From assembly GCF_014610845.1 (NCBI RefSeq), contig NZ_JABTCG010000003.1:372001-436000 (forward strand): DNA of 64,000 nt, in the 5' to 3' direction. Shown here piece by piece: positions 1 through 64,000 of this stretch (position 1 is the first letter of the stretch; each line of letters starts with the position of its first letter). Both the position numbers and the translations under genes were made by a program. Source of the stretch: Maribacter arenosus. GTDB taxonomy: Bacteria; Bacteroidota; Bacteroidia; Flavobacteriales; Flavobacteriaceae. The notes beneath the pieces are model-generated. The model was not told the origin of the DNA and made no database searches. It saw only the letters and a program-made list of their open reading frames with translations.

Positions 1-1
1 G

Positions 2-445
2 CTTACCTATAATTATAATAATTTGGGTTGGTGGAATTATCAAATGGATGAACTCAAAAAGCATAAAAAAAGTGCCAATATTTTTCAACGACAAATGGGA
101 ATACGCCTAGAAGGCTACTTGAATGCCTTGATTGCTGATAATATCGATATGGTAAATGCGCATTCCCCACTTGATGAGGAAGCGCTGAATTTTCTTTGGA
201 TGTTGAAAACCATAACGGCTCCAGAGGATTATTCTGCGTATTTGAGGGTAATCTCCCTGAATGCCAAGGTCGAGGATTTTGGGACTGCCCTGTTTTATTT
301 GGAGGAATTACTAAAGATCGGATATGACAATGTCGATGAGCTTTATGCCTTGGAAAATACCGCACTATTGAGAATTACTCCTGAATTCAATGCATTGGTC
401 GATAAATATCTTAAAAAAGCGAGGTACGATATTATTGAAGAATAA
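2..445 (+). CDS. C-terminal part of a protein cut by the window edge
   Basis: The reading frame is open from the first base, so the true start lies outside the window and only the last 147 residues are present. What remains is soluble and mostly helical: alternating hydrophobic and charged stretches, and a final segment (ALENTALLRITPEF) of the type seen in the last helical repeat of TPR-like modules on hydrolases. The catalytic part, if any, is missing. The stop overlaps the end of the convergent DJ-1-like gene by 14 bases. Function cannot be assigned; a helical repeat tail of a larger enzyme is a guess. Confidence 0.6.
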   Translation, partial: LTYNYNNLGWWNYQMDELKKHKKSANIFQRQMGIRLEGYLNALIADNIDMVNAHSPLDEEALNFLWMLKTITAPEDYSAYLRVISLNAKVEDFGTALFYLEELLKIGYDNVDELYALENTALLRITPEFNALVDKYLKKARYDIIEE

Positions 446-1169
446 GATGGGGAACTTTAGTGACATCCCAATCAATTACCAATCCTTTGGCAATCGACAT
501 TGCTATTTCCTTGCCATATAACAATTCACATAGATAAAGTGCCGCTTCAAAGCTTTTGGCCCCGCCAGCCGAGGTGATGTATTTGTGGTCGTGCACGAAT
601 AGAATACTATCCTCTACCTTTATGTGGGGAAAGGTCTTTCGATACAATTCGATATCGCCAGGAAACGTGGTTGATGTTACACTATCAAGTATTCCGGCAG
701 CCGCCAATACAAAGGCGCCATCGCAATGTGAAGTCATAAACAGCGCATTCTTATCAATTTTCCTAACGAAATTCAATAGTAAAGAATCCTTTAAATCCGA
801 ATCTAAATGATGTTCAGCGCTAGGTACTACCAATATATCTATATTTGGGATAGAATCCCGGGTGTAATCAAAATCAGGCAGAATCCGTACGCCTTCAAAT
901 GTTGTTATGGGGTCTAAAGAGTTGGCGACCGTGAATGTATTCATTGCCTTTATTCCCTTCCTGAACCGTGTATGCTGAAATATGTCGAAGGGGGCCGTGA
1001 ACTCTGTATTGTATGTGCCGTTCATAATTAAAAAAGCAACATTATAATTGTTGGGTGTTAATTCGGGAAGATATCTTCCACTTTTTCCAATTGCACTTGT
1101 TTCCACTTTCTTCGGATTACATCCCATAGAAAAAACACATATTAATAGGTAAATACATAGATATCTCAT
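432..1169 (-). CDS. DJ-1/PfpI family lipoprotein
   Basis: The protein has 245 residues. It begins with a lipoprotein signal whose lipobox ends FSMGC (Cys17), so it is probably anchored in the envelope. The rest is a DJ-1/PfpI, GATase1-like fold: an early acidic residue in NTEFTAPFDIF (about 56), then the nucleophile elbow TSHCDG with Cys149. The family includes proteases, glyoxalases, chaperones and AraC-fused sensors; which activity applies here is unknown, and a lipoprotein form is unusual. The start was set at the ATG overlapping the stop of the upstream MFS gene (ATGA), which implies translational coupling; the longer frame has no signal peptide. Confidence 0.8.
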   Translation of the reverse strand: MRYLCIYLLICVFSMGCNPKKVETSAIGKSGRYLPELTPNNYNVAFLIMNGTYNTEFTAPFDIFQHTRFRKGIKAMNTFTVANSLDPITTFEGVRILPDFDYTRDSIPNIDILVVPSAEHHLDSDLKDSLLLNFVRKIDKNALFMTSHCDGAFVLAAAGILDSVTSTTFPGDIELYRKTFPHIKVEDSILFVHDHKYITSAGGAKSFEAALYLCELLYGKEIAMSIAKGLVIDWDVTKVPHLILQ

Positions 1170-2380
1170 TTGTTTTCTATTGGGGTTTTTAATAGCACAT
1201 TTCTTAAAAGTAAAAGTAGCAATATTCCTAAAATACAGACCATGGTAATTGCATACCACGTTATTTCATAACCGAAATGAGCTACACCCTGCATGCCCGA
1301 ATTATGACCAAAAACATGTGCAATTGAGAAAGAAATGCTGTAAAGTGCCATATATTCACCTTGGTTTCCTCTTTTAGCACGGTCCATCGCAAATGCATTT
1401 GAAAAAGGAAACGCGATCATTTCTCCAAGGGTCATTAACAAAATACCGATGGTCAATACTCCAATCCACGTAGTTAAATTCAAGATTACAAAGCTCAGGG
1501 CGGTTAAACCGAGGCCAATGATTACATTCGAAATTTTGGACCAAGGTCTACTTTCCATGTACTTGATCAAGGGCATTTCAAAAACAAATATGAAAAAACC
1601 GTTGAGTCCCAATAACATACCTATTTGAAATTCACTCAACGAATGGATTTCACTATAATACACAGGCATTGTAGAAAAGTATTGTACAAAGGCAAACCCA
1701 AATAAAACCATGGCCGCAATAAACAAAAGAAATTGTGGGTCCTTATAGGCCGATTTCGGTGATTCAACTAGTACGTTATCCGATACTCTCGATTTTTTAG
1801 GATGTAGTATAATCAACAAAAGAACTCCGGCAATCATACAGGTTAACCCATCGACCCAAAAAAGACCTCCATAACCCAACGAGACTATAATTATGCCTCC
1901 AAGTGTTGGCCCTGCTGAAAACCCCAAGTTGATGGCCAATCGAATTAAAGTGACAGAACGAGTTCTGTTTTCTGGTTTACTGTAGGCATTCAATGCCACA
2001 AATACCGCTGGCCTAAAGGCATCCGCAACAACCATGAGCACGAATATACCGATGCAAATGGGCCAAAAACCCTCAAGGAATTGAATCGCGATAAATAGAA
2101 ATCCTGCTACGGTAAGACTGTTCAGCATTACTTTATAATACCCTATTTTATCTGTTAACCTACCTCCAATCCATGTGCCTGCCAGTGAGCCCAAACCAAA
2201 ACTGGTCATAATACCTCCGACATTTTCCAAGCTAAACCCTAGGTTTTGGGTGAGGTATAAAGATAGAAATGGAATGACCATAGTACCAGCACGGTTGACC
2301 AAAGTGATCAAAGCCAGCCACCAAACTTCTTTGGAAAGTCCGTTAAAGGAATTTATATAACCGAGGTAAAGCTTTTTCAT
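1166..2380 (-). CDS. MFS transporter
   Basis: The protein has 404 residues and about 12 hydrophobic segments in the two six-helix halves of the major facilitator superfamily. The loop after helix 2 (GGRLTDKIGYYKV) is the family motif A, GxLaDrxGrkk. The substrate is not readable; the form resembles drug or small-metabolite exporters. I chose the ATG at 2380 because the first helix begins shortly after it; longer in-frame versions run through a terminator hairpin. The gene is coupled to the DJ-1-like lipoprotein downstream through an ATGA overlap, so the two are probably co-expressed. Confidence 0.85.
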   Translation of the reverse strand: MKKLYLGYINSFNGLSKEVWWLALITLVNRAGTMVIPFLSLYLTQNLGFSLENVGGIMTSFGLGSLAGTWIGGRLTDKIGYYKVMLNSLTVAGFLFIAIQFLEGFWPICIGIFVLMVVADAFRPAVFVALNAYSKPENRTRSVTLIRLAINLGFSAGPTLGGIIIVSLGYGGLFWVDGLTCMIAGVLLLIILHPKKSRVSDNVLVESPKSAYKDPQFLLFIAAMVLFGFAFVQYFSTMPVYYSEIHSLSEFQIGMLLGLNGFFIFVFEMPLIKYMESRPWSKISNVIIGLGLTALSFVILNLTTWIGVLTIGILLMTLGEMIAFPFSNAFAMDRAKRGNQGEYMALYSISFSIAHVFGHNSGMQGVAHFGYEITWYAITMVCILGILLLLLLRNVLLKTPIENK

Positions 2381-2393
2381 TGGTTGATTGTCA

Positions 2394-2423
2394 TAAAAAA
2401 AGCCTGGCAAATTTGCCAGGCTT
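2394..2423 (-). terminator. Terminator-like hairpin in the MFS leader (possible attenuator)
   Basis: A perfect 24-base palindrome (2400-2423, arms AAGCCTGGCAAA/TTTGCCAGGCTT) is followed on the minus strand by a run of seven T. It has the form of an intrinsic terminator, but it lies only 13 bases before the MFS start codon and no minus-strand gene lies upstream. It may act as an attenuator; there is no recognisable riboswitch core. Confidence 0.65.
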
Positions 2424-2451
2424 ATTATGTTATTGATTTTCAATCGACTTT

Positions 2452-2480
2452 CAAACATAGGAGCACTGGATCCATTCAAA
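2452..2480 (-). promoter_or_regulatory. Promoter candidate for the MFS/DJ-1 pair
   Basis: On the minus strand, TTTG (2480-2477) is followed after 17 bases by TATGTTTG (2459-2452), which matches TAnnTTTG. The expected start site near 2446 gives a leader of about 65 bases that contains little besides the terminator-like hairpin. Confidence 0.5.
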
Positions 2481-2569
2481 TAGATACAGAGTTACATACT
2501 TAGTAATCGACTTTTGTCCCATAATTGATTCTTCCAAGCAATAAATCTAAGTAAAAATCTGATATGTTG

Positions 2570-2577
2570 TATTTTTG
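2570..2577 (+). promoter_or_regulatory. Promoter -7 box of the DUF1684 gene
   Basis: TATTTTTG matches TAnnTTTG and ends 20 bases before the ATG at 2598. Confidence 0.5.
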
Positions 2578-2597
2578 GAGAATAAATAGAGGTTGTA

Positions 2598-3254
2598 ATG
2601 AGACAGACTTTTTTGTTGACATTGATGGTGTTGGTTTTATTAGGGTGCAAGGAAGACAAAAGGTACCATGATGAGACCAAGGATGCTAAAGCAAGTGCCG
2701 TGGATGATGTTTTGAAAGATATCTTAAAGTTTCAGGACAATATGAATGAAGAATTCAAAAATCCCGAAACCTCCCCCTTGCCCGATAGGTATCGGAAGGA
2801 TTTTGAAGGTCTTGCATTTTTTGAACCTAATACGGATTATGTGGTTAAGGCAAAGTTGGTCTTGACACCTGAAGCCTTACCCTTTTTAATGCCGACCACC
2901 ACGGATAGGAAATCAGAGGAGGTCGTTTATGGCATTGCCCATTTTCAGCTCAATGGGAAAGAGCATCGGTTAGAGATTTACCAGAACAAGGAATTAATGC
3001 AGCAGGAAGAACATAAGGATTATCTTTTTCTTCCGTTTACCGACAAGACCAACGGGGAAGAAACCTATTCCGGAGGTAGGTATATCGACCTTGCCATTCC
3101 TAATGGAGATAGTATAATCATTGATTTTAACAAGGCCTATAATCCCTATTGTGCCTATAACAAGAAATATTCCTGCCCCATCGTACCCAATGTAAATACC
3201 ATGGACACCCGAGTTTTGGCGGGAGTGATGGATTTTAAGAAGGACAAGGAATAA
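2598..3254 (+). CDS. DUF1684 family lipoprotein
   Basis: The protein has 218 residues. The signal peptide ends in a lipobox, LLGC (Cys17). The C-terminal two thirds match the DUF1684 pattern: FLPFTDKTNGEETYSGGRY, then FNKAYNPYCAYN, YSCPIVP and a late VLAGVMDF. The family is widespread in Bacteroidota and Actinobacteria, with no known activity. The conserved Cys-Ala-Tyr and Ser-Cys-Pro motifs could bind a ligand or metal, but this is not shown. It stands alone, divergent from the MFS gene and convergent with the P-II operon. Confidence 0.85.
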   Translation: MRQTFLLTLMVLVLLGCKEDKRYHDETKDAKASAVDDVLKDILKFQDNMNEEFKNPETSPLPDRYRKDFEGLAFFEPNTDYVVKAKLVLTPEALPFLMPTTTDRKSEEVVYGIAHFQLNGKEHRLEIYQNKELMQQEEHKDYLFLPFTDKTNGEETYSGGRYIDLAIPNGDSIIIDFNKAYNPYCAYNKKYSCPIVPNVNTMDTRVLAGVMDFKKDKE

Positions 3255-3343
3255 TACCTGAAACTTGGTAGATGAATGGTTTATTGAAAATATCAAATAA
3301 GCATGCCTGTCAATTGACCAATTTAGGGTTTGCTGTCAAAATT

Positions 3344-3682
3344 TTAGTTGATTCCTTCATGACCATTTTCCTTGGTTCGAATCCTATAGGCCTCCGTGAT
3401 TTCCGAAACAAAAATTTTACCATCGCCCACTTGGCCCGTATAGGCAGAATCAAGTATAGCTTTTACAGTCCTTTCTAGGAACTCATCGGTGATCACAATG
3501 GTAAGAAACCTTCTTTGAATGTCACTTGTGCTATAGGTAATTCCCCTATAGACATGACCTTGTTTTTCATTTCCAACCCCGGTTACATCCCAGTAACTAA
3601 AAAAATTTACCTCGATTTCATGTAATGCGTTCTTAACTTCCTTAAACCTTGATTTCCGAATAATCGCTTCTATTTTTTTCAT
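3344..3682 (-). CDS. P-II family nitrogen regulator, distal copy
   Basis: This 112-residue P-II protein has the B-loop TGQVGDGKIFV (83-93) and a T-loop that is one residue shorter than that of E. coli GlnB. Tyr50 (GITY) aligns with the Tyr51 that is uridylylated in GlnB; whether that happens here is unknown. P-II trimers sense ATP/ADP and 2-oxoglutarate and block Amt channels with the T-loop. It is 85% identical (95 of 112 residues) to the copy at 6248-6586. It is the last gene of the leftward amt cluster, after a terminator, so its expression may be lower or separate. The start follows its paralogue (MKKIEAII); earlier in-frame codons lie in the intergenic hairpin. Confidence 0.93.
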   Translation of the reverse strand: MKKIEAIIRKSRFKEVKNALHEIEVNFFSYWDVTGVGNEKQGHVYRGITYSTSDIQRRFLTIVITDEFLERTVKAILDSAYTGQVGDGKIFVSEITEAYRIRTKENGHEGIN

Positions 3683-3740
3683 AATTGGTTTTTTAGATTT
3701 AAGTACATATAAAGGTAAAATATTCATTATTAATAAATGC

Positions 3741-3768
3741 AAAACCCTGACAGTAATGTCAGGGTTTT
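3741..3768 (-). terminator. Terminator between the outer-membrane barrel gene and the distal P-II gene
   Basis: A 12-base-pair stem (AAAACCCTGACA/TGTCAGGGTTTT) with loop GTAA, flanked by A and T runs. It lies 40 bases after the stop of the barrel gene and probably ends or reduces the main operon transcript before the second P-II gene. Confidence 0.75.
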
Positions 3769-3808
3769 GTACCAAGCTTAAACTATAATAAAAATCAACT
3801 AACTATTT

Positions 3809-4867
3809 TTAGAACGAATAAATCGCTGCTATAACAAAAGAAGAAAGACTTCCAAGAGGTTCCCCATCGGCATCCAAAAATGCATCTTCAGAAGCACTAT
3901 CAAGCCTTAATTCCGGTTTTATTATTAAATCACCAATGGTTGCACTACCGGTTAATGTAACCGCAAATACACTGGCATCTCCTTCTGTATCAGTCGCTCC
4001 AATAGCTCCAAAGAAATCAGTTTCAGTAAAATATTCTCCTCTTAACCCGATAGTAAAGTTTTCTGAAGTTGTCAATTGAGGATAGATTGCTGCTCCTGCA
4101 AAACTACCAATACCTTCGGCACCATCGAAATAGGCTGCATTGATTCCTAAAAAGAAATCTTCAGAAACATCAAATCCACCGGTGAAGTCCACTTCAAAAG
4201 ACCCGTCATCTGCCAAGAAATTCAAATATTGACCACTATAACCTAATTGTGCTCCGTAGGCATATTTCCCATTTGGGTTGAACTCTGTCAAATCAGTTGG
4301 ATTCATTACCGCTAACATGGCCGACCAATCATTACCCAAATCAAAATCCGCTTTTAAGCCGGTATGGCTAAAGGGTCCATAAGAGAATAGATAAGATGTA
4401 CTATAGTTGAAATTCGCCACCGGCGAAATCACCTCGTAACCGAGGAATGTATTGAAATTACCAAATGTAAGGGTTACATTATCACTTACATTCCAGTAAG
4501 CATATAGCTGATTTACAATATTTCCTGTAGCGGAATACATTGGAGAAGCAAAAATAGCATCAGTACCCCTTGGTCCGAAAACCAAATCTGCCACAAACCC
4601 AACTTTTTCTCCTTCGTACCCTGCAATCACATTGGCCATGCCCAGTGCAAAACCGGGAAGGTTTGCAAATGAACTGCCTGGTGCTGAGTAATTGGCTCCT
4701 GAATTCGCAGAATTCAGGTTGGCTCGGTAATAGGCATCAATTGAACCGCTCAGAGCAAATTTCGGTTTAGCTTCTTCCTCTTCCTGGGCAAAAGTTACTG
4801 TTGCCATGAAAAAAAGGGATAAAATAAATGAATATTTTACGTAAATTGTATTGAAAATCGTTTTCAT
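3809..4867 (-). CDS. Outer-membrane beta-barrel protein (OmpL/BBP2-like porin)
   Basis: The protein has 352 residues. A signal peptide (1-27, cleaved after TFA) is followed by an acidic linker (QEEEEAKP) and then alternating strands with many aromatic girdle residues. It ends in Phe (IAAIYSF), the usual outer-membrane barrel signature. The start GSIDAYYRANLN and the repeat style fit the putative beta-barrel porin-2 family. It follows amt in one leftward cluster, so it may let ammonium or another nitrogen compound through the outer membrane; this is inference from position. A hairpin separates it from amt. Confidence 0.8.
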   Translation of the reverse strand: MKTIFNTIYVKYSFILSLFFMATVTFAQEEEEAKPKFALSGSIDAYYRANLNSANSGANYSAPGSSFANLPGFALGMANVIAGYEGEKVGFVADLVFGPRGTDAIFASPMYSATGNIVNQLYAYWNVSDNVTLTFGNFNTFLGYEVISPVANFNYSTSYLFSYGPFSHTGLKADFDLGNDWSAMLAVMNPTDLTEFNPNGKYAYGAQLGYSGQYLNFLADDGSFEVDFTGGFDVSEDFFLGINAAYFDGAEGIGSFAGAAIYPQLTTSENFTIGLRGEYFTETDFFGAIGATDTEGDASVFAVTLTGSATIGDLIIKPELRLDSASEDAFLDADGEPLGSLSSFVIAAIYSF

Positions 4868-4940
4868 AATTCAATGTTTTAGAACTCCTTTATTGGAGAT
4901 TTTTAATGATTAAATTTGATGTTTATTGAAAGCGTAATTA

Positions 4941-4966
4941 ACGGAGCGTTCTACCCAACGCTCCGT
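4941..4966 (-). terminator. Strong hairpin between amt and the barrel gene
   Basis: A perfect 10-base-pair stem (ACGGAGCGTT/AACGCTCCGT) with a six-base loop, just after the amt stop. The minus strand has only a weak T-run (TTAATT) after it, so it may be a partial terminator or an RNA-processing or stability element rather than a full stop. Confidence 0.55.
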
Positions 4967-4973
4967 CTTTATT

Positions 4974-6221
4974 TTAAGATTGTTGGTTCATTCTAAAATC
5001 AGGATAGGCATCCATTCCATGTTCGTGAATATCCAGTCCTTCGACTTCTTCTTCTTTTGATACCCGAATACCCATGGTTTTCTTAAGGGCGAAGATTATG
5101 ATAAAGGAGGTTAAACAACAGAACACTGCAGCTGCCCCGATTCCGATCAATTGGTAGCCCAACTGGTCTAAACCAGCTTTATCGCCGAAGAGACCTACGG
5201 CCAACGTGCCCCAAATACCACAGATAAGGTGTACGGTTACCGCACCAACAGGATCATCCAATTTCATTTTGTCTATGAAGGCAACCCCAAATACAATGAT
5301 TACACCGGCAATTAATCCAATGGCGATTGCTTCCAAGGGAGACATTAGGTCTGCACCGGCAGTAATTCCTACAAGACCACCTAGAATACCATTTAGAAAC
5401 ATGGTCACGTCAAAATTCTTGTATAACAACGAAGAGGTAATAAAAGCGGAAACCCCTCCCGCGGCAGCGGCTAAACACGTTGTCACTAGAACCAATGAAG
5501 TCAATGCGGGATCGGCTGAAAGTACCGAACCTCCATTAAACCCAAACCAGCCTAACCAAAGTATAAATACCCCAGCGGTAGCCATGGGAATATTATGGCC
5601 CGGTATCGCTTTTGGTTTACCATCTTTCCCAAATTTGCCAATACGTGCACCTAATAGATAAATAGCGACAAGTGCGGCCCATCCTCCAACGGAATGTACT
5701 AGGGTAGAACCTGCGAAATCATAGAATCCGCCTTCGTCTCCACCTAGGGTGGAAAGGAATCCACCGCCCCATTGCCATGATCCTACAATAGGGTATACCA
5801 AGCCAACGTAGATGATAACAAAAATCATAAAGGCACCTAGCTTCACCCGTTCGGCAACTGCACCCGATACGATAGTCGCTGCCGTAGCTGCAAACATAGC
5901 TTGGAACAAGAAATCTGTCCAATAGGTATATCCTCCATCCGCATATTCCGGTGTAAGTCCATCAGCCCCAATAGGGAGGCCAAATCCGCCAAAACCTATG
6001 AAACCGTTAAAATCACCTGGGTACATTAAATTAAACCCCCCGATGTAGTATAACAAGAGTCCTATACATATAATAAAGACATTCTTGAATAATATATTAA
6101 TTGTGTTTTTTTCTCTGGTAAGACCAATTTCCAATAAGGAGAACCCCGTGTGCATAAAGAAAACGAGGGCCGTACAAACCATCATCCAAACATTGTTCGC
6201 TGTAAATAATCCTGCATCCAT
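4974..6221 (-). CDS. amt: Ammonium transporter
   Basis: This 415-residue Amt channel has 11 predicted helices and carries ammonium across the inner membrane. The pore twin histidines are His176 (STLVHSVGG) and His331 (AVTVHLICG), with the structural Asp168 (GFYDFAGS) before them. The N terminus lacks a long signal peptide, as in many Bacteroidota Amt proteins. It starts 26 bases after a P-II gene, so both are made from one mRNA; P-II normally plugs the channel when nitrogen is plentiful. The cytoplasmic tail is charged and moderately long. No enzyme or sensor domain is fused. Confidence 0.96.
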   Translation of the reverse strand: MDAGLFTANNVWMMVCTALVFFMHTGFSLLEIGLTREKNTINILFKNVFIICIGLLLYYIGGFNLMYPGDFNGFIGFGGFGLPIGADGLTPEYADGGYTYWTDFLFQAMFAATAATIVSGAVAERVKLGAFMIFVIIYVGLVYPIVGSWQWGGGFLSTLGGDEGGFYDFAGSTLVHSVGGWAALVAIYLLGARIGKFGKDGKPKAIPGHNIPMATAGVFILWLGWFGFNGGSVLSADPALTSLVLVTTCLAAAAGGVSAFITSSLLYKNFDVTMFLNGILGGLVGITAGADLMSPLEAIAIGLIAGVIIVFGVAFIDKMKLDDPVGAVTVHLICGIWGTLAVGLFGDKAGLDQLGYQLIGIGAAAVFCCLTSFIIIFALKKTMGIRVSKEEEVEGLDIHEHGMDAYPDFRMNQQS

Positions 6222-6247
6222 TTTGTAAAAGTTTAGTTGTTTAAAAT

Positions 6248-6586
6248 TTAGTTAATTCCGGCGTGCCCGTTTTCCTTGGTTCGTATTCTGTAAGCTTCCA
6301 AAACTTCAGAAACGAATATCTTTCCATCCCCAACATTACCGGTGTAGGCAGCATCTAGAATTGTAGTTACGGTTCTTTCCAAAAATTCATCTGAAACCAC
6401 TATGGACAAATATCTTCGCTGTATATCACTGGTGCTATAGGATATACCTCTATAAACATGCCCTTGTTTCTCATTGCCAACTCCGGTTACATCCCAGTAA
6501 CTAAAAAAATTGACCTCAATTTGATGTAAAGCATCCTTTACTTCATCAAATTTTGATTTTCTAATAATTGCTTCGATTTGCTTCAT
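6248..6586 (-). CDS. P-II family nitrogen regulator, proximal copy
   Basis: First gene of the leftward P-II/amt/barrel cluster; 112 residues with the same fold as the distal copy and 17 substitutions. The T-loop core (GNEKQGHVYRG) is identical in the two copies, while helix surfaces differ (for example Lys14/Asp14, Lys74-Ala75/Thr74-Thr75), so the copies probably mix into heterotrimers and share the Amt target. The position right before amt is the classical glnK-amtB arrangement. The start is the ATG at 6586, 19 bases after a perfect TAnnTTTG box. Confidence 0.94.
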   Translation of the reverse strand: MKQIEAIIRKSKFDEVKDALHQIEVNFFSYWDVTGVGNEKQGHVYRGISYSTSDIQRRYLSIVVSDEFLERTVTTILDAAYTGNVGDGKIFVSEVLEAYRIRTKENGHAGIN

Positions 6587-6605
6587 AATTTTTAGTTTAT
6601 GGCGT

Positions 6606-6638
6606 CAAATGTATAATTTTTCATTTGATACCCACAAA
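6606..6638 (-). promoter_or_regulatory. Promoter of the P-II/amt operon
   Basis: On the minus strand, TTTG (6638-6635) and TACATTTG (6613-6606) are 21 bases apart, matching the Bacteroidota promoter. The -33 element lies inside the first of two palindromic operator candidates. Confidence 0.7.
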
Positions 6639-6651
6639 AAAAAGGGGGTAT
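6628..6651. promoter_or_regulatory. Operator candidate 1 of the P-II/amt operon
   Basis: Inverted repeat ATACCC-N12-GGGTAT with an A-tract centre, overlapping the -33 element. A repressor bound here would block the promoter. No regulator gene is adjacent. Confidence 0.55.
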
Positions 6652-6679
6652 ATTGCAAATAATTACGATTATAATAAAT

Positions 6680-6704
6680 TATACCCCAAAAAAATAGGGG
6701 TATA
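6680..6704. promoter_or_regulatory. Operator candidate 2 of the P-II/amt operon
   Basis: Inverted repeat TATACCCC-N9-GGGGTATA with an A-tract centre. Its centre is about 52.5 bases upstream of that of candidate 1, very close to five turns of B-DNA, so both sites would face the same side of the helix. Confidence 0.55.
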
Positions 6705-6780
6705 GTTTAAATAGAATAGTAATATTTTTAATTTATATACAAAAACAGAGTGGGGTAGGTTGAAAAAGGAATGTATTTTA

Positions 6781-6800
6781 AGAAAAAGGCCTGGCCTTAC
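6781..6800 (-). terminator. Weak terminator after crcB
   Basis: AAGG-CCTGG-CCTT stem-loop followed on the minus strand by TTTTTCTTAAAA. It is short but in the right place for the end of crcB. Confidence 0.35.
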
Positions 6801-6833
6801 TCCTAAAAATTCAAAAATGAAATGGATTCTTAT

Positions 6834-7208
6834 TTAATGGATAAGCTTGGATAGCCAAAAACCGATTACGACCGCCAATATTCCAACGGCAATACTTGAA
6901 ATCGTGTAAAGTGAAAAATGTAGGATATCACCAGCTTTTAACAAGGAGTGGTTTTCCAATGCGAAAGAAGAGAAGGTAGTAAAACCACCACAAAACCCGG
7001 TTGTCAATAATAGGGTTTGATTTTGGGTGAGTAAATTATTTTTTAAGGAGAGGCCCAATACCAATCCTATAATAAGGCAGCCGATAATATTGACGACAAA
7101 AGTGCCGAGATAAAAGTGTTGAAAATAATTGTTGAACGTTCTTGAGATAATGTGTCTTAAGATACTACCGACACCGCCTCCTAAAAAAACAAGCAACAAT
7201 TGTTTCAT
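6834..7208 (-). CDS. crcB: Fluoride channel CrcB/Fluc
   Basis: This 124-residue protein has four hydrophobic helices. Landmarks are GGGVGSILRH (10-19), the helix-2 GTFVVNIIGC motif with the conserved Asn, and TGFCGGFTTFSSF in helix 3, which carries the Phe box and the Na+ site. It works as a dual-topology dimer that exports fluoride from the cytoplasm. I looked for a fluoride riboswitch in the 93 bases upstream and did not find its conserved core. It is followed by the nitrogen operon, which has its own promoter. Confidence 0.93.
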   Translation of the reverse strand: MKQLLLVFLGGGVGSILRHIISRTFNNYFQHFYLGTFVVNIIGCLIIGLVLGLSLKNNLLTQNQTLLLTTGFCGGFTTFSSFALENHSLLKAGDILHFSLYTISSIAVGILAVVIGFWLSKLIH

Positions 7209-7301
7209 CTGGTTTTTACGTTCATATGAAGACCGCTGAAGAGCAGGTACCTAATGCAGATACTACTCTTGCAAGGCTAGATTTTCTTTAAAGGTAAAAA
7301 A

Positions 7302-7481
7302 CTAAACGGCTTTTTTGTAGTCTGTAGAAAATAAATCCAAAGGGTAGATTTTTGATATAGAAGAATCTGCAATACTTTTATTTGAGGTGCTTCTACTCTT
7401 GTTTGCGCCATAAAGGCTTGTAAGTATCATAACCGCATTGATGCAAACCAATATCAAAACCAAGGTAATAAATGTTATCAT
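7302..7481 (-). CDS. Small membrane protein with N-terminal helix (59 aa)
   Basis: This 59-residue open frame has an N-terminal hydrophobic helix (MITFITLVLILVCINAVMIL) and then a polar, Ser/Lys-rich tail ending in YPLDLFSTDYKKAV. A perfect TAATTTTG promoter box lies 26 bases upstream, inside a palindrome. The helix resembles those of the two tiny peptides at 24483-24572 and 24659-24745 (short first residues, then a hydrophobic run containing a conserved Asn). I do not recognise a characterised family. The tail would be cytoplasmic if the N terminus faces out; topology is not certain. Confidence 0.65.
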   Translation of the reverse strand: MITFITLVLILVCINAVMILTSLYGANKSRSTSNKSIADSSISKIYPLDLFSTDYKKAV

Positions 7482-7500
7482 TTGTTGGATTCTTTAGTAG

Positions 7501-7522
7501 AACAACGCAAAATTACGTTGTT
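7501..7522 (-). promoter_or_regulatory. Promoter box embedded in a palindrome
   Basis: AACAACG (7501-7507) and CGTTGTT (7516-7522) flank CAAAATTA, which reads TAATTTTG on the minus strand. The exact fit of the -7 box between the arms suggests a dimeric repressor site controlling the 59-residue membrane protein. Confidence 0.5.
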
Positions 7523-7596
7523 TGGTATTATATACGGGACAAAATACCTAAATTGTTGTGAAAGCCTTAACTTTTGTGGTAAATGCAAATTTTATC

Positions 7597-7785
7597 TTAA
7601 TTATTAAGCATATACTTAATATAGAATAGGATAATCAAGAATAATATAAAGATTATTCCTACCCACTTAACTCCTTTATAATTCTTGGAATGCAGTTTTT
7701 TATCTTTTTTATAGGTATAGGCAATGACCGTGGCGAATACGACGATAAATAGAATGGCAAAAATCAATTGTCCGTTACTGAACAT
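7597..7785 (-). CDS. Small two-helix membrane protein (62 aa)
   Basis: Two hydrophobic segments (about 7-23 and 42-60) are joined by a very basic loop (YKKDKKLHSKNYKGVKW), which predicts both ends outside and the loop in the cytoplasm. It belongs to a type of short uncharacterised protein common in Flavobacteriia. It is the first gene of a leftward group of small membrane genes (this one, the 59-residue protein, crcB), but gaps of over 100 bases argue against tight coupling. No function can be given. Confidence 0.65.
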   Translation of the reverse strand: MFSNGQLIFAILFIVVFATVIAYTYKKDKKLHSKNYKGVKWVGIIFILFLIILFYIKYMLNN

Positions 7786-7949
7786 AATAGCTAAGGGAAT
7801 TAGTGGTTTTCTGTTTATGAAAATTGGATATACTTAACATCATTTTTTTGGTATTTCCCACAAGAGCGGTTCTCTGATTGTGGATAAAATGATCCAAGAA
7901 ATATACCTTTCTTTTATATTTTTAACAAAGCTAATTTAATTATAGAAAT

Positions 7950-8336
7950 ATGAAGCATAAAATAAGTGCTGTGGAGTTGTTCCATAATTCATTCGGATTA
8001 GGGGTATCAGAAAAGATGAGGGCAAATTTAGGGTTTGAAAAGAACAGATTGCGGTTTAATTTGATGGATGAGGAAAATAAGGAATATCTTGAGGCAGCAA
8101 ATAATAATGATCTGGTCGAGGTTGCCGATGCATTGGGCGATATGCTTTATATATTATGTGGTACGATCTTGGAGCATGGGATGCAATATAAAATAGAGGA
8201 GGTTTTTGAAGAGATTCAGAAGAGCAATATGAGCAAGTTGGGCGCTGATGGCAAACCCATTTATAGGGAAGATGGGAAAGTGCTTAAGGGCCCAAATTAT
8301 TTTAAGCCCAATATTCGACAAGTGTTAGACAAGTAA
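7950..8336 (+). CDS. MazG-like nucleoside triphosphate pyrophosphohydrolase
   Basis: The protein has 128 residues and an all-alpha NTP-PPase fold. The metal-binding helices are visible as DEENKEYLEAA (39-49, an ExxxE-type motif) and VEVADALGDMLYI (56-68, an ExxD-type motif). Such enzymes split (d)NTPs into NMP and pyrophosphate, often to remove damaged nucleotides. The C-terminal part (GADGKPIYREDGKVLKGPNY) is a conserved lid-like region in the short phage- and bacteria-type enzymes. It stands alone, with divergent small membrane genes upstream. Substrate not predictable. Confidence 0.85.
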   Translation: MKHKISAVELFHNSFGLGVSEKMRANLGFEKNRLRFNLMDEENKEYLEAANNNDLVEVADALGDMLYILCGTILEHGMQYKIEEVFEEIQKSNMSKLGADGKPIYREDGKVLKGPNYFKPNIRQVLDK

Positions 8337-8431
8337 TGCGGTGTTTAGCGGTGTAGATTTATTTTAGGTGCATGGTCATGTCGTGGCATATACGCTTACA
8401 TGGCCAGTGCATTTAATATAAAGGGACAACC

Positions 8432-9289
8432 TTATTTTTTTGAAGGTTGAAAAAAGTCACCGGGCTCAAGACCGCACTCATCGATCATTTGAATAGCGTA
8501 ATCCAAGGTTCCGAGATTTTTATCGGTGTTATTGGTGCCCATACTGAATTTTACACCTGCCGCCTTGCCCTTTTTAATAAAAGTAGCCGAAGGTATTTTA
8601 TATCGCGCATTGATTTCGATGGCAATATTGTTGGTCACAGCAGCATCTATTACTTTGTCCATCCTCTCCGCCGTCCACAAGACATCATAATCCGGTTGTA
8701 GAATATCGGGTAAGTAAGTAGAATTCACGTACAGATCAATAGGCTCATTGGTCATTACCCCAACAATTTTATCCACCAATTGATCCATAAAGTCGTCTTT
8801 GTCATCCACGAAAACTTCTTCGGGTATCCAAAGACGCATTCGTCTACCTTTACGATCGGTCCAAGTCATGGCATCAGTAAATACATAATCAAATGTAGCA
8901 ATATTCTCCTCTGAGAACATATCTACCCATTCCCTTCCTTCGGCCTGCATGGCCATATAAACAGGATAGTCCTTATACTGCTCGTAGTTGGCCAATAGGG
9001 TGGAATCATCGGTGATGGGAAAGCCAATGCCGGCATTAAAGGCAACCCCATAATCGATACCTGTTTTTTTGGAATGTGCCAATAAATCCTCCATGGTGAG
9101 CCCACCTTTTAAATGGCTGTGGTAATCAACGATCTCAAATCCTGCTTTTTTTAACGTTGCTATTCTTTCTATCACCGGGTTTTGCGATTCTTGCTGTTGC
9201 TCCTCGGAGGTTGTTCTCTTGTCCTTCGACTTACAAGCCGAACTAAGTCCAATTATTATAACCGCAACCAGAACCAATGTTTTCCGCAT
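8432..9289 (-). CDS. PHP-like metal hydrolase, lipoprotein
   Basis: The protein has 285 residues. Signal peptide with lipobox LSSAC (Cys19), then a PHP/amidohydrolase-like barrel. Metal-binding motifs are DYHSHLKGG (about 55-63), a mid-barrel NARYKIPS and a late FSMGTNN. Loss of one of the usual PHP histidines in the last motif (normally SDxH) is possible. It probably acts on a small phosphorylated or amide substrate in the periplasm or at the cell surface; the substrate is unknown. It is a single gene between convergent and same-strand neighbours with wide gaps. Confidence 0.7.
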   Translation of the reverse strand: MRKTLVLVAVIIIGLSSACKSKDKRTTSEEQQQESQNPVIERIATLKKAGFEIVDYHSHLKGGLTMEDLLAHSKKTGIDYGVAFNAGIGFPITDDSTLLANYEQYKDYPVYMAMQAEGREWVDMFSEENIATFDYVFTDAMTWTDRKGRRMRLWIPEEVFVDDKDDFMDQLVDKIVGVMTNEPIDLYVNSTYLPDILQPDYDVLWTAERMDKVIDAAVTNNIAIEINARYKIPSATFIKKGKAAGVKFSMGTNNTDKNLGTLDYAIQMIDECGLEPGDFFQPSKK

Positions 9290-9420
9290 GGTTTTAAATT
9301 AAATATTAGTAATTGTATAGCTGAACATCCTCTTCAATGGTATTGGGAAAAAAATATTCAAGTCCGTTTTTTCTTTTTGGGAATTTAGGACCAGCGATAT
9401 GCATGAATTAATGGGCAAGG

Positions 9421-10485
9421 TTATACTTTGAACCTCCAACCAAATTTATCTTCGGCCCTATTATATTGTATATCGGTGATACGTTTTTTTAGCAGTGAGG
9501 CATAGCTATGGCTCAATTGCGGTAAGTCGTAATCGACATCTCGGAAACCAAAAGCTGCAATTGGTGAAATGACGGCCGCTGTACCTGCACCGAACATTTC
9601 TTTCAAAGACCCATCCTTGGCGGCCTCCACGATTTCAGAGACGGTTATTTTACGTACTTCGACAGTAATGCCTTCGTCCTTGGCAATATCCAATATGCTC
9701 TTTCGTGTAATTCCATCCAGAATTCTATCGCTCGTTGGTGCAGTAATCAAAGTGTCATTGATTCGAACAAAAATATTCATTGCTCCCGCTTCCTCAATAA
9801 ATTCATGGGTGTTGTCATCTGTCCAGATGACCTGGTTATATCCTTTCTCAATCGCAAGTTGGGTCGGATAAAACTGCCCGGCATAATTACCACCGGCTTT
9901 TGCAAAACCTACACCACCATTGGCAGATCTTGAATATTTCTCTTCAATCAGCACTTTGACCTTACCTGAAAAATAAGCGCCAGATGGGGCAAAGGCAATA
10001 ATGAAGGTATATTCATCGGCAGGGGAGGCATGGAACCCTGTTCCAGAAGCAAAAATAAAAGGACGTATATATAATGAACTTCCTGGGGTTTTTGGTATCC
10101 AATCCTTTTCCAGCTTTAAAAGTGCAATCAGTCCATCCATAAAATACTCCTCCGGCAATTCTGGAATGGCCATTCTTTTAGCCGAGATATTCAACCGCCT
10201 ACAATTATCCAATGGGCGAAAAAGCCAGACATCGTCATTATCATCTTTATAGGCTTTCATTCCCTCAAAGATCGACTGTCCATAATGGAATATTTTAGCA
10301 GAGGGGTCAAGCGTAAGGGGTTGGTAGGGAATGATTTCAGGTACTTTCCATGAACCTTTTTTGTATCTACATATCAACATATGATCTGTAAATACAGTAC
10401 CAAAGGATAAATTTTCGAAATCTACCTGATCTATTTTTGATGTTTTTGCCTTTTCAACTTTTATGTTCATCGTCTTTGTCTCCAT
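9421..10485 (-). CDS. ilvE: Branched-chain amino acid aminotransferase
   Basis: This 354-residue fold-type IV PLP enzyme catalyses the last step of Leu, Ile and Val synthesis and the first step of their breakdown. The PLP lysine is Lys196 (FAKAGGNYA). Other landmarks are HYGQSIFEGMKAY, the RPF motif at 141-143, EEAGAMNIF and the late EMFGAGTAA. Its length fits the group-II BCAT type (about 350), longer than E. coli IlvE. An in-frame ATG five codons later is also possible. The much longer upstream frame has no homologous features and crosses the intergenic palindrome. Confidence 0.95.
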   Translation of the reverse strand: METKTMNIKVEKAKTSKIDQVDFENLSFGTVFTDHMLICRYKKGSWKVPEIIPYQPLTLDPSAKIFHYGQSIFEGMKAYKDDNDDVWLFRPLDNCRRLNISAKRMAIPELPEEYFMDGLIALLKLEKDWIPKTPGSSLYIRPFIFASGTGFHASPADEYTFIIAFAPSGAYFSGKVKVLIEEKYSRSANGGVGFAKAGGNYAGQFYPTQLAIEKGYNQVIWTDDNTHEFIEEAGAMNIFVRINDTLITAPTSDRILDGITRKSILDIAKDEGITVEVRKITVSEIVEAAKDGSLKEMFGAGTAAVISPIAAFGFRDVDYDLPQLSHSYASLLKKRITDIQYNRAEDKFGWRFKV

Positions 10486-10517
10486 TGCATATGGTTTAAG
10501 GAATAAAATTAGAAAAT

Positions 10518-10531
10518 AATCCCTAGGGATT
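10518..10531. promoter_or_regulatory. Palindrome in the ilvE/DUF4920 divergent intergenic region
   Basis: The perfect 14-base palindrome AATCCCTAGGGATT lies 33 bases upstream of the ilvE start and 58 bases before the DUF4920 gene. It could be an operator for either gene. Confidence 0.35.
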
Positions 10532-10588
10532 TCCCTTTTTTCTTTAAAATTGATCAATTTTACAACGTAAATCCAAAAATTGATAATT

Positions 10589-11062
10589 ATGAAAGGTTTT
10601 AACATATTTGTTGCATTCTTCTTGTTCATCGCTATGTGTTCTGGACAGGAAATTAATGAGGGATTGATATCGTTTGGTGATGAAATTGAGGCTAGTGGGA
10701 GTATGACCAGTCTACAAATGTTGGAAACATACAAAGTTATGGTTGTTGCCGATACCGTTCAGTCAAAATTTACTGGAGTGGTCAAGGAAGTTTGCCAGTC
10801 AAAAGGTTGTTGGATGAAGGTAGAGTTGGAGGATGGGGAAGAAGCCATGGTGCGCTTTAAGGATTACGGATTTTTTATGCCGAAAGATATTGCGGGGAAA
10901 GAGGTGATCATCAATGGTTTGGCTTTCGTTGAAGAAATGAGTGTTGACGACCAAAAGCATTATGCAGAGGATGCTGGCAAATCGGCAGACGAGATTGCAG
11001 AAATCACAAAGCCAAAAAGAACATTAGGCTTTGAAGCCGATGGCGTTCTTTTAAAAGAGTAA
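10589..11062 (+). CDS. DUF4920 family secreted protein
   Basis: The protein has 157 residues. It has a signal peptide (MKGFNIFVAFFLFIAMCSGQ), then a small beta domain with the family hallmark VCQSKGCWMKVE and a following GKEVIINGLAFVEEMS strand pair. The two Cys in CQSKGC probably bind a metal or form a disulfide, an inference from the conserved spacing. The domain has an OB-like layout. Function is unknown. Its stop codon overlaps the start of mnmD (TAATG), so the two are translated together. The ATG was preferred to an in-frame TTG nine bases upstream. Confidence 0.85.
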   Translation: MKGFNIFVAFFLFIAMCSGQEINEGLISFGDEIEASGSMTSLQMLETYKVMVVADTVQSKFTGVVKEVCQSKGCWMKVELEDGEEAMVRFKDYGFFMPKDIAGKEVIINGLAFVEEMSVDDQKHYAEDAGKSADEIAEITKPKRTLGFEADGVLLKE

Positions 11063-11724
11063 TGCAACGCGAAATCATAACAACGGCTGATGGATCAAAG
11101 ACTATTCGGATTAAGGATTGGGACGAACAGTACCATTCAAAACATGGTGCTATTCAAGAGTCTTACCATGTTTTTATAAAACATGGACTGGATTTATTCA
11201 AAAAGCAGGATCTGTATATTCTGGAAATAGGTTTCGGTACTGGCCTCAATGCCTTGATCACATTATTAGAGGCTACCAAGTTATCCAAAAAAATCATGTA
11301 TTATGGGGTAGAGGCATATCCCGTCTCCGCAGAGGAAGTTACCCAATTGAATTATGTTTCTGAATTGAATGCACCCTATTTTAAGAAGCACTTTGAAAAT
11401 ATGCATAGTGCCCCATGGCATACGGAAGTAACTATATCCGATGGTTTTACATTACACAAAAATCAATGCAAGTTTGCAGAAATCACCTATAAAGACTGCA
11501 TAGATCTTATTTATTTTGATGCTTTTGGTGCCCGGATACAACCGGAATTATGGACAGAAGACATGTTTAAGATTATGTTCAAGGCACTGAAAAAAGGGGG
11601 AATCTTGGTCACCTACGCGGCTAAGGGTAGCGTAAGAAGAGCCATGCAATCAGTTGGTTTTAAAGTCGAAAGATTACCCGGCCCGCCCGGAAAAAGGGAA
11701 ATGTTGAGGGCCAGAAAGGATTGA
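11062..11724 (+). CDS. mnmD: tRNA mnm5s2U34 methyltransferase MnmD
   Basis: This 220-residue SAM-dependent methyltransferase corresponds to the N-terminal half of E. coli MnmC, without the FAD oxidoreductase half. It adds the last methyl group to the wobble uridine (nm5s2U to mnm5s2U). Motif I is LEIGFGTGLNAL, the acidic catalytic motif is DLIYFDAFGARIQPELW, and the end shows GILVTYAAKGSVRRAM plus PGPPGKREML. The free-standing form is common where the oxidoreductase gene is absent. It is translationally coupled to the DUF4920 protein by a one-base overlap. Confidence 0.92.
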   Translation: MQREIITTADGSKTIRIKDWDEQYHSKHGAIQESYHVFIKHGLDLFKKQDLYILEIGFGTGLNALITLLEATKLSKKIMYYGVEAYPVSAEEVTQLNYVSELNAPYFKKHFENMHSAPWHTEVTISDGFTLHKNQCKFAEITYKDCIDLIYFDAFGARIQPELWTEDMFKIMFKALKKGGILVTYAAKGSVRRAMQSVGFKVERLPGPPGKREMLRARKD

Positions 11725-11835
11725 TTTTTCTTCACTTAACATAAAAAAGCAGATATCTAATTGAATATCTTCAAAATAGGCTGTTAAGACTGTTAAATCG
11801 AAATTAAAATACGCTTACACGGATTTTAGATGCCA

Positions 11836-11843
11836 TACCTTTG
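11836..11843 (+). promoter_or_regulatory. Promoter -7 box four bases from a start codon
   Basis: TACCTTTG matches TAnnTTTG, but only four bases separate it from the ATG at 11848. Transcription from it would give a leaderless or nearly leaderless mRNA. Confidence 0.5.
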
Positions 11844-11847
11844 TCGC

Positions 11848-12762
11848 ATGAAGTTATTGATAACGGGTGCGACTGGGTTAGTGGGAAGAGCTATTGTTGA
11901 ATTAAGCAATAAGCAGGGGATTCCTGTAAATTATTTGAGTACGAGTAAAGAGAAGATCGTTTCTAACGAAAATTTCGAAGGGTACTATTGGAATCCTAAG
12001 CAAAATGAAATTGATTTAGATTGTTTTGAAGGGGTCACGGCAATCATCAATCTAGCTGGTTCGAGTATTTCACAGAGGTGGACTGCCGAATACAAGAACG
12101 AGATTTTATATAGTCGCATAAATTCATTGAATACTCTGGGCTATGCTTTGGGTAAAATCGATACTAGTGCGATTACTTCTTTGGTTTCGGCTTCAGCGGT
12201 CGGTATTTATCCAAGTTCAATCGACCATTTATATACCGAAGAAGAACAATCGATCGACAATAGTTTTTTAGGTGAGGTTGTTGACAAATGGGAAAAGGAG
12301 ATCGATGCTTTGGCACATTTTGGGTTTCCAGTCGCGAAAATAAGGGTAGGCTTGGTGTTGTCGAAGGATGGTGGTGTAATGCCGAAACTGGCCAAACCGA
12401 TTTCATATTATGTTGGGGCTACTTTCGGCAGTGGTAAGCAATGGCAATCGTGGGTTCATATAAACGATTTGGCTCGGCTATTTTTATTTGTTGTACAAAA
12501 CCAATTAGAGGGTATATACAATGGGGTGGCCCCGAATCCTATAACACATAAAAAAATGGTATGCGAATTGGCAAAGGTCTTGAAAGCACCCCTTCTATTA
12601 CCTAATATCCCAAAGTTTGCAATGCAATCGATTCTTGGTGAGATGTCACATTTGTTATATGCGAGCCAACGGGTGAGTAGTAAAAAAATTGCCGAGGAAG
12701 GATTTGTTTTTGACTATCCCAATATAGCCAATGCCCTTCAATTTTTTTATAACGGGGATTAA
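11848..12762 (+). CDS. TIGR01777-type NAD(P)-dependent epimerase/SDR
   Basis: This 304-residue extended SDR of the YfcH/SulA-like TIGR01777 group has a Rossmann nucleotide loop TGATGLVG (6-13), a sugar-epimerase-like core (SASAVGIYPSS, where the Tyr is catalytic), and the conserved EVVDKWEKE and KIRVGLVLSKDGGVMPKL segments. The substrate is not known. It ends with the usual DUF1731-like C-terminal helix region. The start ATG begins the Rossmann strand; the longer frame would include the promoter box. Confidence 0.9.
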   Translation: MKLLITGATGLVGRAIVELSNKQGIPVNYLSTSKEKIVSNENFEGYYWNPKQNEIDLDCFEGVTAIINLAGSSISQRWTAEYKNEILYSRINSLNTLGYALGKIDTSAITSLVSASAVGIYPSSIDHLYTEEEQSIDNSFLGEVVDKWEKEIDALAHFGFPVAKIRVGLVLSKDGGVMPKLAKPISYYVGATFGSGKQWQSWVHINDLARLFLFVVQNQLEGIYNGVAPNPITHKKMVCELAKVLKAPLLLPNIPKFAMQSILGEMSHLLYASQRVSSKKIAEEGFVFDYPNIANALQFFYNGD

Positions 12763-12876
12763 AATATTCCTTTAGGTGATTGCCATACGGCATATGTTCC
12801 CAACATCAACTTATAGTTATATGCTTTTCTTTATTTTCTCGAATACCGAATAAAATTTGCTAAAGATTCGTGACAT

Positions 12877-12909
12877 TTTGACATTTTTAAATAAATGGCA
12901 GTACTTTTG
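12877..12909 (+). promoter_or_regulatory. grpE-dnaJ promoter
   Basis: TTTG (12877-12880), 21 bases, TACTTTTG (12902-12909), 37 bases before the grpE start. This looks like a standard primary-sigma promoter; no CIRCE element (TTAGCACTC inverted repeat) is seen. Confidence 0.7.
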
Positions 12910-12946
12910 CCATCCTAAGAAATAATACCAAAACTGTAAATTGAAA

Positions 12947-13507
12947 ATGAGTGAGAAAAATAAAGCCGAAGAGGTAAATGATCCTATCCTTGATGAGCAA
13001 CCCATAAACCACACGGGGAATGAACAGGATGAATCTGCGGACAACGAAGAGATTCAGTCTGTAGAAGAACAGCTTCAAAATGAACTGGCTAAAGAGAAAG
13101 ATAAGTTTCTAAGATTGTTTGCTGAATTCGAAAATTATAAAAAACGTACGTCTAAGGAACGAATGGATTTGTTCAAAACCGCTGGGCAAGAGGTCATAAT
13201 TTCCTTACTTCCCGTATTGGATGATTTTGAACGTGCTTTAAAGGAATTGTCCAAGTCAGAAGACAAGGAAATGTTCAAAGGTATAGAGTTGATAAATGGT
13301 AAACTAAGGGATACCTTGAAATCTAAAGGCATGGAAGAGGTAGGTGTAAAACAGGGTGATGTTTTTGATGCTGAAATTCATGATGCCATTACCCAAATAC
13401 CGGCTCCGACAAAAAAGTTGAAAGGCAAAATATTGGATGTTGTTGAGCGTGGATATAAAATGGGAGATAGGATCATCCGTCATCCAAAAGTAGTTGTCGG
13501 AAACTAA
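12947..13507 (+). CDS. grpE: Nucleotide exchange factor GrpE
   Basis: This 186-residue cytoplasmic protein releases ADP from DnaK. An acidic disordered N terminus (about 1-40) is followed by a long coiled coil containing FLRLFAEFENYKKRTSKER, then the four-helix and beta-wing part (LLPVLDDFERAL and the C-terminal GYKMGDRIIRHPKVVVG). The length is normal. dnaJ follows 9 bases downstream, forming a grpE-dnaJ operon; dnaK is not in the window. I chose the ATG at 12947 over an in-frame TTG two codons upstream. Confidence 0.96.
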   Translation: MSEKNKAEEVNDPILDEQPINHTGNEQDESADNEEIQSVEEQLQNELAKEKDKFLRLFAEFENYKKRTSKERMDLFKTAGQEVIISLLPVLDDFERALKELSKSEDKEMFKGIELINGKLRDTLKSKGMEEVGVKQGDVFDAEIHDAITQIPAPTKKLKGKILDVVERGYKMGDRIIRHPKVVVGN

Positions 13508-13516
13508 AATTCTAGT

Positions 13517-14638
13517 ATGAAGGAAGATTATTACGAAATACTGGGCATTAGTAAAAGTGCCACAGCTGCAGAGATAAAAAAGGCCTATCGCAAAAAAGCG
13601 TTGGAATACCATCCGGATAAAAACCCTGGTGATAAAAAGGCGGAGGAGCTTTTTAAGAAATCAGCAGAAGCGTATGAGGTACTTAGCAATCCTGATAAGA
13701 AGGCACGTTATGACCAATTCGGACATGCCGCATTTGATGGTGCCGGTGGTTTCGGTGGAGGTGGAATGAATATGGATGATATTTTCAGTCAATTTGGGGA
13801 TATCTTCGGTGGTGCCTTTGGTGGTGGTGGCTTCAGTGGTTTTGGTGGTTTTGGTGGTGGTGGCCAACGACGGGTCAAAGGTAGTAACCTAAGGATAAGG
13901 GTTAAAATGACCTTGGATGAAGTGGCACATGGTGTTGAGAAGAAAGTCAAGGTTAGACGTAAAATACAGGCTTCAGGTGTTACCTATAAAACCTGTGGCA
14001 CCTGTGGGGGTAGAGGCCAAGTAACCAAAATAACCAATACCATACTCGGCCGAATGCAAACTGCAGCAGCATGTACAGCCTGTGGTGGAAGTGGTCAGAT
14101 TATTGATAAAAGACCGTCTGATGCCGATGCCCAAGGTTTAAAAATAAACGAAGAGACCGTCTCCATAAAAATTCCTGCCGGGGTAGAGGATGGTATGCAA
14201 TTGAAAGTTCCGGGCAAAGGTAATGAAGCTCCAGGAAATGGAATACCAGGAGACCTTTTGGTTGCCATAGAGACCGTAGATCACGAAACGCTCAAACGGG
14301 AAGGGGACAATCTACACTATGACCTTTACATAAGTTTTCCGGAAGCCGTTTTGGGAACCTCCAAGGAAATCGATGCTGTCGGAGGTAAAGTCCGTATTAA
14401 ATTGGAACCAGGCATACAATCGGGCAAAATATTACGGTTAAGGGGTAAAGGTATTTCGAGTATTAATGGTTATGGTAGTGGAGATCTCTTGGTGCATGTA
14501 AACGTATGGACCCCTAAAGAACTCAATAAAGAACAAAAAGAATTTTTTGAACGAATGGACGGTTCTGATAATTTTGAACCAAAACCTGAGAAATCTGACA
14601 AATCATTCTTTGAAAAAGTGAAAGATATGTTCTCGTGA
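13517..14638 (+). CDS. dnaJ: Chaperone DnaJ with a reduced zinc domain
   Basis: This 373-residue co-chaperone stimulates DnaK ATPase. The J domain has HPD at 32-34, then a Gly/Phe-rich linker (about 75-118), then C-terminal peptide-binding domains and a short acidic/Lys tail. Where E. coli DnaJ has four CxxCxGxG motifs, only two remain: Cys160-Cys163 and Cys186-Cys189. They correspond to the first and last motifs, which make zinc centre I; centre II (motifs 2 and 3) is missing. A similar short form occurs in other Flavobacteriia. The gene sits in an operon with grpE. Confidence 0.95.
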
Positions 14639-14648
14639 CAAATATCAA

Positions 14649-14678
14649 TTTGTGTATAAAATAAAAAACGTATATTTG
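14649..14678 (+). promoter_or_regulatory. Orphan promoter after dnaJ
   Basis: TTTG (14649-14652), 18 bases, TATATTTG (14671-14678). No open reading frame follows; two hairpins do. It may drive a short RNA. Confidence 0.5.
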
Positions 14679-14682
14679 GGAT

Positions 14683-14712
14683 AATATTGGGAAACCAATA
14701 TTAATTTTCTTT
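14683..14712 (+). terminator. dnaJ terminator with GAAA tetraloop
   Basis: AATATTGG-GAAA-CCAATATT, a perfect eight-base-pair stem, followed by AATTTTCTTTTT, 44 bases after the dnaJ stop. Confidence 0.65.
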
Positions 14713-14767
14713 TTCATAGCAATTTTTTTCCCATCCTTAATTCAATTAAGGGTGGGTTTTGTTTTTT
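14684..14767 (+). ncRNA. Candidate small RNA (about 85 nt)
   Basis: The predicted start site of the orphan promoter falls at the foot of a GAAA-loop hairpin. A U-rich single strand follows, then a strong terminator hairpin ending in a T-run near 14767. No start codon with a usable frame is present. This is a structural prediction only; the region might instead be two tandem terminators of dnaJ. Confidence 0.4.
14730..14767 (+). terminator. Strong intrinsic terminator
   Basis: CCCATCCTTAATT pairs with AATTAAGGGTGGG (one G-U pair) and is followed by TTTTGTTTTTT. It closes the dnaJ 3' region or the candidate small RNA. Confidence 0.85.
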
Positions 14768-14908
14768 AGGGAAACACCAATTCCATTAAAACGAATAAAT
14801 ATGGTCGTTTTTGTTTTTTGAGCCATCCGGAATGATCGGTTTCCTTGCCTTTTTATTTTTTAAAAATTACTACAGTGGTTTAAGTGGCGTATAATTGTGT
14901 TTTTGGAA

Positions 14909-14937
14909 TTGTGTTTTGAAGCAATTCTATATCTTTG
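14909..14937 (+). promoter_or_regulatory. Promoter of the ABC/mscS gene run
   Basis: TTG (14909-14911), 18 bases, TATCTTTG (14930-14937), 14 bases before the first ATG at 14952. Confidence 0.6.
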
Positions 14938-14951
14938 GCAAAATTGCTTTA

Positions 14952-15887
14952 ATGAATAACATCTTGGTCACTAAGGAGGTTACCAAACACTTTGGAAATC
15001 ATGTCGCTTTGAATAAAGTTTCCTTGGAAATCCCAAAAAATAGTATCTATGGCCTATTGGGCCCTAACGGAGCAGGTAAGACTACCTTGATCCGTATCAT
15101 CAACCAAATAACTTACCCCGATATGGGTGAGGTATATTTTGATGGGGAATTATTAAAGCCCAAACATATTTCGACCATTGGTTATCTACCAGAGGAAAGG
15201 GGTTTGTACAAGGGAATGAAAGTAGGCGAACAAGCCCTGTATTTGGCCCAATTGAAAGGATTGACAAAAGTGGAAGCCAAAAAAAGATTGAAGTATTGGT
15301 TTGAGAAGTTGGAAATTGGGGATTGGTGGAATAAGAAGGTCCAAGAGTTGTCAAAAGGAATGGCCCAGAAGATCCAATTCATAGTGACCGTGCTTCATGA
15401 ACCCAAATTGCTCATTTTCGATGAACCTTTCAGCGGCTTTGATCCGATCAATGCCAATATCATTAAAGATGAAATTATCAATTTAAAGGAGAATGGAACA
15501 TCCATCATATTTTCTACCCATCGTATGGAATCCGTTGAAGAATTGTGCGAATACATCGCCCTAATCCATCAATCGGAAAAACTTCTCGATGGCAAATTGG
15601 CCGATATTAAAAAGACCTACAAAAATAATGTATTCAAAGTAGGGCTTACAGCCGATAATGTAGATGAACTGTTACCAATATTGTCCGACAAGTTCAATTT
15701 AATAGCTTCGGAAATCGATCCAAAGGAAAATCATTTGGACTTCACCATACAGCTACCTTCGAATGATTCGGGAGAAATCCTGTCTTTTTTGGCAAAACGG
15801 TCCAAAATCCATCAATTTGTAGAGATTATCCCCTCGGCCAACGAGATATTCATTCAAACCATTCAAGATAAAGATGCAAATGAATAA
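14952..15887 (+). CDS. ABC-2 type exporter ATP-binding subunit
   Basis: The protein has 311 residues. It shows Walker A GPNGAGKTT, signature LSKGMAQKIQ, Walker B LLIFDEPFSGFDP and the switch His in IIFSTHRME. The C-terminal part (about 230-311) is the DUF4162-type accessory domain found in NatA-like ATPases. It pairs with the permease that starts eight bases before its stop codon. NatA/B-type systems export sodium or drugs; the substrate here is not known. The ATG at 14952 is preferred, because longer frames need a TTG upstream of the promoter box. Confidence 0.9.
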   Translation: MNNILVTKEVTKHFGNHVALNKVSLEIPKNSIYGLLGPNGAGKTTLIRIINQITYPDMGEVYFDGELLKPKHISTIGYLPEERGLYKGMKVGEQALYLAQLKGLTKVEAKKRLKYWFEKLEIGDWWNKKVQELSKGMAQKIQFIVTVLHEPKLLIFDEPFSGFDPINANIIKDEIINLKENGTSIIFSTHRMESVEELCEYIALIHQSEKLLDGKLADIKKTYKNNVFKVGLTADNVDELLPILSDKFNLIASEIDPKENHLDFTIQLPSNDSGEILSFLAKRSKIHQFVEIIPSANEIFIQTIQDKDANE

Positions 15888-17217
15888 ACTGCCCATCATC
15901 ATACGTCGGGAGTATTTGGCAAAAGTTCGAAACAAGTCCTTTGTCATTATGACTTTTCTCAGTCCTATCCTAATGGTTGGTATGGTCGTTCTTATCGCGT
16001 ATTTAACCAAAATAAATGATAATCAAAAACGGATTATAGGGGTTTTCAATGAAAGTGATTATTTCTCAAATGATTTTAATCCGACAGAGAGTACTTCCTA
16101 TGTTCAGTTTAAGGATATTACATTAAAGCAAGCAAAAGATTCTACAACCCAAATGGGGTATTATGGATTATTGCATATTCCCCATGAAGACGAATTGGAG
16201 AAAGTGGCCGAGCATGCTTATTTTTATACAAAGGAGGCGCCGAGCACATCCGTTTTGGATAGATTAGAGGACGTTTTCCTAGATAGGTTAAGGGAACGAA
16301 GATTGCAGGATATGGGCGTTTCTTCTAAGGAATTTGCCTTGATGGACAAGAAATATGAAATTAATACCGCCACCTTTGATGGGGAACAAAATCTAAAGGG
16401 CATTAACGAAATCAAAGCGATCATTGGCGGCGGATTTGGATATTTGATTATGATGTTCATCATAATATATGGAGGTTTTGTAATGCGAAGTGTAATTGAG
16501 GAAAAGACCAGTAGAATTATCGAAGTTATCATATCCTCGGTAAAACCATTTGAATTGATGATGGGTAAGATCATTGGAACATCCTTGGCCGGTATCACCC
16601 AATTCGCCATATGGATAGTCTCTGCCTCCTTACTTTTGATGGTGGCATTCGCCATTTTTGATATAGATCCCGCAACATTGAGCAATGGGGCTGATGTAAC
16701 GGGCATGGCAGGAAACATGGCACCTCCCGTACCTACACCTAACCAGACCATTCAGGCATATGCCCAGGAACTTTATAAAATACCATGGTTAATGCTAATC
16801 TGTTTTTTTGTGGTTTATTTTATCCTTGGGTATTTGATTTATAGTTCTATTTATGCTGCCATTGGGGCAGCCGTTGATAATGAGACGGATACACAGCAAT
16901 TCATATTCCCTGTAATCCTACCCCTGATGTTGGCGATTTACGTAGGGTTCTTTTCGGTTTTCAGTAATCCACATGGTCCGATAGCAGTAGGTTTTTCCCT
17001 GTTTCCGTTAACATCGCCAATAGTAATGCTTATGCGTTTGCCAGGGGGCATTGGGGAAGGGGGCGTGCCCGTATGGGAATTAGTGACTTCTATATTATTG
17101 TTGATCATTACATTTATTGGGATTGTGTGGTTGGCCGCAAAAATATATAGGGTGGGTATCCTTATGTATGGCAAGAAGCCAAGTTATAAGGAATTGTTTA
17201 AATGGATAAAATATTGA
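15880..17217 (+). CDS. ABC-2 type exporter permease (NatB-like)
   Basis: The protein has 445 residues. One N-terminal helix (about 22-42) is followed by a large extracytoplasmic domain of roughly 130 residues and then five or six helices from about residue 185 on, the layout of ABC-2_membrane_3 (NatB) permeases. Conserved features include IRREYLAKVRNKSFVIMTF at the start and MRSVIEEKTSRIIEVIISS before the second helix block. It overlaps the ATPase gene (ATGAATAA), so the two form a transporter. mscS begins three bases after its stop. Confidence 0.9.
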   Translation: MNKLPIIIRREYLAKVRNKSFVIMTFLSPILMVGMVVLIAYLTKINDNQKRIIGVFNESDYFSNDFNPTESTSYVQFKDITLKQAKDSTTQMGYYGLLHIPHEDELEKVAEHAYFYTKEAPSTSVLDRLEDVFLDRLRERRLQDMGVSSKEFALMDKKYEINTATFDGEQNLKGINEIKAIIGGGFGYLIMMFIIIYGGFVMRSVIEEKTSRIIEVIISSVKPFELMMGKIIGTSLAGITQFAIWIVSASLLLMVAFAIFDIDPATLSNGADVTGMAGNMAPPVPTPNQTIQAYAQELYKIPWLMLICFFVVYFILGYLIYSSIYAAIGAAVDNETDTQQFIFPVILPLMLAIYVGFFSVFSNPHGPIAVGFSLFPLTSPIVMLMRLPGGIGEGGVPVWELVTSILLLIITFIGIVWLAAKIYRVGILMYGKKPSYKELFKWIKY

Positions 17218-17219
17218 TT

Positions 17220-18116
17220 ATGAGTCAGGACGAGTCCGAAAAAATTAAAGACATCATAGAAAAGGATATCTGGGGTTCTATAAAGGAGTTTTTGGATTTG
17301 GGAATACATGTTGGGGAGGGCGCTAAGGCCATAGACGTTACGGTAGGGCTACTTTTACTGATTACCATTGCGTTTATTATAACCAGTTTTGCATTGAAAT
17401 GGATGCGCCAGATCTTTACAAGGAATATGGTTCAAGACGATAAATTGAAATTCATCAGTATTTTCAAGTTTATCAAATATGCGGTCTACGTAGTGGTTGT
17501 TTTGATTACCCTAAGCATGGCAGGTGTCGACATAACTATTTTGATAACTGCATCCGCTGCCCTTTTCGTTGGTTTGGGATTGGCTCTGCAAGAGCTATTC
17601 CAAGATATTATCGGGGGCATTTTTATCATTATAGACAAATCATTAAGTGTTGGTGATATTATAGAGGTAGATGGTAAGGTCGGGAAGGTCTTCGAAATAA
17701 AACTACGAACGGTAAGGGCCATTACCAGGGATGATAAGGTCGTGATCATACCCAATCATAAATTTATCAGTGATATAGTATACAACTTCACCCAAAATCA
17801 TAAGACCACAAGGGAGAATGTGAAAATCGGTGTAGCCTATGGTAGTGATGTTAGACTGGTTACCAGTATATTGGAAGAAATAGCCCAAAGTCAAAAAGGT
17901 ATTTTAAAAAATCCGAAACCATTTGTTCTATTTGATGATTTTGGGGATTCGGCCCTGTTGTTCTCATTGAATTTTTATACAAATGACAGTTTTACCGATC
18001 CAAGAATCAAGAGTGAAGTACGCTATAAAATCGATGCCAAGTTTAGGGAGCATCAAATTTCAATACCTTTTCCTCAGAGAGATGTTCATCTCTTTCAACA
18101 TTCTCCAAAGCCATGA
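17220..18116 (+). CDS. mscS: Small-conductance mechanosensitive channel (MscS family)
   Basis: The protein has 298 residues with an N-terminal helix pair and then the pore-lining helix with an Ala/Gly-rich stretch (LFVGLGLALQELFQDIIGG), followed by the beta domain (DKSLSVGDIIEVDGKVGKV, VIIPNHKFISDIVYNFTQ) and the alpha/beta C-terminal domain. It opens under membrane tension to release solutes during hypo-osmotic shock. The ATG at 17220 follows the permease stop; another in-frame ATG six codons upstream overlaps the permease. It is coupled by ATGA to a DUF6268 barrel gene. Confidence 0.93.
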   Translation: MSQDESEKIKDIIEKDIWGSIKEFLDLGIHVGEGAKAIDVTVGLLLLITIAFIITSFALKWMRQIFTRNMVQDDKLKFISIFKFIKYAVYVVVVLITLSMAGVDITILITASAALFVGLGLALQELFQDIIGGIFIIIDKSLSVGDIIEVDGKVGKVFEIKLRTVRAITRDDKVVIIPNHKFISDIVYNFTQNHKTTRENVKIGVAYGSDVRLVTSILEEIAQSQKGILKNPKPFVLFDDFGDSALLFSLNFYTNDSFTDPRIKSEVRYKIDAKFREHQISIPFPQRDVHLFQHSPKP

Positions 18117-19003
18117 AAGATGGTACTCAAATGGGGAGGATAGGAATAGCACTGATGCTTATGTGGGGTTTTGGTGGTTTTCAGGCTTTTGCCCAATCCC
18201 CTGATATTTTCAGGTTAGAGTATATGCTCATGCCGAAGAATAAGGCCGAGGCCGAACTTTCGCGTTACAAACTCGTTGCCAATGTACCTTTAAAGGTTCG
18301 TGACACGGATAACATTATCGTAGGGACCGAATATAATTATTTGGCCTACGATATAGGGGATAATGCTCCTTTTGATAATGAAGGAATCAAAAATCTTCAC
18401 ATCATCGATCTTAATCTTGCATATGTATATAAGTATAAAGACGATTGGCGATTTATTGGGGTTTTGACGCCAAGGTTATCATCAACGCTAACCAATTCCC
18501 TTGAGAATGGGGATGTTTCCGTAAATGTAACCGTTGGTGCTTTTAAGGATAAACAACAGATTGATAAGCCCATACGCTTGGTTCTGGGCATTGCGTATAA
18601 TTCTACGGTTGCCTTGCGCGTTCCATTGCCCATTATATATTTTGAAAAAAAATTTCATCCTAAATGGACCTACGTGGTTGGGGTCCCAAAAATGGGATTG
18701 AAACACCACCTGAAAGAGAACCATATGATTCAGACCGAGTTCATATTGGATGGGTATTTTGTGAATCTTCAAAATAACATCATCTTGCCAAATACCGGGT
18801 TCGCATCGTCTATTTCGTCATCGGCGGCATTGATAACGATAGGGTATCAATATAACATATCAAAAAATATGTCGTTCTACGGATATGCCGGACATACGAT
18901 TTTTCAGGATGGGGTGTTACGGGATCAAGATAGAAATGATATTTTTACGTTGAATGATGAACCCAGTCTGTATTTTAGGACAGGATTTAGAATAGGAATT
19001 TAA
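18113..19003 (+). CDS. DUF6268 family outer-membrane beta-barrel protein
   Basis: The protein has 296 residues. The signal peptide ends near residue 28 (FQAFAQ). The rest is alternating amphipathic strands with frequent aromatic ends, closing in GFRIGI. The pattern fits the DUF6268 barrels of Bacteroidota. It overlaps mscS by four bases (ATGA) and is followed 13 bases later by a response regulator, so the three are likely one transcript. Its role may be solute passage or osmotic response, an inference from the neighbours only. Confidence 0.75.
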   Translation: MKDGTQMGRIGIALMLMWGFGGFQAFAQSPDIFRLEYMLMPKNKAEAELSRYKLVANVPLKVRDTDNIIVGTEYNYLAYDIGDNAPFDNEGIKNLHIIDLNLAYVYKYKDDWRFIGVLTPRLSSTLTNSLENGDVSVNVTVGAFKDKQQIDKPIRLVLGIAYNSTVALRVPLPIIYFEKKFHPKWTYVVGVPKMGLKHHLKENHMIQTEFILDGYFVNLQNNIILPNTGFASSISSSAALITIGYQYNISKNMSFYGYAGHTIFQDGVLRDQDRNDIFTLNDEPSLYFRTGFRIGI

Positions 19004-19016
19004 AAAAAAGTGCACT

Positions 19017-20180
19017 ATGTCAAAGATTTTGGTGGTAGAGGATGAATCGGCTATTCGAAGGGTATTGGTCAAAATACTTTCCGAAGAGAACGAAGCATAT
19101 CAAGTAGAAGAGGCTGAAGATGGGGTAAAAGGTTTGGAGGCCGTAAAAAACAATGATTATGATTTGGTATTATGCGATATTAAGATGCCAAAAATGGATG
19201 GTGTTGAAGTACTTGAGGCTGCACGTAAGATCAAACCAGAAATTCCATTTATTATGATATCGGGTCATGGCGATCTTGATACCGCTGTAAATACCATGCG
19301 TTTAGGGGCGTTTGACTATATCTCGAAACCCCCGGATTTAAATCGACTTTTAACTACGGTGAGAAATGCCTTGGATAGGAAGGAATTGGTCGTAGAGAAT
19401 AAAATTCTAAAGAAGAAGGTTAGCAAGAATTATGAAATGATCGGGGAAAGCAAAGAAATTACGGCTATCAAGGATATAATCGAAAAAGTGGCCCCGACTG
19501 ATGCCCGCGTTTTGATTACGGGTTCAAATGGAACGGGAAAAGAATTGGTGGCCCATTGGATCCATGAAAAAAGTCCAAGAAGCTCATCGCCTTTTATCGA
19601 AGTAAATTGTGCTGCCATACCTTCCGAACTAATAGAAAGTGAACTTTTTGGCCATGTTAAGGGGGCATTTACCTCTGCTGTTAAAGATAGGGCTGGTAGG
19701 TTTGAAGCTGCCAATAAGGGAACCCTGTTTTTAGATGAAATCGGCGATATGAGCCTTTCTGCACAGGCTAAGGTACTTCGGGCCCTACAGGAGAATAAAA
19801 TTTCAAGGGTAGGTTCGGATAAAGATATAAAGGTCGATGTGAGGGTGATTGCGGCAACCAACAAGGATTTGGCCGAGGAAATAAAGAAGAATAGGTTCAG
19901 GGAAGATCTTTACCACCGACTTGCTGTAATATTAATAAATGTACCTGCTTTAAATGAGCGGAGGGACGATATTCCTTTATTGATCGATTATTTTGCCAAT
20001 AAGATTGCAAATGAGCAGGGTATTGTGCCAAAAGCGTTTTCCAAAGGAGCCATAAAACTATTGAAAGGATACGATTGGACCGGTAATATACGAGAATTAC
20101 GAAACGTTGTTGAACGGTTGATTATATTGGGAGGTCAGGAAGTTACAGAAGAGGATGTAAGGTTATTTGCGAGCAAATAG
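19017..20180 (+). CDS. NtrC-like response regulator without DNA-binding domain
   Basis: The protein has 387 residues. Receiver domain 1-120 with phospho-acceptor Asp54 (VLCDIKMPKMDG) and Lys in DYISKPPD, then a sigma-54-type AAA+ domain with Walker A GSNGTGKE, Walker B GTLFLDEIGD and arginine finger FREDLYHRL. The sigma-54 contact loop reads GAFTSA rather than GAFTGA. It ends after the AAA+ lid (NVVERLIILGGQEVTEEDV), so the usual Fis-type HTH is missing. Such short forms can activate from solution without binding DNA. It closes the mscS run; no histidine kinase is adjacent. Confidence 0.9.
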   Translation: MSKILVVEDESAIRRVLVKILSEENEAYQVEEAEDGVKGLEAVKNNDYDLVLCDIKMPKMDGVEVLEAARKIKPEIPFIMISGHGDLDTAVNTMRLGAFDYISKPPDLNRLLTTVRNALDRKELVVENKILKKKVSKNYEMIGESKEITAIKDIIEKVAPTDARVLITGSNGTGKELVAHWIHEKSPRSSSPFIEVNCAAIPSELIESELFGHVKGAFTSAVKDRAGRFEAANKGTLFLDEIGDMSLSAQAKVLRALQENKISRVGSDKDIKVDVRVIAATNKDLAEEIKKNRFREDLYHRLAVILINVPALNERRDDIPLLIDYFANKIANEQGIVPKAFSKGAIKLLKGYDWTGNIRELRNVVERLIILGGQEVTEEDVRLFASK

Positions 20181-20186
20181 CATATT

Positions 20187-20870
20187 TTATTTACAGCCCT
20201 TGAGTTTTTCCAAGGCTTCCGCGGTAATTTCCTTAGTCCTAAAATTATAATATTTTTTACCCTCGGAAAGATTGGGAAGCAGCAATTGTTGTTCGCAATG
20301 AAAGTAGATGTTTTCTGCAAATGCACGCGCCGATTCGCAATCCACCGAATTCACTATTTTGTCAAGGGATTCGCGGTATTTTTCCAAATAGGTATCAATT
20401 TTAACCTCAAATTCCTTCCCACTAGGTTTTTTCATGGCCACCTTTTCCGCATTGGAAACTATAGTATTCATAGCCAATAAATCACTACCATATTTGCTGT
20501 TGTGCAATTCATGTTCTTCGATAGATTCAATCGCTCCGATTATATGTTCCAAAGCTCTGTTCAGGAGTATGCGTGCACCGTTCAATGAAGTTGCCTTAGT
20601 GGCATGGATTAGATTTGATAGTCCATCGGTAATACTTTCCTCTGCATAATTACAACCACAATCCTTGAGTTGTTTTTTTGATTTTTCAATGGAATTCACA
20701 GCCTTATAGGTATAAAACCTGGCTTGGTTTATATCGTCGACCGCTAGGGCCTTCTCAGTCTGCGATTTCACATAGTTTATATTTGAACCTGCGTAATCAC
20801 AAGCATTATCCACTGTGAAGGAAGAAAACAAAACCAGTAGTACTATTGCTATTAGTGAATAGTTCTTCAT
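20187..20870 (-). CDS. Secreted helical protein of unknown function
   Basis: The protein has 227 residues. A signal peptide (1-23) precedes a mature part that is nearly all helical with about six Cys (ACDYAG, DCGCNYAEE, DCESARAF, HCEQQ, LKGCK), which could form disulfides in the periplasm. It contains helix-turn-helix repeats of the type seen in substrate-free helical bundles. I do not recognise a family. The stop lies six bases from the convergent response regulator stop. The start at 20870 is where the signal peptide begins; the longer frame has no signal. Confidence 0.75.
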   Translation of the reverse strand: MKNYSLIAIVLLVLFSSFTVDNACDYAGSNINYVKSQTEKALAVDDINQARFYTYKAVNSIEKSKKQLKDCGCNYAEESITDGLSNLIHATKATSLNGARILLNRALEHIIGAIESIEEHELHNSKYGSDLLAMNTIVSNAEKVAMKKPSGKEFEVKIDTYLEKYRESLDKIVNSVDCESARAFAENIYFHCEQQLLLPNLSEGKKYYNFRTKEITAEALEKLKGCK

Positions 20871-21071
20871 AATATAGGTAATTTGTCCGTTGTAAAATTT
20901 GGGAATATTACATGGTAAAATTACGCACGAAATGCCTTTGCAACCCATTTTTTTCGTTAGAACGCAGGGTATCACCCATATTTTGGACAAGGAGTGAAAT
21001 TGCAGGGTTAAACGGTCTTTATTTTTAACAATTAATGCATTTCAACGATAAAAATATTTTATATTCAAGGC

Positions 21072-21950
21072 ATGAAGAATATCGATATAAAGAATTATAA
21101 GGCAGATTTAACTACAAATCTAGATATTATACCCACAATTGAGAATTTTGGGGTTACCGACAAACAATTGAAAAAAGACCTAAGAACGGTTCGGAAAGAA
21201 CTTGGGGAATTTCAAGATATGCTTTATGCCCACGGCAAGTATAGCGTTTTGATTTGTTTACAGGGTATGGATACTTCGGGCAAGGATAGTCTTATTCGGG
21301 AAGTATTCAAAGATTTTAATGTTAGAGGCGTGGTCGTGCATAGTTTTAAGGTACCGACCGAATTGGAATTGAAGCATGATTACTTATGGAGGCACTATAT
21401 CGCCCTTCCCGCCAAAGGTAAATTCGGGATTTTTAATCGAACTCATTACGAAAACGTGTTGGTTACCCGGGTACATCCCGAATATATCCTAGGAGAGAAT
21501 ATACCAGGTATCAATGAAGTTTCGGATATTGATCAGCATTTTTGGGATTCCCGATTTGATCAAATCATCAACTTTGAAAATCACTTGGCAGCAAATGGGA
21601 CCATTATCTTTAAATTTTTCCTAAACCTCTCAAAGGAAGAACAACGGCAAAGGCTCCTAAGAAGATTACGTTTAAAACAAAAGCATTGGAAATTTTCCCC
21701 TGGGGATTTAAAAGAAAGGAAATTATGGTCAAAATATCAACAGTGTTATCAAGAGGCCATACAAAGGACTTCGAAACCAAAAGCACCATGGTTTGTTATA
21801 CCTGCAGACAATAAAAAAGCGGCAAGGTTAATTGTGGCCCAAATATTAATACAAGAGTTAAAAAAATACAAAGATATCGCCGAGCCCGAACTCGATGATA
21901 AAATAAAGGCTAATTTAGACAGCTATAAACAACAACTACAAAGCGAATGA
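21072..21950 (+). CDS. ppk2: Polyphosphate kinase 2
   Basis: The protein has 292 residues and belongs to the PPK2 family. It has the Walker A-like loop GMDTSGKDS (65-73) and the motifs FNRTHYENVLV and WSKYQQCYQEAI. PPK2 enzymes move phosphate between polyphosphate and nucleoside mono- or diphosphates; the class (I to III) and preferred nucleotide cannot be read from sequence. It overlaps the M28 peptidase gene by ATGA, so both are probably translated from one mRNA, although the functional link is not obvious. Confidence 0.9.
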   Translation: MKNIDIKNYKADLTTNLDIIPTIENFGVTDKQLKKDLRTVRKELGEFQDMLYAHGKYSVLICLQGMDTSGKDSLIREVFKDFNVRGVVVHSFKVPTELELKHDYLWRHYIALPAKGKFGIFNRTHYENVLVTRVHPEYILGENIPGINEVSDIDQHFWDSRFDQIINFENHLAANGTIIFKFFLNLSKEEQRQRLLRRLRLKQKHWKFSPGDLKERKLWSKYQQCYQEAIQRTSKPKAPWFVIPADNKKAARLIVAQILIQELKKYKDIAEPELDDKIKANLDSYKQQLQSE

Positions 21951-23335
21951 GGTTTTTGATTATTATCTTTTTTATTTTATTTACTGCGCATCAGGGGAAT
22001 TCCCAATTTGAAGATGAGAAACAGATAAAGGCTATTTATGATTTGGCGTTGACCAAAGGAAAATCGTACGATTGGCTCAATTATTTGTCCAATCAGATTG
22101 GAGGCAGGCTCTCAGGGACAGTCCAGGCCCAGCAAGCCGTGGAGTATACCAAATCACTATTGGATTCTATGGGAATAGACCGAGTTTGGCTTCAGCCAGT
22201 AATGGTGCCTAAATGGGTGAGGGGCACTCCCGAATTTGCATATGTCGAGACTACCCCAGGATTAACCACTAACTTGCCTATTTGCGCATTGGGTGGTTCC
22301 GTAGCCACACCCTTGGGAGGTATTAAGGCAAATATTATTGAGGTGAACGGCATAGAGGAATTGGCGACTTTGGGAGCGGAAAAAATAACGGGTAAAATCG
22401 TGTTTTACAATAGACCTATGGACCCTACACTGATTAGCACATTTGAAGCCTATTCAGGTTGTGTGGATCAACGCTATTCTGGCGCCAAGGAAGCTGCCAA
22501 ATTCGGTGCCATTGGTGTCATTGTGCGTTCAATGAATTTAAGATTGGATGATTTACCCCATACGGGTGCTATGGATTATGGAAATACCGTGGCATCAAAG
22601 CGCATACCTGCGGCAGCGATCAGCACAAAAGGGGCAGAGTTTTTAAGTGCTACCCTAAAACTGAGTCCCAATGCCAAGTTCTATTTTAAACAGAATTGTA
22701 AAATATTCGATGACGTTGAATCCTTTAACGTCATTGGCGAAATACGTGGTAGTAAATATCCCGATGAAATTATGGTGATTGGTGGGCATTTGGATTCTTG
22801 GGATTTAGGAGATGGATCACATGATGATGGTGCAGGTTGTGTGCAGAGCATGGAGGTTCTGCGGCTTTTAAAAGCAAGTGGTTATAAACCACAACGTACC
22901 ATTAGGGTGGTGCTTTTTATGAATGAGGAAAATGGGTTACGAGGTGGCAGAAAATATGCCGAAGTCGCCAAAGATAAAAAGGAAAACCATGTTTTTGCCC
23001 TCGAAAGTGATGCGGGAGGCTTTACCCCTAGGGGTTTTTCATTCGATTGTACAGATGCCCATTTCGAGCAAGTCAATAATTGGCGACATCTTTTTGAACC
23101 CTATCTTATTCATCTGTTTGTCCGTGGTGGTAGTGGGGCAGACGTAGGACTTTTGAAAGATGACGGCATTGTATTGGCAGGTTTACGCCCCGATTCACAA
23201 CGCTACTTTGCCCATCATCATGCTGAAAATGACACCTTTGAACATGTCAATAAAAGGGAATTGGAACTTGGGGCAGCGGCAATGACCAGTTTGGTCTATT
23301 TGTTTGATAAGTATGGGATTGTAAAATCCCCATAG
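21947..23335 (+). CDS. Secreted M28 family peptidase
   Basis: The protein has 462 residues. Signal peptide (about 1-19), a PA-type insert (about 110-240, with the characteristic ARFGAIGVIVRS-like segment), then the M28 catalytic domain. Metal ligands are His281 and Asp283 in GGHLDSWDLGDG, Asp294 in the following SHDDGAG, the catalytic Glu in MNEENGLRGG, and a late HHHAENDTFE. It is a dipeptidase or aminopeptidase active outside the cytoplasm. It follows ppk2 with a four-base overlap. No C-terminal secretion (T9SS) tail is present. Confidence 0.9.
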   Translation: MRFLIIIFFILFTAHQGNSQFEDEKQIKAIYDLALTKGKSYDWLNYLSNQIGGRLSGTVQAQQAVEYTKSLLDSMGIDRVWLQPVMVPKWVRGTPEFAYVETTPGLTTNLPICALGGSVATPLGGIKANIIEVNGIEELATLGAEKITGKIVFYNRPMDPTLISTFEAYSGCVDQRYSGAKEAAKFGAIGVIVRSMNLRLDDLPHTGAMDYGNTVASKRIPAAAISTKGAEFLSATLKLSPNAKFYFKQNCKIFDDVESFNVIGEIRGSKYPDEIMVIGGHLDSWDLGDGSHDDGAGCVQSMEVLRLLKASGYKPQRTIRVVLFMNEENGLRGGRKYAEVAKDKKENHVFALESDAGGFTPRGFSFDCTDAHFEQVNNWRHLFEPYLIHLFVRGGSGADVGLLKDDGIVLAGLRPDSQRYFAHHHAENDTFEHVNKRELELGAAAMTSLVYLFDKYGIVKSP

Positions 23336-23454
23336 GCTGGTGAAGTAAGGTAGAGTAGAAGGCGCACCCCATAATAAGAGCGACTAAGAATGAATTGTGG
23401 ATGTATTTCCTTTTGAACATGTCTGCCGAAATTCTTTTACCTAACTAATTTGTA

Positions 23455-23462
23455 TATCTTTG
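23455..23462 (+). promoter_or_regulatory. Promoter -7 box of the fused immunophilin gene
   Basis: TATCTTTG, 23 bases before the ATG at 23486. Confidence 0.55.
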
Positions 23463-23485
23463 CAGCTCATTAAAAAAAGCGAAAA

Positions 23486-24418
23486 ATGCAAGAAGGAATC
23501 TACGCAAAATTCAATACTTCAAAGGGAGAAATACTTGTAAAATTAACTCATGATAAAACCCCGGGAACAGTGGGTAATTTCGTGGCCTTGGCTGAGGGGG
23601 CTAGGGAAAACACCGCCAAGGCACTTGGCGTACCTTATTATAATGGATTAAAATTCCATAGGGTTATCCCGGATTTTATGATTCAAGGGGGATGTCCATT
23701 GGGTACGGGCACAGGAGATCCTGGTTATAAGTTCGATGATGAATTCCATCCAGATTTGGTACATGATGTCCCCGGAATATTATCGATGGCAAACGCTGGA
23801 CCTGGCACCAATGGCAGTCAATTCTTCATAACCCATGTGCCTACACCATGGTTGGATAACAAGCATACGGTCTTCGGTCGTGTGGAAGCCGGACAAGAGG
23901 TGGTCGATGCCATTGGCCAATCTGATACTATTGAAAGTTTGGAAATCGTAAGGGTCGGCATTGAAGCTGAAAATTGGGATGCTGTGGCTGCTTTTAAAAC
24001 TTTTGAAAGTTCCAAAACGCAAAGATTGGCAGAGGAAAAGGCCAAACAGGCTAGGGCATTGGACAAGGTAGCAGCGGGTTTCGACGAAACCGAAAGTGGA
24101 CTTCGGTACAAAATAATTCAAAAAGGAAATGGGGAAAAGGCCAAGGTCGGGCAGACTGTTTCGGTACATTATGAAGGCTCCCTTTTGAATGGTCAAGTTT
24201 TTGATTCTTCCTATAAAAGAAATCAACCTATCGATTTTCAGTTAGGGGTTGGTCAGGTCATTCCAGGATGGGATGAAGGTATCGCCTTATTGCAGGTCGG
24301 TGATAAAGCTCGATTTGTGATTCCATCGAATTTGGGTTATGGAAGTGCTGGTGCTGGTGGGGTGATCCCTCCAGACGCTACATTGATCTTCGATGTGGAG
24401 TTGATGGGTACTAAGTAA
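23486..24418 (+). CDS. Dual-family immunophilin: cyclophilin fused to FKBP
   Basis: The protein has 310 residues with no signal peptide. Residues about 5-160 are a cyclophilin ([25 protein letters not shown]); residues about 200-310 are an FKBP ([37 protein letters not shown]). Both are peptidyl-prolyl isomerases that speed folding. A charged linker ([12 protein letters not shown]) joins them. Such cyclophilin-FKBP fusions are known in Flavobacterium and some protists. The catalytic Arg of the cyclophilin half (FHR) is present. The gene is monocistronic, with its own promoter and terminator. Confidence 0.94.
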
Positions 24419-24445
24419 GAAATACCTAGTTTTGTGATATTATTT

Positions 24446-24472
24446 GGCCTCGGTACATACCGGGGCTTTTTT
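24446..24472 (+). terminator. Terminator of the fused immunophilin gene
   Basis: GCCTCGGT-ACAT-ACCGGGGC, an eight-base-pair stem (one G-U) followed by TTTTTT. Confidence 0.8.
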
Positions 24473-24482
24473 GTTCCAGAGT

Positions 24483-24572
24483 TCATTTCTTCAACTGCTG
24501 GCCAAAACTCGCTAGCAATAGAGCAATATTGATCAATATTAGTATAGATACGACGGCGATGAAAGTAGACAT
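24483..24572 (-). CDS. Tiny one-helix membrane peptide (29 aa), copy A
   Basis: A 29-codon frame starts MSTFIAVVSILILINIALLL and ends with a short polar tail (ASFGQQLKK). It is one hydrophobic helix with a mid-helix Asn and a basic end. A similar peptide (copy B) lies 86 bases upstream on the same strand, and the 59-residue protein at 7302-7481 starts in the same way. Coding potential is supported by this repetition, not by homology to a known family. Confidence 0.55.
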   Translation of the reverse strand: MSTFIAVVSILILINIALLLASFGQQLKK

Positions 24573-24658
24573 GGTCAGAAATTAATAGGTGTTGTTAATA
24601 TATAACAACAATAAAACTACTAACCCTACTTTGTGGTTTCAAAAATGTAGGGACATTA

Positions 24659-24745
24659 CTATTTTTTGGTTCCCAAAATGCTTACCAATAAGAGTAATAT
24701 GTTAATAAAGACCAGTGATAGTAAAATGGATACAAAGGTAGTCAT
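24659..24745 (-). CDS. Tiny one-helix membrane peptide (28 aa), copy B
   Basis: A 28-codon frame starts MTTFVSILLSLVFINILLLL and ends VSILGTKK. Shared with copy A: M(S/T)TF start, the phased Ile-Asn followed by Leu-rich residues, a Ser near the helix end, then a final Lys-Lys. Nucleotide sequences of the two differ at many positions, so this looks like an old duplication kept at protein level. No Shine-Dalgarno or clear promoter is visible. Confidence 0.55.
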   Translation of the reverse strand: MTTFVSILLSLVFINILLLLVSILGTKK

Positions 24746-24870
24746 GCCTAAATAGATTATTAGTAATTGTGGGGAATGGTTTTGTTTAACTAATGATGCC
24801 CTAAAACGGTAAAGGTTGCGTTAATACTTCAACAAAAATAATTAACAAACCTTAGAGTTGGAAAAAACTT

Positions 24871-24906
24871 TTAAAAAAAAACCCCCGATGAATTGTCATT
24901 GGGGGT
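24871..24906 (-). terminator. Terminator of the cold-shock gene
   Basis: ACCCCCGATGA-ATTG-TCATTGGGGGT stem (one G-U) followed on the minus strand by a run of nine T. Confidence 0.85.
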
Positions 24907-24931
24907 ACTATAAAAAAGTTAAAATCGTTAC

Positions 24932-25126
24932 CTAGTCAATTACTTTCACATTAACGGCGTTTAATCCTTTTTTACCTTGTTGTAGTTCAAATTCCACAAC
25001 ATCACCTTCTCGAACTTCGTCGATTAAGCCAGAAATGTGTACAAAATGATCTTCGTTCGAACCATCTTCAGTGATAAAACCATATCCTTTGGAATCATTG
25101 AAGAATTTAACTGTTCCTTTACTCAT
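24932..25126 (-). CDS. Cold-shock domain protein
   Basis: The protein has 64 residues, a single CSD beta barrel with both RNA-binding motifs: KGYGFITE (RNP1-like) and DHFVHIS (RNP2-like). It binds single-stranded RNA and melts secondary structure. The start sits 30 bases after a perfect TAnnTTTG box, so there is no long E. coli-type cspA thermosensor leader. A strong terminator follows. Confidence 0.95.
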   Translation of the reverse strand: MSKGTVKFFNDSKGYGFITEDGSNEDHFVHISGLIDEVREGDVVEFELQQGKKGLNAVNVKVID

Positions 25127-25156
25127 AATAAAAATTATTAAATATTAATTAAAGGG

Positions 25157-25164
25157 CAAATGTA
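25157..25164 (-). promoter_or_regulatory. Promoter -7 box of the cold-shock gene
   Basis: TACATTTG on the minus strand, 30 bases before the ATG at 25126. Confidence 0.6.
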
Positions 25165-25288
25165 GTTTAAATTATTTAAATGTGTGAAATTTTGTAAGTT
25201 ATCTTTATGTTATCTCTTTTATTAAATTAATAAAAAACCTTATTCATACTGGAAGAATAATCTGCTGTAGCGATTACATATCCTTGCA

Positions 25289-25927
25289 TTAAGTGGTTGG
25301 ATCGGGGGTCATTCTTAAATAGGGTTTAACTTCAACCACCCCTTTGTTGAACATTTTTCGCGCTTCATCGGTTGGTATGGCGGGGCTAACAACCACATCT
25401 TGGCCATGTTCCCAGTTCGCTGGGGTGGCCACTTTATGATAGGCAGTTAATTGTAGCGAGTCCACAACCCTTAAAAGTTCATAAAAATTACGTCCTGTCG
25501 AAGCAGGGTAGGTTAAGGTCAGTTTAACCGTTTTGTCCGGAGCAATAATAAATACAGAACGAACGGTTAAGTTATTGTCCGCATTTGGATGGATCATATC
25601 GTACAAATCGGAAACCTTTTTATCTTCATCCGCGATAATGGGAAAGTTCACCGTGGTTTTTTGAACCTCGTTGATGTCTTTGATCCATTCATTGTGCGAT
25701 GCGGCCCCGTCGACACTCAATGCGAGCATCTTTACATTACGTTTATCGAATTCACCCTTAAACTTGGCCGCCGTACCCAATTCCGTAGTACATACGGGTG
25801 TAAAATCTGCGGGATGAGAAAATAGGATTCCCCAACTGTCCCCTAAGTAATTATATAGATTAATAGTTCCCATCGAACTGTCTGCTGTAAAATCCGGGGC
25901 CTTATCCCCCAATCGAATTGTTGCCAT
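25289..25927 (-). CDS. 1-Cys peroxiredoxin (Prx6 type)
   Basis: The protein has 212 residues and reduces peroxides. The peroxidatic Cys46 is in HPADFTPVCTTE. The C-terminal part has DDMIHP-like (YDMIHPNADN), TLTYPASTGRNFYE and PANWEHGQDVVV, typical for the long Prx6 group, and no resolving Cys is seen in the usual place. It is cytoplasmic. It probably needs a small thiol as reductant; none of the usual partner genes is adjacent. Confidence 0.94.
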   Translation of the reverse strand: MATIRLGDKAPDFTADSSMGTINLYNYLGDSWGILFSHPADFTPVCTTELGTAAKFKGEFDKRNVKMLALSVDGAASHNEWIKDINEVQKTTVNFPIIADEDKKVSDLYDMIHPNADNNLTVRSVFIIAPDKTVKLTLTYPASTGRNFYELLRVVDSLQLTAYHKVATPANWEHGQDVVVSPAIPTDEARKMFNKGVVEVKPYLRMTPDPTT

Positions 25928-26037
25928 TTTGGTTGTTTTTAAATTAGTAAACTATTTACCCGATAAAAATAGTAGATAATTGGTTTGCAAACATTCATAT
26001 TTGGTTAAAACTGTATTAATTTTTCTATTTTTATTGC

Positions 26038-26580
26038 ATGGAAGACGCAAAGTTGGAAGCTTTGAAATACCCTATTGGGCATTTTGAATATTCGCCAATG
26101 GTTGGGAAGGATACCATTGACAATTGGATTCAGGACTTGGAAGAATTACCGAATACCTTGAAGAATTTGATAAACCCTTTGACCAGCGAGCAATTGGATA
26201 CTCCTTATCGGCCTGGCGGATGGACCGTAAGGCAAGTCGTACATCATTTGGCAGATAGCCATCATCATAGCTATACCCGATTTAAATGGGCAATGACTGA
26301 GAAGGACCCCGTGATAAAGGCTTATGATGAGAAAAGTTGGAGTGATTTAATTGATGCAAAAACGGCCCCCACGGCCCTTTCCTTGGACTATATAACAGCA
26401 TTGCATGCCAAATTGGTATTTCTTTTAAAAGGTTTGACCCCAGAGGATATGGACAAGTCTTATGTTCATCCTGACAATAATCTTAAGATTTCAGTTAAAG
26501 AGAATATTGGAAAGTATGCATGGCACAGCCGCCATCATTGTGCCCATATCCAAGGATTAATTTCGAGAAAGGGTTGGTAG
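26038..26580 (+). CDS. YfiT/DinB family putative thiol transferase
   Basis: The protein has 180 residues and a four-helix bundle of the DinB superfamily. Three histidine clusters are placed as in YfiT/BstA metal sites: QVVHHLADSHHHS and WHSRHHCAHI plus KYA region. Characterised relatives move bacillithiol to toxic electrophiles, using a Ni or Zn ion. Bacillithiol genes are not in the window, so the co-substrate is unknown. It stands alone between peroxiredoxin and a cupin pseudogene. Confidence 0.85.
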   Translation: MEDAKLEALKYPIGHFEYSPMVGKDTIDNWIQDLEELPNTLKNLINPLTSEQLDTPYRPGGWTVRQVVHHLADSHHHSYTRFKWAMTEKDPVIKAYDEKSWSDLIDAKTAPTALSLDYITALHAKLVFLLKGLTPEDMDKSYVHPDNNLKISVKENIGKYAWHSRHHCAHIQGLISRKGW

Positions 26581-26595
26581 ATCTCATCTAATGTG

Positions 26596-26921
26596 CTAAG
26601 TTTTCGGTTTTTTGCCTCCCATTGAACCGTAAAAGATTACCTAGGTAACAAAATCATCGGTAATGTTTTCAAAGCGATGTTCATTACCGGCGGGGATAAA
26701 GAGAAAATCCCCAGGCTTGGAACGACGTTCGTTGTCCATTATTCCAAAAGGCCCCCGAACTCGAAATAATCATGTAAACTTCATCCCGACTATGGGGTTG
26801 TTGAAAATCCACTTATCAGGTTTATACACCTTAACGGTTTATGTATCTTGCTCAAATAGTGTTATAAAGGTGTATCACTTGCTGCTCGTTTTAATAGTGC
26901 ATCGTTTTTGTCGATTTTCAT
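26596..26921 (-). pseudogene. Broken cupin-domain gene
   Basis: Fragments in different minus-strand frames together read as one small cupin of about 108 residues: start MKIDKNDALLKRA, then TLFEQDT and VKVYKPDK, a frame change, DFQQPHSRDEVYMIISSSGA, FWNNGQR, another frame change, KPGDFLFIPAGNEHRFENIT, and an in-frame TAG before VIFYGSMGG, probably from a Trp codon. HSRDEVY and PAGNEHRFEN hold the two cupin metal motifs. At least two frameshifts and two stop codons exclude a working protein. It begins nine bases after the thioredoxin-like gene and was probably co-transcribed with it. Confidence 0.85.
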
Positions 26922-26930
26922 TTTGACGAT

Positions 26931-27494
26931 CTACCGACGATCTGCCCATTTTATACTACATCCAATACTGGGTTTTTGGTTAGGATTGATTTCCCTGCCC
27001 GCAATCAACGCCTCAATGGCGTCCCGTAAATCCTTTCCGGTAACGGGAATGTCATTCCCCGGGCGTGAGTCATCCAATTGCCCTCTATAAACAAGTCCCA
27101 ATGCTTTGTCGAATAGATAAATATCGGGCGTACATGCCGCGCGGTAGGCCTTTGCTACTTCCTGCGTTTCATCATATAAATACGGAAAACCATACCCCGC
27201 TTCTTTCGCTTTTTGTTTCATTAAATGCGGCGCATCTTGCGGATAATTAATGATATCATTACTGGAAATAGCAATAAAGGATATGCCCTTTTCCTGATAT
27301 TCCTTAGCCATTTTTGTGATTTCGGGATTAATATGGATTACAAAAGGGCAGTGGTTGCAAATGAATAGAATTATTGTTCCAATTTCTCCTTTAAGCCCAT
27401 TCAAGGACAAGGTTTTGCCACTAACGGTATCCATTAGCTCAAAGGGAGGTGCTTTAGTGCCCAAAGGCAACATATTACTTGGGGTATCGGCCAT
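26931..27494 (-). CDS. Thioredoxin-like (peroxiredoxin/TlpA group) protein
   Basis: The protein has 187 residues with a thioredoxin fold and the active-site motif Cys46-Asn-His-Cys49 (FICNHCPFV). It has no signal peptide. The pattern PPFEL near the start, then GTIILFICNHCPFV and DIYLFDKALGLVYRGQLDD, marks the thioredoxin-like proteins of the AhpC/TSA-related group. The CNHC pair suggests a disulfide reductase or a peroxidase; the exact substrate is unknown. The cupin pseudogene follows. Confidence 0.85.
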   Translation of the reverse strand: MADTPSNMLPLGTKAPPFELMDTVSGKTLSLNGLKGEIGTIILFICNHCPFVIHINPEITKMAKEYQEKGISFIAISSNDIINYPQDAPHLMKQKAKEAGYGFPYLYDETQEVAKAYRAACTPDIYLFDKALGLVYRGQLDDSRPGNDIPVTGKDLRDAIEALIAGREINPNQKPSIGCSIKWADRR

Positions 27495-27837
27495 AGTTTC
27501 GCATTTAAAAAGTACTTAAAGTTAAAAGTAATTCGTTAATACTATCGGTTGTACATTTATATTTTTAAATTGAACCCATGCGTATGGCCAGTTCAACAGT
27601 GATATGACCTAGAACTGATTTTGGAAGTAGGATTGGAAAAAACACTTGCCAAGAAATGCCAAATCGTATAAAAAAAGGAGCTTTCAATTAAAGAATTGTT
27701 TGCCTTAATTATTTTTCACAAAAAACAAATAGCGAATTTTTTAGGCGAATGTCTTATCTTGGGATCCGATGCTGGAATTGATGTTGTTTTATACTAGTTA
27801 GAACCAACAGTTCCCAACACTAAAATAACCTGACCGT
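27495..27837. other. Intergenic region with a decayed reading frame
   Basis: No intact gene. On the plus strand, 27609-27797 is open except for one TAA (27669-27671); the translation (for example LELILEVGLEKTLAKK, then KKELSIKELFALII and CLILGSDAGIDVVLY) looks protein-like. It could be the relic of a helical protein, but I do not recognise a family. The rest is AT-rich. No clear -7 box was found for the symporter that follows. Confidence 0.4.
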
Positions 27838-28761
27838 TTGACCGATACCGTGCTTGATACTATTCATATTAATTTTGATAGCCAAACCCTTTGGATATTA
27901 AATGCGGTCTTGGCCTTGGTCATGTTCGGTATTGCCCTTGAGATTTCCGTGGAAGATTTTAAACGACTGTTCCAAAGCCCTAAATCTATATTTACAGGTA
28001 TTTTTAGCCAGTTTTTACTCTTGCCTCTAATTACCTTTCTGTTGGTATGGTTAATCGAACCCATTCCCAGTATAGCATTGGGTATGTTCATGGTAGCTGC
28101 ATGTCCAGGCGGGAATATTTCAAATTTTATTACCCATTTGGCGAAAGGTAATTCCGCATTATCAGTAAGCCTTACTGCGGTGGCAACCCTACTGGCCGTT
28201 TTCATGACCCCTATAAACCTACAATTTTGGGGATCTTTGTACGGACCAACGGCTTCGATCTTGAGGGATGTCGCCATATCACCCTTTGAGATGGTGAAAT
28301 TAGTTTCCCTTTTGCTGGCAATTCCTTTGGTTTTGGGAATGTGGGTCAATTATCTTAGTCCCGTCTTGGCCAAAAGAATGGCCAAAGTATTGAAATGGGT
28401 CTCACTGCTCTTTTTTATTTCTCTGATTTTCCTAGCACTTTACAAGAACAGGGAAATATTTATGGACTATGTTTTTTACGTTTTTTGGATCGTGATCTTC
28501 CATAACCTTTTGGCTTTCTTAACTGGTTTTTCCATTGCCAAGCTTATAGGGCTTACCAATAGGGATGTGCGCTCTATTACTATCGAAACGGGAATCCAAA
28601 ATTCAGGTTTGGGACTACTATTGATTTTCACCTTCTTCGATGGATTGGGAGGGATGGCCTTACTAGCAGCCTTTTGGGGCATCTGGCATTTGGTATCCGG
28701 TTTGGTTCTTTCTGGCATTTGGGGGTTTAAGCCGATCGAGAAAGAGGAATTGGCTTCATGA
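27838..28761 (+). CDS. Bile acid:sodium symporter family protein
   Basis: The protein has 307 residues and about nine or ten hydrophobic helices. The conserved family segments ACPGGNISNFITHLAKGN (crossing motif with Na+ site residues) and IETGIQNSGLGLLL are present. Members move anions such as organic acids with sodium; the substrate here is unknown. The only reasonable start is TTG at 27838 (a GTG at 27850 is possible), since the first ATG falls in helix 1. It overlaps the acyltransferase gene by ATGA. Confidence 0.85.
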   Translation: MTDTVLDTIHINFDSQTLWILNAVLALVMFGIALEISVEDFKRLFQSPKSIFTGIFSQFLLLPLITFLLVWLIEPIPSIALGMFMVAACPGGNISNFITHLAKGNSALSVSLTAVATLLAVFMTPINLQFWGSLYGPTASILRDVAISPFEMVKLVSLLLAIPLVLGMWVNYLSPVLAKRMAKVLKWVSLLFFISLIFLALYKNREIFMDYVFYVFWIVIFHNLLAFLTGFSIAKLIGLTNRDVRSITIETGIQNSGLGLLLIFTFFDGLGGMALLAAFWGIWHLVSGLVLSGIWGFKPIEKEELAS

Positions 28762-29801
28762 AGATAGGATATAACATTTTAAAGTTTTATATCAGGACCG
28801 GTCTGTTTTTTTACTATAAAAAGATTAAGGTTGAAGGTCGTGAAAACATTCCCAAGGACAAACCCATAATATTATTGGCAAACCATCAAAATGCCTTGAT
28901 GGATGCATTGATGATTGTGATGAACGTCAGGGTTGCACCCTATTTTTTAGCTCGATCTGATTTGTTTAAAAATCGACAGGTAAGTACGTTTTTGCATTAC
29001 CTGCAAATGATACCCATTTATAGAATTAGGGATGGTAGGGATACTTTAAAGAATAATCCTGCCATTTTTCAAAAATGCGGTGAGCTACTAGCAAAACAAA
29101 AAACCATAATGCTTTTCCCTGAGGGAAACCATGGGATTCAGAGAAGGGTTAGATGGCCTATGCGAAAGGGTTTTGTACAGATGATTTTCAGTGCCTTGGA
29201 AAAGAATCCGGATCTGGATGTTAGAATTGTGCCTGTAGGATTGAATTATCTTAAAGCAGAAGGTTTTCCAGATAGTGTTGCGTTGCATATTGGGAGGGAT
29301 TTTGCGGTACAGGATTTTTATAATCCAAAAAATTTGGATGCCACCGAAACCCTACTCAAAGATGAGGTCTATGCCAGATTGAAGCTGCTTACAACCCATA
29401 TACCCAAGGAGATGGATTATGATAATACGTTGGTACAACTGAGGAACCAAAACGTTGATTATTTAAATCCCTCTAAGGTTAATAGGGCCATCCAAGAAAT
29501 CGATTCTACTTTATCGAAGACTTCGATTCAAGAGAAAACCCATTGGTTTTCAATACTAAAAAAGTGGATTTTTATTATGATCAACTTTCCTATTATACTC
29601 TTGTGGAACAAATTCGTGAAGCCATTGGACCTGGATATAGAATTCAGGACTACCTTACGTTTTGCCGTAGGTCTGATCCTTTTTCCATTATATTACCTAA
29701 TAGTGTTTATGGTTTTTGTCTATTTGTTAGGCCAAGGATGGGCTTTGGTAATCCTTTTGGCCCTTTTGTTGTTAAACTTTTTGTTTGTAAAGTTGGGCTA
29801 G
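28758..29801 (+). CDS. 1-acyl-glycerol-3-phosphate acyltransferase-like protein
   Basis: The protein has 347 residues. The PlsC motif NHQNALMDAL (HX4D, His about 43) and the FPEGNH glycine/Glu motif are present. The C-terminal extension (about 250-347) has two or three hydrophobic helices, unlike E. coli PlsC, and anchors it in the inner membrane. It probably adds a fatty acid to lysophosphatidate or a related lipid. It overlaps the symporter gene by four bases. The stop is two bases from the convergent M14 gene stop. Confidence 0.88.
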   Translation: MKIGYNILKFYIRTGLFFYYKKIKVEGRENIPKDKPIILLANHQNALMDALMIVMNVRVAPYFLARSDLFKNRQVSTFLHYLQMIPIYRIRDGRDTLKNNPAIFQKCGELLAKQKTIMLFPEGNHGIQRRVRWPMRKGFVQMIFSALEKNPDLDVRIVPVGLNYLKAEGFPDSVALHIGRDFAVQDFYNPKNLDATETLLKDEVYARLKLLTTHIPKEMDYDNTLVQLRNQNVDYLNPSKVNRAIQEIDSTLSKTSIQEKTHWFSILKKWIFIMINFPIILLWNKFVKPLDLDIEFRTTLRFAVGLILFPLYYLIVFMVFVYLLGQGWALVILLALLLLNFLFVKLG

Positions 29802-29802
29802 T

Positions 29803-32334
29803 TTACATTATGTCCCCAAAAAATATAGCATTCATTAGCAATTTATTGGTGCCATACCAAAAGGCCCTAAAATTCGTATTGTCCGTAAAAATAACTGCCC
29901 GACCCTTACCGACCCGCTTTACTTGGAACGGAACTGAACCTTTTAAATGCTCTAGGTTTTCCTCCGAGATGTACCCGCTTAATAAAGGGTTGTTGGTATA
30001 TTGGATGGGATTATTATAACTATTCTTATCGGGTTCAATATAGATGGTCGTGTTTCTGAACAAGGCCAATCTGTCATTCTTATATCCATAATTTATCGGA
30101 TGTGATCTATCCAATTTTGCTTCGAAAATAGCCCCTCCTGTGACTTGGGCTCCTTTGAAATCATTTTTCATGGCAAAGGAAATATCCTTGGCGACCAACG
30201 TGTCTTTTCTGAACTTCAAGGTGATGATCTCATTTTTATCAACCCATTCAGCAACATTTCGATAGCCGATCAAGGTACCCCCATCTTTGACCCATTCCTT
30301 TAATCTTTCAGCATCTTTTTTACTGATAGCATTATTACCCGTAGAACTCATACCAGGTATAATCAGATCAGTGTACTTGCTTAAATCCACCTTACTGAAA
30401 TAGGACATATCCAACTTTGTCAATTGAATGTTGTACCGCGTATCGAACAAATGCCAGATTTCACCAGCGTCATAGGGCCGAATGCCCTGACCAACCAATA
30501 TGGCCACCTTTTGTTTTTTTATGGGATCGAATTGGTTGCTTCCCAAATCGATACCCTTTGAAAGTCCCGTTGCAACGGCAGTAATCTGCAATTGACTTTC
30601 CTGGGCCACTCCTTTTAGAAAAGCGTAAAGCTCCTCTGGATTCAAATCCTGATTCTGAACCGGTATCATAATGGTACCATAATCATAGTTCTTACCCTCT
30701 AAGCCGAAAGGGGATTTTGCTACTTTGGCCCTAAGCCCCTTTTCGACTATGCTGTTAAGGGCTTTTGGGGTATAATATTCATTCCATTCGAACAAATAGG
30801 CGTAGGTACTCTTACCACTGATATTTCCTATCAAAGGTTCAAGGTCAATGATTTCTTTTCCTAAATGTGAAACATTATTTTCTTCAGCATAATCTACATT
30901 GAAAGCCAAAGGCAATGTCCAAGCCGAGATATCATAAAATAGGCTATCGGTAAACGTGGTACGTTTTTCAAACATAGCCTTGATCAATCGATTGTTTTTT
31001 TGATCTAGGGGTATTACGTAGCTAGATTCTTTTTTATAACTTTTTCCATTTATCGTCGCATCATTCGACAAGGCATGGAATTTTATTTGATGACGATTCA
31101 AAATCTCTGCCAAATGCCAGTTTTTAGAAGCATCTTTGCTGTCGCCAAAAACAATGGATCTAACTTTGCTTTTGGACGCTTCCGCTCGTGAATCCTTAAA
31201 AAACCCGCGTTGATAATCCAATAGCTTAATCCTTAAGTTTTTAGCAGCTTCAATGGTAGACAAGGCCGTTGTAAACTGATTTCGTATAGTGAATGGGAAG
31301 GTCAATAGGCCGTTTTCCGATTCTTGAACATGACCCCGGGAACTGCCTTGTTCGAACAAAATACCTATTCCCCCGTTGACATCCGGGAAAGTAGAACCTT
31401 TGCCATAGTAGTAATCGTCATAATTTTCCTCAGAATAATAGAGCGAACCTATTTTGTCCAAGGCTTTCGCATGGTAGGTACCTATTTCAGCGGTCAACTC
31501 CTGATTCATTTTAGGGGTCAATGGGTGTACCCTGGTGGGTTCGCCCGGTTGGAAAAAGAAGGTGGAATTCGTTCCCATTTCATGATGGTCAGTAAGGATA
31601 TTTGGCTTCCATTTATGATAACTCTTGATACGTGCCCTACTTTCAGGCAACTGTACAGGTAACCAATCACGGTTCATGTCGAACCAATAATGGTTCGTCC
31701 GTCCGTTAGGCCAAACCTCGTGAAATTCCCTTTCATTCTTGTCAGGCACCGAATTGATACTCTTATTTGTGTTGGCCCAATAGGCAAAGCGTTGCAATCC
31801 GTCAGGATTGAAAGAAGGATCCATAAGAATAACCAGGTTGTCTAAAAGGGCATTGATCTCCGGACCTTCTGCAGCTGCCAAATAATAAGCATAGGCCAAA
31901 CCAGCATTGGAACCACTAGGTTCATTACCATGAATGGAGAATCCTTGATAGACCACTACCGGCATGGAATCGGTATTCATTGAAATACCATTGCTTTCGG
32001 TCAAGGCAATATGTTCTTGCCTTATCTTTTCAATATTTTGATGATTATTTGGCGATGTAATTGTCAGGAGCAATATAGGTCGCCCCTCGAAGGTTTCACC
32101 CCTGTCCTCCAAAGTTATCCTATCGCTTTTTTCGGCCAAGATTTGCATATAGAATATGAGCTTGTCATGGGTTACGTGCCATTCACCGACTTCGTGCCCT
32201 ATCACCTGCTTGGGTGTAGGAATGTCTTTGTTGTAGGTGACATTCTGGGGAAGATAATAGTTTAGGTCAAGGGTGGACTGAGCTAAAATGCTGCAAGTAG
32301 TTAGAAGGATAAGGAAGGTAAGTGGTTTTTTCAT
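29803..32334 (-). CDS. Secreted M14 family zinc carboxypeptidase
   Basis: The protein has 843 residues. Signal peptide (1-19), then an M14 carboxypeptidase domain. Zinc ligands are His135 and Glu138 (SIHGNEPSG) and the His pair in ILTDHHEMG; the catalytic Glu is in ILFEQGSSRGH. A second half of about 400 residues includes a class-I glutamine-amidotransferase-like or Rossmann-type segment (VAILVGQGIRPYDAG, LIIPGM, GGTLIGY). It may process peptides or peptidoglycan stems outside the cell. No T9SS tail is seen. It is transcribed alone, after a terminator. Confidence 0.85.
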   Translation of the reverse strand: MKKPLTFLILLTTCSILAQSTLDLNYYLPQNVTYNKDIPTPKQVIGHEVGEWHVTHDKLIFYMQILAEKSDRITLEDRGETFEGRPILLLTITSPNNHQNIEKIRQEHIALTESNGISMNTDSMPVVVYQGFSIHGNEPSGSNAGLAYAYYLAAAEGPEINALLDNLVILMDPSFNPDGLQRFAYWANTNKSINSVPDKNEREFHEVWPNGRTNHYWFDMNRDWLPVQLPESRARIKSYHKWKPNILTDHHEMGTNSTFFFQPGEPTRVHPLTPKMNQELTAEIGTYHAKALDKIGSLYYSEENYDDYYYGKGSTFPDVNGGIGILFEQGSSRGHVQESENGLLTFPFTIRNQFTTALSTIEAAKNLRIKLLDYQRGFFKDSRAEASKSKVRSIVFGDSKDASKNWHLAEILNRHQIKFHALSNDATINGKSYKKESSYVIPLDQKNNRLIKAMFEKRTTFTDSLFYDISAWTLPLAFNVDYAEENNVSHLGKEIIDLEPLIGNISGKSTYAYLFEWNEYYTPKALNSIVEKGLRAKVAKSPFGLEGKNYDYGTIMIPVQNQDLNPEELYAFLKGVAQESQLQITAVATGLSKGIDLGSNQFDPIKKQKVAILVGQGIRPYDAGEIWHLFDTRYNIQLTKLDMSYFSKVDLSKYTDLIIPGMSSTGNNAISKKDAERLKEWVKDGGTLIGYRNVAEWVDKNEIITLKFRKDTLVAKDISFAMKNDFKGAQVTGGAIFEAKLDRSHPINYGYKNDRLALFRNTTIYIEPDKNSYNNPIQYTNNPLLSGYISEENLEHLKGSVPFQVKRVGKGRAVIFTDNTNFRAFWYGTNKLLMNAIFFGDIM

Positions 32335-32363
32335 CGCGATTGGATTAGCTTTGATAAAAATAA

Positions 32364-32393
32364 AAAACGACCCTGTATTATCAGGGCCGTTTT
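32364..32393 (-). terminator. Terminator after the DUF3276 gene
   Basis: AAAACGACCCTG-TATTAT-CAGGGCCGTTTT (one mismatch) with A and T runs on the two sides. Confidence 0.75.
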
Positions 32394-32415
32394 ACATAGA
32401 TTATTAATTTTTTCA

Positions 32416-32787
32416 TTAAATGTCATCGAAATCAACATCGGTGAAACTCTCGGTTTCTTTCATTTCCCCGTTTTCATGGAATTCCTCTTTCTTGAAATCC
32501 TTTTGATGCCTTTCCGAGATAACTTCGGTCCCTTTTTCCCCAATTATGAAATCCATCATTTCCTCGACGTTTTCCCTGAATGGGGCAAAATCTTCTTTAT
32601 ATAGATAGATTTTGTGCTTTTTATAATGAAACGAACCGTCGTCATGTGTGAATTTCTTGCTCTCGGTTATAGTAAGATAGTAATCGCCGGCCTTGGTGCT
32701 CCTTACATCAAAAAAATACGTACGTCTTCCGGCTCTTAATACCTTCGAATGTATCTCTTCCTGATCTATAAAGTCTTTGTCGCTCAT
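32416..32787 (-). CDS. DUF3276 (PUR-alpha-like) nucleic acid-binding protein
   Basis: The protein has 123 residues with a PUR-type fold: KVLRAGRRTYFFDVRSTKAG, then YYLTITESKK and FHYKKHKIYLYKEDF. The Borrelia and Bacteroidetes relatives bind DNA and RNA. The C-terminal tail (about 95-123) is acidic and Glu-rich. It is cytoplasmic and monocistronic; a terminator follows, and the MsbA-like gene lies upstream with a 79-base gap. Confidence 0.88.
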   Translation of the reverse strand: MSDKDFIDQEEIHSKVLRAGRRTYFFDVRSTKAGDYYLTITESKKFTHDDGSFHYKKHKIYLYKEDFAPFRENVEEMMDFIIGEKGTEVISERHQKDFKKEEFHENGEMKETESFTDVDFDDI

Positions 32788-32866
32788 TTTTCAAGTTTCT
32801 AGTTAATATATTATAGTGTCTATACATCAAAAGTGTAAAAAAAAAGCGTATCGAGCAACATTATCC

Positions 32867-34621
32867 CTAGTTTTCTTTCTCAGAGAGTTGATGTAAATAG
32901 AGTTCTTTATAATAACCATCTACATTGTTCAATTCTTCATGCGTGCCCTCTTGTAATAACCTTCCTTCGCTCAAAACCAAGATTTTATCCGCATTTTTGG
33001 CAGAAGATACCCTATGGCTTACAATAATCGTCGTTCTGGAACTTGACGCTCTCTGAAGATTGTTTAAAATGGTTTCTTCGGTCTCCGTATCGACAGCTGA
33101 CAAACAATCATCGAATAAATAAACTTCGGGGTTTTTTAGAAGGGCCCTGGCAATTGAAATGCGTTGCTTTTGCCCGCCACTTAGGGTAATACCACGTTCA
33201 CCCAAAACCGTATCATATTGCTTTTTAAATTCTATAATGTTTTCGTGTACCACCGCACTTTTGGCTACTTCAACCACTTCTTCATCCGATGCATTATGGT
33301 TACCAAATTTAATATTGTTCTTTATGGAATCGGAAAATAGAAATGCATCTTGGGGAACCGCTCCCATAGACTTTCGTAAATTGTATAAGTTCAGTTTTTT
33401 AATGGGGATATCATCGATTAGAATTTCCCCTGAGCTAACATCATAAAGCCTGGCAATCAAATCCAAGATGGTTGATTTACCTGAACCTGTTTTTCCCAGG
33501 ATAGCCACAGTTTGTCCCTCTTCAACAGTAAAAGACAAGTTTTTCAAGGCCTCTATATTCGTGTCTTCGTAGGTATAACCCACGTTTTTGAATTCTATTT
33601 TACCCTTAATAGGAGTATCTTCCGTAACTTCGTTCTTGATATCAGGTTGTTGGTTTAAGAACTCATTGATTCTCTTCTGTGAAGCTTCTGCCCGTTGTAC
33701 GATCGATGTTAGCCATCCTACTATGGCGACCGGCCAAGTCAACATGTTTACATAAAGCACGAATTCGGCAATAACGCCCACAGAGGCGATTTCGCCTTTT
33801 ATATATTGTTGGCCTCCGATATATATGACAAAAATATTACTGATGCCTATAAGAAGGATCATTAGTGGAAAGAACCATGCGTTTACCTTCGCTAGGGCCA
33901 TACTTTTCTGTTTCCCTTCTAATGCCAACACTTGTAATTCCGTATTTATTTGTGGTTCAATGGCATAAGCTTTTATTACCGAGACCCCCGAAAATACCTC
34001 TTGTGTAAAAGTGGAAAGGGTAGAAAGGTATTCTTGCACGACCGTGCTCCTCTTGTGTATTATCTTGCTTATTTGATAGATGAGTATCGAAAGAATGGGT
34101 AAGGGAATCAATGTATAAGCTGCCAAAGTAGGCGCTGTAATAAACATAATAGGGATTATGCAAATAAACAGGGTTATGGTATTGATGCCATACATTAGTG
34201 CAGGGCCAGCATACATGCGAACTTCACTGACGTCTTCGCTAATACGGTTCATTAGGTCCCCTGTCCTATTTTTTTTATAAAAATTCAGGCTTAATAACTG
34301 GTAATGATCAAAAACCTCATTTTTTAAGTCGTATTCAATATATCGAGAGACATATATGATGGTTTGTCGCATTAAGAATGTAAAAAATCCGGAAAGTAAT
34401 GCCGCCCCGACTATAATTAGAATAAATTCCAAAAGCCTTTCTTTAGCCAGCTCCTGGGTGATTTCCCCATTTAAGAAATTTTCAACGGTTGAAATTGATT
34501 TTTGAACGTAGGATGGCATCACCAATTGGAATATTTTAGCAATGACCGTAATGACCATTCCCGCCAATAGTTTCAACCAGTATTTTTTAAAGTATTTATT
34601 AAGATGCCTAAGTTCCTTCAT
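32867..34621 (-). CDS. ABC exporter with fused ATPase (MsbA-like)
   Basis: The protein has 584 residues. Six transmembrane helices (about 20-310) are followed by an ATPase domain: Walker A GKTGSGKST, Q-loop GAVPQDAF, signature LSGGQKQRISIARAL, Walker B VYLFDDCLSAVD (Asp in place of the usual Glu at DE) and switch IIVSHR. Members flip lipids or export drugs as dimers. The start was put at the ATG at 34621; a longer frame begins with TTG inside the promoter box. The Asp-Asp Walker B end is worth noting, since it lowers ATP hydrolysis in some exporters. Confidence 0.92.
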   Translation of the reverse strand: MKELRHLNKYFKKYWLKLLAGMVITVIAKIFQLVMPSYVQKSISTVENFLNGEITQELAKERLLEFILIIVGAALLSGFFTFLMRQTIIYVSRYIEYDLKNEVFDHYQLLSLNFYKKNRTGDLMNRISEDVSEVRMYAGPALMYGINTITLFICIIPIMFITAPTLAAYTLIPLPILSILIYQISKIIHKRSTVVQEYLSTLSTFTQEVFSGVSVIKAYAIEPQINTELQVLALEGKQKSMALAKVNAWFFPLMILLIGISNIFVIYIGGQQYIKGEIASVGVIAEFVLYVNMLTWPVAIVGWLTSIVQRAEASQKRINEFLNQQPDIKNEVTEDTPIKGKIEFKNVGYTYEDTNIEALKNLSFTVEEGQTVAILGKTGSGKSTILDLIARLYDVSSGEILIDDIPIKKLNLYNLRKSMGAVPQDAFLFSDSIKNNIKFGNHNASDEEVVEVAKSAVVHENIIEFKKQYDTVLGERGITLSGGQKQRISIARALLKNPEVYLFDDCLSAVDTETEETILNNLQRASSSRTTIIVSHRVSSAKNADKILVLSEGRLLQEGTHEELNNVDGYYKELYLHQLSEKEN

Positions 34622-34666
34622 ATAGCCGGTCAGCTTCGTGGTTTTATTTGAAATCAAACCATTCGC

Positions 34667-34674
34667 CAAAGATA
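34667..34674 (-). promoter_or_regulatory. Promoter -7 box of the MsbA-like gene
   Basis: TATCTTTG on the minus strand, 45 bases before the ATG. Confidence 0.6.
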
Positions 34675-34758
34675 GAAGTTTGACTTAAAACAGTATGTTA
34701 TAAAACCGATAAATAAGAGAATAGTTGCCATGACATACATAGATTGGAAAATGATTCC

Positions 34759-34766
34759 TATTTTTG
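34759..34766 (+). promoter_or_regulatory. Promoter -7 box of nusB
   Basis: TATTTTTG, 41 bases before the ATG at 34808. Confidence 0.55.
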
Positions 34767-34807
34767 CAGCCTTAGAAAGAAAATCAATCTTACAAAAGTT
34801 CTTCGAC

Positions 34808-35755
34808 ATGCTTACAAGAAGGCACATAAGGGTAAAGGTTATGCAGTGCATCTATGCGCTCACCCAATCAAAGGATGATTCCCTTGAAAAACAGGAAAAA
34901 TTTCTGAAAGTAAGTATTGAGAACATGTATACCCTCTATCTCTTAATGCTCAGTTTGTTGATTGAAATCCGGCAATTGGCGGCAGATAGGGTAAAGCTTT
35001 CCACCAAAAAGTATATGTCCGATAGAACAGATGAGTTCCCGGACAATAAAAAGTTCGCAAATAATAGGTTACTATTGCAACTGGCCAATAATGGGCGACT
35101 AAAGGCCACGCTGGAAAAAAGAAAATTAAAAGATTGGTATCTAAACGAAGAATATGTTAAACTGATCTTAAAAGAAATTGTTGGGAGTAAGGCATACTTG
35201 GAGTATATGAAGACACCTTCAAGTAGTTACAAAGATGACAAAGAACTGATTGCCGTTTTGTTTAAGGAAATCATAGCTCCGAATGAAAAGATCTATGAAT
35301 ATCTTGAAGATGATAAGTTAACCTGGGTAGATGATATTCCCATTGTCAACACCTTTGTGTTTAAGCAATTGAAAAAGGTAAAAGAGGACCAAGGTGAATC
35401 TTACTTTTTGCCAAGATTATTGAAGGATGACGAAGATATGTTGTTCGCACAAGAATTATTGACCAAGACTTTATTGAACAATACCCAATGGGAAATCGAA
35501 ATAGAAGGAAAGACCCCGAACTGGGATAAAGATCGCATTGCAGATATCGACTCCATATTATTAAAAATGGCTATATGTGAATTGCTTAACTTCCCTTCAA
35601 TTCCTGAAAAAGTGACTATCAATGAGTTTTTAGAGATTGCAAAGGAATACTCCACCCCTAAAAGCAGTATTTTCATTAATGGGATATTGGATAAACTTGT
35701 CAAAGAATACAAATCCGAAGGAAAACTTAAAAAGGCTGGTAGGGGACTTTTATAA
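34808..35755 (+). CDS. nusB: Transcription antitermination factor NusB, long form
   Basis: The protein has 315 residues, about twice E. coli NusB (139). The NusB domain is at the C terminus, from about 190 (LLNNTQWEIEIEGKTPNWDKD to the KVTINEFLEIAKEYSTPKSS region). The N terminus (MLTRRHIRVKVMQCIYAL) is also NusB-like, and about 120 extra helical residues lie between them. NusB joins NusE/S10 on boxA RNA. The long form is usual in Flavobacteriia. An in-frame start further upstream overlaps the promoter. Confidence 0.9.
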   Translation: MLTRRHIRVKVMQCIYALTQSKDDSLEKQEKFLKVSIENMYTLYLLMLSLLIEIRQLAADRVKLSTKKYMSDRTDEFPDNKKFANNRLLLQLANNGRLKATLEKRKLKDWYLNEEYVKLILKEIVGSKAYLEYMKTPSSSYKDDKELIAVLFKEIIAPNEKIYEYLEDDKLTWVDDIPIVNTFVFKQLKKVKEDQGESYFLPRLLKDDEDMLFAQELLTKTLLNNTQWEIEIEGKTPNWDKDRIADIDSILLKMAICELLNFPSIPEKVTINEFLEIAKEYSTPKSSIFINGILDKLVKEYKSEGKLKKAGRGLL

Positions 35756-35765
35756 ATTAATTCTT

Positions 35766-35773
35766 TAATTTTG
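35766..35773 (+). promoter_or_regulatory. Promoter -7 box of the DUF1573 gene
   Basis: TAATTTTG, 23 bases before the ATG at 35797. Confidence 0.55.
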
Positions 35774-35796
35774 CGTGGAATTTTAAATTACTAACA

Positions 35797-36267
35797 ATGA
35801 AAAGAGCTATTTTAGGGTTAAGCCTATTTACCATGTTGGCGTTCGTTGCCTGCAAGGAGAACGCATCCAGTAAAGTTAAGACCGATAATGTGGCCGTTGC
35901 CGCTGAGCGTGATGAAGCGGCGAAACTTCTACCCGTTATGGAATTTGAAAAGGTCGAGCATGATTTTGGCACAATTACCCAAGGAACACCTCAAGAAACC
36001 GTTTTTAAGTTTACCAATACCGGAGACGCCCCTTTAGTGATAACCAAGGCTACTAGTAGTTGCGGATGTACTGTCCCAAATCCTCCAAAGGATCCAATTC
36101 CTCCAGGAGAACAGGGAGAACTTTTGGTTAAATTCAATGGAACTGGTCAGAACCAAGTAACAAAGACTATTACCGTAGTGGCGAACACGGTCAAAGGTTC
36201 AGTACAATTGAAGATAAAAGCATTTGTGAACCCAAAAGGCGCAGCGCCATTAGGTCCTGTAAAATAA
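35797..36267 (+). CDS. DUF1573 family lipoprotein
   Basis: The protein has 156 residues. The signal peptide has lipobox FVAC (Cys19). One Ig-like DUF1573 domain follows (FEKVEHDFGTITQG, VFKFTNTGDAPLVI, SSCGCTVP). The conserved CGC motif is characteristic. It is probably a surface or periplasmic lipoprotein. The order nusB, DUF1573, yajC is conserved in this group, with yajC 22 bases after its stop. Confidence 0.88.
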   Translation: MKRAILGLSLFTMLAFVACKENASSKVKTDNVAVAAERDEAAKLLPVMEFEKVEHDFGTITQGTPQETVFKFTNTGDAPLVITKATSSCGCTVPNPPKDPIPPGEQGELLVKFNGTGQNQVTKTITVVANTVKGSVQLKIKAFVNPKGAAPLGPVK

Positions 36268-36289
36268 ATTTAATTTAGAACGATATAAA

Positions 36290-36583
36290 ATGGGAAGTGG
36301 CAGTATAATGGATTTTCTTCCGATGATCCTAATTTTTGTGGTGGCATATTTTTTTATGATCAGACCACAGATGAAAAGACAAAAAGATGAAAAAAGATTC
36401 GCCTCGGAATTAAAAAGAGGGGATCGAATTATTACTAAAAGTGGATTACATGGTAAAATTGTTGAATTGAGCGATAAGGATACATCCTGTATTATCGAAA
36501 CAATGGCTGGTAAATTGAAATTCGACCGATCGGCAATTTCCATGGAAATGAGTAAAAAATTGAATACTCCCGCTACCAATTAA
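36290..36583 (+). CDS. yajC: Preprotein translocase subunit YajC
   Basis: The protein has 97 residues. One N-terminal membrane helix (FLPMILIFVVAYFFMIRPQ) leads to a small cytoplasmic domain with the KRGDRIITKSGLHGKI motif. YajC joins SecDF-YidC and helps protein export. A strong terminator follows. Confidence 0.93.
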   Translation: MGSGSIMDFLPMILIFVVAYFFMIRPQMKRQKDEKRFASELKRGDRIITKSGLHGKIVELSDKDTSCIIETMAGKLKFDRSAISMEMSKKLNTPATN

Positions 36584-36608
36584 AATTTATACCCTAAAAT
36601 TATATAGT

Positions 36609-36638
36609 AAAAAGCCGATGGATTCCATCGGCTTTTTT
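36609..36638 (+). terminator. Terminator after yajC
   Basis: Perfect AAAAAGCCGATGG-ATT-CCATCGGCTTTTT stem with a following T-run. Confidence 0.92.
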
Positions 36639-36690
36639 GTGTCTTTTTATGGGTTATTTGTTATCTTCCATACCAATTAATCCAGCTATA

Positions 36691-38040
36691 ATGAATCGCA
36701 CAAGAAGAAGTTTTATACAGGGTGGCGCATTGGCTTTGGCCGGTACCGGAGCCGCATTTTTATTCCCAATGGAGTTGTTGGCCACAGTCCGAAAAAAAGT
36801 GGCCCCCAACGACAGGATCAATGTGGGGCTAGTAGGTTGCAATGGTATGGGCTTTTCGGATCTTACATCTATGCTCAAGATTAGTGAAACCTATATCATA
36901 GCGCTGTGCGATGTTGATGAAAATGTATTAAGGGCGAAGACAGCGGAACTGGGGAAAGCTGGGATAAAAAAGCCCAAATGGTATACTGATTATAGGGAGT
37001 TATTGGCGAACAAGGATATTGATGTGGTCATCATAGGTACGCCTGATCATTGGCATTGCCTACAACTGACAGATGCCCTTCAGGCAGGTAAGGACGTTTA
37101 TTGTGAAAAACCTATTGCGAATTCCATAGAGGAGGCCAATATTATGAAGCGATTCGTAGAAACCAGTGATAGAATGGTCCAGATCGGTCAATGGCAAAGA
37201 AGCCAACCCCATTTTGTGGATGCGATCAATTTTGTACATTCAGGTAAATTGGGCGAAATACGTTTGGCTAAGGCATGGGCCTATCAAGGATGGATGCAAC
37301 CTGTTCCGATTTTAGCCGATACGGCCGTTCCTTCTGGGGTTGATTATAATATGTGGCTCGGGCCTGCACCTATGCGCCCTTTCAATGCCAATAGGTTCCA
37401 TTTTAATTTTCGATGGTTTTGGGATTATGCAGGGGGATTGATGACCGATTGGGGTGTTCATTTAATAGATTATGCCCTGTATGGAATGAAGGCAGGTACC
37501 CCAAAGTCCGTTATGGCCTTGGGAGGAAAATTCGCCTATCCCGATGATGCTTCCGAAACCCCTGATACCCTTCAAACAGTTTATGAGTATGATGGTTTCT
37601 CTATTCTTTGGGAGCATGCTACGGGTATCGATGGTGGTAACTATGGTCGTAACCATGGTATTGCCTTTATTGGCAATAAAGGTACTTTGGTTCTGGATAG
37701 AGGGGGTTGGGAGGTCATTCCCGAGAATATATTCAAAGGATGGGGTAAAAAACCTGGTAAGCGCATGGAGGCGATTCCTTTACAAAGCAATAAGGGTAAC
37801 GGCTTGGATCTTCATACTATTAATTTTATAGAAGCCGTGAAAAGTAGGGATGCTTCCGCTTTACATGCGCCTATCGAAGTGGGTTATGATGCAGCTCTGG
37901 TATCCCATATGGGCAATGTGGCCTTTAAAACCGGAAACCGTATTTATTGGGATGGCGAAAAAGGTGCTTTTAAAGAGGAAGCCGCAAATGAATTCACTAA
38001 GTCCACCTATCACAACGGTTGGAAACTGCCGAATTTATAA
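36691..38040 (+). CDS. Tat-exported Gfo/Idh/MocA oxidoreductase
   Basis: The protein has 449 residues. The N terminus NRTRRSFIQGG, followed by a hydrophobic stretch, is a twin-arginine signal, so the folded cofactor-loaded enzyme is sent to the periplasm. Then comes the Rossmann fold (VGLVGCNGMG) and the EKPI motif (YCEKPIANS), typical of this NAD(P)-dependent family, which acts on sugars and their derivatives. The substrate cannot be told. The start is the ATG at 36691; earlier in-frame ATGs fall in the yajC terminator. Confidence 0.9.
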   Translation: MNRTRRSFIQGGALALAGTGAAFLFPMELLATVRKKVAPNDRINVGLVGCNGMGFSDLTSMLKISETYIIALCDVDENVLRAKTAELGKAGIKKPKWYTDYRELLANKDIDVVIIGTPDHWHCLQLTDALQAGKDVYCEKPIANSIEEANIMKRFVETSDRMVQIGQWQRSQPHFVDAINFVHSGKLGEIRLAKAWAYQGWMQPVPILADTAVPSGVDYNMWLGPAPMRPFNANRFHFNFRWFWDYAGGLMTDWGVHLIDYALYGMKAGTPKSVMALGGKFAYPDDASETPDTLQTVYEYDGFSILWEHATGIDGGNYGRNHGIAFIGNKGTLVLDRGGWEVIPENIFKGWGKKPGKRMEAIPLQSNKGNGLDLHTINFIEAVKSRDASALHAPIEVGYDAALVSHMGNVAFKTGNRIYWDGEKGAFKEEAANEFTKSTYHNGWKLPNL

Positions 38041-38081
38041 TAAATCGGGTTTAGTATTTTAATGGGTTTTGGCATTCGCAC

Positions 38082-38684
38082 TCAACAATTGCGGTAGGTG
38101 TCGTTGAGTCCAATACCCGAATTGATCATAGGTATTATTCTTTCCAATCGGGATAGTTTGGTTTTTTCTTGCTTGGCGTTTAAAATATACTCGGCATATT
38201 CCCTTTGTTTGTAAGGGGACAACTGTGAAAAGGCTTTTTTTGTGTTGGGTTGTTTTTCAAAGACCTGTTCTAATAGTTCAGGCAGTATAAATTTAGGTTT
38301 TTTCTTTATCGAAGGGATTAACTGCATACCCTTCTTTTGATTTTCAAGGGCCTCATTCATAAATGATAATACGACCTTGGAATCTATTTCGACAAGTGAT
38401 TTGAATTTCAGGTGCCGCATGGCCTGGGTCTTTCCCTTTTGAACATTAATGAGAATTCCTTTAGGGTCTTTTAAGAAGACGCCATTGAAAAAACCAACCC
38501 CAAAATGGTTTTTGAACCGAGCAATCCAAAAGACGTTTTTACCATTCAAGGTATATACCGGTGCTGACCATTTATAGGCCTCTTCCGCTTTGGTTTTTGC
38601 AGCCAAGGCCCGCAACACCGAAATACCTTCTTTAAAGGGATGTTCTTTTTCGTAATAAGCTTCTACTTTAGTTGAAACATTCAT
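38082..38684 (-). CDS. YdeI/DUF1801 family protein
   Basis: The protein has 200 residues. The N-terminal half is a DUF1801 domain ([26 protein letters not shown] area), and the C-terminal part is YdeI-like, with a final bacteriocin-protection helix region ([23 protein letters not shown]). Function is uncertain. The ATG overlaps the pepT stop (ATGA), so the two are translated together. Confidence 0.82.
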
Positions 38685-39916
38685 GTTTCATACTTTTTGG
38701 TTGCTGTTAATTCGCAGATTTTAATGATTACTTCAACGGCTTTCTGCATACTCTCCACAGGCACATATTCATACTTTCCATGAAAATTATGCCCTCCAGC
38801 GAAAATATTGGGACAGGGTAGCCCCATAAAACTAAGTTGCGACCCATCGGTGCCGCCCCGTATGGGTTTTACGATTGGGGTAATCCCTATTTCCACCATA
38901 GCTTCCTTTGCAATTTCGACGATATGCATGACCGGTTCTACCTTTTCACGCATATTAAAATATTGGTCTTTAAGTTCAAGGTGAATACAAGGCCCATACA
39001 TTGAATTTAATTTCTCGGTTATTTTTAACAGTAGTTTTTTTCGTTCTTCGAACCGCTCTTTGTTATGGTCTCGAATGATCATTTCAAATTCTGTATGCTC
39101 AATTTCACCTTTTATATGGTGTACATGAAAAAAACCTTCCCTTCCGGTTGTATTTTGGGGTGTTTCCTCAGGAGGCAGAATTCCTATGAACTCATTGGCT
39201 ATGGTTATGGAATTGACCATTTTTCCCTTTGCATATCCAGGATGAACACTTTTGCCGGTGATGACCACTTTGGCACTAGCCGCGTTGAAATTCTCATACT
39301 CCAATTCCCCGATTTGGCTACCATCCATAGTATAGGCCCAGTCTGCACCGAATTTCTCCACATCAAATTTATGCGCCCCCCTACCGATTTCCTCATCGGG
39401 GGTAAAGGCCACTCTTATTTTTCCATGTTTAATTTCCGGATGCTGCACCAAATACTCCATGGCGGTCACAATTTCGGTAATACCAGCCTTATCGTCCGCA
39501 CCAAGCAGGGTCGTACCATCTGTAGTAATCAATGTTTGACCTTTGTACTGTAAAAGGTCTTCAAAATAATCTGGAGAGAGGATAATATTTTGAGCTTCGT
39601 TCAAGATGATATCTTTACCATCATAATTATTAATAATGCGTGGATTTATATCTGTGCCATTAAAATCAGGGCTGGTATCGAAATGGGAAATAAAACCTAT
39701 GACCGGAACTTCTTTTTCGATATTGCTAGGTAATGTTGCCATAATATAGGCATGATCATCAATCGTCACATCCCTTAATCCTATGCGCTCCAGTTCGTAA
39801 GCCAATTCCGTGGCCAAGTTCCACTGCTTTTCGGTACTCGGGGTTGTTTTTGAATTTGGGTCGCTTTGTGTATCGATTTTAACGTAACTGAGAAATCGAT
39901 TAATGAGAGTTTCCAT
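38681..39916 (-). CDS. pepT: Peptidase T (tripeptide aminopeptidase)
   Basis: The protein has 411 residues and cuts the N-terminal residue from tripeptides. Zinc ligands are His78 and Asp80 (SHFDTSPD), bridging Asp141 (GADDKAG), the catalytic Glu in [10 protein letters not shown], and a late His in GGHNFHG. Residue numbers agree with E. coli PepT. The ATG at 39916 is preferred over a TTG one codon upstream. It is cytoplasmic and coupled to ydeI. Confidence 0.95.
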
Positions 39917-39930
39917 CAATGTAGTTTTTT

Positions 39931-39938
39931 CAAAAATA
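39931..39938 (-). promoter_or_regulatory. Promoter -7 box of pepT
   Basis: TATTTTTG on the minus strand, 14 bases before the ATG. Confidence 0.5.
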
Positions 39939-40063
39939 CAATTTTGTTGAATTGATATTACTATTATTCATGTCCATATAAGTACAAAATTATTACCCTC
40001 AAATGCAAGCTTATAATATATTTCTTACCTTATAGAACAGAATTTAACTCAAACAACACTATT

Positions 40064-42922
40064 ATGAAGAAAAATTACTTAATTTTTATGGTCCTATTAT
40101 TAGGTGCCTTTGGTCTTGCCAGTGCGCAGATCTCGGGTACGGTAGTAGATGAAGACGGAGCACCACTTCCAGGAGCTTCACTGGTTAAAAAGGGTACCAC
40201 AACGGGTACTACAACCGATTTTGATGGTAACTATAGCATTGATGCCAGTATTGGGGAAACCTTAGTGGTTTCCTATATCGGATATACGGCAAAAGAAGTC
40301 GTAATCAATTCATCGATTATGAACATTACCTTGACTTCGGGTATTCAGTTAGCCGAGGCAATTGTTATTGGTTCACGTAATCCAAATAGGACTGCCTTGG
40401 AAAGTGCTGTCCCTGTCGATGTTATAGATGTAAAAGAATTGAATGATGTGGCACCGCAAGTCAATCTTAACCAAATCCTTAATTATGTTGCCCCTTCCTT
40501 TACTTCGAATACCCAGACCATATCCGATGGTACGGACCATATCGATCCTGCCTCTTTAAGAGGATTAGGTCCGGATCAAGTCCTGGTTTTGATCAATGGG
40601 AAACGGAGGCATAATTCATCATTGGTCAATGTCAATGGTACCTTTGGTAGAGGTAGTGTAGGCACCGATTTGAACGCCATACCCGCTGCGTCAATAAAAC
40701 GATTGGAAGTACTTCGGGATGGTGCAGCGGCACAATATGGGTCTGATGCTATTGCAGGTGTTATTAATATTGTTTTAAATGATAATGTAAATGAATTAAG
40801 TTTCAATGTGACTACCGGGGCTAATTTTGCAAAAAATGCAAACGATCAAACCGGAGGGGTTGATGGAGGTACAGTGAACGTAAGTGCTAATTATGGTCTT
40901 GCATTAGGCGATAAAGGGGGTTTTATAAATTTTACAGGAGACTTCGATTATAGGGAAGACTATAGTAGGATGAAAGAATGGGAAGGTGATGTGTTCAATC
41001 AATATAATACAATTGAGAGATTCGCAGCAGCTGATGATTATAATTTGGCAGACCTCTTGGATGACGACGTTGCCGACGTAATTAATTATGGAAATCAGGC
41101 AGGTTTTGGTTTAAGCCCTACAGCGACCAAAGCCGAATTACAAGACATTCTATCAGCGGATAACACGGAAGGAGAATTATCGGCGAGAGGTCTTGAAAGA
41201 AGTGATTTCAATATGCGGGTTGGGCAATCTGCCTTACGCGGAGGGCGTTTCTTTGCGAATTTTGCATTGCCCTTGGATAATAATGGTACCGAACTGTATT
41301 CTTTTGCCGGTATTAGTTCAAGAACAGGTAATTCGGCCGGTTTTTATAGACTACCTAATCAAAGTAGAACGTATACCCCAGCTTATATCAATGGATTTTT
41401 ACCTGAGATAAACTCCCAGATCACGGATAAGTCAATTTCTATGGGAATAAAGGGAATGATTTCTGATTGGAATGTCGATTTCAGTAACACTTACGGAAAG
41501 AATGCGTTTTTGTATATTATTGGGAATACGTTTAACGCCTCCCTTCAAAATGCCTCACCAACAACATTCGATGCTGGTGGTTTTAACTTTATGCAAAACA
41601 CGGTTAATCTGGATATTTCTAAATTCCATGACGATATAATGTCTGGATTGAATATTGCTTTTGGAGCGGAATATCGATTGGAAAATTATGAAATCGAGGC
41701 AGGTGAACAGGCATCATATGCACAATATACAGCCAATGGACAGGCAATAACACTTGCCTCACAGCAACCATCACAGGACTTTTTTGGAGCTTCAAGACCA
41801 GGAGGTTCCCAGGTATTTCCAGGTTTTAGTCCAAGTAATGAATTATCTAGAGGAAGAAGTAGTGTAGCTGGATATTTTGATGTGGAAGCGGATATAACCG
41901 ATACATTTTTAGCAAGTTTTGCCACTCGTTTTGAAGATTATTCGGATTTTGGATCAACCCTTAATTTTAAATTAGCAACGTTGATTAAGGCAACGGAAAA
42001 TTTAAATTTTAGGGCAGCTTTAAATACAGGATTTAGAGCACCTTCCTTACATCAGTTGAACTTTAACTCTACTTCAACAATTTTTGATCAAGCCGGAAAC
42101 CCACAGGAAGTTGGTACGTTTGCCAACGATAGTCGAGCCGCAAAATTGTTAGGGATTCCTCAATTAAAAGAAGAAACTTCAAGAAGTATAAGTGTTGGAT
42201 TAACTGCTAAATTTCCAGAAGCTAATGTAACAGTTTCCTTGGATGGGTACTTTGTGGGTATAGATGATAGGGTTGTTTATACGGGTCAGTTCAGCGGGCC
42301 TGGAACAGGAACTGAACTTGATAATCTTTTGCGACAGGCCAATGCCACTGCTGCATCTTTCTTTGCCAATGCCATTGATACCGAATCAAAAGGAATTGAT
42401 GCGGTTGTAACTTGGGATCTTGCCGTGGCCAATAAGGCAAGATTAAAAAATACCCTGTCTGCCACCTTTTCCAAAACAAAGCAGGTTGGGGACATTAAGG
42501 CTTCACAAGTATTGGAAGATGCTGGCTTGGTGGGTACCTATTTTCCTGAAGATAGTAGAGTTTATCTTGAAGAAGCTGTTCCGAGAACCAAACTTAATTT
42601 ATCCCATATAATGAATGTCGATAAGTTTAATTTCTTTTTAAGAAATGTATATTTTGGTGAAGTTACCGAGGCTACTACCACTGTTGCGAACCAACAAGTT
42701 TTTGGCACCAAGGTGGTTACTGATTTATCAATAGGGTATAAAGCTTCGGAGGCACTCACGCTCACTGTGGGCGCAAACAATTTGTTCGATATTTATCCCG
42801 ATAGGGCTGAAGAGGCCTTCGGAAACAGAAGTTCTGGCCGATTTGATTGGTCCCGTAGGGCACAACAATTCGGAATTGCAGGAAGATTTTTATTTGCAAG
42901 ATTAAGTTTTACATTGAAATAA
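40064..42922 (+). CDS. TonB-dependent outer-membrane receptor
   Basis: The protein has 952 residues. Signal peptide (1-21), a carboxypeptidase-regulatory-like domain (QISGTVVDEDGAPLPGASLV, about 22-100), the plug (LRGLGPDQVLVLINGKRRH and GAAAQYGSDAIAGVINIVL), and the barrel, which closes in RLSFTLK with the final strand. No SusD-like partner gene follows, so it is not a SusC pair; it resembles siderophore-type receptors. The ligand is unknown. A hairpin terminator ends the transcript. Confidence 0.92.
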   Translation: MKKNYLIFMVLLLGAFGLASAQISGTVVDEDGAPLPGASLVKKGTTTGTTTDFDGNYSIDASIGETLVVSYIGYTAKEVVINSSIMNITLTSGIQLAEAIVIGSRNPNRTALESAVPVDVIDVKELNDVAPQVNLNQILNYVAPSFTSNTQTISDGTDHIDPASLRGLGPDQVLVLINGKRRHNSSLVNVNGTFGRGSVGTDLNAIPAASIKRLEVLRDGAAAQYGSDAIAGVINIVLNDNVNELSFNVTTGANFAKNANDQTGGVDGGTVNVSANYGLALGDKGGFINFTGDFDYREDYSRMKEWEGDVFNQYNTIERFAAADDYNLADLLDDDVADVINYGNQAGFGLSPTATKAELQDILSADNTEGELSARGLERSDFNMRVGQSALRGGRFFANFALPLDNNGTELYSFAGISSRTGNSAGFYRLPNQSRTYTPAYINGFLPEINSQITDKSISMGIKGMISDWNVDFSNTYGKNAFLYIIGNTFNASLQNASPTTFDAGGFNFMQNTVNLDISKFHDDIMSGLNIAFGAEYRLENYEIEAGEQASYAQYTANGQAITLASQQPSQDFFGASRPGGSQVFPGFSPSNELSRGRSSVAGYFDVEADITDTFLASFATRFEDYSDFGSTLNFKLATLIKATENLNFRAALNTGFRAPSLHQLNFNSTSTIFDQAGNPQEVGTFANDSRAAKLLGIPQLKEETSRSISVGLTAKFPEANVTVSLDGYFVGIDDRVVYTGQFSGPGTGTELDNLLRQANATAASFFANAIDTESKGIDAVVTWDLAVANKARLKNTLSATFSKTKQVGDIKASQVLEDAGLVGTYFPEDSRVYLEEAVPRTKLNLSHIMNVDKFNFFLRNVYFGEVTEATTTVANQQVFGTKVVTDLSIGYKASEALTLTVGANNLFDIYPDRAEEAFGNRSSGRFDWSRRAQQFGIAGRFLFARLSFTLK

Positions 42923-42946
42923 TTCGAAGAAAATAACACGTTTGGT

Positions 42947-42971
42947 AAAGGCTACTATATTAGTAGCCTTT
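42947..42971 (+). terminator. Terminator after the TonB receptor
   Basis: AAAGGCTACTA-TAT-TAGTAGCCTTT perfect stem followed by ATTATTT. Confidence 0.82.
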
Positions 42972-43077
42972 ATTATTTGTCATTAGCCCAAAAAACGAAT
43001 ACAGTTTATTATTTTTAACAAGAATATCGGTTACGACATTTAATGTAAAAAGAGCTGATTTTCCTATATTAGGAAGT

Positions 43078-43521
43078 ATGTTAAAGAACGGATTTAGAGT
43101 ATTATCGATTATATTATTGCTGTCCTTCAAAGTAATGGGCCAGGAAGATTGTATCCTTGGCGTGGGAATTACGGCCGATTCTACCTTGATCGAAGTTTTT
43201 CAGCTTAATGAAGAACAAAAGGAAAAGCTGATGAATTGGAGTGCCGAATTGAAATACAGGAATGAATTGTTGAACAACCAAGCGGAAAACCTTTTGAAAA
43301 GACATCCCCAGAGCTCTGCAGCTGAATTAATGGTTTTGGCTGAAAAATACAAGGTAATCCGTGACAGTATGGGCACGGTACAACGCATGTTGGATATAAA
43401 GACGTTGAAATTATTCAATGAGAACCAATATGAACTTTATTTGGCACTTTGTAAGGCGGCATTACGGAGGCCATATTTCGTAATTCCGAAAATTTATAGG
43501 GACAGTATTCCACCGAAATGA
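43078..43521 (+). CDS. Secreted helical protein (147 aa)
   Basis: A signal peptide (about 1-21) precedes a mature part that is mostly helical with charged, coiled segments (FQLNEEQKEKLMNWSAELK, LLNNQAENLLKRH). The LNEEQKEK segment is reminiscent of the LTxxQ motif of CpxP/Spy-type periplasmic chaperones, but the match is weak. The end is short and basic/Pro-rich (IPKIYRDSIPPK). Standalone gene between the TonB receptor and pyrD. No firm function. Confidence 0.6.
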   Translation: MLKNGFRVLSIILLLSFKVMGQEDCILGVGITADSTLIEVFQLNEEQKEKLMNWSAELKYRNELLNNQAENLLKRHPQSSAAELMVLAEKYKVIRDSMGTVQRMLDIKTLKLFNENQYELYLALCKAALRRPYFVIPKIYRDSIPPK

Positions 43522-43582
43522 CGTTAACTTAAATGTGTTGACAAATTTAGGTTCTTTGTACGGTTTACTGGCCTTGAGTTTG

Positions 43583-43590
43583 TACTTTTG
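43583..43590 (+). promoter_or_regulatory. Promoter -7 box of pyrD
   Basis: TACTTTTG, 20 bases before the ATG at 43611. Confidence 0.6.
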
Positions 43591-43610
43591 CCTAAATTTT
43601 TATGTAATTC

Positions 43611-44651
43611 ATGTACAAACTATTAGTTCGCCCAATTCTTTTTTTAATGGACCCTGAAAAGGTGCACCATCTTACATTTTCCCTCATTCGTGTTTTAGGT
43701 AAATTAGGGTTGACCAGCTTATATAAATCAACTTGCGTTGTTGAAAACCAAGCTCTTGAAAGGGAAGTTTTTGGACTCAAATTCAAAAATCCAGTTGGTC
43801 TAGCAGCTGGCATGGACAAGGAAGGTTGTTTATACAATGAACTTTCGGATTTTGGTTTTGGTTTTATTGAAATCGGTACCCTAACGCCAAAACCCCAAAG
43901 TGGCAACCCAAAGAAGCGAATTTTTAGGTTGAAAGCTGACCAAGCGCTCATTAACCGTATGGGCTTCAATAATAAGGGGGTTTTTGATGCCGTGGAAAGG
44001 TTGAAAAAGAAACACAAGGTGATTATCGGTGGGAATATTGGCAAAAACAAGGTGACCCCCAATGAGGAAGCCATTAAGGATTATCTTATTTGTTTTGATG
44101 CGCTTTTTCCCTATGTTGATTATTTCGTGGTGAATGTTAGTTCACCGAATACACCAGGATTAAGGGCGTTACAAGATAAAGAGCCATTGACAGCATTATT
44201 GAAGGAGTTAAAGAATGAAAACGCAAAAATTGCGGCAAAGCATCCGGGTGTTCCTGAGAAGCCAATTTTGTTAAAAATCGCTCCCGATTTGACGGATAAC
44301 CAATTACTCGATATTATCAAAATCGTAGAACATACCAAGATAGATGGGGTGATTGCAACGAATACTACCATTGCGAGGGAGGGGTTGAAATCTTCATGCT
44401 ATTTAGTTGAAGAAAAAGGTGGATTAAGTGGAAAACCCTTAACGAATCGAAGTACGGAGGTTATTAGGTTTTTAGCGGAAAAGAGAAACAAGGCATTTCC
44501 TATCATCGGGGTCGGAGGTATCCATTCTGCCGAAGATGCCTTGGAAAAACTTGATGCCGGTGCCGATTTAATACAACTTTACACGGGCTTTGTGTACGAA
44601 GGTCCCGCATTGATCAAGAGAATAAATAAGGCACTTCTAGCCCTTAAGTAG
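43611..44651 (+). CDS. pyrD: Quinone-dependent dihydroorotate dehydrogenase (class 2)
   Basis: The protein has 346 residues and makes orotate in pyrimidine synthesis, feeding electrons to quinones. The N-terminal helical extension ([21 protein letters not shown]) docks it to the membrane. FMN-binding barrel marks include [31 protein letters not shown] (catalytic Ser region) and the phosphate site GVGGI plus [11 protein letters not shown]. Length is normal for class 2. Single gene. Confidence 0.95.
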
Positions 44652-44859
44652 AAAAGCCTAGTGCTGGTAAATCCATAGTCGATATCGTTGATATGTCCAA
44701 AAAAAGGAAGGCAACCCTAGAATTCAAAATGTCCATTATTCAATAAGTAGAAAGCTAGTTTTACTTATGTTCAGAGCATATTTTAATTAACGATAAAATA
44801 TTTTAATTACCTGTTACTGCATGGTAATTTGTATTTTTCTATTTTAATTACTTACTCCA

Positions 44860-45486
44860 TTGAATTACGAGATTCTTTCAGCATTTATCATTGCATCAGC
44901 GGCCCTGGCCATAGCGCCAGGTCCCGATAATATTTATGTATTGATGCAAAGTGTGGTAAACGGTAAAAAATATGGTCTGGCAACGGTGGGTGGTTTGGTT
45001 TCGGGTTGTTTAGTACACACTACTTTATTGGCCTTTGGGGTATCTGCGATTATAAAGGAAAGCGACCGGATTTTCTTTTTGATCAAACTATTGGGTGCCA
45101 TATATCTATTTTATTTGGCCATTAAAGTGTACAAGAGTGACGGAGAATTACAACTAGGCAACGGGAATGTCCCGAAAAAAGGATTAAAACAATTGTTCAA
45201 ACAAGGCTTTATCATGAATGTCCTTAACCCTAAGGTAACCATTTTTTATTTGGCCTTTTTTCCAGGTTTTCTTTTTAGCGCTACGCTAAATCCGATCATC
45301 CAGTTTTATGTGCTAGGCCTTATTTTCATGTGTGTGGCGTTCATCATATTCGCTTTGATCGCTTTACTTTCCGGTTCAATTTCAAATTTCATAAAAGGCC
45401 ACGCCAATCTTGGTTTTTATTTGAAATGGCTTCAGATTTTGGTTTTTATTGGTATCGGACTCTATATACTATTATCAAATAAATAA
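44860..45486 (+). CDS. LysE family amino acid exporter
   Basis: The protein has 208 residues, six hydrophobic helices and the family motif APGPDNIYVLMQS near the N terminus, with GLATVGGLVSG and FIMNVLNPKVTIFYLAFFPGF after it. It exports an amino acid or similar compound. The only sensible start is TTG at 44860, since the first ATG is in the family motif. The HMG-CoA lyase gene begins 27 bases downstream; a leucine link is possible but not shown. Confidence 0.88.
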   Translation: MNYEILSAFIIASAALAIAPGPDNIYVLMQSVVNGKKYGLATVGGLVSGCLVHTTLLAFGVSAIIKESDRIFFLIKLLGAIYLFYLAIKVYKSDGELQLGNGNVPKKGLKQLFKQGFIMNVLNPKVTIFYLAFFPGFLFSATLNPIIQFYVLGLIFMCVAFIIFALIALLSGSISNFIKGHANLGFYLKWLQILVFIGIGLYILLSNK

Positions 45487-45513
45487 TGGTAATTTTGAGA
45501 TGCTTTCAAAGCC

Positions 45514-46386
45514 ATGAAAATGTCCGATAAGGTAAAAATAATCGAATGCCCCAGGGATGCCATGCAGGGCATTAAAAGCTTTATTCCTACAGAGCTAAAA
45601 GCGAAGTACATTCAATCCTTGCTTGGATGTGGGTTTGATACCGTCGATTTTGGAAGTTTTGTTTCCCCAAAAGCAATACCCCAAATGGTAGATACGGCAG
45701 AAGTACTTTCTATGCTCGATCTTTCCCGGACCACTAGCAAATTATTGGCCATTGTAGCGAATGTTAGAGGGGCCCAAACTGCCGTGGCGCATAAGGAGAT
45801 CCATTATTTGGGTTACCCGTTTTCGATCTCCGAAAATTTCCAAATGCGTAATACACATAAGACCATTGAGCAATCGGTTGAAATAGTGAGGGAGATATTG
45901 CACATTGCTAAGGCCAATAATAAGGAAGTAGTGACGTACATTTCCATGGGGTTTGGAAATCCCTATGGTGACCCTTGGAATGTGGATATCGTAGGGGAGT
46001 GGACGGAAAAATTGGCCGAAATGGGCGTACGTATTTTATCGCTGTCTGATACGGTAGGTACGTCAACCCCCGAAAATATAGAATACTTATTCTCTAATTT
46101 AATTCCTAAATACCCTGAAATCGAATTTGGGGCACATTTGCATACTACCCCTTCCAAATGGCATGAAAAAGTCGAAGCGGCGTTTCGGTCGGGTTGTAGA
46201 AGGTTTGACGGGGCCATACAGGGATTTGGCGGATGCCCCATGGCCAAGGATGAATTGACCGGTAATATGCCTACAGAAAAAATGCTTTCCTATTTTACTG
46301 CACAAAAAGTAGATTCAAACGTCCATTGGATGGCGTTCGAAGCAGCTTATAATAAGGCAACGGAACTATTTTCGATATACCATTAG
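45514..46386 (+). CDS. mvaB: Hydroxymethylglutaryl-CoA lyase
   Basis: The protein has 290 residues and splits HMG-CoA to acetyl-CoA and acetoacetate, the last step of leucine breakdown. TIM-barrel marks are ECPRDAMQGI (variant of the usual E-x-x-R-D-x-x-Q), the metal pair GAHLHTTP, and the signature GFGGCPMAKDELTGNMPTE, with the catalytic Cys. Starts at either 45514 or the ATG two codons later. It is probably co-transcribed with the lysE-like gene. Confidence 0.92.
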   Translation: MKMSDKVKIIECPRDAMQGIKSFIPTELKAKYIQSLLGCGFDTVDFGSFVSPKAIPQMVDTAEVLSMLDLSRTTSKLLAIVANVRGAQTAVAHKEIHYLGYPFSISENFQMRNTHKTIEQSVEIVREILHIAKANNKEVVTYISMGFGNPYGDPWNVDIVGEWTEKLAEMGVRILSLSDTVGTSTPENIEYLFSNLIPKYPEIEFGAHLHTTPSKWHEKVEAAFRSGCRRFDGAIQGFGGCPMAKDELTGNMPTEKMLSYFTAQKVDSNVHWMAFEAAYNKATELFSIYH

Positions 46387-46467
46387 TAAGAGATTAGCCC
46401 CCTTTTTTATTTCACGCTATAGTAAGATGACTGCACTTAAAATTATTTAGAATTATTTTAAATAAAG

Positions 46468-46498
46468 TTTGGACAAGTCAAAATTGGTTGTAATTTTG
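46468..46498 (+). promoter_or_regulatory. Promoter of the porin/FMN-binding cassette
   Basis: TTTG (46468-46471), 19 bases, TAATTTTG (46491-46498), the textbook spacing, 51 bases before the ATG. Confidence 0.75.
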
Positions 46499-46549
46499 CA
46501 TTCGAGTTATTGTTTAATTTATAATAAGTCTAAATAAAAACAACCAAGA

Positions 46550-47728
46550 ATGAAAAAGCCACTATTGATATTTTCGATACTGATCGCAAATTTATTATCA
46601 GCCCAAACAAAAACCGATTCCATCACCTTAGACCCACAAAAACAGTTAAATGCTGCGCAACGCTTATTATCCGGGAATTATGCTTCGGCGGTAACCATGG
46701 GTGCCTATGGTGAGATGTTATATAACCAACCCAATGGAGACAATGGTGAATTGGATGTTCAACGATTGGTCTTATTAATGGGATATCGCTTTAATGATAA
46801 AACACAGTTTGTCACTGAAATAGAACTGGAACACGTTGAGGAGGTTTTCGTGGAGCAAGCATTTGTCAATTACAATATTGCGAATAATGTTAGCCTTAGG
46901 GGTGGTCTAATGTTGGTACCCATGGGCATCATAAATGAGTTTCATGAACCCACAACATTCAATGGTACAGAAAGGCCTGAGCTTGACAATGTTATCGTAC
47001 CGACTACTTGGCGCGAATTGGGAATAGGCGTCAATGGTCGATTCAATGAAATTTCCTTAGGCTACCAAGCCTATTTGTTTAACGGATTTAAATCTACTTT
47101 AGGTGATGGTGAAGGTGGTGTTTCCGGGGTTTTAAGAGGATCTGATGGTTTGCGTGGCGGTCGTCAGAAAGGAATTAAATCAACCATCGATAGTCCGACT
47201 TTCTCCACGAAATTCGATTATTACGGTATACCGGGATTACGTTTAGGGCTGTCCGGCTATTTCGGCAAGACACAGGCTGCAGACGATATCGAAGCTATAG
47301 AAGGAGCGAATATCGGAATTTCAATGGTTGGGCTAGATGCACGTTATGCGTATGAGCGTTTTACTGCCCGTGCCCAATTTATTCATGCATCCTTATCTGA
47401 TACCGACGAATACAATACGTTAACCGGGGCGGACTTGGGCAGTGCTTTACAGGGATGGTATATCGAGGGAGCTTTCAATATACTTCCAACACATAATGAC
47501 CAGCGATTATATGCTTTTGCGCGTTATGAAATGTACGATACCCATGCATCAACTTCGGGTTCATTGGTTAAGAATGATGCCTACAATAGAACGGATTTCA
47601 CCACAGGGTTGACCTATCATATCGCTCCAGGTGTGGTTTTGAAAGGCGACTATCAATTTAGGAGCAATGCAGCGGATAATAGCGATGTTCAAGACCGATT
47701 GAACTTCGGTATAGGCGTTTGGTTTTAA
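46550..47728 (+). CDS. Outer-membrane porin
   Basis: The protein has 392 residues. A signal peptide (1-18) precedes a barrel of alternating strands with the FVTEIELEHVEEVFVEQAF and NGVSLRGGL-like turns of OprP/OprO-type porins, closing in NFGIGVWF (terminal Phe). It probably passes small anions or other solutes. It is first of a three-gene cassette with an FMN-binding protein and a membrane protein, so it may serve an envelope redox pathway; that link is inference. Confidence 0.8.
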   Translation: MKKPLLIFSILIANLLSAQTKTDSITLDPQKQLNAAQRLLSGNYASAVTMGAYGEMLYNQPNGDNGELDVQRLVLLMGYRFNDKTQFVTEIELEHVEEVFVEQAFVNYNIANNVSLRGGLMLVPMGIINEFHEPTTFNGTERPELDNVIVPTTWRELGIGVNGRFNEISLGYQAYLFNGFKSTLGDGEGGVSGVLRGSDGLRGGRQKGIKSTIDSPTFSTKFDYYGIPGLRLGLSGYFGKTQAADDIEAIEGANIGISMVGLDARYAYERFTARAQFIHASLSDTDEYNTLTGADLGSALQGWYIEGAFNILPTHNDQRLYAFARYEMYDTHASTSGSLVKNDAYNRTDFTTGLTYHIAPGVVLKGDYQFRSNAADNSDVQDRLNFGIGVWF

Positions 47729-47825
47729 GTCAAAAGTGAGCCCTATCTAAAATAGAAGTTGAGGCATGTAAAAAAATAATTTATCAATACTATTGAGATT
47801 CATTCTAAATTGATATTTTTACGTT

Positions 47826-48362
47826 ATGCAAAAGCCATATCCAATTATCGGATTATCTCTTATTATATGCTTTCTGTTGTTCGGTTTTGGACTTCCTAAG
47901 AATATTGAGAAAAAGGTCGAGAAAGAACTACAGAAGACCTTTCAAATCGATGGATTCTCCTTGATACCCGTGGAATTATCCCCTTCTATCAATGCTAAAC
48001 TACCTATGCAATTAACAACCCAAAATTTTATGAAAATAACAGATGGTGTTGAACATTTGGGTTATTTATTTGTAGATAAAGCCATGAGTAAAACTGCTGA
48101 TTTCGATTATTTGGTTGTTTTTAATACAGATTTGGCCATTGTTCATTCCAAGGTGTTGATATACCGTGAAGAATATGGAGGGGAAATCGGGAGCAAGCGT
48201 TGGTTGAGGCAATTCATAGGAAAAACTGGAAGTGATCGCGTAAATTATAAAACGAATATCGACGGTATTTCGGGGGCAACGATTTCGGTACGGTCAATGA
48301 CCATGGCAATAGACGAACTCTTACAATCGATTGGGATATTGCAAAAAAATCAAGTCTTATGA
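47826..48362 (+). CDS. FMN-binding domain protein with flavinylation motif
   Basis: The protein has 178 residues. One N-terminal membrane anchor or signal (about 6-24) is followed by an FMN-binding domain. DGISGAT (146-152) fits the Dxx(s/t)gAT motif that ApbE flavinylates, so Thr152 is the predicted site of covalent FMN. The domain is expected on the outside of the inner membrane and would carry electrons as in NqrC/RnfG. No apbE gene is in the window. The stop overlaps the next start (ATGATG). Confidence 0.85.
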   Translation: MQKPYPIIGLSLIICFLLFGFGLPKNIEKKVEKELQKTFQIDGFSLIPVELSPSINAKLPMQLTTQNFMKITDGVEHLGYLFVDKAMSKTADFDYLVVFNTDLAIVHSKVLIYREEYGGEIGSKRWLRQFIGKTGSDRVNYKTNIDGISGATISVRSMTMAIDELLQSIGILQKNQVL

Positions 48363-48862
48363 TGCATTATAACGGACTCCTTTCTGCTTTTCCTAGGGAG
48401 ATAAAAGTATTTATTGCATCGTTTGTTGTTATTCTTTCCTTAGGATTTTATACGGGTCTACTCTTCGTCAATGAAACTAGTTCGACATCCCCTGAAGGTA
48501 TCGAACAAAACTATTTGGGAAATGAGGAAGTTGAAGATGCAGGGATTATGAAATTTAAAAAAAGTAACCATGAAATGCTGACCATTGTCCATACCCATAT
48601 TCTTTCAATGTCGATGATTTTTTTTCTTTTGGGTTGTCTGGTATGGATGACCAAGCTAAATAAAAGTGTAAAGCTGTTTCTTACTATTGAACCGTTTTTC
48701 TCGGTTATACTTACGTTTGGAGGAATCTATTTCTTGTGGAGCGGTGTTCTTTGGATGAAGTATATTGTACTTTTTTCGGGTATATTGATGACCTTGACGT
48801 TCATGGTGTCATCTTTTACGGTACTTTACCAATTGACTCAAAAATCGCCTGCTAATCAATAA
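48359..48862 (+). CDS. Membrane protein of the FMN-binding cassette
   Basis: The protein has 167 residues and about four hydrophobic helices (near 16-36, 80-97, 106-125 and 132-158). His71, His78 and His80 (NHEMLTIVHTHI) stand at the start of the second helix and could bind heme or a quinone; this is a guess from position. I do not recognise a named family. It overlaps the FMN-binding gene by four bases, so the two proteins probably work together in an envelope electron pathway. Confidence 0.7.
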   Translation: MMHYNGLLSAFPREIKVFIASFVVILSLGFYTGLLFVNETSSTSPEGIEQNYLGNEEVEDAGIMKFKKSNHEMLTIVHTHILSMSMIFFLLGCLVWMTKLNKSVKLFLTIEPFFSVILTFGGIYFLWSGVLWMKYIVLFSGILMTLTFMVSSFTVLYQLTQKSPANQ

Positions 48863-48897
48863 ATGTTAGCTTAACTAAGAAATAGGTTTAAAAGTAG

Positions 48898-48905
48898 TAT
48901 ATTTG
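48898..48905 (+). promoter_or_regulatory. Promoter -7 box of guaB
   Basis: TATATTTG, 22 bases before the ATG at 48928. Confidence 0.6.
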
Positions 48906-48927
48906 CACGCAATTAATCCTTAATTGC

Positions 48928-50400
48928 ATGGAAGCTCACCAAAATAAAATTCTCGGGGAAGGTTTAACATATGATGATGTTCTACTGGTGCCCGCCTTTT
49001 CGGAAGTACTACCTCGGGAGGTTAGTATCAAGACCAAATTCACAAGGAATATTACGATAAATGTACCTATTGTCTCAGCGGCTATGGATACGGTTACAGA
49101 ATCCCGAATGGCCATTGCCATGGCACAAGAGGGAGGCATAGGGGTATTGCATAAAAATATGACCATTGAGCAACAGGCATTGAAGGTACGAAAGGTGAAA
49201 CGTGCGGAAAGTGGTATGATCTTAGACCCGGTAACACTACCTTCAACCGCCTTGGTCAAGGATGCGAAGGCCAATATGAAAGAATTCAGTATTGGTGGTA
49301 TACCCATTGTTGATGATGCCGGTAAATTAATTGGTATTGTTACTAATAGGGACCTTCGATTTGAAAAAAACAATGAAAGGCCTATTTCCGAGGTAATGAC
49401 CACAGAAAACTTGGTGACCGTTGGCGAAGGTACTTCCCTAGAACAAGCTGAAGATATCTTACAGGAAAACAAAATAGAAAAACTTCCCGTTGTAGATGCA
49501 GACAATAAATTGATAGGGTTAATTACATTTCGGGATATTACGAAACTTACACAGAAACCCGTTGCGAACAAGGATCAATATGGTCGTCTTCGGGTTGCGG
49601 CCGCGTTAGGGGTTACGGGAGATGCTGTCGAGAGGGCCGAGGCTTTAGTCGGCGCAGGTGTTGATGCTGTAGTTATTGATACAGCACATGGCCATACCAA
49701 AGGAGTGGTTAATGTGCTTAAAAAAATAAAAAAGAAATTCCCACGACTCGATGTTATTGTGGGCAATATCGCCACTGGGGAGGCCGCCAAGTATTTGGTA
49801 GAAGCAGGGGCCGATGCCGTAAAAGTAGGTATAGGACCGGGATCTATTTGTACGACCCGAGTGGTCGCAGGGGTAGGTTTCCCGCAGTTTTCGGCTGTTT
49901 TGGAAGTTGCGGCGGCCATAAAAGGCAGCGGTGTTCCTGTGATTGCAGATGGTGGAATCCGTTATACGGGTGATATTCCTAAGGCCATAGCTGCAGGGGC
50001 CGATACAGTAATGTTAGGTTCACTTTTGGCAGGTACCAAAGAATCTCCTGGGGAAACCATTATCTACGAAGGAAGAAAGTTTAAGTCGTATCGGGGAATG
50101 GGTTCTGTGGAGGCCATGAATAAGGGGTCCAAAGACCGTTATTTCCAAGATGTGGAGGATGATATCAAAAAATTGGTTCCAGAGGGAATCGTAGGTAGGG
50201 TTCCTTATAAGGGGGAACTCTACGAGAGTATCCATCAATTTGTCGGAGGACTTCGCGCTGGAATGGGATACTGTGGTGCAAAGGATATCGATGCTTTAAA
50301 GGAAAACGGAAGATTCATTAAGATAACTGCCAGTGGCATAAATGAAAGCCACCCCCATAATGTCACCATTACAAAAGAGTCCCCGAATTACAGTAGGTAA
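48928..50400 (+). CDS. guaB: Inosine-5'-monophosphate dehydrogenase
   Basis: The protein has 490 residues and makes XMP for guanine nucleotides. TIM barrel with two inserted CBS domains (about 95-215). The catalytic loop [11 protein letters not shown] has the Cys near 306, with the flap [10 protein letters not shown] and the potassium site. Length is normal. It has its own promoter and a shared terminator with the next convergent gene. Confidence 0.97.
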
Positions 50401-50424
50401 AAAGTGTTAAATATTTATTGAATA

Positions 50425-50455
50425 AAAAAAGAGCCATTTTTATTGGCTCTTTTTT
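50425..50455. terminator. Bidirectional terminator between guaB and the thioredoxin gene
   Basis: AAAAAAGAGCCA-TTTTTAT-TGGCTCTTTTTT, A and T runs on both sides, between two convergent genes (stops at 50400 and 50459). Confidence 0.9.
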
Positions 50456-50458
50456 AGA

Positions 50459-50992
50459 TTATTTACCCTCTCCACTATAGGTCTGCCAATCTTTTTCTAA
50501 ATAAATATTATCCCCAAAATAGCGGGCAATATTCAAAAAGGGTTTTGGTTTTTGGTAACCTGGGACAGGGGATAACATGTTCATTTTTTCATCTAGGAAG
50601 ATGGTCGTCGGATAACTCATACGGCCCTGCATCAAAGCAGCGGCGAACTCATGGTATCCTTTTCTTCCGGAAGGGACAAATTTATAGGTCTGACCTCGAA
50701 ACTCAATGGGGTCCTTACCTTCCCCGTCTAACTTCACCATATAAAAATTTATTGCCATATATGCCGCTACCTCGGGGTTTTGAAAAGTGTCTTTATCCAT
50801 TTTCTTGCACCAACCGCACCAATCGGTATACACATCAATGAAGATTTTCTTGGGAACCTCATCGGTCTGGGATTGTTTTACAGCTTCATCCCAGCTCAAC
50901 CATTCCACTTTCTGGGCATTACCCATAAAAGAAATCAATCCAACAAATACAAATAGGATTGTTTTATATAAAAAAGACATATTTTGTTTCAT
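50459..50992 (-). CDS. Secreted thioredoxin-fold protein
   Basis: The protein has 177 residues. A signal peptide (about 1-26) leads to a thioredoxin-like domain with the active site Cys59-Gly-Trp-Cys62 (TDWCGWCKKMDKD), an insert, and the cis-Pro region SYPTTIFLDEK. It resembles DUF255/thioredoxin_7 proteins. It should reduce or isomerise disulfides in the periplasm. The next M (four codons downstream) could also be the start. Confidence 0.88.
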   Translation of the reverse strand: MKQNMSFLYKTILFVFVGLISFMGNAQKVEWLSWDEAVKQSQTDEVPKKIFIDVYTDWCGWCKKMDKDTFQNPEVAAYMAINFYMVKLDGEGKDPIEFRGQTYKFVPSGRKGYHEFAAALMQGRMSYPTTIFLDEKMNMLSPVPGYQKPKPFLNIARYFGDNIYLEKDWQTYSGEGK

Positions 50993-51054
50993 TAGAAATA
51001 GATTTTGCTGTTTAGTCCAACAACTGTACCAAAACTAACGATTTTTTTTAAGCT

Positions 51055-52296
51055 TTATTTCGCTACTATTTTTTGCTTTTTCTCTAAAAAAAGGTCTTTA
51101 ACATCTACCTGATTCTTAATAAGGTCATCGAACGTTTCCCTTTCTCGTATTAAAACTGCTTTTCCGTTATGCCATAGTACCTCTGGAGGTCGAAATCTTG
51201 AGTTGTAGTTGCTCGCCATCGTAAAGCAATAGGCGCCGGCATTCTTAAAGCATAGGATGTCGCCTTCAGAAATTTCATTGATTCTTCGGTTGTTCGCAAA
51301 AGTATCGGTTTCACAAATATAGCCTACCACTGAGTAGTAGCGCTCACGACCCTCGGGATTTGAAATATTCTCAATACTATGGTTGGCCCCATACAACATG
51401 GGCCTTATCAGGTGGTTAAACCCGGAATCCACACTCGCAAAAACCGTTGAGGTTGTTTGTTTGACCACGTTTACCTTGGCCAAAAAGTAACCTGCCTCGC
51501 TTACGAGGAATTTACCGGGCTCAAACGCCAATGTAAGTTCTCGACCGTATTCCTTGCAAAAATCATTGAACCTATCGGTCAGCTTTTTGCCCAACTCCTC
51601 TATATTGGTCTCAATATCCCCAGCCTTATAAGGAACTTTAAAACCACTGCCGAAATCGATGAATTTTAAATTTTTAAAATTTTTGGCGGTTTCAAATAAT
51701 ATTTCGGACGCGTAAAGAAAAACATCAATATCTAAAATATCACTTCCCGTATGCATGTGAATGCCATTGATGTTCATTTTGGTCAATTCAACGATTCTTA
51801 ATAAATGGGGGATTTGATGTATACTGATTCCAAACTTGGAATCTATATGGCCAACTGAGATATTAGAATTGCCACCCGCCATTACATGGGGGTTTATTCG
51901 AATGCATACCGGTATATCTGGATGTTTGCTACCAAACTGTTCAAGTATAGATAAATTATCAATATTGATTTTAACCCCTAATTTGGCCGCATCCTCAATC
52001 TCTTCTAAAGAAACACCATTGGGAGTGAATATAATGGATTCGGGTTTAAAACCGGCCAATAGGCCGAGTTGTACTTCCTGTATAGAAACCGTATCCAGAC
52101 CACTGCCCAAACTATTCATCAAACGTAAAATAGCGATATTGGATAAGGCTTTGGCGGCGTAGTTCAATTGCAAATGTTTAACCCCTTTAAATGCGTGGGT
52201 CAACCTATTGAACTGGGAAATGATTTTGTCCGAATCATAAACATAGACCGGGTTGCCATATGTTTTGGCGATCTTCAATAAATCAGCATTCTTCAT
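51055..52296 (-). CDS. lysA: Diaminopimelate decarboxylase
   Basis: The protein has 413 residues and makes lysine from meso-DAP, a PLP enzyme of fold type III. The PLP Lys is in LQLNYAAKALSN, with GSGLDTVS, HIDSKFGI, GIHMHTGSDI, DFGSGFKVPY, EPGKFLVSEAG and GAYCFTMASNYN. Start chosen at the ATG at 52296; an in-frame TTG lies eight codons upstream but between the promoter box and the ATG. It stands alone. Confidence 0.95.
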   Translation of the reverse strand: MKNADLLKIAKTYGNPVYVYDSDKIISQFNRLTHAFKGVKHLQLNYAAKALSNIAILRLMNSLGSGLDTVSIQEVQLGLLAGFKPESIIFTPNGVSLEEIEDAAKLGVKINIDNLSILEQFGSKHPDIPVCIRINPHVMAGGNSNISVGHIDSKFGISIHQIPHLLRIVELTKMNINGIHMHTGSDILDIDVFLYASEILFETAKNFKNLKFIDFGSGFKVPYKAGDIETNIEELGKKLTDRFNDFCKEYGRELTLAFEPGKFLVSEAGYFLAKVNVVKQTTSTVFASVDSGFNHLIRPMLYGANHSIENISNPEGRERYYSVVGYICETDTFANNRRINEISEGDILCFKNAGAYCFTMASNYNSRFRPPEVLWHNGKAVLIRERETFDDLIKNQVDVKDLFLEKKQKIVAK

Positions 52297-52317
52297 TGTA
52301 ATCCTTTTGAGTTTGGG

Positions 52318-52325
52318 CAAAACTA
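52318..52325 (-). promoter_or_regulatory. Promoter -7 box of lysA
   Basis: TAGTTTTG on the minus strand, 21 bases before the ATG. Confidence 0.55.
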
Positions 52326-52462
52326 GGATTCTAAATTGGTTTGAACAAGAAAATTAGGGTTTGATTTATAAATGAAACAAAATGTTGTAAATATAACTTT
52401 TAAGGCTCTTGGTTTATTTGCGGCAATCACGAACACGTTGTATTTTTAACAAAAATCCAAAC

Positions 52463-53104
52463 ATGCTATTGCCATTATTCCCACTTAAATCCATTTTTTT
52501 TCCGGGCGAGACCGTACCACTGCATATATTCGAGGAAAGGTACAAACAACTCATCCAAGACTGCCGGAACGAGGCAGTCACATTTGGTATACCTGTCTAT
52601 ATCTATAATCAAATAGCCTATGGTACCGAGGTACAACTTGTAGAGGTTGTCAATACCTACGAAGGAGGGGAGATGGATGTAGTCTGTGTTGGGCGACAGG
52701 TATTCAAGGTAATGTCTTTTCAAAACAAGTTGCCGGGTAAATTATATGCCGGTGGCGAAGTTGAACTACTCGAAAACATTCGTGATGCCACTCAGGAGTT
52801 GAAAATGGGCGTTCTGAATAAAATCAAGGTGCTTTATGAGCTCATGGACGTTCCTTTTACGTTCATGCCGATCGACAAATTCAATATGTATGGTATAATC
52901 CATAAAATAGGGCTTTCTTTCGAGCAGGAGTATCAGTTATTACAAATGTCCAAGGAAAGTGAGCGATTATCATATATAAATTCCCATTTGTCCACAACCA
53001 TAGGAGTATTGAAGGCAGTGGACAAAGCCAAAGGAGTCATTAAAATGAATGGTGATTTCAAGAATTTCGACCCCCTTGATTTTGAGGATTTTAAAATTCG
53101 ATAA
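52463..53104 (+). CDS. Lon substrate-binding (LON) domain protein
   Basis: The protein has 213 residues. It is a free-standing N-terminal LON domain (LPLFPLKSIFFPGETVPLHIFEERYKQL) with no protease or ATPase part. Such proteins may recruit or hold unfolded substrates. The ATG at 52463 marks the start of the conserved domain. It is followed by sucC with its own promoter. Confidence 0.85.
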   Translation: MLLPLFPLKSIFFPGETVPLHIFEERYKQLIQDCRNEAVTFGIPVYIYNQIAYGTEVQLVEVVNTYEGGEMDVVCVGRQVFKVMSFQNKLPGKLYAGGEVELLENIRDATQELKMGVLNKIKVLYELMDVPFTFMPIDKFNMYGIIHKIGLSFEQEYQLLQMSKESERLSYINSHLSTTIGVLKAVDKAKGVIKMNGDFKNFDPLDFEDFKIR

Positions 53105-53143
53105 AACACTTTAAATACATTAGGGTAAATCGGGTGTGTTTCC

Positions 53144-53151
53144 TATTTTTG
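53144..53151 (+). promoter_or_regulatory. Promoter -7 box of sucC
   Basis: TATTTTTG, 24 bases before the ATG at 53176. Confidence 0.6.
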
Positions 53152-53175
53152 CTACCTAACCTTTAAGAAACCCAT

Positions 53176-54369
53176 ATGAACCTTCACGAATATCAAGGAA
53201 AAGAGATTTTAGCGAGTTTTGGTGTGCGTATACAACGTGGTATTGTGGCACATAACCCCAAGGAAGCTGTTGCTGCGGCCAAACAATTAACTGCGGAGAC
53301 AGGAACAACTTGGTTTGTTATAAAAGCACAGGTACATGCTGGCGGTCGTGGAAAAGGCGGTGGGGTAAAATTGGCGAAGAACCTAAAGGAAGTTGAAGAA
53401 ATTGCGGGTAATATTATTGGGATGAACCTTATTACTCCCCAAACATCGGCGGAAGGAAAGAAGGTTCATAAGGTATTGATCGCCGAGGATGTATATTATC
53501 CTGGTGAAAGTGAAACCAGTGAGTTCTATATGTCTGTATTGCTCGACCGCGGCAAGGGGCGTAATATGGTTATGTATTCTACAGAAGGAGGAATGGATAT
53601 AGAGGAGGTAGCTGAAAAGACACCCCATTTGATCTTTACAGAGGAGGTAGATCCTGCAACAGGGCTTCTTCCCTTTCAAGCGCGTAAGATTGCATTTAAC
53701 CTAGGTCTGTCCGGAACCGCATTTAAAGAAATGACCAAATTTGTTACCTCCCTTTATAAGGCCTATGTGGAGAGCGATTCAAATATGTTCGAAATCAATC
53801 CGGTTTTAAAAACTTCGGATAACAAGATTTTGGCGGTCGATGCAAAGGTTTCTATCGATGACAATGCTTTGTATCGAAGAAAACAATATGCTGAGATGCG
53901 CGATCTGCGTGAAGAGAATCCCATCGAAGTTGAGGCAAGGGCCGTAGGGTTGAGTTATGTCGATTTGGATGGCAATGTAGGTTGTATGGTAAATGGTGCC
54001 GGATTGGCAATGGCCACCATGGACCTAATTAAAATGGCCGGGGGCGAACCTGCGAATTTTTTGGATGTTGGCGGTACAGCCGATGCCAAAAGGGTAGAGG
54101 AGGCTTTCCGAATTATTTTAAAAGACCCTGCCGTTAAAGCAATATTGGTCAATATTTTCGGAGGCATTGTTCGTTGTGATAGGGTTGCCCAAGGCATCGT
54201 TGATGCCTATAAAAATATGGGCGATACCATTAAAGTCCCAATAATCGTCCGTTTACAGGGGACCAACGCGGAGTTGGCCAAGGAGATTATCGATAATTCC
54301 GGATTGGCAGTACATTCTGCTGTGCAATTTCAGGAGGCGGCTGACAAGGTAAAGGAAGTCTTAAGTTGA
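53176..54369 (+). CDS. sucC: Succinyl-CoA synthetase beta subunit, ADP-forming
   Basis: The protein has 397 residues, ATP-grasp fold. Landmarks: MNLHEYQGKEIL, AQVHAGGRGKGGGVK, the FEINP metal motif, and GIVRCDRVAQGI. Together with SucD it forms ATP or GTP in the TCA cycle; sucD is not next to it. A strong terminator follows. Confidence 0.97.
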   Translation: MNLHEYQGKEILASFGVRIQRGIVAHNPKEAVAAAKQLTAETGTTWFVIKAQVHAGGRGKGGGVKLAKNLKEVEEIAGNIIGMNLITPQTSAEGKKVHKVLIAEDVYYPGESETSEFYMSVLLDRGKGRNMVMYSTEGGMDIEEVAEKTPHLIFTEEVDPATGLLPFQARKIAFNLGLSGTAFKEMTKFVTSLYKAYVESDSNMFEINPVLKTSDNKILAVDAKVSIDDNALYRRKQYAEMRDLREENPIEVEARAVGLSYVDLDGNVGCMVNGAGLAMATMDLIKMAGGEPANFLDVGGTADAKRVEEAFRIILKDPAVKAILVNIFGGIVRCDRVAQGIVDAYKNMGDTIKVPIIVRLQGTNAELAKEIIDNSGLAVHSAVQFQEAADKVKEVLS

Positions 54370-54392
54370 TTAAAATCCATTAAGCAATATAT

Positions 54393-54428
54393 AAAAAGGG
54401 CACTGCCAATACGTTGTGCTCTTTTTTT
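54393..54428 (+). terminator. Terminator after sucC
   Basis: AAAAAGGGCAC pairs with GTGCTCTTTTT (one G-U), loop of 12 bases, followed by a T-run. Confidence 0.75.
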
Positions 54429-54633
54429 ATGTCTTATGAATGGCCCATTGATATGGTCCTTTGCAATCCTTTCAAATCAAATATCATTTGCAAATTCATC
54501 TTTCTATGGCTTCCGATACAAGCATAGCAAGGATTAAAATTTTGTTAATTGATAAAAATCCTGTAACAATAATCCGTGTGGCCCGTCTTTTAAGTAATCA
54601 TCAATTATTTATCAATCATTAAACAATCAAATC

Positions 54634-54972
54634 ATGAGAAAATTGAGTTTAGTATTCGTGGCTGCAATGCTGCTAGTGACAGGTAACATTTTCGCCAACA
54701 ATGTGGAAAAAGACAATCCATTAAAAGACCTTTCCTCTCAAATTGGAGAGCTTTTAGAGAACACTTCCTTTACCAATGACGATGTTAATTTAACGGCACA
54801 AGTAAGATTTACATTGAACAATCAGGGAGAGATTGTGGTTTTATCCGTTGATACGGATAATGAAAGATTAGAATCTTTTGTAAAGTATAGATTGAACTAC
54901 AAAAAGGTCAATATTGCGAATTTTAAGGAAGGTGAGAAGTTTACCATACCTATTAGGGTTGCAGGCGCATAA
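54634..54972 (+). CDS. Small secreted protein, TonB C-terminal-like fold
   Basis: The protein has 112 residues. A signal peptide (1-21, cleaved after IFA) is followed by a helix and a strand-helix-strand module (VRFTLNNQGEIVVLSVDTDN, FVKYRLNYKK, FTIPIRV) that resembles the TonB C-terminal layout but without the TonB membrane anchor and proline linker. Genes like this are common in Flavobacteriia, and their role is unknown. It has a bidirectional terminator next to it. Confidence 0.65.
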   Translation: MRKLSLVFVAAMLLVTGNIFANNVEKDNPLKDLSSQIGELLENTSFTNDDVNLTAQVRFTLNNQGEIVVLSVDTDNERLESFVKYRLNYKKVNIANFKEGEKFTIPIRVAGA

Positions 54973-54990
54973 TCATTAAAGACTTAATGG

Positions 54991-55033
54991 AATCCTGATT
55001 TTGACATTCATGTTGAAATCAGGATTTTTTTTT
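54991..55033. terminator. Terminator between the small secreted gene and DUF1456
   Basis: AATCCTGATTT-(loop of 14)-AAATCAGGATT, followed on the plus strand by nine T. The stop codon of the convergent DUF1456 gene lies inside the stem. Confidence 0.8.
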
Positions 55034-55387
55034 GTTCTTATATTTTACAGATGAAATATCTGGTGAGAATTTTTTTCGCTGTTTTGTTTCAAAACCTGGT
55101 TTTTTCTTGGGTGGAATCTTTGTTTCGACATTTTTCAGGGATAACACTTCACCCGGGGTTTTCGGATTTTCCTTGGTGCCCCTTAAATGGATCACAAGAC
55201 CGTTTAAAAAATTTCGGAGGATTTGATCACCACATTCCATATAATTAGGGTGGTCTTCTTTTCTGAATAATGCGCCCAATTCGCTTTTGGTTATTTTGAA
55301 ATCTGCCAATTTCAGAATTTCTACAATTTCGTCATCCCTTAACATCAGGGCTACCCTGAGCTTTTTAAAGATATCGTTATTTGTCAT
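55019..55387 (-). CDS. DUF1456 (YehS-like) protein, single-domain form
   Basis: The protein has 122 residues. One DUF1456 domain (NDIFKKLRVALMLRDDEIVE, then FRKEDHPNYMECGDQILRNF) is followed by a Lys-rich, disordered tail. E. coli YehS has two such domains in 156 residues; the single one here matches its second repeat best. It is a small protein of unknown function. The stop codon falls inside the shared terminator hairpin. Confidence 0.85.
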   Translation of the reverse strand: MTNNDIFKKLRVALMLRDDEIVEILKLADFKITKSELGALFRKEDHPNYMECGDQILRNFLNGLVIHLRGTKENPKTPGEVLSLKNVETKIPPKKKPGFETKQRKKFSPDISSVKYKNKKKS

Positions 55388-55582
55388 ATTCCCAACTTTT
55401 TAAATCGTATGCAAATTAAGTATAGCTATTGGTATTTTGGCGGAAAACCAGGATTAATTATACGAAAGGCACGTATTTTCAGTTATACCTTTACCCATTT
55501 ATAAATAAAAAAGATTGAAAAGGACGGTATAGTCCAGGAAACCATTGAATAATAATAAGGTAACCGAAATGAGGAATTGATT

Positions 55583-55984
55583 ATGGGAACACATAAAGAA
55601 AAATTGAGTATACTTTCAGAAATGATCGCCTTTGCGAAGGTGGATAATAAGGTGAAGCCTGAAGAATACGGTTTTCTCCAAAGTGTTGCAGAACAATTAG
55701 GGATCGGGCAAGAGGCTTTCGAGGCCCTTTTTCAAGAAGAGGCCGAACATGTTATTCCAAAATCCGAAGCCGATAGAATCTTGCAATTCCACAGGTTGGT
55801 GTTACTTATGAATGTCGATAAAGAGCAGGATCTTTCAGAAATAAACCAAATACACAATATCGGTTTACGAATGGGATTACCGCCATCTGCCATAGAACAA
55901 GTCCTATCCATCATGCATCAATATCCTAACAAGATTGTACCTCCCCAAGTATTATTGGATATTTTTAGGGCATATTACAATTAA
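55583..55984 (+). CDS. TerB-like helical protein
   Basis: The protein has 133 residues, all-helical. KLSILSEMIAFAKVDNKVKPEEYGFLQSVA is the type of helix pair with acidic metal-like positions found in TerB/DjlA-N proteins. It has no signal peptide. The ATG at 55583 is preferred over a TTG two codons upstream. It precedes the hsp20 gene, with a 173-base gap that holds repeats; role unknown. Confidence 0.7.
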   Translation: MGTHKEKLSILSEMIAFAKVDNKVKPEEYGFLQSVAEQLGIGQEAFEALFQEEAEHVIPKSEADRILQFHRLVLLMNVDKEQDLSEINQIHNIGLRMGLPPSAIEQVLSIMHQYPNKIVPPQVLLDIFRAYYN

Positions 55985-56039
55985 AACATCTCCTAGTCAC
56001 TAACTTTTTCGCTTCATCACTCGAAAGAGGTCAAGAAAG

Positions 56040-56089
56040 ATGACATATTGACGCATATCCGCCAAGTATAAGCGTCATAATGACATATT
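56040..56089. promoter_or_regulatory. Repeats upstream of hsp20
   Basis: The direct repeat ATGACATATT occurs at 56040-56049 and 56080-56089, 40 bases apart; between the copies lies the inverted repeat TGACGC (56049-56054)/GCGTCA (56072-56077), and GTCAT-A-ATGAC is a small palindrome at 56074-56084. They lie about 70-120 bases before the hsp20 start and look like an operator. No CIRCE box is present. Confidence 0.45.
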
Positions 56090-56157
56090 TAATCCATTGG
56101 TATATCTTTTGTCTATTCATAAGCGAGTTTAAGTTTTAACCGTTAAAAATAGAAGTT

Positions 56158-56583
56158 ATGAGTTTAATAAAGAGAAATGATGTTTTGTTCCCAACTTTAA
56201 TGAACGAAATATTCAAACCGGATTGGTTCGGAGGTATGGATAATTTTAAAGCGCATGTACCTGCCGTAAACATTAAGGAGAACGAAAAAGATTTCGAACT
56301 ACAATTGGCCGTACCTGGACGAAAGAAAGAAGATTTTCAGATAGAGGTCAATGAAAATGTTTTGACAATTTCTTCAGAAACCAAATCAGAGGAAAACGTT
56401 GAAAATGAAAATTTTACACGTAGGGAATTTTCCTTTGCTTCCTTTAACCGGGCATTTACCCTACCGGAAACGATTGATGAGGACAAAATCAAGGCAACTT
56501 ACGTAGATGGGATTTTAACTTTCAAATTACCGAAAAAGGAAGAGGCATTGCCCAAGCCCAAAAGAATGATCGAATTGTCGTAA
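56158..56583 (+). CDS. Hsp20/alpha-crystallin small heat-shock protein
   Basis: The protein has 141 residues. It holds an alpha-crystallin domain (VPAVNIKENEKDFELQLAVPG, ATYVDGILTFKLPK) flanked by a short N terminus and a short tail. It stops unfolding proteins from clumping, without ATP. Repeats upstream may be its operator. A structured RNA element lies between this gene and the convergent M20 gene. Confidence 0.93.
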   Translation: MSLIKRNDVLFPTLMNEIFKPDWFGGMDNFKAHVPAVNIKENEKDFELQLAVPGRKKEDFQIEVNENVLTISSETKSEENVENENFTRREFSFASFNRAFTLPETIDEDKIKATYVDGILTFKLPKKEEALPKPKRMIELS

Positions 56584-56629
56584 TTGGCTAAAAAATTTAT
56601 GTAGTTCCCGTTCTGGGAAATTTCATAAT

Positions 56630-56741
56630 GGTTGGTTTAGTTGGTTAGTCCTGAGTGTCTGCCGAGCAGATGTCAGGATGCTGTACACCTACCAGTGGTA
56701 GGGTCTTCAGCATTGAAAAGCGTCCCTTGGGACGCTTTTCA
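56630..56741 (+). ncRNA. Candidate structured RNA: three consecutive hairpins after hsp20
   Basis: Three stable stems lie in a row: CCTGA-(G)TG-TCTGC-CGA-GCAGA-TG-TCAGG (56650-56677), ATGCTG-TACA-CCTACC-AGT-GGTAGG-GTCTT-CAGCAT (56678-56713), and the 13-base-pair terminator stem (56714-56741). The first two are much more than a terminator needs. It may be a 3'UTR-derived small RNA of hsp20, an independent RNA, or a protein-binding site. No promoter box was found just in front, and similarity to a known RNA family was not recognised. Confidence 0.55.
56714..56741. terminator. Bidirectional terminator between hsp20 and the M20 gene
   Basis: TGAAAAGCGTCCC pairs perfectly with GGGACGCTTTTCA across a two-base centre. 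It can serve both convergent genes, stops at 56583 and 56745. Confidence 0.8.
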
Positions 56742-56744
56742 CAT

Positions 56745-58331
56745 TTATAGCTTTTCATCTAAAACTGCCAAACATGTAATTATACCTTCCAGATAATTAC
56801 CGATCCGCAAATTTTCATTCGGTCCATGTATATTGTTATCCGGATTTGGGATTCTTATGGATACAGCAGGAATACCTAACGTATTGATGAATGGGGCAAT
56901 CGGTTGTGAGCCCCCGGTGGTTTGCATATTAACAACCTGATCATCAAAGACCTTTTTTAAGGCCCTATTCAAAAATTGCCCAATATCCGATTCCATAGGG
57001 GTTTGGAAGGGCAAAGACCCCAACCTATAGGCAAAGGAAGCTAATTTGGGAAAAGTGCTTCGTTCTTGTTCGGTAGGTATGGCATCGACCAAATGATATC
57101 CTTGGTCCTGAATATATGTTTTTAGAAGTTCCATTAAACGTTTGCCATCCGATTCGGGGACCAGTCGCATATCAATTTCAGCAATGACTTCCGATGGAAT
57201 GATGGTACGCACCTCTTTTTCTACCCAACCTGCTCGTAATCCCCTGATATTCAATGAGGGAAATTGTAGTGCTTCCTGATACGTATTCCCAATAGCATCA
57301 ATGTTCGCGATTCCCAATCGTTGTTTTATACTGTCAATATTTTCCGGTACCGTATTGATCAATGATTTTTTGGAGTCACTTATCTCAATGCCATCATAAA
57401 AACCAGGAATCATGACCTTTCCATTTTTATCTTTTAGGCTTCCCAAAAGTTTTGCGGCGTTAAAAACAGGATTTGGTGCAAAATTTCCATATTGACCACT
57501 ATGAAGGTCTTGTTTTGCCCCAAAAATCCGAAGTTGGGCCGTTGCTATTCCCCTAGCCCCGTATGTAAGGGTTGGAAGGTTCGACACGTGGCGGGTACCG
57601 TCCATAATAAGAAGCATATCGGCTTCCAACAATTCCTTGTTGTTAGCTACCGTTTTCGCAAGAAAAGGAGAGCCCATTTCTTCTTGAAAGTCCATGATGA
57701 CTTTAACGTTAAACCGAGGCTTGGTTTTAAGTTCATTTAGAATTTCAAGAGCCGTAATGAAAGCCATTGCCGGCCCTTTGGAATCGGAAGCGGAACGGGC
57801 AAAAATCCGCCATTCCGGATTATATTCATTTTGTAACCTTTTAAAATCAATCGGTAGCCAACTCCCACCCTTTTTTTCTTTTAGGACTGCATTATATGGG
57901 TTGATCTGGTCCCATTGCGAACTATCCACCGGCTGGCCATCGATCTGGAGGTAAAAGAGTATGGTTTTAGCCTTTTTGTGATACCTTCTTTCCGCGAATA
58001 AAAGGGGTATTCCTTCTGTGTGCAAAACTTCTGTCCGAAAATCCAAGTTCCTGAAAACACTATCGCACCAATGGGCATTATTTTTGGCCTGTTTCGGAAA
58101 ATGGCCATCATTCGCTAGTCCTAGAAACTCTTTTAAACCAAAAACCGCGGCAGGTAATTTTTTACGTGCCAATCCGGATATTTGATCTTTGGTAAGCTGT
58201 TGGGACCATATTGTTGGACTTGTAAGTAAACACATCAGCAGCGGCAGCACTATATAAAAAGAAAAGTGCGTTCTTGGGTTTGTATTGTGTTTTAACCTAC
58301 TTATAAGATTCATAGATTTTTGGGATTCCAT
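56745..58331 (-). CDS. Secreted M20 family peptidase
   Basis: The protein has 528 residues. An N-terminal signal or anchor segment (FSFYIVLPLLMCLLTSPTIWS, about 24-44) is followed by the M20 fold: SASDSKGPAMAF holds the bridging Asp, MDFQEEMGSP the catalytic Glu pair, and IHGPNENLR the late His. It includes the dimerisation insert (RIFGAKQDLHSGQYGNF). It is probably a dipeptidase exported to the periplasm. It begins 12 bases after uvrB, so it is likely its operon partner. Either of two ATGs may be the start (58331 or 58313). Confidence 0.88.
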   Translation of the reverse strand: MESQKSMNLISRLKHNTNPRTHFSFYIVLPLLMCLLTSPTIWSQQLTKDQISGLARKKLPAAVFGLKEFLGLANDGHFPKQAKNNAHWCDSVFRNLDFRTEVLHTEGIPLLFAERRYHKKAKTILFYLQIDGQPVDSSQWDQINPYNAVLKEKKGGSWLPIDFKRLQNEYNPEWRIFARSASDSKGPAMAFITALEILNELKTKPRFNVKVIMDFQEEMGSPFLAKTVANNKELLEADMLLIMDGTRHVSNLPTLTYGARGIATAQLRIFGAKQDLHSGQYGNFAPNPVFNAAKLLGSLKDKNGKVMIPGFYDGIEISDSKKSLINTVPENIDSIKQRLGIANIDAIGNTYQEALQFPSLNIRGLRAGWVEKEVRTIIPSEVIAEIDMRLVPESDGKRLMELLKTYIQDQGYHLVDAIPTEQERSTFPKLASFAYRLGSLPFQTPMESDIGQFLNRALKKVFDDQVVNMQTTGGSQPIAPFINTLGIPAVSIRIPNPDNNIHGPNENLRIGNYLEGIITCLAVLDEKL

Positions 58332-58343
58332 TGATAGGGGGAA

Positions 58344-60332
58344 TTAGTCTTGCTTTTGTAACATTTTAATCTCATCACGCAATTTGGCGGCATGCATAAA
58401 GTCCAACTCCTTGGCGGCCTTTTCCATGGCCTTTCTCTTGTCACGAATCAATTTTTCAATTTGTTCTTTGGTCAAGTAATCCAGATCCGGTTCGGCAGCC
58501 CTTAATTCTTCTTTTTCAAAATGGTAGGTAGAGACGGAATTCTTCGCCAAAGCGCTATCCAGACTTTTGTTCAAGGCCTTTGGGGTAATGTTGTTGGCCG
58601 TATTATAAGCAATTTGTTTTTCCCGGCGGTAATTGGTTTCATCTATGGTCCTCTGCATACTGGCAGTTATCTTATCGGCATACATAATGGCCTTGCCTTG
58701 TAAATGCCTTGCCGCTCTCCCAACGGTCTGGGTCAACGATCGGTTGCTACGTAGAAAACCTTCCTTATCGGCATCCAAAATGGCCACTAATGAAACTTCG
58801 GGTAAGTCGAGGCCCTCTCGCAGCAAATTAACCCCAATGAGCACATCGAAAATGCCCTTACGAAGGTCTTGCATGATCTCAACACGTTCCAAGGTATCCA
58901 CATCGCTATGAATATACCTGCAGCGAACACTGATTCGCGATAAATATTTGGTCAATTCCTCTGCCATTCGTTTGGTGAGGGTCGTGACCAGGGTTCTTTC
59001 GTCCCTTTCAACCCTTAGTTGAATTTCCTCGATCAAGTCGTCGATTTGGTTTAAACTAGGTTTTACTTCTATAACAGGGTCTAACAATCCAGTGGGTCTT
59101 ATTACCTGTTCCACATAAACACCTTGACAAAGCTGTAGTTCGTAATCGGCAGGGGTAGCGCTGACGTAGATCACCTGATTTTGAAGTGCTTCGAACTCCT
59201 CAAATTTTAAGGGTCTATTGTCCATGGCTGCTGGCAAACGAAAACCGTAATCTACCAAATTTTCTTTTCGTGACCTATCTCCACCGTACATGGCATGTAC
59301 TTGCGGAATGGTGACATGGCTTTCATCGATGACCATGAGATAGTCTTGTGGAAAATAATCCAAGAGACAAAAGGGTCGGGTTCCGGGTTCACGGCCATCC
59401 AAATAACGTGAGTAGTTTTCAATGCCGGAGCAATACCCCAATTCCCGAATCATTTCCAGATCAAAATTGGTACGTTCTTCCAACCTTTTTGCTTCCAGTG
59501 GTTTTCCTATTTCCTTGAAGTATTCGATTTGATGTACCAAATCATCTTGAATCTGATGAATAGCGTTTTGAAGAATATCGGGCGAGGTAACGAACATATT
59601 TGCCGGATAGATATTCAAATTTTCATAGGCTTCTATAACGTTGTTGTTGAATGGATCAAAAGCCTCTATCTCTTCAATCTCATCGCCAAAGAAATGGATC
59701 CTGAAGGCGTGGTCTGCATAACTGGGAAAAATATCGACAACGTCGCCTTTGACCCTGAAATTCCCATTTCTAAAATCGGCCGAGGTCCTTGAATAAAGGC
59801 TTTGTACCAACAGGTGCAACAACTTGGTACGTGCGATAACTTGATCTTTTTGAATACTGATTACATTCTTTTGGAATTCAACCGGATTCCCAATCCCATA
59901 TAAACAAGATACCGATGCCACAACAAGAACATCCCTTCTGCCTGAAAGCAGGGAAGATGTGGCACTCAATCTAAGTTTCTCAATGTCCTCGTTAATAGAC
60001 AAATCCTTTTCAATATAAAGTCCTGAGGTGGGAATATAAGCCTCAGGTTGGTAGTAGTCATAATAGGAAACAAAATATTCTATAGCATTTTCAGGAAAAA
60101 ACTGCTTGAATTCGGAATATAATTGGGCGGCCAATGTCTTGTTATGGGCAAGGACCAATGTGGGGCGTTGCACTTCCTCAATTACATTGGCAACGGTAAA
60201 CGTTTTACCAGAACCCGTTACCCCCAAAAGCGTTTGATAGGGTTCCTGGGTATTGATCCCCTTGACCAACTGCCTTATTGCTTCTGGTTGATCGCCTGTT
60301 GGCTTAAATTCGGATACGACCTTAAATTTCAT
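58344..60332 (-). CDS. uvrB: Excinuclease ABC subunit B
   Basis: The protein has 662 residues, DNA damage recognition in nucleotide excision repair. It has Walker A GVTGSGKTFT, the beta-hairpin Tyr motif YYDYYQPEAYIP, DESHVTIPQ (Walker B), motifs IV-VI (DVLIGVNLLREGLDLPEVS, QTVGRAARH), and the UVR domain at the end (about 625-662) that contacts UvrC. Length is standard. The ATG at 60332 is followed directly by the conserved N terminus. Confidence 0.97.
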   Translation of the reverse strand: MKFKVVSEFKPTGDQPEAIRQLVKGINTQEPYQTLLGVTGSGKTFTVANVIEEVQRPTLVLAHNKTLAAQLYSEFKQFFPENAIEYFVSYYDYYQPEAYIPTSGLYIEKDLSINEDIEKLRLSATSSLLSGRRDVLVVASVSCLYGIGNPVEFQKNVISIQKDQVIARTKLLHLLVQSLYSRTSADFRNGNFRVKGDVVDIFPSYADHAFRIHFFGDEIEEIEAFDPFNNNVIEAYENLNIYPANMFVTSPDILQNAIHQIQDDLVHQIEYFKEIGKPLEAKRLEERTNFDLEMIRELGYCSGIENYSRYLDGREPGTRPFCLLDYFPQDYLMVIDESHVTIPQVHAMYGGDRSRKENLVDYGFRLPAAMDNRPLKFEEFEALQNQVIYVSATPADYELQLCQGVYVEQVIRPTGLLDPVIEVKPSLNQIDDLIEEIQLRVERDERTLVTTLTKRMAEELTKYLSRISVRCRYIHSDVDTLERVEIMQDLRKGIFDVLIGVNLLREGLDLPEVSLVAILDADKEGFLRSNRSLTQTVGRAARHLQGKAIMYADKITASMQRTIDETNYRREKQIAYNTANNITPKALNKSLDSALAKNSVSTYHFEKEELRAAEPDLDYLTKEQIEKLIRDKRKAMEKAAKELDFMHAAKLRDEIKMLQKQD

Positions 60333-60524
60333 TTTTTAAAAATACAAAAGGACGGCGATTAAATCGAGTAAGGTTATCTTAAAATAATCCTATTGTTATC
60401 CCTATGGGCAATCAGCATCCACTATTCAAAGATCAAAGACATTCAACCACGATTAAGAAACCCAACGGACCTTAATAGGCTGAAAGAATTATTCCTATGG
60501 TTATGCTGTATTTATAGGGCAAGT

Positions 60525-61358
60525 CTAAAGATCTCTCCTTTTCAACAAGACGTATGAGAAATATACAAATAGGAACGTCCAGCCCAATACGATCAAAATC
60601 TCGTACCAGTGTACCCCATAGTCCATTTCAAATTTCTCACCGATTTGATCTGCAACAGATTGAACGGCACCTAAGCGGCTAAATGGTTCGTCGATCAATT
60701 TCCACATGGCATTGAGGGGGAAAAATCCCATGACCAGATCGGTGGTGTCCCCATCAAAAACCTTCCACCGTAACATACCGCGTACAAAGCCTTCGAAGAC
60801 TTGCCATAAGATCAGAAAACCCAAGGCGAAAGCCGAACGTTTCACCAAAATGCCAAGAAAAAGGCAGAAGGAGAAAAACCCCATCAGTTTTACAAAAAAC
60901 GCCAGTAGAAATTCCAAGTCTGAAAAGATGATACTCAACTCATTATAATCTGAATAAATTAGTCCTAAGACCATGGAGACCACAAAAACAAAGAGTGTAG
61001 ATATAAGCGAAAACGATATCACGGTCAAAAATTTGGAAAGAACGAACTCTTTCTTTGAAAGCCCGTCGATCAGGTTCTGTTTTATGGTTTTATTACTGTA
61101 TTCATTGGCCATCATGGAAACAATGACAATTGCCAAGAACAATTTAAAGAAAGCCGTAACGAACGTGTTAAAATGCCATATATAGGGAAAATTGAAAATA
61201 CCCTGTTCTGCCAAATGAAATTTTATCGGACCAATATCGAACTTAATAGCAGCAACTAAGGCAATGGAAGTAAGCAGCACAAAATATGAAATAATCAATA
61301 TTCTGCTCACCCTGTTATTCCAAAGTTTTATGAATTCTATATGTAATAATCGTAACAT
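60525..61358 (-). CDS. ABC-2 type permease subunit
   Basis: The protein has 277 residues and about six hydrophobic helices, beginning LHIEFIKLWNNRVSRILII and ending in a short basic tail (VLLKRRDL). It is an ABC-2 type permease. It starts 12 bases after the ATPase gene and forms a two-component exporter; such pairs often deal with antibiotics or envelope stress, but the substrate is unknown. A gap of 192 bases separates it from uvrB. Confidence 0.85.
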   Translation of the reverse strand: MLRLLHIEFIKLWNNRVSRILIISYFVLLTSIALVAAIKFDIGPIKFHLAEQGIFNFPYIWHFNTFVTAFFKLFLAIVIVSMMANEYSNKTIKQNLIDGLSKKEFVLSKFLTVISFSLISTLFVFVVSMVLGLIYSDYNELSIIFSDLEFLLAFFVKLMGFFSFCLFLGILVKRSAFALGFLILWQVFEGFVRGMLRWKVFDGDTTDLVMGFFPLNAMWKLIDEPFSRLGAVQSVADQIGEKFEMDYGVHWYEILIVLGWTFLFVYFSYVLLKRRDL

Positions 61359-61370
61359 ACCTATTTTAAT

Positions 61371-62318
61371 TTATTTGGCTTCATTTTTAGTCAATGCCAA
61401 GAATTGCTCCTCGAGACTTTCCTTACGCTTCACTAAATGTGAAAGAACTATTCCCTTTTCCATCAGAGTTCTATTTAAAACTTCCGAGTTCATTTCTTCA
61501 CTAAGGAAAGCGGTGATGAGTCCATTTCCATTGGTAGTTACCTTACTGAAACTTGGGTTGCTCTTTAAAAAAGCCAACAACGAATCGGTGTTTCCCGATT
61601 TTAATTCAAAAAAACCATGACTTGCCATCAAGCCGTCGACACGTCCCGAATATAATTTTTGTCCTTTTCTTAGAATAACTACATGGCTACAGACTTTTTC
61701 CACCTCGTCCAAAAGGTGGGAAGCCAATAAGATCGTGGTGCCCTGGGAGGCTACTTTTTTTATGATTTCCCTAATTTGATGAATGCCTTGGGGATCCAGG
61801 CCGTTGGTAGGTTCATCGAGAATCAATATTTCCGGGTCGTTCAATAAGGCAGATGCAATGGCCAACCGTTGTTTCATTCCTAAGGAATAGGTCCTGAATT
61901 TACTGTTTTTGCGATCTAGCAATCCAACCAATGCCAGTTTTTCCTCGATTTTATCATCAGACACCTCCTTGATTTTGCAGACCAATTTCAAGTTCTGAAT
62001 GGCGGTCATATACGGATAAAAATTAGGACGCTCGATGATTGCACCAACTTTCTTCAATGCCTCATGGGTTGAGGTATTACCATTAAACCATGAAAATTCC
62101 CCACTTGAGCGGTTCACGACATTGAGGACAATACCCAAAGTAGTCGATTTTCCACTGCCGTTAGGTCCTAAAATACCATAAACATTACCCTTTTCGATAG
62201 AGAAGGAAAGGTCTTTGACAGCGGTGAGGTAACCGAATTTTTTAGTGAGGTTGTTTACCGTGAGTATCTTTTCCAAAATAGGCGATATTTTTAGGAGGTT
62301 TATACTAACTTGACGCAT
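61371..62318 (-). CDS. ABC transporter ATP-binding subunit
   Basis: The protein has 315 residues. Walker A GPNGSGKST, signature YSLGMKQRLAIASALL, Walker B ILILDEPTNGLDPQG and switch ILLASHLLDE are present, with a C-terminal accessory domain of about 80 residues. It drives the permease just downstream. The start is uncertain: the ATG at 62318, or a TTG (LEKILTVNNL) closer to the first strand. Confidence 0.88.
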   Translation of the reverse strand: MRQVSINLLKISPILEKILTVNNLTKKFGYLTAVKDLSFSIEKGNVYGILGPNGSGKSTTLGIVLNVVNRSSGEFSWFNGNTSTHEALKKVGAIIERPNFYPYMTAIQNLKLVCKIKEVSDDKIEEKLALVGLLDRKNSKFRTYSLGMKQRLAIASALLNDPEILILDEPTNGLDPQGIHQIREIIKKVASQGTTILLASHLLDEVEKVCSHVVILRKGQKLYSGRVDGLMASHGFFELKSGNTDSLLAFLKSNPSFSKVTTNGNGLITAFLSEEMNSEVLNRTLMEKGIVLSHLVKRKESLEEQFLALTKNEAK

Positions 62319-62324
62319 AAACCT

Positions 62325-62332
62325 TAAATTTG
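62325..62332 (+). promoter_or_regulatory. Promoter -7 box of the kinase-like gene
   Basis: TAAATTTG, 34 bases before the first ATG at 62367. Confidence 0.5.
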
Positions 62333-62366
62333 TTACAGGGGTAACCACTTAATAAAAAACAGAGGC

Positions 62367-63449
62367 ATGTTGGAAGAGAAACTTATGTCAAAGAAAAAAC
62401 CGGCCTATCCGGTTTGTGATGCGTTAGATGCTTATTTGGATCAGTATAGCAGAAAAATAGAACTTCCTATTTTTTATGAAGATTTATTGCGCTTTATTGG
62501 TTCTGTGGTGGTCTATGATTCCAATGAAGAGGATACCCTTTGGGTAAGGGTTTATTATAATGAATTTGACCGGAAAGAGATAGATACCAGTCTTAAACGG
62601 GTCTACTCTCTCTTGCATTCCGATGGGAGTGCCCATATAGATCAATATTTAAATGTAGATGCCGTTGATTATTGCACTTTCGGGAATTCCAAACCCTTTC
62701 GGATAAAGGTCAGGAATATCCTAAATGATAATTTTACGTATTTCTATGTAAAGAAAACCGACGCCTCCCGGATCTACGGATTGGAGTTAGAGCATATTCT
62801 TTCACCCTACAATCTGAATTTTTTGGTGTATAAGGATACGTTGATCGAAGAGCATATTGCAGGAATTCCAGGGGACTTTTTCATCAAGGAGATGTTGCCA
62901 AAGTGTTCTGAAACCGAGAAAGCCCAATTGGCAAAGGAGTTTGTTAAATTCAATGAACGCTGCATGATCCGTTTATTGGGCGATATGCGCTCTTACAACT
63001 ATGTTATTGTAGCTACCCACGATTTTGACCATGTGGTTTATAAAATCAGGGCTATAGATTTTGACCAACAGTGTTTCGAAGGAAAATTGAAGGTATACCG
63101 TCCACAATTCTTCAAGGAGAATTTTTTAATGGTGGAGTTGGTGCGTAAGAAATTGATGAAAGATTCCATAGACCAATACAAATTAGAGGAAAGATCGATT
63201 ATTGCAAAACGGATCTTAAGTTCTGGGGATCGCATAAAATTATTGGATAAAATCTGTAAAAAAGATAATATATCATTACCTGAAAATGTGAAACGACTAA
63301 AATCCGAAATATTTGAGCTGACCAAGGATGTACAATTCAAAAAATGCAAGACGATGGGAGAAATCTTAGACCTTGCCTTAGATTTTGTTAAGCGTAATTA
63401 TCAAGGGGTAAGTATGAAACAGATCATCGAGCACAAGATCAAGATTTAG
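62367..63449 (+). CDS. Uncharacterised protein with kinase-like core
   Basis: The protein has 360 residues, soluble. I do not recognise a named family, but the order of conserved-looking residues matches a protein-kinase-like fold: Lys129/130 on a strand (YFYVKKTDA), Glu140 or Glu142 on the next helix, a catalytic-loop pattern LLGDMRSYNYVI with Asp206 and Asn211, and IDFDQ with Asp231/Asp233 as the metal site (in place of DFG). The rest is helical, with an N-terminal domain of about 100 residues. It stands alone with its own promoter. Kinase activity is inference. Confidence 0.6.
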   Translation: MLEEKLMSKKKPAYPVCDALDAYLDQYSRKIELPIFYEDLLRFIGSVVVYDSNEEDTLWVRVYYNEFDRKEIDTSLKRVYSLLHSDGSAHIDQYLNVDAVDYCTFGNSKPFRIKVRNILNDNFTYFYVKKTDASRIYGLELEHILSPYNLNFLVYKDTLIEEHIAGIPGDFFIKEMLPKCSETEKAQLAKEFVKFNERCMIRLLGDMRSYNYVIVATHDFDHVVYKIRAIDFDQQCFEGKLKVYRPQFFKENFLMVELVRKKLMKDSIDQYKLEERSIIAKRILSSGDRIKLLDKICKKDNISLPENVKRLKSEIFELTKDVQFKKCKTMGEILDLALDFVKRNYQGVSMKQIIEHKIKI

Positions 63450-63583
63450 TTTTTAAGTCGGCAGTTGCAGTTGATAGATCCCCTGTTTTAAGCGTTGATC
63501 AATATGCGATACTCCCAACTATATAGATAAATATATGGGAATAGTTATTTTGTGCCCGAGACTCTCAATCTATCATCGGCAAC

Positions 63584-64000
63584 CTAACTTTTTTGTTCTT
63601 TATTGAAATATACCAGATAATAGTACATCTGTTTTTCCTCGTCCCATCCTTTTTCAACGAATTTTTCAGCAGAATCCGAATTGATAAAGTTTAATTTAAT
63701 TTGGATGTTGGTATCTAGGTTGATGACATTTTTTATCTTTTTCCGGGCATCGGAGACCGCTTTGTTGGCAATTTCAAAAGAAGAGACATCCTCAATGCTG
63801 TATTTGGGTCCTTTTTCAACCTTGTAGTGTTTAAATTCAGGGATTAACTCAGGATTTTCCATGACCTCGTTCAAGAAATTACTTTCTTCAAAAGCGTCAT
63901 TTTTGGCAAAATGGTTTACCGCCTTGTTCATGAATAAAACCTCCTGTTGTTTGTCTTCCGCTGGTAAAACTACATCTTTCGCAAAATTTTGACAGAATTT
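63584..64000 (-). CDS. Nucleoid-associated protein (NdpA/YejK-like), cut by the window edge
   Basis: The reading frame runs to the edge without a start, so only the C-terminal 138 residues are present. The segments FCQNFAKDVVLPAEDKQQ and ARKKIKNVINLDTNIQIKLN fit the 37-kDa nucleoid-associated family (PF04245) in its Bacteroidota form. The protein probably binds DNA or membrane-linked nucleoid. The internal ATG at 63931 is not the start, since conserved sequence continues before it. A 134-base gap separates it from the convergent kinase-like gene. Confidence 0.75.
   Translation of the reverse strand, partial: KFCQNFAKDVVLPAEDKQQEVLFMNKAVNHFAKNDAFEESNFLNEVMENPELIPEFKHYKVEKGPKYSIEDVSSFEIANKAVSDARKKIKNVINLDTNIQIKLNFINSDSAEKFVEKGWDEEKQMYYYLVYFNKEQKS

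Follow-up and report, generated by a model that had tools for sequence, protein, structure and literature searches.

The locus between a small heat-shock gene (hsp20) of Maribacter arenosus and a convergent M20 peptidase gene raises the question of whether the tail of the hsp20 mRNA is a regulatory RNA, and which part of this tail would carry such a function. In the window, i.e. the whole analyzed stretch of 64,000 nucleotides, hsp20 is followed by 161 bases, the peptidase gene and then uvrB (Table 1). An earlier note on this DNA had placed a three-hairpin RNA at 56630..56741 and suggested a stress-related 3′-UTR RNA. The Flavobacteriaceae are a major marine family with mRNAs lacking Shine-Dalgarno sites, and to our knowledge few regulatory RNAs have been described for them. 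An RNA that is tied to a stress gene in 28 genera and contains a near-constant short tract represents a precise, mutable handle on the use of RNA in stress.

Table 1. Features of the hsp20 locus and its neighborhood (window positions).
Feature	Position	Strand or location	Evidence
Palindrome GTCATAATGAC, possible activator site	56074..56084	upstream of hsp20 promoter-like site	read from sequence
TTGGTATATCTTTTGTC, sigma-54-like hsp20 promoter candidate (GG-N10-G)	56097..56113	+	leader pattern, rpoN in genome
hsp20, small heat-shock protein gene, the RNA lying in the tail of its mRNA	56158..56583	+	PF00011, 85.9 bits
Hairpin H1, outer stem UUAUG/CAUAA, inner stem UUCCC/GGGAA	56597..56628	+	fold; inner-stem covariation, 41 loci
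Conserved G/U-rich tract GGUUGGUUUAGUUGGUUAGU, presumed pairing or binding region	56630..56649	+	alignments, unpaired probability
Hairpin H2 (first stem of the earlier note), insertion in four Maribacter loci	56648..56679	+	folds, comparison
Hairpin H3 (second stem of the earlier note), insertion in the same four loci as H2	56680..56711	+	folds, comparison
Intrinsic terminator hairpin, probably common to the convergent gene	56714..56741	+	z −6.7; A/T runs on both sides
Convergent M20 peptidase gene, context	56745..58331	−	PF01546, PF07687
uvrB, context; in many relatives directly convergent to the RNA	58344..60332	−	PF12344, PF17757

The RNA lies on the strand of hsp20 itself, and the distance between the hsp20 stop codon and H1 is only 13 bases. 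It is located within the 3′-UTR of hsp20 and shares the terminator of the gene, which is the location of 3′-UTR-derived small RNAs. The region 56630-56741 (+ strand) folds with −49.8 kcal/mol (z −4.8), a value reached by none of 200 shuffled sequences. The same holds for H2 and H3 without the terminator (56648-56712; −31.9 kcal/mol, z −4.2, 0 of 200) and for the terminator hairpin by itself (−18.6 kcal/mol, 0 of 200). The stems and the terminator described earlier are therefore real, but three hairpins are not the shape of the family (see below), and the minimum-energy fold pairs 74 of the 112 bases instead of the roughly 90 that had been claimed. H1 by itself is energetically unremarkable (z −1.4; 16 of 200 shuffles were as good), so that its support is comparative.

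The only ATG of the tract in the window opens a frame of six codons, which is broken in many relatives by a 4-base insertion found in the alignment. A coding peptide in the tract was rejected on these grounds, in agreement with the non-coding character assigned before. Likewise, the family, which had not been recognized from the letters, has no counterpart in Rfam 15, since no match at the gathering thresholds was obtained for the whole window. Below threshold, nine matches to unrelated families were obtained for 56560-56760, the best of them (E 0.035) on the opposite strand. A repeated element was rejected as well: a complete second copy of H2/H3 is absent from the genome (4.17 Mb), the next-best matches being 14-28 bases long.

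For the comparison with relatives, a blastn search of 60 genomes was used. The best-conserved bases were found at 56620-56649, at the start of the interval noted before, and not in the H2 and H3 stems. These 30 bases are perfectly matched in three members of the genus. H1 together with the tract (56630-56649) was taken as the defining part of the RNA family; the interval 56630..56741 does contain tract and terminator, but it begins too late and misses H1. A pattern scan of the genome contigs resulted in 22 loci. In 16 of these, the hairpin, the G/U tract and the terminator are located behind hsp20 (at L043, the contig only starts within the final codons of hsp20). The remaining six (L039, L042, L048, L052, L054, L056) lie elsewhere and scored 17-22 bits with model R1, except for L052, which is located inside a gene and yet reached 40 bits.

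Model R1 (18 alignment rows) matched 164 of 397 genomes of the family Flavobacteriaceae at E ≤ 0.1, mostly weakly, and all of the best 30 of these 164 matches were located directly behind hsp20. With model R2, rebuilt from 41 rows, 62 of the 397 genomes were matched at E ≤ 0.001. Among the best 50 of these 62, 44 were linked to hsp20 and six were not (L149, L152, L153, L155, L156, L157; 32-37 bits), while all 37 matches of at least 39 bits were hsp20-linked. One lower R2 match (G029) could be linked to hsp20 by its coordinates. H1 and the tract were thus found directly behind hsp20 in 45 of 397 genomes with 28 genus labels (best 50 of 62 plus G029), and the sequence is not unique to this genome, the case that the earlier note had named as speaking against it. 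The large-scale searches used stricter filters, so that absences are not firm. At the order level, five of 148 genomes were matched, three of them from this family and two others at 29-31 bits. A shorter tract, CATAATGGTTGTTGGTTAGTT, characterizes the member located behind hsp20 at L236 (G005), which was missed by the blastn search of the 60 genomes. In the genome of the window the model gave a single match. Two further hsp20 genes exist there (C19:148970 and C12:199467; 48-51% identical), and the model matches the window copy only.

The linkage was also determined from the protein side, using the 3′ flanks of the best 30 hsp20 matches in 120 genomes, one flank being cut off. The GGUU/AGUU tract was present in 25 of the 29 readable flanks, 17 identified by script and eight by reading; the latter had not been oriented by the script (L190, L193, L198, L201, L203, L207, L209, L210). 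Four flanks (L197, L204, L205, L206) carried no tract. As a control, the tract occurred in 11 of 399 3′ flanks of long ORFs in a sample of the own genome, hsp20 included. A generic companion of terminators was rejected, as GGTTAGTT preceded none and GTTAGTT two of 92 terminator-like sites in 464 kb.

Most family members that were read consist of hairpin, G/U tract and terminator. In several distant members H1 is absent by eye, which leaves tract and terminator as the core. In the literature searched (supplements and subscription papers lying outside its scope), no hsp20-linked RNA of the Flavobacteriaceae was found. It is almost certain that a real RNA family exists here, previously uncatalogued and of an already known kind.

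Regarding compensatory changes, the structure was written by hand from single folds and alignment A3 (41 rows) was fitted to it, whereas RNAalifold predicted no pairs for the plain MAFFT alignment A1. Pair counts from A3 therefore lean towards the model, and slid partners and shuffling served as the check. In the inner stem of H1, changes on both sides were observed at all six of six pairs; in the outer stem, variation is one-sided at most (A3). The covariation score of H1 was 0.372, compared to 0.164 ± 0.014 for 500 shuffles and at most 0.123 for slid partners. The compensatory changes asked for earlier are hence present in H1, but they are weak in the two stems that had been emphasized. H2 and H3 are carried by four of 18 aligned loci (the window, L047, L046 and L051), with pairing in 94% of the cells and two pairs changed on both sides, which was matched by 66 of 500 shuffles. 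They are the least conserved portion and the latest addition to a larger RNA. Differing short palindromes (CCTGCCGCTTAGGCAGG and similar) were found in or beside the tract in L146 (G113) and L158 (G070), suggesting that this spot tolerates hairpin insertions.

The mean unpaired probability of the tract was 0.66 (38 loci out of 41 attempted, with one genome represented twice), compared to 0.39 for the whole RNA, and 0.47 when downstream sequence was included. The tract of the window is only 0.51 unpaired because its A/U-rich flanks can pair with it. Tract length and middle differ between genera, with short repeats of GGUU and AGUU in variable spacing. This variability would be as compatible with loose pairing or with a bound protein as with a precise seed. 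The tract might also fold into a two-layer G-quadruplex acting as a structural switch: in 24 of 38 loci, at least four GG runs were found in the 30 bases around its start, some of them perhaps belonging to the terminator stem. The remaining 14 loci lack four such runs and conservation extends to the letters that separate the GG runs, making such a switch highly improbable.

The stress link was examined in the leaders of hsp20, 50 of which were gathered from 54 loci, at least two of them being repeats of one genome. The pattern GG-N10-G[ACT]C was found 37-53 bases upstream of the assigned start in 33 of the 50 leaders (raw count), and four more matches were located elsewhere. The last base pair of the pattern is often GT or GA in place of the GC of the sigma-54 core. 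The gene rpoN is present in the genome (PF04552, 175 bits). In Flavobacterium psychrophilum, a sigma-54 motif drives groESL, dnaK, grpE-dnaJ, htpG, clpB and lon; hsp20 is not among the genes in the selection printed there (PMC9723704). By its letters, the putative hsp20 promoter resembles these chaperone sites. The sigma-54-like leader, the presence of rpoN and the precedent in F. psychrophilum probably place hsp20, together with its tail, in one stress regulon with the sigma-54 chaperone genes. The stress-related character proposed earlier is thus supported by the hsp20 linkage and the sigma-54-like promoter, from which induction of the RNA by stress would follow, and the RNA is probably a stress-linked regulatory RNA.

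Strings of the form GNCANAAWGNC, similar to the palindrome in Table 1, were seen by eye in many of the 50 leaders. A TerB-domain gene (PF05099; window 55577-55984) lies upstream of hsp20, and several relatives have comparable ORFs in this position.

In Gammaproteobacteria, small RNAs derived from 3′-UTRs are known, e.g. CpxQ from the cpxP mRNA, and depend on Hfq and RNase E. The likeness is that a stress gene would have an mRNA tail with a second role as a regulatory RNA, using the gene's own terminator. For the hsp20-tail RNA, processing is hypothetical. F. psychrophilum, a relative at the family level, has the Rfp RNAs, which are described in the available text as independent small RNAs, some conserved in the genus. 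By description, Rfp18 is structured, independent and acts on metalloprotease mRNAs, and in this it differs from the hsp20-tail RNA.

The closest layout is that of GibS and FopS of Bacteroides thetaiotaomicron, a member of the same phylum. According to the accessible text of the two reports, these RNAs have a conserved, single-stranded seed ahead of an intrinsic terminator and act at translation starts without Shine-Dalgarno sites, and one FopS member is derived from a 3′-end (PMC11697453, PMC7366714). The hsp20-tail RNA shows the same order of a conserved, single-stranded, seed-like tract and an intrinsic terminator, a comparison by layout and not by the letters of the seed. It differs in the additional hairpin 5′ of the tract and in being single-copy; GibS and FopS are described there as mostly intergenic or antisense, with 14 copies of FopS.

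Pairing is rated here as the likeliest mechanism. The hsp20 mRNA, presumably transcribed from its stress-type promoter, would end in a non-coding RNA of H1, G/U tract and intrinsic terminator, to which some Maribacter add two hairpins. This RNA may remain attached to the mRNA as its tail, or a small RNA may be cleaved off. During stress, the tract, being exposed, would pair with other mRNAs at their A/C-rich translation starts and block their translation, as do GibS and FopS in Bacteroides. We regard this as the best explanation, with a chance slightly below even.

The complement of the tract resembles a leader that is rich in A and C and carries a start codon. In the own genome, 21 near-matches to the complement were found compared to 45 for the backward control, i.e. 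they are rarer. Four of the 20 non-self near-matches end 2-15 bases before an ATG, one of them that of accA. In the accA leaders complementarity is kept in 12 of 12 genomes of the genus (−14.1 to −21.9 kcal/mol), and in the purA leaders in the 11 read of 12 (−14.1 to −17.8 kcal/mol), where the site seemingly overlaps the stop codon of the preceding gene and its conservation may have another cause. Complementarity in dnaA leaders was found in three genomes. The control pattern likewise recurs among relatives (among the matches listed), so that recurrence of a site in close relatives is by itself no evidence of targeting. The genes accA, purA and dnaA are weak candidate targets.

A generic anti-start RNA acting genome-wide was rejected, since 396 own starts (464 kb) bind the tract no better than 60 shuffled tracts. 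Pairing averaged −10.9 kcal/mol, and 32 of the 396 starts fell below −15 kcal/mol compared to 27 ± 6 expected, 14 of the 60 shuffled tracts reaching 32. This absence of target enrichment would also be expected if an RNA-binding protein, e.g. an RRM protein like RbpB of Bacteroides, landed on the tract or were titrated by it, without any base-pairing. The short GGUU and AGUU repeats in variable spacing and the similar tracts at other transcript ends point in the same direction, and such a protein site is a rather improbable reading.

The RNA could also be a cis element only, protecting the 3′-end of the hsp20 mRNA or tuning termination between the converging genes. The constant position in the linked loci, adjoining the terminator, and the free variation of H1 and the inserted hairpins would be expected of a stability element, but such an element needs no near-fixed single-stranded sequence. 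Cis pairing with the hsp20 leader is not supported either: it amounted to −9.5 kcal/mol for 43 leaders, compared to −9.8 ± 0.7 for shuffled tracts and −11.1 for the 396 background starts. A function confined to hsp20 is therefore rather unlikely, and pairing with the translation starts of other mRNAs is retained as the preferred reading.

Two further conserved transcript ends with tracts of a similar kind came up on the opposite strand in the search for recurrent sites among relatives. A second RNA candidate is intergenic; it converges with murB and diverges from an ECF sigma gene (L217, reverse strand, around 1440-1570; the copy of the own genome is on C22 near 25091-25110, L242). It consists of a hairpin ATGTACAA..TTGTACAT, followed by CATTTAGTTTTTGGTTAGTTTGGTTTGG and a terminator. 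Similar strings were found in at least 11 of 12 genomes of the genus (among the matches listed), nine of 11 loci being fully read, and a short hairpin with CAT at its end precedes the tract, as does H1. In eight of 12 genomes of the genus, a leucine-rich-repeat gene (L228, L252-L258) has a third tract, CATAGTTTTAGTTAGTTTGGTTAAAAGGGATGC, ahead of its terminator; the protein is named only by this repeat because its NCBIfam matches are far below the cut-offs. The murB-side and leucine-rich-repeat tracts suggest a class of tract RNAs. It is conceivable, although unlikely, that RNAs with GGUUAGUU-type tracts at the hsp20, murB and leucine-rich-repeat ends form a stress regulon, which, upon activation of protein-repair genes by sigma-54, would either silence translation at A/C-rich starts or titrate a single RNA-binding protein. 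In the own genome, GATTAGTTGTTTGAGTTAGTTGAGTTAGCAA was found directly before a strong terminator (L169, near 19462), possibly representing a further tract RNA.
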